Origin: a virus
Length of the DNA stretch: 25,044 nt
Strand: one strand, 5' to 3'
IMG/VR virus record: IMGVR_UViG_3300006751_000118
Coordinates: 1-25,044 of that record
Below, piece by piece: positions 1-25,044 of this stretch. The notes under the pieces are model-generated. The model did no database searches. It was not told where the DNA came from and saw nothing but the letters and a program-made list of their open reading frames with translations. The translations under genes and the position numbers were made by a program. How positions within the stretch are numbered: position 1 is the stretch's first letter; every line of letters starts with the position of its first letter.

Positions 1-1010
1 GGCTCGCCTGTAACTGGATCGTCATACACTCCCTGATCAATCGCATGGAGAACTTCCCGTTCTTCGGGGGGGTAGCTTTTAGGCACGCGGCCTACGTCGG
101 CAGCTACATCTGCATCAGTAACTGGGGGAATGTCGAACTTAACAGGAGGTCGGGGTTGATAGGGAGTACCCTTGATGGCGGCTTGCAGGACCTGCTTGAG
201 GTCTTGTATGTCTTCAGACGTAACCTTCAGTGCATTCCACACGGCACGGGGCGCGTTTGCGATGCCGTCGAGAATGCTGAACAGGGGGCTGTCCGGGGAG
301 AGTTCAGGAAGGATGCCTGCTGATGGATCTCCCTCGGTGGTAGTCCTAAGCAGATACTTGGCTGGATCTTTCCCAAAGCGACCCAACGCCTTGACCAGCG
401 TTGTGAGTTCCGCTGCGCCAATACCAAAGTCTGCGGCTTCCATTGGGTCCAAGGCCATCTGAAGTACAAACTTCTGGGTCGCGGTTAGGTTCTCTGATTG
501 CTGGATCGCATCTTGAGCCGCAACGTGTGTCAACTGCTGCTCCGCAGGCACGCCTTGGGTAGCGAGATGTGCCCGACGAGAAGCTGCCTGTGCCCCAAAC
601 AACCGCTGGCCCTCTGTCGTCGGCATCCCGTACTCATCGACTAACCCCTCTAGGCGGAATCGTGCCATCTGTTGCTGCATCGGGCTCATGTCGGTTGCCA
701 ACTCGGTCAGTTCCCCCTCGTCCCCTCGGATCTGCGCTCTGGTCGGATACAGCATGAAGTCGCTGACTTGTTGTTCTTGTGGCGTCGAGGCGCGGATAAC
801 CGGAGGAGCAGGCCTCTCTTCTTCTTCCATCCACGCAGTAACCTCGTCTACATCAGCTTGGCTTGGCTGTTCCCATGGGCGACTGAAAAGCTCCTGCTCG
901 GTCAGCACGGGGGTCCCATATGGGTTATTGATGCTCTGTTTGTTTGCATCAGGGTCCGCTTTGAGTATGCCGATCTTACGCAAATGCTCGGTACGTTCCT
1001 GTTCGGTCAT
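1..1010 (-). CDS. Unknown phage protein, N-terminal 336 residues (runs off left edge)
   Basis: An uninterrupted minus-strand frame starts at ATG 1010 and is still open at position 1, so at least 336 residues are seen and the C-terminus is missing. The start overlaps the stop of the upstream gene as ATGA, typical of translational coupling. The protein begins MTEQERTEHLRKIG and is acidic, Gln- and Pro-rich, with long stretches predicted to be helical or disordered and no transmembrane segment. I recognise no domain. Position at the end of the primase operon, next to another acidic Pro-rich protein, and an open-ended large size would fit a virion-associated or internal protein, but that is inference. 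Confidence that it is a real gene is high because of the frame length and coupling; function is unknown. Confidence 0.8.
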   Translation of the reverse strand, partial: MTEQERTEHLRKIGILKADPDANKQSINNPYGTPVLTEQELFSRPWEQPSQADVDEVTAWMEEEERPAPPVIRASTPQEQQVSDFMLYPTRAQIRGDEGELTELATDMSPMQQQMARFRLEGLVDEYGMPTTEGQRLFGAQAASRRAHLATQGVPAEQQLTHVAAQDAIQQSENLTATQKFVLQMALDPMEAADFGIGAAELTTLVKALGRFGKDPAKYLLRTTTEGDPSAGILPELSPDSPLFSILDGIANAPRAVWNALKVTSEDIQDLKQVLQAAIKGTPYQPRPPVKFDIPPVTDADVAADVGRVPKSYPPEEREVLHAIDQGVYDDPVTGE

Positions 1011-1903
1011 TCTTGCCCCTTCTGGCTCTCTTGCTCCGCCATGAATCTACGCCATGTTTGTGCATCCCGCGCCATCTGGGCATCGCGTTCTGGATCTGGA
1101 TGCTCCACAACCTCCACGACATTTCCCTCCGAGTCGTATACTTCCGCAGCAAAGTCCCGGAAGGGAGGGGCCGTCGCAAATGGGTTGGGTGTGCCGCCCT
1201 CTGGGGGAGGCCCGTCAGCACCGTGCCTTTGTCGCCATTGCTCAATCGGAGGGAGTGTCTCCTGTGGCATAGCTGCTTGTACCGCACGCTGTCTAGCCTG
1301 CCCATAAAACTCAGGACCGACAAGACGAGCCAATCCCTGCTGCTCATCGGGGGTGAGGGGCGACCCCTTCAGGTCACGCTCAAGTTCCTGTAGAAGTTGA
1401 TGCTTTACAGCTTTTTGCGCGGCAAGTTCGGCGAAGTTTTGAACAGGCTCCATGGGCTCTGCTTCAGCGATAAACTGCATCAGTCCGCGCCCTTCATGGA
1501 CATCATCAGTATCATAGAATTCATCGGGGGGCGTCCACGTTCCATCTTCTGCCATCATGTCCGCGATGACATCTCTCGGGGAGCGGTCCCCGAAAGGATC
1601 TCCCGCCTCGGGGACGTTCATCTGGTTGAAGTAACTATAGACTTGTCTTTCTGCATCGAGATCCCAACCGGGAGGGTATGCCTCGGGATTATCCGCGATG
1701 AACTGCGCCACATCAGTTGCGTTAGCAATAAATACCTCACCGTCTGGGCCGATAAACGGTTCAGTAGCCTGACTCGGACTTGCGGTGGCCCCTGTATTGT
1801 CCTCCCCACTTAGATGCAGGGCTCTCCACTCTTCCAGCCTAGCTTGCGTGTCAGTAGGGGTAGTAGAGGTAGTAGGGGTAGTAGAGGTAGTAGTATCCGC
1901 CAT
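1007..1903 (-). CDS. Unknown acidic phage protein with Thr/Pro-rich N-terminus
   Basis: The protein has 298 residues. Residues 2-18 are a low-complexity Thr/Ser/Pro tract containing the hexapeptide TTSTTP twice, written by a perfect 18-bp DNA duplication. The rest is acidic and rich in Gln, Ala, Pro and Glu, with motifs such as FIADNPEAYPPGWDLD and ELERDLKGSPLTPDEQQGLA that look like short helical segments joined by loops. No signal peptide, membrane segment or catalytic motif is visible. The start at 1903 follows a weak purine-rich site (GAGGAAG) two bases after the stop of a 48-aa gene, and the end overlaps the next gene by ATGA. Its composition suggests a structural or scaffold-type protein, but I do not recognise the family. 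Confidence 0.8.
   Translation of the reverse strand: MADTTTSTTPTTSTTPTDTQARLEEWRALHLSGEDNTGATASPSQATEPFIGPDGEVFIANATDVAQFIADNPEAYPPGWDLDAERQVYSYFNQMNVPEAGDPFGDRSPRDVIADMMAEDGTWTPPDEFYDTDDVHEGRGLMQFIAEAEPMEPVQNFAELAAQKAVKHQLLQELERDLKGSPLTPDEQQGLARLVGPEFYGQARQRAVQAAMPQETLPPIEQWRQRHGADGPPPEGGTPNPFATAPPFRDFAAEVYDSEGNVVEVVEHPDPERDAQMARDAQTWRRFMAEQESQKGQE
1857..1892. repeat. Two perfect tandem copies of an 18-bp unit
   Basis: GGGGTAGTAGAGGTAGTA occurs twice head to tail at 1857-1874 and 1875-1892. It lies in the coding sequence of the acidic protein and writes the peptide repeat TTSTTP TTSTTP on the minus strand. Its length is a multiple of three, so copy-number change would keep the frame. Confidence 0.9.
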
Positions 1904-1905
1904 CG

Positions 1906-2052
1906 CTACTTCTTCCTCTTTCTTCCGACTTCGATACCTTTCATGTAGCCGTCGAGGTGGGCTTTTGCCTTTTTTTGCTGCTCAAGTTCACGCTGGCGTG
2001 CCTTCACACGTTCTCCCGCCTCGGCGGTCTTCTGGATGTAGTCATCAGCCAT
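1906..2052 (-). CDS. Small charged helical protein, 48 aa
   Basis: A 48-residue frame starts at ATG 2052, overlapping the end of the upstream gene by 8 bases, and stops at 1906, two bases before the next start. The middle is a strongly charged helix (for example ERVKARQRELEQQKKAKAH), and the C-terminus ends in a basic cluster, GRKRKK. It could be a short coiled coil or nucleic-acid-binding peptide. It fills an otherwise empty gap in a tightly packed operon, which supports its being real; no family is recognised. Confidence 0.65.
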   Translation of the reverse strand: MADDYIQKTAEAGERVKARQRELEQQKKAKAHLDGYMKGIEVGRKRKK

Positions 2053-2476
2053 TCTTTGCCTCCACCATTACTGGTTCACGCTCGTCCACTAACTCGTTTG
2101 CGTCGAAGTAGTCCCCACGCAATTTCTTCGTCTCACGCTTCACCTGTACAAGGGCTGTCACGATGTCTGTGTACGCATCCTGCGGGCTGCCTGACACCGA
2201 GTTCTTTGCCGCGATGATCGTGAAGTTGAGTTCATGCCATGCCCGGAGTTCCATCGCGATGATTGGGGTGATCCGTCCCTCCATCAGGGCTGCCATGATC
2301 TTACACCCGAAACTTACGAGGTCATCGTACTCTTTGATGGGGTGCTCGGTGATGAAGTGGGCAATCTCCTTCCTTTTCTCCTTAGGGACCATCATCAGCC
2401 ATGCTGCGTAGTCGCCGCCGGGGGATGCGGGAGATCGAGGAGCGGAGTTACGGTTTGTGCGCTTCTTATTCGACAT
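2045..2476 (-). CDS. Unknown 143-aa phage protein
   Basis: The N-terminal 22 residues are basic and Ser/Pro-rich (MSNKKRTNRNSAPRSPASPG), probably a disordered tail, followed by a helical, mixed-charge domain including VPKEKRKEIAHFITEHP and a Trp-containing helix near MELRAWHELNFTII. The C-terminus is acidic. The start at 2476 lies inside the end of the helix-turn-helix gene (11-base overlap) and the end overlaps the 48-aa gene, so it is part of the same transcript as the primase. Small size, a basic tail and the position after an HTH protein leave open a DNA-packaging or DNA-binding accessory role, but there is no diagnostic motif. Confidence 0.75.
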   Translation of the reverse strand: MSNKKRTNRNSAPRSPASPGGDYAAWLMMVPKEKRKEIAHFITEHPIKEYDDLVSFGCKIMAALMEGRITPIIAMELRAWHELNFTIIAAKNSVSGSPQDAYTDIVTALVQVKRETKKLRGDYFDANELVDEREPVMVEAKNG

Positions 2477-3236
2477 CCAGAGCCTCGCGTGTTCGGTAAA
2501 GGCGGCAACTCTTGACGAGTCGAGGCCTCTTAGGGGACTGATAAACTAGATAAGCCAAATATGCAGAAGATTCAACCATAAGCCGCGCATCAGTGTCCGA
2601 AAGCCGGAACGGATTCTTGTAAAGTAGCCTCAGAACCTCGGTTCTCTTGGTTAATCCGTACTTATGCCAGCCCGTAAACCACAAGGCCTGCTGAAAGTCC
2701 GTTGCGGTGGCCCAGAGTAGGTACTGTGGAAGCTGATTCAAGACAGATAGGCTGTCATGCATGGCATGTACCACGGAACTCTCGGACATATGGTAGGCCT
2801 TGGCGATTTCCTCGACTGTGAACCCCATGCAGTACATCAAGACCACGAAGAAGTTCGTAAAGTCCCGTATATTCGTCACATACCGCTGATGCATATCGAC
2901 GTTGGCGATCTCGTAGGGAGAGGGGATCATACGGTGCCTAAAAGCCGCATATACCCCCTCGGGCCACTTCTTTGGGGAGACAAGGCAGCGGTCAGATAGT
3001 ATCCAATCGTATAGTAGGGGGGTTTCGCGGAACCACGCCTGTAGCCGCTTCTGTGGGCCCCGAGATAGGGCAGGCATCCAGTCAAACCTCTTCTTCCGTG
3101 CCTTACAAACTGTTCCAAGGAATTCAGACCACGAAAAGTCGTAGGGGACGTGTGTACTGTAGATAGACCGAAGAGCAAGGGCGTGCGGACAAAGTTCCTT
3201 GTCCTTCATCCGCACCTGTAGCCGCCGCCTAGGCAT
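2466..3236 (-). CDS. Helix-turn-helix protein, probable DNA-binding regulator
   Basis: The protein has 256 residues. Residues about 138-165 (GFTVEEIAKAYHMSESSVVHAM) match the pattern of a sigma-region-4 or LuxR-type helix-turn-helix: a hydrophobic turn, EIAKAYHMSESSV, then a recognition helix. The N-terminus is very basic (MPRRRLQVRMKDK) and the C-terminal 40 residues are Arg/Lys-rich. There is no sigma-region-2 or response-regulator domain. It overlaps the primase-helicase gene by 8 bases (ATGCCTAG) and the next gene by 11 bases, so it should be co-translated with the replication protein. Likely a phage transcription regulator; a small-terminase-like DNA-binding role is an alternative. The HTH call is good, the role is inference. 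Confidence 0.75.
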   Translation of the reverse strand: MPRRRLQVRMKDKELCPHALALRSIYSTHVPYDFSWSEFLGTVCKARKKRFDWMPALSRGPQKRLQAWFRETPLLYDWILSDRCLVSPKKWPEGVYAAFRHRMIPSPYEIANVDMHQRYVTNIRDFTNFFVVLMYCMGFTVEEIAKAYHMSESSVVHAMHDSLSVLNQLPQYLLWATATDFQQALWFTGWHKYGLTKRTEVLRLLYKNPFRLSDTDARLMVESSAYLAYLVYQSPKRPRLVKSCRLYRTREALDVE

Positions 3237-5715
3237 CTGCTACGCTCATCCCCATGAACGGGGCTCGGGGCATCACAGAACGTCCTCTTAGGCCGATACC
3301 AATCCACACACGGATAGGTTTCCCATCCACCTTCGCGACTTTTGTCTGGAAGTTCCTCTCCTTGAGTTGCCGGTTGAACAATCTGTAGTTCTGGGGCCGC
3401 TGCCTCAATGCCTCACACCAGTCGGCGTAGCAGATGTAGAGTTCCTTCTGTGTCACCCTATGTCGGTCCCCGAGGAGGCAGTGCTCGTCCATGAACTCTG
3501 CCAAGACATCCATCTCCTCGCGGTATGCGTCCGTAGCCATCGTCACCTTCTCGGGAGGTTGCAAGCCGTGCTGTTGCCACTCCAGACATCCCGCAACCAA
3601 GCGATTCAGAATGCCCGGTGCTTCTTTCTTCAGCTTATCAAGGAGGAAGGGGTCTTTCTTGCTATCAGGCACTCTCTTGTTCCACGGAATGCGGATGACG
3701 CGCCGCCAGATACCCTCATCGTTGCCCTTGATGATGGGACGATGGTTTGCTGCAATGCAGAGCTTGTGTGTAGGCATGAACTGGTAGAAGTCCTGCCTCA
3801 TCCGACGAGCCCTCACCGGATCACTCCCCGTCAACTGCTTAATCAGCGACTCTGCAAAAGGCTTGCCCTTCTCGACCTCGGCATTGGCAACGAACCTTGT
3901 TCCTTCCAAGTCAGCCACCTCTGTAGGATGTGACTCCCCTTGCTTGGCGAGCAACAGACCCGGGGCACCTTGGATAGCGTAGTCACCCAGCACATGCATC
4001 AACATCAGGAGCGCGGTCGTCTTGCCATTGCAGCCTGTGCCCTCCATGAACAGCATCACCTGCTCGGTCGTCAGTCCGGTGAGGCAGTATCCGAAAAACC
4101 TATGTAGAAACTCGACTACCTCTTGGTCCCCTTCCATTGCGTAATCGATGAAGGCGTCCCACCGGGGGCATTGTGCATCTTTGTCCCACCCCACCGGGCT
4201 CGTTTTTGTCAGCAAGTCTGTGCGGTCGTGAGGCTGCAACTCTCCGGTTTGAAGGTTGAGAGTTCCATTGGTGACATTGAACAACCAAGGGTCTGCATCT
4301 AGACGGGAGGATTCCACGGTCATCTCAATCTCTGTTGACGCCAAGCTGACCATGGCGTTAATGGCGCGCGAACTTTCGCTACGCATTGCATGGCGACGAA
4401 TATCAACCTGCCTATTGGGGTCACTTTCAGCTTCTGCTTCCGCGAATATCAAACCCACAGCGGTCTTTGCTCGACGGTAGACCCCGCCATCCGTGTCTCG
4501 TCTCCACTTCACCTCATCGTAGGTGTACCAGTCGCCGTGCGTCGGGCAGAATAGGAGGTCCACCTGAGAAAGCCTAACCAACCTTTTAGCGTTACCCAGA
4601 TCTGTAAGATTCGGGGCTCCCATAGTAGAAGCCGTGGAGGGCAACACAGGTCCGCGAGCACCAGAGCCTGTCCCGCCAGACCCCAGCTTCTCACCTGCCT
4701 TGTCTTGCAGGTTTTTCCACCCGAGACTCTTGCCCTTATCGTCCTTCTCGTTTCCCTTACAGTTTTCGTGAAGGCAACCGGCTGCGATGGCCCCATTGTT
4801 GAACTGTACGACGTAGGCACTCCGGTCAGTGTGGTCAGCGTCCCAAGGACAGACGGGGAAAATCCACCTACGGCCCTTACCCTTCCAATTCTCAGGCTCC
4901 CCTAGCGAAGGGAAATGTTTTGTTACCCAGTTGTCTAAGGCTCCTACCGTCATCCCTCCCGAAGGCTGGCCTACGTTAGTATTAGGCACCAAACGGGCTA
5001 GGCCCTGTAGCTGCTGCGCTGAAACTGGTACGACTTCTTCTGGAGACTTGGCTAACCGTGCCACCCGCCATGGCCTTTCGTCCGAATGTTCTCCCTTACG
5101 GGCAATGCTGCCATACACCTTCCAGATGCGAGAGGGGTTGTAGACGGCTTGATCGATCTTAGCCCCCTCTGTGTTGAACAGGAAGGACAAGGCATCCAGT
5201 ACTAGCCGGATAACCTCGGAACTTGCACCCTCTACCCGGTACATCAGGTGGTATCCGTTCCCAGAGTCCCCGATGATAGGCTCAGGCCACCCAAAGTCCG
5301 AGAGATAGGCGCGTGTATCGGCTAATACCGCAGCCGCCTCTATCTTCTCCCCCCTATTTGCGGATAAACCAGCCTTTCTCTCGGGGTCTACGTCGATAAG
5401 GAGCCAGTCGATACTCTCGATGTCCGTATCTTTGGTCAGACTGCCTCTTTGGGCCAAACTTACTTTGTTAGTTACCCGGAGAGTGTCCGTTGTGCGGACA
5501 GGATTGGGTGTGAAGTACACTCCCTTGGCTCCTGCGTTGGATAATCGGGCCGCCGCCTCTGCAAATGCACTCAAATCCGTGAAATGTCCCGAGAAGGTCC
5601 GTTTAATCCCGTCTTTGCTGGGTACTTGCAGGGCTCTAAGCTCGACTACTTGGTCAGGGACAACAATCTTCCGTACTGCCGCTTCGATAGCGACAGAATC
5701 TGCTTTCAATTCCAT
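3229..5715 (-). CDS. Primase-helicase: AEP-type primase fused to D5/P4-like SF3 helicase
   Basis: An 828-aa bifunctional replication protein that should make primers and unwind the phage DNA. The N-terminal part carries archaeo-eukaryotic primase motifs: the metal-binding DVDP at 108-111, SGNGYHLMY at 151-159 and NPSRIWKVYGSIARKG at 193-208. A likely zinc knuckle follows (C289, H295, C314, H316, C319). The C-terminal half is a superfamily 3 helicase: Walker A GTGCNGKT at 559-566, a B-type segment around FVANAEVEKG (608-617) and the motif C segment KLCIAANHRP (651-660), flanked by the Arg-rich IWRRVIRIPW. The length is usual for this fusion and all key residues are present. AGGAG lies 5 bases before ATG 5715, and the gene follows an excisionase-like HTH gene by 8 bases. 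Downstream of a repeat array, it is the obvious replication initiator. Confidence 0.95.
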   Translation of the reverse strand: MELKADSVAIEAAVRKIVVPDQVVELRALQVPSKDGIKRTFSGHFTDLSAFAEAAARLSNAGAKGVYFTPNPVRTTDTLRVTNKVSLAQRGSLTKDTDIESIDWLLIDVDPERKAGLSANRGEKIEAAAVLADTRAYLSDFGWPEPIIGDSGNGYHLMYRVEGASSEVIRLVLDALSFLFNTEGAKIDQAVYNPSRIWKVYGSIARKGEHSDERPWRVARLAKSPEEVVPVSAQQLQGLARLVPNTNVGQPSGGMTVGALDNWVTKHFPSLGEPENWKGKGRRWIFPVCPWDADHTDRSAYVVQFNNGAIAAGCLHENCKGNEKDDKGKSLGWKNLQDKAGEKLGSGGTGSGARGPVLPSTASTMGAPNLTDLGNAKRLVRLSQVDLLFCPTHGDWYTYDEVKWRRDTDGGVYRRAKTAVGLIFAEAEAESDPNRQVDIRRHAMRSESSRAINAMVSLASTEIEMTVESSRLDADPWLFNVTNGTLNLQTGELQPHDRTDLLTKTSPVGWDKDAQCPRWDAFIDYAMEGDQEVVEFLHRFFGYCLTGLTTEQVMLFMEGTGCNGKTTALLMLMHVLGDYAIQGAPGLLLAKQGESHPTEVADLEGTRFVANAEVEKGKPFAESLIKQLTGSDPVRARRMRQDFYQFMPTHKLCIAANHRPIIKGNDEGIWRRVIRIPWNKRVPDSKKDPFLLDKLKKEAPGILNRLVAGCLEWQQHGLQPPEKVTMATDAYREEMDVLAEFMDEHCLLGDRHRVTQKELYICYADWCEALRQRPQNYRLFNRQLKERNFQTKVAKVDGKPIRVWIGIGLRGRSVMPRAPFMGMSVADA

Positions 5716-5723
5716 AGGGGCTC

Positions 5724-5945
5724 CTAAAAGAGGTCGAGTTGACGCCAGCTATCATCATCCAAATTGTCTAACACAGAACTATCCAAGTAACGCTGCAAGG
5801 CAGTGGGGGGGATCCTCTTCTGACCCCCCACGGTGTAGGCCCTTAACTGACCTGCCTTGATGAGTCGCTGAATTGTGCGCTCACTCACCTGCAAGAGCGA
5901 TGCTACTTGCTTGATTGAATACATAACCTCTCCGATCGTAATCAT
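5724..5945 (-). CDS. Small excisionase-like (HTH_17/MerR-type) DNA-binding protein
   Basis: The protein has 73 residues if started at ATG 5945, which has a strong AGGGAGG site six bases upstream; longer starts lack one, and ATG 5924 is an alternative. The fold signature of excisionase-type winged helix proteins is clear: MYSIKQVASLLQVSERTIQR (recognition helix), then LIKAGQLRAYTVGGQKRIPP (the wing) and a short C-terminal helix, with an acidic tail ending DLF. It is the first gene of the primase operon, immediately downstream of the GTTACAA array. It could be an origin- or operator-binding protein, or an excisionase-like repressor. No integrase is in the window, so excision is not supported here. 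Confidence 0.85.
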   Translation of the reverse strand: MITIGEVMYSIKQVASLLQVSERTIQRLIKAGQLRAYTVGGQKRIPPTALQRYLDSSVLDNLDDDSWRQLDLF

Positions 5946-5967
5946 CTGTCCTCCCTGTGACGACAAG

Positions 5968-5996
5968 TGGTAACACGAACTGTCACGGGGTGTCAA
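5968..5996 (-). promoter_or_regulatory. Possible promoter for the primase operon
   Basis: On the minus strand CTTGACA gives a perfect -35 box at 5996-5991. Seventeen bases later the hexamer TTACCA (5973-5968) is a poor -10 box. It lies 23 bases upstream of the HTH gene start at 5945 and just left of the GTTACAA array. The -35 match is seen; promoter activity is inference, and the weak -10 may need an activator. Confidence 0.45.
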
Positions 5997-6015
5997 GCCC
6001 GACGTTGCTGCTGCG

Positions 6016-6304
6016 GTTACAAAAGTTACAATCCGTTTGTAACCACCATAGTCCAGCTTGAACCCTGCATATCTCTGGAAGGTTACAAAGGTTACAACTT
6101 TTCCCCTATTATAAGCTCTAGAGCGTTGAAAAGGCCATGTAGTGTTTCTTGTATTAGTAGTTAGAAATACAAGAGCTATATATGCAATAACTTGTAACCT
6201 TGTAACTTTAGCTATAAAAACTCTTCATAACTACGGTTCCCCCTGCGTTATCGTTGGTTACAACTTTTCGGCCAAACTTGTAACCGTTTGTAACCGTTTG
6301 TAAC
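6016..6304. repeat. Iteron-like array: 11 copies of GTTACAA/TTGTAAC
   Basis: GTTACAA occurs at 6016, 6025, 6082, 6091 and 6257, and its complement TTGTAAC at 6037, 6192, 6200, 6278, 6288 and 6298. Several copies are paired at 8-10 bp spacing, and the last three are a tandem of a 10-bp unit (CGTTTGTAAC). The copies are spread over 289 bp with no gene, alongside A+T-rich stretches (around 6098-6250). A 7-mer is expected well under once in this length. The array sits directly upstream of the excisionase-like and primase-helicase genes. This is the architecture of an iteron origin or a multi-site operator; which one cannot be decided from sequence alone. Confidence 0.85.
6147..6174. repeat. Perfect 9-bp inverted repeat within the array region
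   Basis: TCTTGTATT at 6147-6155 and AATACAAGA at 6166-6174 are perfect complements with a 10-base loop. It lies in the A+T-rich middle of the GTTACAA array, between its left and right clusters. No T-run follows on either strand, so it is not a standard terminator; a protein-binding site or origin hairpin is more likely. Confidence 0.7.
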
Positions 6305-6461
6305 CCGCCTCGCGCTCGCCCTCCCACGGCTGCCCCAAGGGCTGATAAGCTCCCTTTTAACTGGTGAATAAGAACGTGGCCAAAAATTGACGTCGTGTTG
6401 AGTGGGTCCCCCCTCCGGGAACCGTCGGCCCGCCCTAAAGGGGGGATGCCCTCGCGGGACC
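6305..6461. other. Gene-free G+C-rich spacer with a plus-strand TTGACGTC element
   Basis: No plausible gene is present. The stretch is G+C-rich and contains TTGACGTC on the plus strand at 6387-6394, followed by GAGTGGGT. This resembles the promoter-like elements upstream of the three minus-strand units (TTGACGTC then GGTGGGGT) but points the other way, antisense to the neighbouring gene. Whether it is active is unknown. Confidence 0.5.
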
Positions 6462-6499
6462 AAAAAAAAGGCCCCACCGGAGAGCGGCTCCGGCAGGGC
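6462..6499 (-). terminator. Intrinsic terminator of the 6521-7220 unit
   Basis: On the minus strand the arms GCCCTGCCGGAG and CTCCGGTGGGGC (6499-6488 and 6482-6471) form a strong stem with one internal mismatch region and a 5-base loop, followed by eight T residues (6469-6462). It lies just after the hydrophobic micro-ORF and separates this unit from the GTTACAA array. Confidence 0.88.
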
Positions 6500-6520
6500 A
6501 TCTGCATTGCTTTTGCTTAT

Positions 6521-6598
6521 TCAGTTAGACAATAGTGCAATGCATAAGCAGATGATGAACAGCAAGGGGATACCCAACAGCACCAACAGCAACAGCAC
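6521..6598 (-). CDS. Candidate 25-aa transmembrane micro-protein (GTG start)
   Basis: Starting at GTG 6598, two bases beyond the stop of the 206-aa gene, a 25-codon frame encodes almost only Leu, Ile, Val, Cys, Phe and Ala (beginning VLLLLVLLGIPLLF) and ends LLSN. This is one complete hydrophobic helix with a Gly-Ile-Pro kink and no charged residue. A GAGG site lies 7 bases upstream, inside the end of the preceding gene. It sits between that gene and a strong terminator, the same position as the 32-aa hydrophobic micro-ORF at 7525-7623. Leucine codons dominate a CTG/TTG-rich tract, so it may be a composition artefact. Possible roles include a small holin-like or membrane-acting peptide; none is shown. 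Confidence 0.4.
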   Translation of the reverse strand: MLLLLVLLGIPLLFIICLCIALLSN

Positions 6599-6599
6599 C

Positions 6600-7220
6600 C
6601 TATCGCCTCAACCGGCTGGAGGTCTTGGGTGCAGTGTAGCGGGTCAGGTCTTCTGCACTGTACCAGCAATCCGAGTAGGCCTTGGGCTGCTTGCCTGTCG
6701 CCTTCGGTGCCAGCAGACAGACGACCCTATCGTCCTCCTCGATTTCAATGCTCCGAATGTACAAGCCATCCATGCTCAAGCCTTGGTCAGCATCCACGAC
6801 CTTGGAGACGTTCACACGGTCCCCGACAGCAGCCGTCCATGCCTGCACCGCAGCAGCAGTGCCCCGGTCCGTCCTAGAGGGCTTCACGGCCTTCTTAGGA
6901 GCATTCAGGTCCTGCAATGCCGACCCTGCATCAGCAGCAGCATCGCGGATAGCCTCAAGCCGGTGCAATGCTACATCGACGTCGCAATCGGTCAGCCACT
7001 GCACAATGCGCAACGGTGCAATGCGACCGTAGCTCGACGACAACCGACCACGACTATCAGCCGTCGAAAGTTCAAGTCGAAGCGTGCTTTTCCCGGTTTC
7101 CGTGTTCAGTGTTTGCATATACTCAAATGCTGCAACAAGGTCCCCGTTCTCATCCACGATATCGGCGGTTGCAAGGGCATTGTCGGTGTATTCCATGTTG
7201 CTTTTCTTTGCTTTACTCAT
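6600..7220 (-). CDS. Unknown 206-aa protein
   Basis: I chose ATG 7220 (MSKAKKSNMEYTDN) because AGGAAG lies about 7-10 bases upstream; a longer frame to 7271 lacks a site and reads through promoter-like DNA. The protein has a short basic N-terminus, a middle segment with an Ala-rich helix (LEAIRDAAADAGSALQDL) and a C-terminal half rich in beta-type residues (SIEIEEDDRVVCLLAP). No known domain or catalytic motif is recognised. It is the first gene of a small unit, with two TTGACG elements upstream at 7300 and 7385, a hydrophobic micro-ORF after it and a terminator beyond. A large open plus-strand frame covers the same DNA but has no start context; the minus-strand gene is preferred. Confidence 0.75.
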   Translation of the reverse strand: MSKAKKSNMEYTDNALATADIVDENGDLVAAFEYMQTLNTETGKSTLRLELSTADSRGRLSSSYGRIAPLRIVQWLTDCDVDVALHRLEAIRDAAADAGSALQDLNAPKKAVKPSRTDRGTAAAVQAWTAAVGDRVNVSKVVDADQGLSMDGLYIRSIEIEEDDRVVCLLAPKATGKQPKAYSDCWYSAEDLTRYTAPKTSSRLRR

Positions 7221-7271
7221 TGTTTCACTTCCTATTGCTGTCGTGCTGTGCTGAATTGCCCACCGACACAA

Positions 7272-7300
7272 CCCCTTAACCGTCTACATATGGACGTCAA
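7272..7300 (-). promoter_or_regulatory. Promoter-like element, copy 1 (TTTCTTGACGTCCAT)
   Basis: The minus strand carries TTTCTTGACGTCCAT, with TTGACG at 7300-7295, 75 bases upstream of the 206-aa gene start. The same 15 bases recur at the 8833 copy. The following hexamers (TTAAGG region) are poor -10 boxes. Recurrence at three unit starts is the main evidence. Confidence 0.5.
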
Positions 7301-7359
7301 GAAATCCGCTGTAGACCAGCATAAACAGCGGGTTTGTGTGCATCACCCAGAACCCGTGC

Positions 7360-7385
7360 AACCCCACCGTAGGGGTGGCCGTCAA
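7360..7385 (-). promoter_or_regulatory. Promoter-like element, variant copy (TTGACG ... CGGTGGGGTT)
   Basis: On the minus strand TTGACG (7385-7380) is followed 10 bases later by CGGTGGGGTT (7369-7360), the same downstream element found at the 8833 and 10297 copies, where the gap is 5. It lies between the terminator of the preceding unit and copy 1. A hairpin (ACCCCTACGGTGGGGT) overlaps it, so it may be an operator or RNA leader element instead. Confidence 0.4.
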
Positions 7386-7420
7386 TAGCCTGCTACTATT
7401 CAGTTGCATTGTACATGCAG

Positions 7421-7441
7421 TGCCCATGCATTGCCCATGCA
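7421..7441. repeat. Direct repeat TGCCCATGCA, 11-bp period
   Basis: TGCCCATGCA occurs at 7421-7430 and 7432-7441. It sits in a 250-bp gene-free region that is unusually rich in TGCA, between a terminator and two promoter-like elements. An 11-bp period is close to one helical turn, which would suit side-by-side protein binding. Confidence 0.6.
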
Positions 7442-7468
7442 GGTGCAGGCGTGCGGGCGCGAGCATAG

Positions 7469-7504
7469 AAAAAGCCGCCATGCAACCTGAATCGCATGGC
7501 GGCT
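7469..7504 (-). terminator. Intrinsic terminator of the 7525-8757 unit
   Basis: On the minus strand a perfect 11-bp stem, AGCCGCCATGC (7504-7494) and GCATGGCGGCT (7483-7473), with a 10-base loop is followed by a T-run (7473-7469). It lies 20 bases after the stop of the 32-aa hydrophobic micro-ORF. Confidence 0.92.
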
Positions 7505-7527
7505 ATCGCTTGGCTATCGCTTGGCTA
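7501..7527. repeat. 11-bp tandem repeat GGCTATCGCTT
   Basis: GGCTATCGCTT occurs at 7501-7511 and 7512-7522, with a partial third copy (GGCTA) to 7527. It lies between the end of the 32-aa micro-ORF and the terminator stem, and overlaps the outer bases of that stem. Confidence 0.7.
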
Positions 7528-7623
7528 CAGTGAGGCTAAGAGCACCCATGCTTGGCATACAAGCCACACGGCGAACATGCTACACATCATCAGCCACAGC
7601 ACCAATGCATTATTCTTCTGCAT
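7525..7623 (-). CDS. Candidate 32-aa single-span membrane micro-protein
   Basis: ATG 7623 lies inside the last codons of the 293-aa gene, in another frame, with GGGGGAC about 6 bases upstream. The peptide begins MQKNNALVLWLMMCSMF: a short Lys/Asn head and then about 27 hydrophobic residues with three Trp and two Cys, enough for one transmembrane helix, ending LLASL. It ends 20 bases before a strong terminator. Small phage membrane peptides include holins, antiholins and superinfection-exclusion factors; nothing here selects one. The gene call rests on the start site, topology and position, and on the parallel with the micro-ORF at 6521-6598. Confidence 0.45.
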   Translation of the reverse strand: MQKNNALVLWLMMCSMFAVWLVCQAWVLLASL

Positions 7624-8491
7624 TGTTGTCCCCCAGCAGGCCCATGAGGCGGTCAGTATACTCGGGACCGAACTGTGCATGGCACAAGGCCAGCAGCAGC
7701 ACCTGTTGACGCTTGCACTGGAGCCGAATCTCCTCGACCACTGCACACTGCACGAGGTGACCAACCTTGTCTAGTGCCTCCACATAGGCTGTGTGCTGTG
7801 CATTGAGGCTGGCACACAGGTTCGACACAATGCTTTGCGCCTCGTTGGTGATGTGATTGGCCATGTTGGCTCTTGCCTCTGCATCGTCGGACTGCATGCT
7901 GTCGAGCTTGTCCCAGACACGCTGGCCGCCTTCCGCTGCATCTGCCTCAAGCGCAGCCAGCTTGTCTGTATTGCGGTTCAACACCGTCCGTACAGAAGCC
8001 GACGTGCCCTTCTGCCAAGTAGTAATCTCATCCAGCTTCTGCATGACAGCAGGCAGCCCGTTTGACAGGGGACTGAGGTGCAAACCGACGACGTGTTCAG
8101 GTGCAGATCGCTCGTCCAGCCATGCAGACAGGGCACCGGGGACGACAGCCTCTGCTGCTGTGACTTCCTGTGCAGACACCAGACCGAGGGACTCGACCTC
8201 TGCATCTTGCTCCATCGAACGCCGCTGCATCTCATCATACAAGCACAGCAGTGCGCTTCCATGGTGTGCAAACCGACGACGACGAACCAAGGCTCCCATT
8301 GTATTCAGCCAGTCCCCACCATCTGCATCCCAGACGCTCCAGTTTCTGCTGTTCACCATCCAGACAAGCACAAGGCCGCCCTTCTGAGGCAGATGCTCTA
8401 CATTGAGCGTCCCTCTTGAGCGGTGCCGCTTGGCATCCCTGATGTCTGGTGTCTGCATTGCTTTCAGCATACGCTTGGCTTCCGCTCTCAT
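7610..8491 (-). CDS. Unknown 293-aa helical protein
   Basis: The N-terminus is basic (MRAEAKRMLKAM), followed by a Trp-rich segment (VWMVNSRNWSVWDADGGDW) around residues 43-61 and a long helical, probably coiled-coil region from about 150 to the end, with many Ala, Glu, Gln and Leu. There is no membrane span or catalytic motif. The start overlaps the stop of the upstream 89-aa gene as ATGA, and the stop overlaps the 32-aa membrane micro-ORF. The gene is the largest in its unit. A structural or scaffolding-like early protein is possible, but I recognise no family. Confidence 0.78.
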   Translation of the reverse strand: MRAEAKRMLKAMQTPDIRDAKRHRSRGTLNVEHLPQKGGLVLVWMVNSRNWSVWDADGGDWLNTMGALVRRRRFAHHGSALLCLYDEMQRRSMEQDAEVESLGLVSAQEVTAAEAVVPGALSAWLDERSAPEHVVGLHLSPLSNGLPAVMQKLDEITTWQKGTSASVRTVLNRNTDKLAALEADAAEGGQRVWDKLDSMQSDDAEARANMANHITNEAQSIVSNLCASLNAQHTAYVEALDKVGHLVQCAVVEEIRLQCKRQQVLLLALCHAQFGPEYTDRLMGLLGDNNAEE

Positions 8492-8757
8492 CTTGCACCC
8501 CCAAGCATTGCCTTCAACTCTGCTTTGATAGCCCTCGCTCTCTCACCACGCCACGTCTGTGCATTCGCAAGGAAGTACAAGACGATTTCCTTTGCACTGT
8601 CGTAGCCGTAGTTGTCATCGATCGAGTTCAGATAAGACATGGCCAGCAAGTAAGGCCTTGCTGCATAGTTCGTCTTGACGCCCCACTCGGCCATGATTTC
8701 ATGTGCAATCGTTGACAGCTTGCGGGTTGTTGGTAATGCTTCTATTTGTTCACTCAT
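8488..8757 (-). CDS. Unknown 89-aa protein
   Basis: ATG 8757 is preceded by TAGGAG with 7-base spacing. The protein (MSEQIEALPTTRKLS...) is predicted all-helical: a segment with TIAHEIMAEWG, then YAARPYLLAMSYLNSI, then DSAKEIVLYFLANAQTW and a basic C-terminal helix GERARAIKAELKAML. The YLLAM/YLNSI/IVLYFLANA pattern resembles small helical phage accessory proteins, with no assigned function. It is the first gene of its unit, about 70 bases downstream of promoter-like copy 2, and is coupled by ATGA to the 293-aa gene. Confidence 0.75.
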   Translation of the reverse strand: MSEQIEALPTTRKLSTIAHEIMAEWGVKTNYAARPYLLAMSYLNSIDDNYGYDSAKEIVLYFLANAQTWRGERARAIKAELKAMLGGAR

Positions 8758-8805
8758 TGTATAGCTCCTATGCTAGATGTCGAACCGAAATCCGGCTGAC
8801 ACCGC

Positions 8806-8833
8806 CTAGTATCACCCCACCGATGGACGTCAA
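8806..8833 (-). promoter_or_regulatory. Promoter-like element, copy 2
   Basis: The minus strand has TTTCTTGACGTCCAT, then CGGTGGGGT (8822-8814) and TACTAG (8811-8806). With TTGACG at 8833-8828 the spacer is 16 bases, giving a weak -10. It lies 11 bases beyond the terminator of the upstream unit and 71 bases before the 89-aa gene, exactly where a promoter is needed. Confidence 0.6.
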
Positions 8834-8843
8834 GAAAATAGAC

Positions 8844-8886
8844 AAAAAGCACGGATGAACGCCAGCTTTCGACGATCACCCGTGCT
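8844..8886 (-). terminator. Intrinsic terminator of the 8917-10247 unit
   Basis: On the minus strand AGCACGGGTGA (8886-8876) pairs with TCATCCGTGCT (8858-8848), an 11-bp stem with one G-T pair, followed by TTTTT (8848-8844). It lies 30 bases after the last gene of the unit and immediately before promoter-like copy 2. Confidence 0.88.
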
Positions 8887-8916
8887 ACATGTGCACTATG
8901 TATGTGCGTGTGCTTG

Positions 8917-9123
8917 CTACTGCGTCTGCATAGGAAACTCCAGTGCACGGAAGCGGTGTGCACAGGCCCTGCATTGGTGTGTCCGTGCAACGTAGACTGC
9001 ATGACCAAAGCCCTCTGCCCATGCCTTGAGGTATGCCTTGCCCTTGCCTATCTGGTAGCTGCCATTGCTTTGCACTACTTCCTTCACTGCGGTCTTGCCC
9101 TTACGGCACTTCGGACACTGCAT
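8917..9123 (-). CDS. Small zinc-ribbon protein, 68 aa
   Basis: The protein begins MQCPKCRKGKT and near its end has HQCRACAHRFRALEF: two CxxC knuckles about 45 residues apart, the treble-clef zinc-ribbon layout. The second knuckle resembles the NrdR-type ending (R-x-C-x-x-C-x-x-R-F), but there is no ATP-cone domain, so this is not NrdR itself. GGGGAG lies 5 bases before ATG 9123, and the start overlaps the previous stop as TAATG. Likely a small DNA- or protein-binding adaptor. It is the last gene of its unit, with a terminator just downstream. Confidence 0.78.
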   Translation of the reverse strand: MQCPKCRKGKTAVKEVVQSNGSYQIGKGKAYLKAWAEGFGHAVYVARTHQCRACAHRFRALEFPMQTQ

Positions 9124-9353
9124 TACTGCTCCCCTGTCGCGTGGCTATCGCGTGGTTTGTTGCGGTAGGTATCAGGTCGTCGCCACTCTGCCTTGCAAGT
9201 ATAGCACCCGTACTCGTGCAAGAACACTGACTTACTTCGTACTGTTTGGTGCACAGGATGCTTAGTAATGTGGTGGGTATCGTCGCTCCCACATGCAGGG
9301 CACACCTCGTAGTTGTCACGATAGTGCTGCATTATCGCGTGGCGATCAGCCAT
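9123..9353 (-). CDS. Small zinc-ribbon protein, 76 aa
   Basis: I prefer ATG 9353 (MADRHAIMQHYRDNYEVCP), six bases after GGAGG; in-frame ATGs lie a little upstream. The protein has CPACG near residue 19 and CYTCKAEWRRP near residue 50, a CxxC pair of knuckles separated by a His-rich segment (DDTHHITKHPVHQ). This is a zinc ribbon followed by a basic tail. It is co-transcribed with the flanking genes: its start overlaps the end of the 45-aa gene and its stop overlaps the next start as TAATG. Function is unknown; nucleic-acid binding is the common role of such folds. Confidence 0.75.
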   Translation of the reverse strand: MADRHAIMQHYRDNYEVCPACGSDDTHHITKHPVHQTVRSKSVFLHEYGCYTCKAEWRRPDTYRNKPRDSHATGEQ

Positions 9354-9483
9354 CATGCACCTCCATATCATAGACGTGGAACATCCCGTCTAGTTCTTTC
9401 TCAACACATACGTTGTCATGCTTGTACACAGCACAGAAAGCCATCGCTTCCCATTCCCACAGAAACTTAGCTACTGACTTCAT
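9346..9483 (-). CDS. Unknown 45-aa protein
   Basis: The 45-residue frame starts at ATG 9483 (MKSVAKFLWEWEAMAFCAVY), with AAGGAGG placed as for its neighbour: both starts share the identical 14-mer GGAGGTGCATGATG. The stop lies 8 bases into the next gene. The peptide has a Trp-rich amphipathic helix and an acidic C-terminal half (VCVEKELDGMFHVYDMEV). It fills the gap between two real genes, and its coding frame is clean. No family is recognised. Confidence 0.65.
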   Translation of the reverse strand: MKSVAKFLWEWEAMAFCAVYKHDNVCVEKELDGMFHVYDMEVHDG

Positions 9484-10247
9484 CATGCACCTCCTTGGTA
9501 TGCAGCCAGCAACTTAGCCACGAGCTTCTTCTGTGCACCATGCCCATAGAACATGACGGCAAACTTGCGATCGATCCGGGCACACAGCGGCTTCTTGTTG
9601 CCTCCGCAGTTAGAGCAGGTGATGTCATCACTCAACTGTGCAGGACATCCCACCACATCCCTGCCCTTGGGAGTCTTCAGCCTCTTTGCCTTGAGATCCC
9701 ACGGCACGACGACAGTAGCAGGTACACCGTGGTCCATCGCCTCGTCCACATCTTCCAAGCTGAAGCAGGACTTGTTCATTGCATAGCCGAGGGCCAAGCA
9801 CTCTCGGAACGTCGCCAGATTCTTCTTCAGCAGGTATGCACAGTACGTCCATGCTGTCTTTCTCTTGGCGGTCATGGCCGTAGCGATAATAACATTCTTC
9901 TTGTGGTGCAAGGTAGCAATGCCATCACCCGGTGAGTCGCCTGCCTGCTGCCCTCGCACCATCGTACCCCAAGGCAGCTTGCGAAGGGCTGCAATGTATC
10001 CCTTGAAATCCGTGCCCCGCTTTCTCTGGTCAACCCGGTCCCAGTGGAAGCTCAGTGGCTGTTGCTCTGCATAGCAGCCTTGAGAGTACCACCCTTCGAC
10101 GACTCCATCGTGTACATCCTCCTTGCGCTTGAGGAGGCAACTGTCAGGGCAGGTGTCCCGACTCGTTGTCGTCGTTGCAATAGGGCCGACCTTCTTGTTC
10201 CCGGTGACCTTGGTGACATGGTACTGATGTTCTTGTTCATTCTGCAT
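9483..10247 (-). CDS. Cysteine-rich phage protein resembling DUF7227/Gp88 family
   Basis: A 254-aa protein. Conserved-looking blocks are TTTSRDTCPDSCLLKR (about 26-41), GCYAEQQPLSFHW (57-69), a segment LRKLPWGTMVRGQQAGDSPGDG (88-109) and a C-terminal Cys cluster C(x8)C-x-x-C (around 219-235: CPAQLSDDITCSNCGG). This order, T-C-P-x-x-C, then GCYAE, then QAGD-PGDG, then CPAQ...TC-x-x-C, fits the phage proteins grouped as Gp88/DUF7227, whose function is unknown; the match is from memory and not searched. The cysteines could bind a metal or Fe-S cluster. ATG 10247 has AGGAG 6 bases upstream. It is the first gene of its unit, with a TTGACG element 45 bases upstream. Confidence 0.75.
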   Translation of the reverse strand: MQNEQEHQYHVTKVTGNKKVGPIATTTTSRDTCPDSCLLKRKEDVHDGVVEGWYSQGCYAEQQPLSFHWDRVDQRKRGTDFKGYIAALRKLPWGTMVRGQQAGDSPGDGIATLHHKKNVIIATAMTAKRKTAWTYCAYLLKKNLATFRECLALGYAMNKSCFSLEDVDEAMDHGVPATVVVPWDLKAKRLKTPKGRDVVGCPAQLSDDITCSNCGGNKKPLCARIDRKFAVMFYGHGAQKKLVAKLLAAYQGGA

Positions 10248-10277
10248 TGCTTTCTCCTACATGGTGTCCGATGGAGA

Positions 10278-10297
10278 ACCCCACCGGTAGACGTCAA
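10278..10297 (-). promoter_or_regulatory. Promoter-like element, copy 3
   Basis: The minus strand has CTTGACGTCTAC followed by CGGTGGGGT (10286-10278), with TTGACG at 10297-10292, about 45 bases upstream of the cysteine-rich gene. It matches copy 2 over TTGACGTC and CGGTGGGGT with the same 5-base gap. No good -10 hexamer follows, which hints at an activator or a phage-specific polymerase. Confidence 0.55.
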
Positions 10298-10303
10298 GTA
10301 TTT

Positions 10304-10377
10304 CGGTCCATCCAGATGCGCCACAAATAAATATTTTTCCCGTCGAAAACCCAGCTTCAACCGAGACAGTTGGACCG
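10304..10377. repeat. Inverted repeat CGGTCCA/TGGACCG between divergent promoters
   Basis: CGGTCCA at 10304-10310 and TGGACCG at 10371-10377 are perfect complements 60 bases apart, flanking an A+T-rich core (AAATAAATATTTTT near 10325-10338). They lie between the minus-strand TTGACG at 10297 and the plus-strand TTGACA at 10396. This is a plausible two-site operator for both directions. Confidence 0.5.
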
Positions 10378-10395
10378 GCCAAAATCACCCGGTTC

Positions 10396-10424
10396 TTGAC
10401 AGGTTTGTGTGTAATCGGCTAGTC
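10396..10424 (+). promoter_or_regulatory. Possible promoter for the plus-strand early genes
   Basis: A perfect TTGACA at 10396-10401 is followed after 17 bases by CTAGTC (10419-10424), a weak -10. It lies about 48 bases upstream of the first plus-strand gene, and no other candidate is visible in the 224-bp gap. Activity is inferred. Confidence 0.5.
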
Positions 10425-10471
10425 GTTTGGACGCTGACGGAATGGCCCGTCGGCTGAACGAAGGAGATGCG

Positions 10472-10822
10472 ATGTTTACATTGAAGAAGCAGATTCAGGT
10501 GACACTTAGCAAAGAGGACGTCTACGAAATCATCGAAGGCCTCTTCCTTGCAGACCCAACGGAGATGCTGGCAGACTTGCTTCATGCAGTCTTTCAGCCC
10601 GAGGAGGTTTGTGACGGTGTTAGTGCATGGGCTGCCAAGCTCACGCCAGAAGTGCGGATGCAGTTGGTTGAAAAACTTATCGGTCAGGACAACAAGGACT
10701 GGGTGGCCGCAGTCAGAGCAGATGAGAAGAAGAAGATGAATGAAGAGCAGGCGGCGAGAGCCCTTGCAGCAGTGAGTACACTTGAGTTTACATTGAAGAA
10801 CAGAGGAGGATTGGAATCATGA
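10472..10822 (+). CDS. Unknown 116-aa protein, first plus-strand gene
   Basis: ATG 10472 has AAGGAG 6 bases upstream; longer reading to 10427 has no site. The protein (MFTLKKQIQVTLSKEDVYEI) is helical and mixed-charge, with an acidic middle (LFLADPTEMLADLLHAVFQPEEV) and a Lys/Glu-rich C-terminal third (DEKKKMNEEQAARALAAV). The beta-type start (QIQVTLSKEDVYEIIEG) resembles many small phage accessory proteins, but I recognise no family. The stop overlaps the next start as ATGA. It follows a TTGACA promoter candidate, so it is probably made early. Confidence 0.75.
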   Translation: MFTLKKQIQVTLSKEDVYEIIEGLFLADPTEMLADLLHAVFQPEEVCDGVSAWAAKLTPEVRMQLVEKLIGQDNKDWVAAVRADEKKKMNEEQAARALAAVSTLEFTLKNRGGLES

Positions 10823-11229
10823 GCATTAGCATTACGCATTACTTTGAAGATGGGGTTGAGATTGAGGTTGAGCCTGACAAGGACCAACTGATTGAAGAGC
10901 TTCGGACGGAGCACGACGTCGATGTCGAGGATGTTGTCTGCGAGTACAGCGGTTTGATCACGCCGACGGACCTTGCAACATGGATGAGTCAGCTTGACCC
11001 CGACAGAGAGGAGGAGGCCTTGCTGCTCCACCAGTTCGCTGTTGCACTGGGTACTGCTGCCCCGACAGGCATGGTGCCACAGGCTGAGTACGATGCCTTG
11101 CAGGCAAAGCTGGATGAGTTGACGCAATCAGCGGATGCTGCACAGCGTTTGCTTTTCCTTGCGATGGTGAAGAACAGCGAGAACGAGGCTGTGGCCGTGC
11201 AGGAGGTGACCAATGGCACTGCATGTTGA
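10819..11229 (+). CDS. Unknown acidic 136-aa protein
   Basis: The first 50 residues are acidic and beta-like (ISITHYFEDGVEIEVEPDKD), then a helical half runs from about 60 to the end with a putative coiled coil (MVPQAEYDALQAKLDELTQ). It overlaps its neighbours at both ends (4 and 17 bases), so the three genes 10472-11551 form one translationally coupled set. GAGGAGG precedes the start. The strong net negative charge might suit a DNA mimic or inhibitor of host proteins, but that is speculation without a motif. Confidence 0.75.
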   Translation: MSISITHYFEDGVEIEVEPDKDQLIEELRTEHDVDVEDVVCEYSGLITPTDLATWMSQLDPDREEEALLLHQFAVALGTAAPTGMVPQAEYDALQAKLDELTQSADAAQRLLFLAMVKNSENEAVAVQEVTNGTAC

Positions 11230-11551
11230 TTGGCGAAACGTGGAGAACTGGGAAGCCCTTGACCCTGACGAGCAGCAGCGTGTTGCCTTCTTGTTGATGA
11301 TCATTGGCATCGATGAAATCACAGAGAAGAACTGCCGAGAGGTCTACTACAGGGCACTCATGTACTACATGCTGACCTGCGAGGGACCTGCCGAGGAGGG
11401 GTTCGCACTGGCTGATGTCCGTGCATACATCGGAGTCACGACGAATGTCAACCCGCTGACCCCTGCAAAGTGGGACAGGCAGCTTGGCAAGATTGCACGG
11501 AACCGAGCCGAGTCTGCATTGCGGCGGATGGAGGTGACACAGCAAGCTTAG
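11213..11551 (+). CDS. Unknown 112-aa helical protein
   Basis: The start at 11213 lies within the end of the preceding gene, after AGGAGGTGACC. The protein has an acidic N-terminus (HVDWRNVENWEALDPDEQQ), a hydrophobic helix (RVAFLLMIIGIDEI), a Tyr/Met-rich helix (VYYRALMYYMLTC) and a basic C-terminal helix (AKWDRQLGKIARNRAESALRR). It looks like a compact all-helical soluble protein. It is the last gene of the three-gene set, 45 bases before the DUF932 gene. No known family is recognised. Confidence 0.75.
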   Translation: MALHVDWRNVENWEALDPDEQQRVAFLLMIIGIDEITEKNCREVYYRALMYYMLTCEGPAEEGFALADVRAYIGVTTNVNPLTPAKWDRQLGKIARNRAESALRRMEVTQQA

Positions 11552-11596
11552 TGTCTGGTTAGATTCAAACTTTCAAACGAAAAAGGGGTGCACAAA

Positions 11597-12643
11597 ATGC
11601 ACGAAATAAACTTTATTGATGGCAAAGCGCAGATGATGTACGTTGGTGAGCATGCATGGCATGGTCTTGGACATCGGCTTGGAGACAATCCGGTGACCTA
11701 TGAGGAAGTGGTGGCAGCAGTGCCCGCACTGAATACAACGTACAGTAAACGCCCGGTGTATGGCAGCTACGACTACGTTGATGATGAAGGTGCGTCCCGC
11801 ACTAAGCTCATCGAGGTGCCTAACAGGGCACTGGTGGTGCGTGACTTGGACCAGAAGCCGATTGACGTGGTGGGCAGCAAGTACGAAATCTTGCAGCCCG
11901 GTGAGTGCTTTGACTTTGTGGATGTCATGGCTGGTGCCGAGAACTTGGTGTCTTACCACACGGCAGGGGCACTGCGAGGAGGCCGCATTGTGTGGCTTGC
12001 AGCAGAGCTTACGTCGTTGACGTTTGCACCTGTGCCGGGTGATGAGGTGCAGTCGTACCTTGTGCTGGTCAATGGCTACGATGGGTCTACCCCGTTGCTT
12101 GCTATGGAGACAACGGTGCGTCCTGTCTGTGCAAACACAGTGCGTGCTGGTTTGGCCGAAGCCAAGAAGCGTGGCAAGATCATCTCGATTCGCCACACCA
12201 AGAACATGCGAGACAAGGCTGAGGAGGCCCGACGTGTGCTTGGCTTGGCAACGGAGCGTATCGGAACGTACATCGAGTGCATGCAGTACTTGGCCAAGAA
12301 GCGCATCAACGCAGCACAGCAGCAGGACATCTTGGATGCACTGTTCCCTGTGCCAGAGGACGAGGGTCGAGGGCGAACGATCGCCATGAACAAGCAGACG
12401 GCTGTTCGCAACCTCTCTGTCTCTGGCCTCGGCACTGACATCGTTGGTGTCAAGGGCACTGCGTGGGGGCTGTACAATGCAGTCACAGAGTACACGACAC
12501 ACCACATGGCAGTGCGTACTGGCGTCAAGAAAGAGGCAAAGGACTACGATCTCAAGCGTCGGGAAAGGCTGCTTGATTCCTCGTTGTTCGGCACTGGAGA
12601 CGCCATCAACCAGAAGACACTGAAGCTGCTGGTGGATGCATAG
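11597..12643 (+). CDS. DUF932 family phage/plasmid protein
   Basis: The protein has 348 residues from ATG 11597, which follows AAGGGGTG; GTG 11588 in frame is an alternative. Its order of blocks is that of the DUF932 (phage/plasmid-like, TIGR03299) family: EHAWHGLGHRLGD near the start, VVGSKYEILQPGECFDFVD, ALRGGRIVWLAAEL, YLVLVNGYDGSTPLLA, and VCANTVRAGL, then a helical C-terminal half. The family is common in phages and plasmids. Its biochemical role is not established; links to DNA metabolism or recombination have been suggested from context. Length is normal and no key block is missing. A terminator follows its stop, so it ends the unit started at 10472. Confidence 0.9.
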   Translation: MHEINFIDGKAQMMYVGEHAWHGLGHRLGDNPVTYEEVVAAVPALNTTYSKRPVYGSYDYVDDEGASRTKLIEVPNRALVVRDLDQKPIDVVGSKYEILQPGECFDFVDVMAGAENLVSYHTAGALRGGRIVWLAAELTSLTFAPVPGDEVQSYLVLVNGYDGSTPLLAMETTVRPVCANTVRAGLAEAKKRGKIISIRHTKNMRDKAEEARRVLGLATERIGTYIECMQYLAKKRINAAQQQDILDALFPVPEDEGRGRTIAMNKQTAVRNLSVSGLGTDIVGVKGTAWGLYNAVTEYTTHHMAVRTGVKKEAKDYDLKRRERLLDSSLFGTGDAINQKTLKLLVDA

Positions 12644-12648
12644 CAACA

Positions 12649-12688
12649 AAGGGGGTGCTCACTGTCTGGTGGGTGCCCCTTCTTTTTT
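12649..12688 (+). terminator. Intrinsic terminator after the DUF932 gene
   Basis: AAGGGG (12649-12654) pairs with CCCCTT (12676-12681), and an inner CTCAC/GTGGG stem (12658-12662 with 12670-12673 region) closes a short loop; TCTTTTTT follows to 12688. The next gene has its ribosome site (GGAGG) directly after the T-run, so some read-through is likely needed or a separate promoter serves it. Confidence 0.8.
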
Positions 12689-12697
12689 GGAGGAAGA

Positions 12698-12895
12698 ATG
12701 TCTAAGACGTACAGAAGTTCTGGTCCGAGGGTTTGTATGCACTTGCCCCTTGGGGTGGTCAACAGTTTGAAGCATATTGCTAGTGTAGAAGACCGTAGCG
12801 TAGCAGCACAGGCTCGTCGCTTTATCCTTGCAGCGGTCGAGAAGTGGGAGGAAGAAGACGCAGCACAGTACTACGTTCAGCCCGAGGCAGACTGA
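12698..12895 (+). CDS. Small ribbon-helix-helix-like protein, 65 aa
   Basis: GGAGG stands 4 bases before ATG 12698. The pattern fits a ribbon-helix-helix regulator: a short strand (RVCMHLPLGV), helix A (VNSLKHIASVEDR), turn, then helix B (SVAAQARRFILAAVEKWEEE). CopG/Arc-type proteins of this size bind operators as dimers. The assignment is by pattern only. The stop overlaps the next gene as TGATG. It is the first gene after the DUF932 terminator. Confidence 0.65.
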   Translation: MSKTYRSSGPRVCMHLPLGVVNSLKHIASVEDRSVAAQARRFILAAVEKWEEEDAAQYYVQPEAD

Positions 12896-13089
12896 TGCCA
12901 ATCTATGAGTATAGATGCACAGCATGTGGCTTGCAGTTTGAGGTGCTGGTACGAACGCCAGTGCCTCAAGTTGCATGCCGTGCGTGCAAGAGTGAGCAAG
13001 TGAAGAAGCTAGTGAGTGCCGGTGGGTTCATCCTCAAGGGTGGCGGCTGGTATGCAGATGGATATTCAAAAGCAAAGGAAGGTAAGTGA
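12895..13089 (+). CDS. FmdB-type zinc-ribbon protein, 64 aa
   Basis: The start at 12895 gives the diagnostic FmdB N-terminus MPIYEYRCTACG, then a second knuckle CRACKSEQVKKLVS about 28 residues later, and the G-rich segment AGGFILKGGGWYADGY typical of the family's end. FmdB-like proteins are small putative regulators found in bacteria and phages; the target is unknown. An earlier in-frame start adds 17 basic residues with no site, so it is not used. Coupled by TGATG on both sides to neighbouring small genes. Confidence 0.85.
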   Translation: MPIYEYRCTACGLQFEVLVRTPVPQVACRACKSEQVKKLVSAGGFILKGGGWYADGYSKAKEGK

Positions 13090-13424
13090 TGGGAGCGCAT
13101 AAGGAGATCATGATAGCAAGGCAGGGAGAGGAAGCGATGAAGGCATATGCCGAGCGGTTTGCTGACGACGCTGAACTAACAGAGGCAAGAGAGAAGCAAG
13201 GCTCTTGGCAGACAACGTGGTGGTGCGAGACGTGTGGTTCTTCTGCCGTGCTGGTAGCACACTGGATAGAGCCTACGACGAGGAAGATCCTTGACCCCGT
13301 TGAGGCTGACGTGTGCCTCATGCTATACGATCGGCTTAGGGGCTGGTGCGACACCTGCAATGACGAGGCCCAAGTAGAGCCCACGCATTGGTGGAAGAAG
13401 AACGAGGCCACTGATGCCTCGTAA
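13089..13424 (+). CDS. Putative zinc-binding protein, 111 aa
   Basis: ATG 13089 overlaps the previous stop and has AGGAAGG upstream. A helical N-terminal half (EEAMKAYAERFADDAELTEA) is followed by a Trp-rich zinc-binding half with CETCG (about residue 46) and CDTCND (about 88), two CxxC pairs roughly 40 residues apart. The family is not recognised. It lies in a run of five small CxxC genes (12895-14239), which suggests a shared functional or evolutionary origin. Confidence 0.72.
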   Translation: MGAHKEIMIARQGEEAMKAYAERFADDAELTEAREKQGSWQTTWWCETCGSSAVLVAHWIEPTTRKILDPVEADVCLMLYDRLRGWCDTCNDEAQVEPTHWWKKNEATDAS

Positions 13425-13578
13425 GGTGAAGAAGTGCCCTGACTGCTTAGACAAGGGCTACCTGTCGGTGCTTGGCATCAGGCGGGCAGATCCCCGGCAG
13501 CTTATGCCTTGCACATGCAGGCATGGCCGTCGCTTCGATAGAATGTGGCGGAAAGAATCACCACCAACCAAGCCCTAG
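13414..13578 (+). CDS. Small CxxC protein, 54 aa
   Basis: The frame starts at ATG 13414, inside the end of the preceding gene, with GAGG 6 bases upstream, and stops at 13578. It begins MPRKVKKCPDC, has a central CTCRHGRRFDRMW (C-x-C instead of CxxC) and a basic Pro-rich end. The spacing fits a zinc knuckle of the DksA/TraR or ribosomal type but is too short to place. Its position, coupling and codon structure support a real gene. Confidence 0.7.
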   Translation: MPRKVKKCPDCLDKGYLSVLGIRRADPRQLMPCTCRHGRRFDRMWRKESPPTKP

Positions 13579-13707
13579 TCCTGCCATGTATATGCCCAAA
13601 GGTACGGATATAACTACATAGCTTAGGAGATAGAGCCATACGAATATGACAGCAGTGCGCTGAGGTTTCATGCTCTGGAATCTAACACAAAAACAAAGGA
13701 ACTACGA

Positions 13708-14073
13708 ATGAGAAGAAAACGTACCATCGTGCATGTGAATCAACATGTTATCAAATCGAATAGGAAGCATGGCAAGAACGATCCATGCCTGACGGTCAAG
13801 ACTTACAAGAGCAATGTGTATGCTCATGAGGTCGAGATCAAGGGACCCAGCAAAGTTATCTACAGACCAGACAAGCCCTTGTCTTGCGGTGCTCATGTCT
13901 GGATTGAGACGTATGCCAAGGTGGAAATTGTCCCACAGGAGAAGACAGATGCAGTGCAAGAAGTGCGGACACCGCCAGTACAAGAGCGTGGCCATGGTGA
14001 ACACGAGTCAGGGGTGCAGCGAATCGATGCAGTACCTGATGAACTGGAGTGTAAGGTCGGGTGTCCTCGATGA
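13708..14073 (+). CDS. Small conserved-looking basic protein, 121 aa, with a tail read out of frame from the next gene
   Basis: AAGGA stands 7 bases before ATG 13708. The first 75 residues look compact and constrained: HVIKSNRKHGKN, LTVKTYKSNVYAHEVEI and RPDKPLSCGAHVWIET, ending in KVEIV. I recall small phage and plasmid proteins with this layout, function unknown. After residue about 80 the sequence is read from DNA that codes the zinc-ribbon gene at 13949-14239 in another frame, and its composition changes (VQERGHGEHESGV). The 125-base overlap is unusual for this compact genome and suggests a lost stop or a frameshift. Confidence 0.7.
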   Translation: MRRKRTIVHVNQHVIKSNRKHGKNDPCLTVKTYKSNVYAHEVEIKGPSKVIYRPDKPLSCGAHVWIETYAKVEIVPQEKTDAVQEVRTPPVQERGHGEHESGVQRIDAVPDELECKVGCPR

Positions 14074-14239
14074 TCACCCTCAATGCATTATACGAAGGAA
14101 GGCGTGCCTTAGGTGTGGCACTATTATCCGCACCATGGAAGTCACCATTGCACAGGAACAACGCCGACATAAGCCGAAGTGGAGGCACAAGAAGGTGGCC
14201 ACCACAGTGGACAGGAAAACGGTTAAGACTATTCCATGA
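13949..14239 (+). CDS. NrdR-like zinc-ribbon protein, 96 aa
   Basis: Starting at ATG 13949, after AGGAG with 7-base spacing, the protein begins MQCKKCGHRQYKS and 50 residues later has IRRKACLRCGTIIRTMEV. This is close to the N-terminal zinc ribbon of NrdR (M-x-C-x-x-C-G ... RRR-x-C-x-x-C-G). The tail is very basic (RRHKPKWRHKK). NrdR also has an ATP-cone that is absent here, and no ribonucleotide reductase gene is in the window, so a repressor of reductase is not implied. Likely a DNA-binding zinc-ribbon protein. It overlaps the preceding gene by 125 bases in another frame. Confidence 0.75.
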   Translation: MQCKKCGHRQYKSVAMVNTSQGCSESMQYLMNWSVRSGVLDDHPQCIIRRKACLRCGTIIRTMEVTIAQEQRRHKPKWRHKKVATTVDRKTVKTIP

Positions 14240-14424
14240 TGATACGAGTCGAGCTAGACGAGCCCCCGGATTGGGACCAGCAGCTTTTGTATGTGAGCAT
14301 CGGTGAGATGTTCAGTGTAGGTATAGAGTTCAACGCCACTGAAGTGGTATTCAGTGGAAGCCCTCGGGATGTTGTCTCGTGCCTTGCCTTCTACTTGATG
14401 CCCATAGACATAGAAGAGGTATGA
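14236..14424 (+). CDS. Unknown acidic 62-aa protein
   Basis: Two adjacent ATG codons (14236 and 14239) overlap the preceding stop, and no strong ribosome site is seen, so coupling is likely. The protein is acidic (IRVELDEPPDWDQQ) with beta-type segments and a hydrophobic stretch VVSCLAFYLMPI near the end. It has no recognisable domain. The stop at 14424 immediately precedes the helicase start. Confidence 0.65.
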   Translation: MMIRVELDEPPDWDQQLLYVSIGEMFSVGIEFNATEVVFSGSPRDVVSCLAFYLMPIDIEEV

Positions 14425-16038
14425 ATGCAACGAAGGATGACACCGCCGCCCCATCCGATGGGCTGGCAGGCAGTGCTGGCTGGTGTACCCGGCGCAGGTA
14501 GAGGGCAACTACCCGCCAATGCTCTCCCACTGCTAGGCACCTCGTTACAAAACCAGAACGTGGCTGACCCATGGGACGTCCCTGCTATCCGAGCACGGAT
14601 TAAGCCGTGGGTACTGGACGGTTTCCTGATGCCCTACCAGAGAGAGGGGTGGCAGTGGGCTCACGCGCGCGAGGGGTCATGTGCATGGTGGGCCTGCGGT
14701 TCAGGCAAGACACTGCTTGCACTCTTGTGGTTGGTGAGCGGGTCCCAAGCGGAGAAGAAGATCGTGGTCACGAGGGCTCCGACGAAGAGGCAGTGGCAGC
14801 GGGAAGCGGCGCAGTACACAGACCTTCGCATCCATGTCTTAGAGGGCAAGAGCGTGGCTATGATCCCAGAGGATACGGAGTGCGTGGTTCTATCTTGGGA
14901 GACGCTCACTGCGTGGCTACCAGAGCTACGTCGCTGGGCAGGTAGTAACAGTGCGCTTGTCTTAGACGAACTACACAAGGGCAAGGCGTGGAAGCGGAAG
15001 GACAAACACATAGATGCCAACGGCAAGGTAGCGTACCGCTGGGCGAGCAACCGAGCAGCCGCCGCAGCCAAGCTCTCTGCCCACTGTAGACGCAGGCTAG
15101 GGCTGACGGCTACGCCTATCCGTGACCGCATCTCGGACCTCTGGGCACAGCTTGACTTGATTGAGCCCGGTTGCTGGGGGTCTAACTGGGATTGGATCCA
15201 CCGCTACTGTGATGCCAAGAAGGGAGAGTACGGAGGCATCGACACCAGCGGTACTTCTAATGTAGATGAACTGAAGGCACGGCTCCGTACTGTTACGCAT
15301 GTAGTTAGCTACGGGGAGATGAGTAAGCACCTCCCGGCAAAGCGGAGACAGCTAGTGTACTTGACCCGTCAAGATCAGTCACGTCCCTCTGCCTTCAAGC
15401 AGGACATGAAGGCGGCAGCGAAGAAGGGGAAGGCCGCCATGTTTGAGATGCAGTTGATGGAGGCAGCTTCCCGTAAGCGGAAGTGGATTGCGGAGACAGT
15501 GCTCGATGCCGTCGAGGCGGGCCAGAAGGTGGTCGTATTTACAGGACGCAGGAAGGACTGCGTGGCCCTGACGAAGGCGATCGAGACGAAGATCAAGAAA
15601 TGTCAGGTTCCTCTCTGGTCGGGCCATGGTGGCGACTCTATGAAACATCGGGAGCAGATGGTAGCCGAGTACGCAGCGCACGATTCAGCGGGAGTTTTCG
15701 TAGGGACAACCGATGCTTTCGGTGAGGCCATCGATGGGCTCCAGCATACCGACCTCGCCATGTTCGCCTTGTTGCCATGGACGCCGGGTATGGTTACGCA
15801 GGCGGAAGGGAGATTCAGTAGACACGGCAGCACACGTCGTGTGTTGATCTCCTATGTAGTAGCCGAAGGAACAGTAGACGAACACATTGCTGACCTGTTG
15901 TTAGAGAAGCTAGAAGCAGTAGAAGAAACACTTAATGATTCAGAGGCAGGAGGAGTAGCCCGGACTCTGGCGGGCGACGAAGACGAAGAAGCTATTATCG
16001 ATTCAATCTTTAGTTTAATGGAGAACACCCATGGGTGA
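14425..16038 (+). CDS. SNF2-like superfamily 2 DNA helicase/translocase
   Basis: The protein has 537 residues. Motif Q-like LMPYQREGWQWA (about 68-79), motif I WACGSGKT (89-96), Ia VTRAPTKRQW, motif II DELH (181-184, where many relatives have DEXH), motif III LGLTATP (225-231), motif V around FGEAIDGLQH and motif VI QAEGRFSRHGS (arginine finger) are all present in order, as in SNF2/ERCC3-type ATPases. Phage members act in replication, recombination or origin remodelling. GAGG lies 5 bases before ATG 14425. It is the first large gene of the plus-strand replication module, overlapping the following 81-aa gene. Confidence 0.93.
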   Translation: MQRRMTPPPHPMGWQAVLAGVPGAGRGQLPANALPLLGTSLQNQNVADPWDVPAIRARIKPWVLDGFLMPYQREGWQWAHAREGSCAWWACGSGKTLLALLWLVSGSQAEKKIVVTRAPTKRQWQREAAQYTDLRIHVLEGKSVAMIPEDTECVVLSWETLTAWLPELRRWAGSNSALVLDELHKGKAWKRKDKHIDANGKVAYRWASNRAAAAAKLSAHCRRRLGLTATPIRDRISDLWAQLDLIEPGCWGSNWDWIHRYCDAKKGEYGGIDTSGTSNVDELKARLRTVTHVVSYGEMSKHLPAKRRQLVYLTRQDQSRPSAFKQDMKAAAKKGKAAMFEMQLMEAASRKRKWIAETVLDAVEAGQKVVVFTGRRKDCVALTKAIETKIKKCQVPLWSGHGGDSMKHREQMVAEYAAHDSAGVFVGTTDAFGEAIDGLQHTDLAMFALLPWTPGMVTQAEGRFSRHGSTRRVLISYVVAEGTVDEHIADLLLEKLEAVEETLNDSEAGGVARTLAGDEDEEAIIDSIFSLMENTHG

Positions 16039-16276
16039 CCCCCGACTTACAGAATTCAGACTGACCCTCCTCAGACTCATCACCGAAGAATTTGAGGACC
16101 TACCTACCAAACAACTTAGCCTAGAAACCTTGGCCGCAGGTGCAATCTCTTCGTACATGGCAGGGCGTGAACTTGAGGACATCAAGGCCATCGTGGAAGA
16201 AGCGTACACAGATACGCACCAACAGATGCTTCACCTCAAGGCAGGGCACTACAATTCGGAGACGCCCGAAGCATGA
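16031..16276 (+). CDS. Unknown 81-aa helical protein
   Basis: The start follows GGAG with 7-base spacing, inside the end of the helicase gene. The protein is helical and acidic: LTLLRLITEEFEDLPTKQ, LSLETLAAGAISSYMAGREL and EDIKAIVEEAYTDTHQQML. It carries no Cys pair, no membrane span and no nuclease motif. Its conserved position between helicase and nuclease suggests an accessory subunit, but that is inference. Confidence 0.75.
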   Translation: MGDPRLTEFRLTLLRLITEEFEDLPTKQLSLETLAAGAISSYMAGRELEDIKAIVEEAYTDTHQQMLHLKAGHYNSETPEA

Positions 16277-17127
16277 GCAAGAAGCTGATCGATCCGGGCC
16301 CGTCTCGTAAGGGATGGCACCGGCTACAGAAGGCACTCCGCTGCCCAAGGATGTATGCGTTAGCGTATAGGTCCAAGGATGGCAGGGGTGAGCGTGTGCC
16401 CTCCGAGCCTCTCATCAAGGGATCTCTGTTCCATGTGGCGGCAGCGCACCACTACGCGCAGATCCAAGAGAAGCAGGAAGGCAAGACAGAGACAGAGTAC
16501 TATGACCCGATTGAGTCTGTGGCTGTGCTGGCGTCACGTCAGCCAGTGAAGCATGTACCCGAGTGGGAGAAGTATGTGGCTGGCGTGCAGCGGGTGTACT
16601 TAGACTACAAGGTACGTTGGGCCAGTAAGCAGTGGCGCGTCCTTGCGATCGAGAAGGAAGTACAGGCCACCATCTTCGACGAGGAGAGGAACGAGTCTTA
16701 CTTCTATACCCAGAGAGTAGATGCAATCTGGGAGCACCCTGTAACTAAGCAGGTGTGGTTCGTTGACCACAAGACCGCAGGCAGAGTTACGCAGAAGACC
16801 GTAGGTCAGTACTCGATGGCAGGCCAGATGCTGGGCTACAGCATGTTTGGTCGCCAGATGTTTGGGGACAAGTATGGTGGAGTTCTACTGAACTTCATCG
16901 AGTGGCCGCGAGGGGGAAGCTCTCCCCGGTTTGAGAGGAAGAGGCTGGACCCCGCACCCTTTGCAGTGTCGAGGTTCAAGAAGACAATCATTCAAGCAGA
17001 AAGGACTATACGAGATCACGAGAAGTTGGAAGCAGTTGAGTGGCCCGGGGCACATAACACCACAGCGTGTTGGCCTTACGGACCATGTGAATTCTACGAA
17101 ACATGTCAGTATGGAGTGAAACCATGA
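16273..17127 (+). CDS. PD-(D/E)XK nuclease with Fe-S cluster cysteines (Cas4/RecB-like)
   Basis: The protein has 284 residues. Catalytic elements of the RecB-like nuclease fold are visible: GSLFH at 50-54, E127/E129, RVD with D150, VDHKT with D165 and K167, and QMLGY (185-189) as the QxxxY motif. Four cysteines fit an AddB/Cas4-type 4Fe-4S cluster: C24 (RCPRMY) and C266, C272, C278 (CWPYGPCEFYETC). These enzymes degrade or resect DNA ends. It overlaps the Sak4-like gene by four bases (ATGA) and follows the 81-aa gene by overlap, the standard phage recombination cassette layout. Fold is well supported; exact polarity of cleavage is not. Confidence 0.9.
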   Translation: MSKKLIDPGPSRKGWHRLQKALRCPRMYALAYRSKDGRGERVPSEPLIKGSLFHVAAAHHYAQIQEKQEGKTETEYYDPIESVAVLASRQPVKHVPEWEKYVAGVQRVYLDYKVRWASKQWRVLAIEKEVQATIFDEERNESYFYTQRVDAIWEHPVTKQVWFVDHKTAGRVTQKTVGQYSMAGQMLGYSMFGRQMFGDKYGGVLLNFIEWPRGGSSPRFERKRLDPAPFAVSRFKKTIIQAERTIRDHEKLEAVEWPGAHNTTACWPYGPCEFYETCQYGVKP

Positions 17128-18026
17128 AAACTAAGAAGCTAAACGGGATCTTCTATGGTCCCCCCAAGGTCGGCAAGACACTCGCCATGGTGCGTGCAGT
17201 CCCCGATGCCTTGTTCATTGCGCCCCGAGGATCGCTCTTGTGTGCAAGCTGGTTGGGTTGGGAGCCCAAGGTGATCGAGGTCAACGAACAGATTGGTATC
17301 GCGCAGATTACCAAGATGATTGAGAAGGCAGCGGGCAAGTACCCGGCGATTGTGATTGATGACCTGTCTTTGATTGCTGATGCCGAGGTGATCCGCCTGA
17401 AGAAGGCCAACCCCAACGGGTTCCGTGCGTTCGATATGTTCAATCAGTTGATGTTCAAGCTGCGTGATGTCTCCCGACAGGCCGAGTGCCACGTCTTCTG
17501 GACGATGCATGAGCAGGCACCGAAGGAGGTAGGCCAAGAGAACCAACGTCGCTGGGTCAAGGGCTGTCCCATGGTCCCGGGCTGGGTGCTCCCTGCTACG
17601 TTGCCTGCTATGGCTGACGTAGTGGCTAGGGTAGTGCACGACACATCCATCCCCGGTGCATGGCCTTACGTTTATCAGGTAGGTCCAGACGAGAACTACA
17701 TCTCAGGTGACCGCCTCTCAGTCATGCCTTCGCGCTTTCCTCTCAATCTTAGAGAGGCCATGTTAGCCGCTGGCTATGCGGTTCCGCGTCCCGAGCCATT
17801 ACTTTTTTTGGACGAACACGTTGACGCTTTGTGCGAGATGTTGTTACCAGAGATGGCCCGGAAGAAACCGGATGTGAAAAGCATCCTCCGGGAGAACCTA
17901 CCAGAACTACAGAAGAACATTGAGGAACCCCGCCACATCAGGTGGGCTATTGCCGACGCGCTCGACAGGGCGTATTTGCAACACAACAACAACAACATGC
18001 TGGATGGTTTCATCCAGTCTTTATGA
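17124..18026 (+). CDS. Sak4-like AAA/RecA-type ATPase (AAA_24 family)
   Basis: I use ATG 17124 (MKTKKLNGIFYGPPKVGKT), which has GGAG upstream and overlaps the preceding stop; a start at 17103 adds seven residues. The protein has 300 residues. Walker A is GPPKVGKT (12-19) and Walker B AIVIDDLSL (75-83), in the short RecA-like core of the phage Sak4 recombinases; a Trp/His-rich segment (CHVFWTMHEQAP) follows. Sak4 proteins act with an SSB in single-strand annealing or recombination. Its SSB-like neighbour starts 15 bases after the stop. A C-terminal helical tail includes a run of four Asn codons. Confidence 0.88.
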   Translation: MKTKKLNGIFYGPPKVGKTLAMVRAVPDALFIAPRGSLLCASWLGWEPKVIEVNEQIGIAQITKMIEKAAGKYPAIVIDDLSLIADAEVIRLKKANPNGFRAFDMFNQLMFKLRDVSRQAECHVFWTMHEQAPKEVGQENQRRWVKGCPMVPGWVLPATLPAMADVVARVVHDTSIPGAWPYVYQVGPDENYISGDRLSVMPSRFPLNLREAMLAAGYAVPRPEPLLFLDEHVDALCEMLLPEMARKKPDVKSILRENLPELQKNIEEPRHIRWAIADALDRAYLQHNNNNMLDGFIQSL

Positions 18027-18041
18027 GTGAGGAAGAAGAGA

Positions 18042-18551
18042 ATGTCTTTGAATTTTGATTTTAGTGATGTCAGTTTTCACCAGCCCCCTTCGCAGGGTGG
18101 TGTGTTCAACGTCGAGGTGAAGGAGGTGACTGGATACACCAGCAACTCTGGCAACCCACGCATCAGCGTTGTCGGCGTGGTCACCGAGGGTCCCGAGAAG
18201 GGCCGCACGATCAAGGACGGTATCAACTGTCCCCAGTCCTCGGATGATAACGTCAAGCGTGTGTGGATGCGCTTCTTTGTCTGCCTTGGTTTGGACCCGG
18301 AGGAGGTTGCACAGACCTTCCAGTTGAAGGGGAAGAACATCGGTGTGGACAAGATCGCAGACGCGGTGCGCGAAGCCGTCATTGGACGCAGCGGACACTG
18401 TGAGTACAACCCGCCTGTTGAGGAAGGTGGCTGGCCTACGCGGAAGTGGCTGACCAACGGACAGGCCCGGGCGAAGGCTACGCTTGCTGCTGACGTGGCG
18501 GCTATTGGTGACACCGAGGTCGATCCTCTCGATGCTATGATCAACGTCTAG
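18042..18551 (+). CDS. DUF669-like single-stranded DNA-binding protein
   Basis: ATG 18042 follows GAGGAAGAAGAG; the earlier GTG at 18027 has no site. The protein has 169 residues with the DUF669 look: MSLNFDFSDV start, then beta strands (GGVFNVEVKEVTGYTS, PRISVVGVVTEGPEKGRT) of an OB-like fold and a C-terminal tail ending EVDPLDAMINV, acidic as SSB tails usually are. This family is often paired with Sak4-like ATPases and is thought to be the phage SSB. It lies between that ATPase and the DNA polymerase, with a structured RNA leader after its stop. Confidence 0.8.
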   Translation: MSLNFDFSDVSFHQPPSQGGVFNVEVKEVTGYTSNSGNPRISVVGVVTEGPEKGRTIKDGINCPQSSDDNVKRVWMRFFVCLGLDPEEVAQTFQLKGKNIGVDKIADAVREAVIGRSGHCEYNPPVEEGGWPTRKWLTNGQARAKATLAADVAAIGDTEVDPLDAMINV

Positions 18552-18554
18552 CAT

Positions 18555-18650
18555 ACGTCCCAAAGGGGACGTTCCAATCTCTCTCGGGGGTTTACTCATT
18601 GTCCCCCTCGTAGAGTAGGCTCACTCCTAGAGCCGTGGAACGTCCCCTTT
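18555..18650 (+). ncRNA. Candidate structured leader or attenuator ahead of the DNA polymerase gene
   Basis: Three sequence blocks compete: ACGTCCC (18555-18561), GGGACGT (18566-18572) and ACGTCCC again (18640-18646). The first two can form a 7-bp hairpin. The middle block can instead join a perfect 15-bp stem, AAAGGGGACGTTCCA (18562-18576) with TGGAACGTCCCCTTT (18636-18650). This closes a 59-base region holding a GGGGG/CCCCC hairpin (18586-18590 with 18603-18607, extended by CTCT/AGAG) and a GGCTC/GAGCC hairpin (18618-18622 with 18630-18634). The large fold is a three-way junction. It lies 20 bases before the polymerase ATG at 18670 and ends close to its ribosome site. A conditional fold controlling polymerase synthesis is the simplest reading, unproven. 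Confidence 0.65.
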
Positions 18651-18669
18651 CTTGGGAGAGGGAGACACG

Positions 18670-21138
18670 ATGAAGGTGTGCGACTACGCTCGTTGTGACG
18701 AGTGCCCGCTGAAGAAGCACTGGGAATCCGAGGGTAGCTGGGAACCCGTTAGTGCGGAAGTGAATACGAAGGGGCTGCTGGTCTTAGGAGACGCGCCCTC
18801 TAAGCTGGACACGGAACTCCAGCGTCCGTTCTCCGACATGCACGGGGCCACGGTACTGGACGAACTGAAGAGGTTTGTTCCGCAATCCCCTAGAAAAGCT
18901 GTGTCGTGGGGTAACGTCATCGGGTGCCGCTGGCCCAAGGATGACCCGGCTACCTACCACACGAAGCTCCGAGGTATCAACCGTCGCCGTGCTGCGGCGG
19001 GCAAGACCCCGTACATCACGCCTGTCGAGGCATGTGCCCCGTACCGGGAGCGTCTACTGGACATGCACGAGACTGTGCTCTCCTTGGGGAGCATCGCCAC
19101 TAAGGCTGTGCTGGGGGGGAACCCGTCACTATTGGCAGTCAGAGGAGGCCCCACCTATGCAGGCCCGACTAAGGTGATGCCTACCTACCACCCACGGGCC
19201 TTCCAGAAGGAGCCGAAGCTCGTCCCTGTCTTCCGTAGGGACTTGGCCAAAGGACTCAGGCACCACAAGGACAGGCTCCGCTGGGTAGATCCCGTCGTCC
19301 ACTACAGCCCAAGTGTAGAGTTTGTCCGGCAGTTCTTCCAGAGAGCGAAGGCCGAGGGCTGGATGCTCACCTACGATGTGGAGACAGACAGTGTTGACTG
19401 CCTGACCTGCGAGCTAAGGTGCGTTGGAATCGGTACGGATAAGGAAGTTCTAATCTTGGGTTTCCTTAGTATCGATGGCACCTCACGTTTCTATTCGTCA
19501 GAGGAGGAGGAGCAGATTAAACGCCTGCTCCGTGAGGTGCTCTGTGACTCTTCAACATTGGTATGTGGCCATAACGCTGGCTACTTTGATCGCATTGTTG
19601 TAGAGCAGCACCTCGGTGTCACCCCCACTCCTTTGCTGGACACTGTGCTCTTGCACAAGCTGGCGGCGTCCGAGTACCCACACAGGCTGGGCTTTGTGTC
19701 CTCATACTTCTTGGACACCCCGGCATGGAAGGCAGACCACACGGCGGTGATGGCAAAGACAGACCGGGAGCTTCACGAGTACTGCGCGGTGGACGTCGCC
19801 GCCACAGCACGGATCGTCCCTCCTATCAGGGACGTCGCCAAGAGCCGTAGCCAACTCCACCTGTACAAGCATGATGCAAAGCTCCAGAGCATCTGCGCTG
19901 GGATGCGCCGTCTTGGGATCCGCATCGACGAGGGCAGGAGGTTTGCCCATGAGCAGCGGTTGATTAAGGATGCGGCCCGGTGGCTCAACGTCATCCACGA
20001 GTACGTCCCGGGCATGAACCCAAGGTCCAACCGGCAGGTGCAAGACCTGTTCTTCAACCAGTGGCACCTACCTATCCAGAAGTACACGGCCACCGGAGAG
20101 GAGAGCGTAGACTCGTCGGTGCTTCGTGGATTGGTCGGGAACCCCTTGGTTGACGAACAACAGCGTAACTTCGTTAATGCTCTGCGTTTCTACCGACGCG
20201 CCGAAAAGCAGCTTTCTACCTACGTTTACAAGCTTGCCCCAAATGGCGAGTTAGTGCGCGACGGCTATGTCTACCCCGACTTCCTTGCTCATGGGACGGT
20301 GACAGGCAGGCTCTCATCGAAGTCTCCAAACTTCCAGAACATTCCCTACGGCTTGCGGGACTGCTTCATCCCTCCCAAGGGGTGCGTGTTCGTCGGGGCA
20401 GACTACGATCAGTTGGAGTTGAGGTTCTGTGCAGGACTCGCGGGCGCAGACCACTACCTAGATGCGTTCACAAAGCAGTTGATCGATCCCCACAACCTGA
20501 CCGCCGACCTGATGTTTGGGGAGAAGTTCTGGTCAGCACCCGGAGCCCCGGACAGCAGGATGGGCAAGGGTAGAGATCAATTCAAGCAGCTACGCAACCT
20601 AGCTAAGACGATCTGCTTTGCCTCCCTCTACGGGGCGAGTGCCCCCAAGGTGCACGAGATCATCGGACGGGCCGAGGACAACGAGGGCAACCTCCTGTAC
20701 GCTCACTACAACCTGAGGCAGATCCGCGCCCTACACAAGCGATGGAAGCAGAAGGCCCCGGAGTTCAAGCTATGGTGGGACCGGACCCTCAAGCAGTGCA
20801 GAGCCGACGGGTACATCGAAGAGGTTGTGTTGGGACGTAGACGCTACTTCCACAAGGAAGACTACAACGCTATCTTGAACTTCCCCGTCCAAGCAGGTGG
20901 CTTCAACGTAGTGGCCCTCTCTATGATTGAGTTGGTGGAGAAGCACATCCCATTCGACTTCGGACAGAAGACAGGCATGGTGAACCAGTTACACGATGCT
21001 GTACTGTTCAGCGTGCCCGAGTCAGAAGCCGAGTATTTTCAAGAAGTGGTGAGCCAGACCATGACCCGTGTCGTGGAGGGGTTGCCCGTTACATTCACAG
21101 CTAGTGCCGAAATCGGCCAGAATTGGAAGGAGGTCTGA
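18670..21138 (+). CDS. Uracil-DNA-glycosylase domain fused to family A DNA polymerase with 3'-5' exonuclease
   Basis: The protein has 822 residues from ATG 18670 (GGGAG 5 bases upstream). Residues 1-200 match family 4 uracil-DNA glycosylases: LLVLGDAPSKLDTELQRPF (36-54), NVIGCRWP (82-89), VEACAPY (119-125), and PTYHPRA (171-177). Cysteines C9, C12, C86 and C122 fit its 4Fe-4S cluster. Exonuclease motifs follow: D236/E238, N302...D307 and Y371-x3-D375. Polymerase motifs are A (DYDQLELR, 578-585), B (R642, K646, F650, Y654-G) and C. Motif C reads HDA (775-777), where family A normally has HDE. F650 aligns with E. coli Pol I F762, a residue linked to virulent phages. Replicative polymerase; UDG fusions are known, for example in phage SPO1. 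Confidence 0.93.
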   Translation: MKVCDYARCDECPLKKHWESEGSWEPVSAEVNTKGLLVLGDAPSKLDTELQRPFSDMHGATVLDELKRFVPQSPRKAVSWGNVIGCRWPKDDPATYHTKLRGINRRRAAAGKTPYITPVEACAPYRERLLDMHETVLSLGSIATKAVLGGNPSLLAVRGGPTYAGPTKVMPTYHPRAFQKEPKLVPVFRRDLAKGLRHHKDRLRWVDPVVHYSPSVEFVRQFFQRAKAEGWMLTYDVETDSVDCLTCELRCVGIGTDKEVLILGFLSIDGTSRFYSSEEEEQIKRLLREVLCDSSTLVCGHNAGYFDRIVVEQHLGVTPTPLLDTVLLHKLAASEYPHRLGFVSSYFLDTPAWKADHTAVMAKTDRELHEYCAVDVAATARIVPPIRDVAKSRSQLHLYKHDAKLQSICAGMRRLGIRIDEGRRFAHEQRLIKDAARWLNVIHEYVPGMNPRSNRQVQDLFFNQWHLPIQKYTATGEESVDSSVLRGLVGNPLVDEQQRNFVNALRFYRRAEKQLSTYVYKLAPNGELVRDGYVYPDFLAHGTVTGRLSSKSPNFQNIPYGLRDCFIPPKGCVFVGADYDQLELRFCAGLAGADHYLDAFTKQLIDPHNLTADLMFGEKFWSAPGAPDSRMGKGRDQFKQLRNLAKTICFASLYGASAPKVHEIIGRAEDNEGNLLYAHYNLRQIRALHKRWKQKAPEFKLWWDRTLKQCRADGYIEEVVLGRRRYFHKEDYNAILNFPVQAGGFNVVALSMIELVEKHIPFDFGQKTGMVNQLHDAVLFSVPESEAEYFQEVVSQTMTRVVEGLPVTFTASAEIGQNWKEV

Positions 21139-22115
21139 TGATCACGAAGGTTACATCAAATGTTAAGGGAAGAGGAACTCAAGCATTCCACAGTAAGTAC
21201 GTTCTACTTCACGGAGGCAACGGCAGTGGGAAGAGCAGCCTTGTCCATGCGTTGGAACTAAGCTGCTTCAAGTGCGTACATGACGCCGCTGGGAAGGACA
21301 TCAAGGTGAAGAGGCACCTGAACTATCTGTCTCCTGTGGGTGTGGATGGCGTGGAGGCATCGGTGCTGTTGGACACAGGTGACCGTCTCTCGTTGACGGA
21401 TAAGAACCAGACCTTTTACCCTGCTGTCAACATTGCACAGCAAGCCATGGCAGGGGGGACCAACAGCCTGTGCCGCTTCCTACTGAAGTACTGGGACAAC
21501 GACATGGAACTTCCCCTGTCCCTACCGGAGTGGTCCACATATGTGGAGTCCTATGGCTCCCCCCGGCGGGCTCTCCTTCATGTCGAAGACGTGACACAGA
21601 AGTCTCTGCGTGGATGCCGGGAGGCGAAGAAGGAACTGGAGATCGTCCGTAGGTACGTCGCCGGTTTCTCTGACTACGACGGCATGAAGAAGATGCAGGA
21701 TGACCTAGAGACACAGCACAAGAAGACACAGGGCGAGCTTCAAAAGCAGATGCGTAGGTTCGTCATGTCGAACTCCGCTGCCATCGAAGGGGCCATGCGG
21801 AGGTACATCCCTGACTCGATGCCTGATGCGTGGTTCGCGTTCGACGGCAAGGACATCCGGCTAGGGTTCGTGGGTCGGCCCGTGCCCTCTGGTGCAGAGT
21901 CGGTCATCCTCGCTGTGGCCCTTGCGGCTGTGACGCTGCCTCTGGACAAAAGCGTCTACGTCTTTCCTGATCGCGCATACGACAGCAAGACGTTAGGTGC
22001 TATGATGAGAGTAGCTTCGATCCTCCCCGCAGCCGGGGTCTACATTCAGAGTACGGTCCTCCCCGAGGGCTACGATGCGGAGGCACTGGGATGGCAGATC
22101 GTGACCTTGACCTGA
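21138..22115 (+). CDS. SbcC/Rad50-like mini ATPase
   Basis: AAGGAGG stands 5 bases before ATG 21138, which overlaps the polymerase stop. The 325-aa protein has Walker A GGNGSGKS (26-33), a helical middle that looks like a short coiled coil (KKMQDDLETQHKKTQGEL), and near the end VPSGAESVILAVALAA, which resembles the ABC signature segment of SMC/Rad50 ATPases. The B-type segment VYVFPDRAYD lacks the usual Asp-Glu, so hydrolysis may be weak or the fold divergent. Compared with SbcC (about 1000 aa) the coiled coils are almost absent. Likely role: DNA repair or recombination near the polymerase; it overlaps the next gene by 25 bases. Confidence 0.8.
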   Translation: MITKVTSNVKGRGTQAFHSKYVLLHGGNGSGKSSLVHALELSCFKCVHDAAGKDIKVKRHLNYLSPVGVDGVEASVLLDTGDRLSLTDKNQTFYPAVNIAQQAMAGGTNSLCRFLLKYWDNDMELPLSLPEWSTYVESYGSPRRALLHVEDVTQKSLRGCREAKKELEIVRRYVAGFSDYDGMKKMQDDLETQHKKTQGELQKQMRRFVMSNSAAIEGAMRRYIPDSMPDAWFAFDGKDIRLGFVGRPVPSGAESVILAVALAAVTLPLDKSVYVFPDRAYDSKTLGAMMRVASILPAAGVYIQSTVLPEGYDAEALGWQIVTLT

Positions 22116-22642
22116 CCGAGAGGCTTTGTGCCGCACTAGAGGCATGGACGGAGCATCACTACGGGGGTAAGGCCGACCTGCCCTCTGACGTGAAAGGTGC
22201 TCCGTCCTCACTCATGGGCACAGGGACACATCAAGTTGACTGCTCTACCTTCACATGGAGTGTACTTACACAAGTATTCCCGGACGCACCGTGGTCAGTC
22301 GATTACTATAAGAGGTGGCAGATGTGGAACCGCAAGGACATGTGGGGCCCCATCAAGGTCGCGGAGGAACTGGGCATTGGCAAGGACGAACACGGTAGTG
22401 GGTGGTATCTGTATCAAGTGTGGAAGGGCCAGTGGCAAGGGGGACACTCTTTCCTTGGTTTCTCCTGTGGAGGTCGATTGCTTGTGCTGGAAGCGACGAG
22501 CAGTCGCAGAGATGGAGTCACGCACGACGGCGTTGTCTGGCGAGGCATCGGACCCGCCAGCCCTAGACTCCCGGAGATGCCCGAGTACAGTGAACACGAA
22601 GCCACACGAGGGCTAGTGTTCTCTAAGATAAAGCTAGGCTAG
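22091..22642 (+). CDS. NlpC/P60-like cysteine hydrolase, possible cell-wall enzyme
   Basis: The 183-aa protein starts at ATG 22091 inside the end of the ATPase gene, after GGAGG. It carries the signature of papain-like cell-wall hydrolases: DCSTF with C51 as candidate nucleophile, GGHSFLGF with H119, and LEATSS with E134, in an NlpC/P60 or CHAP-like order. No signal peptide is seen. Its neighbours are replication genes, not lysis genes, so an endolysin role is only possible; an amidase or bacterial-peptide hydrolase is an alternative. The stop TAG shares the palindrome CTAG with the stop of the opposing gene at 22639. Confidence 0.7.
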   Translation: MADRDLDLTERLCAALEAWTEHHYGGKADLPSDVKGAPSSLMGTGTHQVDCSTFTWSVLTQVFPDAPWSVDYYKRWQMWNRKDMWGPIKVAEELGIGKDEHGSGWYLYQVWKGQWQGGHSFLGFSCGGRLLVLEATSSRRDGVTHDGVVWRGIGPASPRLPEMPEYSEHEATRGLVFSKIKLG

Positions 22643-23019
22643 GCAGTGTTGTTGAGGAGGAACGTAACGCTGATCGCCGTAGACGGGGCCGTCTGACTCG
22701 TGCCGTTCGCCGCAGTGGAGGTCGCCCAGTAGGTGATGTAGTCTTGGTCCAAGCCTGTCCCAAAAGCAAAGTATTGCTTGGTGCTTGCAGGCACGCTCAT
22801 AATCGTATCGGGGGACGTGCTCGCAGGAGTAGCCGAGGCGGCACGAACCATCTTCAGGTAAGTCGTGGAGCTATTCGCGGTGTTGTCAATCTCCACATAA
22901 TACAAAGTAACGGCACCACTAGATGCAGAGGCGTTTGCGACAGCAGTGTTCGTGACCGCCGTATCGACAAGCTCGATGGCAGCGAGTGGAGCAAGAACTG
23001 GAAAGGATGTAGCAGCCAT
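22639..23019 (-). CDS. Small virion-type protein, paralogue of the 23027-23383 gene
   Basis: The protein has 126 residues and is Ser/Thr/Ala-rich with almost no charge, as in phage structural or decoration proteins. It has beta-type stretches (VTLYYVEIDNTANSS, QYFAFGTGLDQDYITYWAT). It shares with the next gene the order: Y..I.N..SS...LK......P....T.P..I...F.F.TGL....Y, so they look like paralogues. GAGG lies 5 bases before ATG 23019. The stop codons of this gene and of the opposing hydrolase gene share CTAG. Function is inferred from composition and neighbours. Confidence 0.75.
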   Translation of the reverse strand: MAATSFPVLAPLAAIELVDTAVTNTAVANASASSGAVTLYYVEIDNTANSSTTYLKMVRAASATPASTSPDTIMSVPASTKQYFAFGTGLDQDYITYWATSTAANGTSQTAPSTAISVTFLLNNTA

Positions 23020-23026
23020 TTTTGCC

Positions 23027-23383
23027 TCAGGAAGTAATGATACGCATCTTGTTTGCAGTACCCGGGAACGCAGGACAGAGGGTTCCGTTGACTGTAGTTA
23101 CTGTATAGCTGAGGCCGGTCGAGAAAGAGAGGCCTGTTGGCCACGAAAATACCTCACGGGTATCCCCTTCGATTCGGAAGATGTGCGACGGTGCGGTCGT
23201 CCCGTAGACTGGATCAACCGAATCATACAGCTTCAACCACACTTCAGAACTGTCGTCGTTAAAAATGAAGATCGTGTAAACAGAACAGCCTCCACCTGCG
23301 ACGTTATCCTGTGCCTCTGCATCGGTATCGTTGAAGATCCGATAGGTGACGCCTGTCTTCTGGTTGTTGCCTGTAGCCGCCAT
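23027..23383 (-). CDS. Small virion-type protein, paralogue of the 22639-23019 gene
   Basis: The protein has 118 residues with beta-type stretches (VYTIFIFNDDSSEVWLKLY, HIFRIEGDTREVFSWPTGLS) and a shared pattern with the gene downstream (N..SS...LK, T.P..I, F.TGL.....Y). It is 7 bases upstream of that gene, so one likely arose from the other. GGGGT precedes ATG 23383. Low charge, small size and position beside structural-type genes suggest a capsid-decoration or tail-associated role; there is no diagnostic motif. Confidence 0.75.
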   Translation of the reverse strand: MAATGNNQKTGVTYRIFNDTDAEAQDNVAGGGCSVYTIFIFNDDSSEVWLKLYDSVDPVYGTTAPSHIFRIEGDTREVFSWPTGLSFSTGLSYTVTTVNGTLCPAFPGTANKMRIITS

Positions 23384-23386
23384 TGC

Positions 23387-23563
23387 TTACCCCATGATCT
23401 CGTCTAGATAAGCACTAACCTCTTCCAACAACAACGCAATGATCTCGTCCCGCTCGTCGTCACTGATCTTCTTGTCATCTGACAGAGCTTCGGTGATCGC
23501 CCGACCAACGCGAAGGATGCGCGAAGCGAGAGCGAAGATGTTGAACTTGCCTTTCTTTGCCAT
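23387..23563 (-). CDS. Small helical protein, 58 aa
   Basis: ATG 23563 has GGAG 6 bases upstream and directly follows the phosphoesterase gene; the longer frame to 23707 has no site. The protein (MAKKGKFNIFALASRILRVGRAI) has a basic amphipathic N-terminal helix and an acidic helical end (ISDDERDEIIALLLEEVSAYLDEIMG). It could be a small scaffold or a membrane-active peptide, but a true transmembrane span is not evident. No family is recognised. Confidence 0.72.
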   Translation of the reverse strand: MAKKGKFNIFALASRILRVGRAITEALSDDKKISDDERDEIIALLLEEVSAYLDEIMG

Positions 23564-23564
23564 A

Positions 23565-24944
23565 CTAATCTCCAATAAGCTGTTTCCAGCCGGTGTCAAA
23601 CGCAATGTGTTCTGCGGGATCTTCCCCTTCGATAACACGTCCATCCCAAACAAGCGAGCCGTCATAGATAGGAAGTACCTGCATATGCACCTGCTCACTC
23701 TTCTCATCGAACGTAGCCACTCCGCAGCCTTGCTGCCAGTCAGGGTTTAAGGACACCCCGGGTACTGTTCCGTCAACACGGCAAAGACATCCCGGGCTCA
23801 TAGCTGTAATCACATTACGCCCGAAGGGGCCATGGAACGTCTTCTGCATTAGCTCGACCTTGTGGACATGGCCATAGACCTCTGACCAACGCGCCGTCTT
23901 AGCGATAGCCGCTGCGGTAGCCCCGCCGCCTGACCTGACCTTGGTGCCGTGCGTGATGCGAACCCTGTCCCAGAGCCACCAGTCCTCCCCGTAGGGTCCG
24001 ATGTAATCTATGTGTAGGTCGTCCAGCCTGAGCAGGTTGTGGACACTAAGTGCCGGGTTGTCTTGGAAAGCCTTAGCTAGGTAGGTAGCTTCCGGTAGCC
24101 TCTCAACCATAGCCTTGTGCATCCGCTCCTCGTGATTGCCTGCCATGTAGACGATCTCGGCCCCCGGAGCACAGGACCGGATGTCGGCAAGCCACCAGTG
24201 TAGCTCGTCAATCACGGGCTGCGTTGTCTGCCTGTACTCTGGCTTGCGAGGGAAGCGGGTACTCCACGGGGCGAGGTCCATCATGTCACCTAAGAGGATT
24301 ACATAGTGGGGCTTTACTTCGCGGATTAGCTTAACGACTGCATCCATAGCTTTACGGTCGTGCATAGGTTCAAGGTACTGATACCTCTTGGCCCAACGAA
24401 ACCCCATCTGCAAATCAGGGACTATGATTGCATGTTTCAGTTGTGACTTACGAGCGGGGTGGTCGATGCGGCTGAACCTCTGCGCGGGCTCCGCTGCCCT
24501 GTACGCTGCCTCGATGCGCCTCTCAAGAGTTGCCTTGACTTGGTACAGGGTGATCTTCTGCAACTGTTCCCGTATCTTTGTGGCCTGCTCCCAACTGTTC
24601 GCCTTCCAGTTAGTGACGCGCCACTCTTTGGCGTCCACCTCCGCAGCATCAAGCAACTGCTGAAGGGTCTGAATGGACTGCCCCTTCGATGCTAACTTTC
24701 TATCCATCGGCGTGTCCGAGGTGTCGTCTATACGATTGAGGGACTTCACCCTGCCCGTGTGCTCACCCTTCGACAGGTTCAACTGTTCCATGATCTTCCG
24801 GGCCGCGTGCTGGCTGACGCGCTCGCCTGACCACTCCGTAAGCATACGCGCTATCCTGCGCCGACCCGGTATGTGTTCAGCGAGATCACATGCTTCCTTC
24901 AACCTAGACCCGTACTTCTCGGCTAACTCTTTATAGCTGGCCAT
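23565..24944 (-). CDS. Calcineurin-like metallophosphoesterase with N-terminal helical/HTH region
   Basis: The 459-aa protein has all the metal-binding motifs of the metallophosphoesterase fold: DLQ at 177-179 (where the family has DxH), GDMMD at 219-223, GNHE at 269-272, H332 in THGTK and GHVH at 358-361. D-x-Q in motif I is seen in several phage members. Residues about 1-150 are helical and basic with a possible HTH around RIARMLTEWSGERVSQHAARKIMEQL, perhaps a DNA-binding or self-assembly part. Such phage enzymes may act on nucleic acids or phosphoproteins; the substrate is unknown. GGGA precedes ATG 24944. It stands in a unit with virion-type genes. Confidence 0.88.
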   Translation of the reverse strand: MASYKELAEKYGSRLKEACDLAEHIPGRRRIARMLTEWSGERVSQHAARKIMEQLNLSKGEHTGRVKSLNRIDDTSDTPMDRKLASKGQSIQTLQQLLDAAEVDAKEWRVTNWKANSWEQATKIREQLQKITLYQVKATLERRIEAAYRAAEPAQRFSRIDHPARKSQLKHAIIVPDLQMGFRWAKRYQYLEPMHDRKAMDAVVKLIREVKPHYVILLGDMMDLAPWSTRFPRKPEYRQTTQPVIDELHWWLADIRSCAPGAEIVYMAGNHEERMHKAMVERLPEATYLAKAFQDNPALSVHNLLRLDDLHIDYIGPYGEDWWLWDRVRITHGTKVRSGGGATAAAIAKTARWSEVYGHVHKVELMQKTFHGPFGRNVITAMSPGCLCRVDGTVPGVSLNPDWQQGCGVATFDEKSEQVHMQVLPIYDGSLVWDGRVIEGEDPAEHIAFDTGWKQLIGD

Positions 24945-24963
24945 TCAGATCCCAAGTGAGGGT

Positions 24964-25044
24964 TTAGGCTACAGGCTCAATCTCAAAGCGCACCTTGCAG
25001 AAGATGGCGTTTGCGGTCATGTCCGCCCCGCCGATCCATGTAAA
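24964..25044 (-). CDS. C-terminal end of an unknown gene (runs off right edge)
   Basis: On the minus strand, the frame entering from the right edge reads FTWIGGADMTANAIFCKVRF and ends with EIEPVA and a TAA stop at 24964, 20 bases before the phosphoesterase start. Only 26 residues are visible, so nothing can be said about function beyond its membership of the same transcript direction. Confidence 0.55.
   Translation of the reverse strand, partial: FTWIGGADMTANAIFCKVRFEIEPVA

Follow-up and report, generated by a model that had tools for sequence, protein, structure and literature searches.

An iteron array before a phage primase-helicase operon keeps its layout while its repeat changes and is a probable replication origin

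The DNA analysed here, referred to below as the window, is a viral contig of 25,044 bases. It is a fragment and carries a family A DNA polymerase gene together with other phage genes, including those for a PD-(D/E)XK nuclease, an AAA ATPase and a SNF2-like helicase. Besides its exonuclease, the polymerase has a UDG-like N-terminal domain. A small HTH_17 gene and a primase-helicase gene form an operon on the minus strand, and the primase-helicase matches the Pfam families D5_N, DUF5906 and Pox_D5. Its relatives in cultured phages are distant only, the best one listed having less than 40% identity over about half of the primase. Read along the minus strand, the order is terminator-like hairpin, CTCAACACGA, iteron group D, group C, AT-rich core, group B, group A, putative promoter, HTH_17 and primase-helicase (Table 1). 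The promoter was read by eye; a consensus promoter scan reported nothing, the operon promoter included, and Rfam gave no RNA family in the array region.

Table 1. Positions of the array elements and of the genes discussed
Feature	Positions	Strand	Remarks
C-terminal winged helix of the primase-helicase, about residues 739-810, proposed iteron reader	3286-3501	-	Pox_D5/RFX-like
Primase-helicase, 828 aa, proposed initiator	3229-5715	-	AEP-like N-terminal part, D5_N, SF3 helicase core, Pox_D5 C-terminus
HTH_17 (MerR/excisionase-like) protein, 73 aa	5724-5945	-	ATG, GGGAGG ribosome-binding site; present in relatives
Putative promoter of the HTH-primase operon	5968-5996	-	TTGACA (5996-5991), 17 bp, TTACCA (5973-5968)
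Iteron group A, 3 copies	6016-6043		GTTACAA at 6016 (+), 6025 (+), 6037 (-); counterpart (+--) in relatives
Iteron group B, inner tandem pair	6082-6097	+	6082 (+), 6091 (+), 9-bp spacing; inner pair in nearly all relatives
AT-rich core between the inner iteron pairs, putative melting site	6098-6191		34% GC
TTATAATAGGGGAAAA block, joins the core to inner pair B	6099-6114	-	near-identical block beside the inner pair in about 12 relatives
Iteron group C, inner tandem pair	6192-6206	-	6192 (-), 6200 (-), 8-bp spacing; kept in relatives
Iteron group D, 4 copies	6257-6304		6257 (+), 6278 (-), 6288 (-), 6298 (-), 10-bp tandem; counterpart (+++-) in relatives
CTCAACACGA element, candidate site of the HTH protein	6393-6402	-	CTCAACAYGA kept in relatives of the same HTH type despite differing iterons
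Intrinsic-terminator-like hairpin and T tract	6471-6499	-	would end the upstream minus-strand transcript
Family A DNA polymerase, likely the replicative polymerase of the same virus	18652-21138	+	3'-5' exonuclease

The 7-mer GTTACAA occurs 11 times within positions 6016-6304, while the only other copy in the contig is solitary at 14544. An earlier note on this DNA had described these copies as a cluster in both orientations, partly in tandem at 8-10 bp, in gene-free DNA beside the HTH gene and the primase-helicase, and this description is confirmed on each point: copies in tandem are spaced 8, 9 or 10 bp apart, the stretch contains overlapping short ORFs only and no recognisable gene, and its neighbours are of the HTH_17 and D5 types. 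The array is far beyond chance. Shuffles of the whole window gave an expectation of 1.8 copies with a maximum of 6, and 2000 dinucleotide shuffles of the local 650 bp gave a mean of 0.16 and a maximum of 3. When any 7-mer was counted, the best number in 300 bp was 3-5 in 20 shuffled windows, as compared with 10 in the array and 4 in the rest of the window.

The copies fall into four groups, whose orientations on the minus strand, the direction of the operon, are +++- in D and ++ in C, then the core, -- in B and +-- in A. Groups A and B on one side and C and D on the other flank the least stable DNA of the whole record, and the same is seen in the relatives. The least stable 60 bp lie at 6151-6210 and the least stable 100 bp at 6139-6238, and the core between B and C holds the bulk of both, so the melting profile proposed as a check in the earlier note places most of the weakest DNA of the record between the inner iteron pairs. 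The GC skew proposed along with it has no turn at the array. Its cumulative minimum lies near 10.3 kb (interval 10001-10500), where the direction of transcription flips, and since the minimum follows gene direction we discarded skew as evidence on the origin.

Relatives were obtained from scans of viral contigs (42-73% identity, with remoter ones below), several loci being the same contig fetched again. In about 30 related contigs with enough upstream DNA, the primase is preceded by a small HTH gene and this in turn by a comparable array; among them the repeat is less clear in L137/L157, L163, L271 and L273, and no array repeat was found in L169. Conservation in related phages, which the earlier note had made a test of its motif, is therefore of a divided kind: the position and layout of the array are kept, but the 7-mer GTTACAA itself is not. 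Written on the GTA strand, the repeat core is GTAACC in the window, GTAACC-A in L139, GTAACA in L143, GTAACC-T in the L173 group, GTAGAC-A in L144, L147, L149, L151, L152, L145 and L164 and also in L166, GTAGAC-G in L141, L142 and L172, GTAGAA in L148, GTAGTA in L138 and L154, GTAGTC in L155 and L160, GTAGTT in L170 and GTAGCA in L174. The layout (+++-)(++)core(--)(+--) recurs in most relatives with these different repeats, the inner tandem pairs facing the AT-rich core; L154/L155/L160 and the L173 group stray further from it. On the GTA strand all signs are inverted in L139, L143, L141/L142/L172 and L137, and if the repeat is read as GT-N(1-2)-AC the orientation in these would be largely the same as in the others.

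In two related contigs of 54 kb, dense clustering of the repeat is confined to a single site, before the HTH-primase pair. In the sample of distant D5 primases of bacterial genomes (less than 37% identity), no comparable array was found on the upstream side, except for an unrelated repeat in L259. The upstream region of L138 (the same as L002) contains, besides its CGTAGTA array, a second cluster of a different repeat family, CTTGACA/TGTCAAG, with 13 copies.

A scan for triple GTTACAA yielded at least 119 viral stretches, and about one third of the matches listed belong to small-gene phage groups with no primase recognised beside the array. L112, L070, L036 and about 33 similar loci are related small-gene phage contigs of this kind, with GTTACAA arrays and no recognised adjacent SF3 helicase. 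L127 has 71 copies in a single orientation over 1.2 kb (4628-5849) and resembles a satellite or a tandem repeat in coding DNA rather than an origin. L105 (7106-8288) and L134 (978-2160) have two arrays of about 10 copies each within 1.2 kb of each other.

Elsewhere in viruses, GTTACAA arrays often adjoin SF3-type helicases. We took from the matches listed 46 other, unrelated viral contigs with at least five GTTACAA copies and scanned the large ORFs within 1.5 kb of the arrays. Among these 80 ORFs, DUF5906 was found in 13, VapE-like domains in 8, DUF927 in 3, the Cch-type HTH_56 in 3 and D5_N in 2, and all five families are absent from the 25 commonest families of 79 ORFs lying more than 3 kb away. 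Arrays are also present in cultured phages: in phi105 (AGTAACA, 7), vB_BteM-A9Y (GGGTTAA, 6) and Milly (ATCTGTC, 6), they lie at the 3' end of the primase gene. No array was conspicuous near the primase gene in Phage Wrath and AcaML1, and the signal in the Methanoculleus virus is weak. The phi105 array (record positions 33778-34138, or 5360-5720 of L351) has tandem GTTACTT/AGTAACA pairs around a ATATATATA core, in the arrangement GTTACTTTTGTTACTT, AT-rich DNA, AGTAACAAAAGTAACA, and its repeat shares the core GTTAC with that of the window. A literature search gave no match for GTTACAA with iteron.

The structure of the primase-helicase was predicted with a mean pLDDT of 82 and a pTM of 0.51, the latter leaving the placement of its domains uncertain. 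The predicted fold resembles AsfvPrimPol and poxvirus D5-type enzymes, and the sequence profile matches 7ola (listed as DNA primase) with an E-value of 3e-16, an entry that we take to be the SaPI5 primase-helicase (PriRep1). Modelled alone, the C-terminal domain is a winged helix. Structural comparison ranks RFX5 (Z 9.9) and the RFX1-X-box complex 1dp7 (Z 8.8) highest, ahead of AsfvPrimPol at 7.5; Z values just above 8 are moderately strong at most. In sequence, Pox_D5 is found in this domain in 21 of 21 relatives and RFX_DNA_binding (PF02257) in 20 of them at a relaxed threshold (E up to 5, best 1.7e-5), the window protein scoring 13.2 bits against a curated cut-off of 27 and so falling below it. 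From the modelled fold, the domain would work like RFX, and it is not filed as an RFX member.

The C-terminal domain tracks the distance between repeats when the rest of the primase is controlled for (partial r 0.34, p 0.001, all loci), as does its wing in the close group (partial r 0.27, p 0.006). Neither the AEP part nor the helicase core reached significance in the same test. This covariation is modest and comes from few, related sequences. We also slid windows over the whole primase to locate the specificity region and rejected this approach: several segments, for example residues 301-340, and in the close group 11-50 or 471-510, score as high as the C-terminus, which is not singled out.

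RFX sites have the form GTNRCC N0-3 RGYAAC (PMC5752003), so the GTAAC of the window iteron matches the GYAAC of the half-site, although other repeats of the lineage (GTAGAC etc.) are without it. Several repeat types go with a C-terminal helix that hardly varies. Gajiwala et al. are said to have found in 2000 that RFX1 contacts DNA mainly through its wing, which would agree with a helix that stays constant and a wing that varies in this lineage. We regard RFX-like reading of the iterons as a lead. Doubtful is the fuller proposal that, in the initiators of this lineage, an RFX-like wing recognises the iterons at the same GTAAC-type half-site as eukaryotic RFX, and that the wing and some ten iterons have repeatedly been rewritten together into mutually orthogonal origin-initiator pairs.

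The earlier note had instead favoured the 73-aa HTH_17 protein as the binding factor, which might bind the iterons and recruit the primase-helicase to the array. Its gene adjoins the array and is present in nearly all primase relatives, and the HTH-type subgroups (RTVQR, NTVR, HTVY) have partly different repeats, yet within the close relatives the recognition helix RTVQRL/M is near-constant across at least seven repeat types. L144 (GTAGACA) and L148 (GTAGAAA) have an identical helix and wing, and the variable helix position is K in three repeat types. Conversely, GGTTACA arrays pair with both RTIQR and NTVR helices, the L173 group having GGTTACA like the window and an NTVR helix. The distance between HTH proteins does not correlate with that between repeats once the distance in the rest of the primase is controlled for (partial r 0.03, p 0.36; in L165 the HTH gene is split by a frameshift, and its two parts were joined just for the alignment used in the correlation tests), and no HTH homologue was detected in the fetched DNA of many of the unrelated contigs with GTTACAA arrays beside primase-helicases. 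On the mismatch between helix and repeat we rejected the recognition helix as the iteron reader, and we think it improbable that the HTH protein binds the array in the way proposed.

The element CTCAACAYGA (6393-6402 in the window, followed by a TTTTT tract) hardly varies among relatives whose HTH is of the RTVQR type, although the DNA around it changes. It is kept with this HTH type (one base changed in L138), has one base changed in L155/L160 and was not found in L154, L166, the L173 group or L163/L271. Because it follows the HTH type and not the iteron, it is a better candidate site for the HTH protein than the iterons, and its co-occurrence could alternatively reflect shared descent. Judged by these alignments, a role in regulation or as an accessory factor is the likelier one for the small HTH protein, which would act elsewhere, possibly at CTCAACAYGA, and the comparison points to the primase-helicase tail as what would read the repeat.

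As for the function of the array, we consider it highly probable that it is a replication origin of the PICI/P4 type, with the primase-helicase as its initiator and the C-terminal RFX-like winged helix binding the iterons. The candidate origin of the earlier note thereby gains strong support, because relatives retain the array in the same position and with its arrangement around the weakest DNA, because arrays in unrelated viruses are linked to SF3 helicases, and because phi105 has such an array, with the core GTTAC in common, beside its primase. The other function considered in the earlier note, an autoregulatory operator at which a bound virus or host protein would repress or activate the HTH-primase operon, fares less well. 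The array does lie directly upstream of the operon, and iterons of many replicons also serve as operators, but even the repeat closest to the putative -35 is some 20 bp upstream of it, an AT-rich core surrounded by four groups that span 289 bp is unlike a simple operator and fits an origin better, and the similar array of phi105 lies 3' of its primase gene. The case for an autoregulatory operator is weak and such a main function very unlikely, but the array may have a secondary regulatory role. Partition systems can likewise have repeat arrays and a small DNA-binding protein. That the array is a centromere-like site (parS/parC type) of a plasmid-like prophage is nevertheless scarcely credible, given that no ParA/ParM-type motor was recognised among the 20 window proteins scanned with Pfam and that such arrays are linked to SF3 helicases in many viruses.

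If the array is an origin, the C-terminal winged helix of the primase-helicase would bind iterons on both sides of the core. The inner tandem pairs point at the core from both sides, which suits the assembly of two SF3 hexamers; these may melt the core, then load on the single strands and unwind the DNA, which the primase-helicase would prime for the family A polymerase. Since close relatives keep the layout and change the repeat, they offer ready-made pairs for mapping the initiator residues that set origin specificity. Such arrays also make it easy to find origins in phages known from metagenomes, and the phi105 array provides a ready laboratory model.

Among known systems, iteron plasmids of the Rep_3/RepA type share direct repeats and AT-rich DNA at the origin, but their initiator is Rep_3, which had no Pfam match among the scanned window proteins (nor had RepA-type Rep proteins), whereas here it would be a primase-helicase, with repeats in both orientations around the core. 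In SCCmec, Cch2 uses its C-terminal domain to bind short repeats at a putative origin (PMC7581432), and Cch-type HTH_56/DUF927 genes flank some GTTACAA arrays; Cch2 differs in its iteron (AAGTG), in having a separate polymerase-primase and in being described as MCM-like rather than as a D5-type helicase. The P4 alpha protein is likewise a fusion of AEP primase and SF3 helicase with a C-terminal winged-helix domain that binds the origin, and the tail of a related enzyme has been likened to the P4 domain and to RFX1 (PMC10516667), although P4 is a satellite with another gene order. In phi105, the tandem pairs also face an AT-rich core and the D5-type primase has 39% identity over the helicase part, but the array is 3' of the primase and no HTH gene is annotated directly before it.

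The closest likeness is to the PICIs, whose origins consist of two iteron sets around an AT-rich region, an organisation stated to be unique to them among known bacterial replicons (PMC6092414). SaPI Rep, like Cch2, binds iterons through its C-terminal domain (PMC7581432). The window shares with PICI/SaPI the two iteron sets flanking an AT-rich region and the adjoining SF3-type primase-helicase, whose C-terminus is a winged helix by fold and family. It differs in that the PICI origin lies immediately 3' of the initiator gene, as do the arrays of phi105 and several unrelated contigs, whereas in the window and its close relatives the array is 5' of the HTH-primase operon. PICIs are, moreover, satellites, while this virus encodes a family A polymerase, a SNF2-like helicase and a PD-(D/E)XK nuclease of its own and was not recognised as a satellite. 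The organisation recurs in a number of unrelated viral contigs and in phi105 besides this uncultured phage lineage, which encodes its own polymerase, and so may be a general origin type of phages with SF3 primase-helicases; this suggests that the PICI-like organisation is wider than the PICIs.
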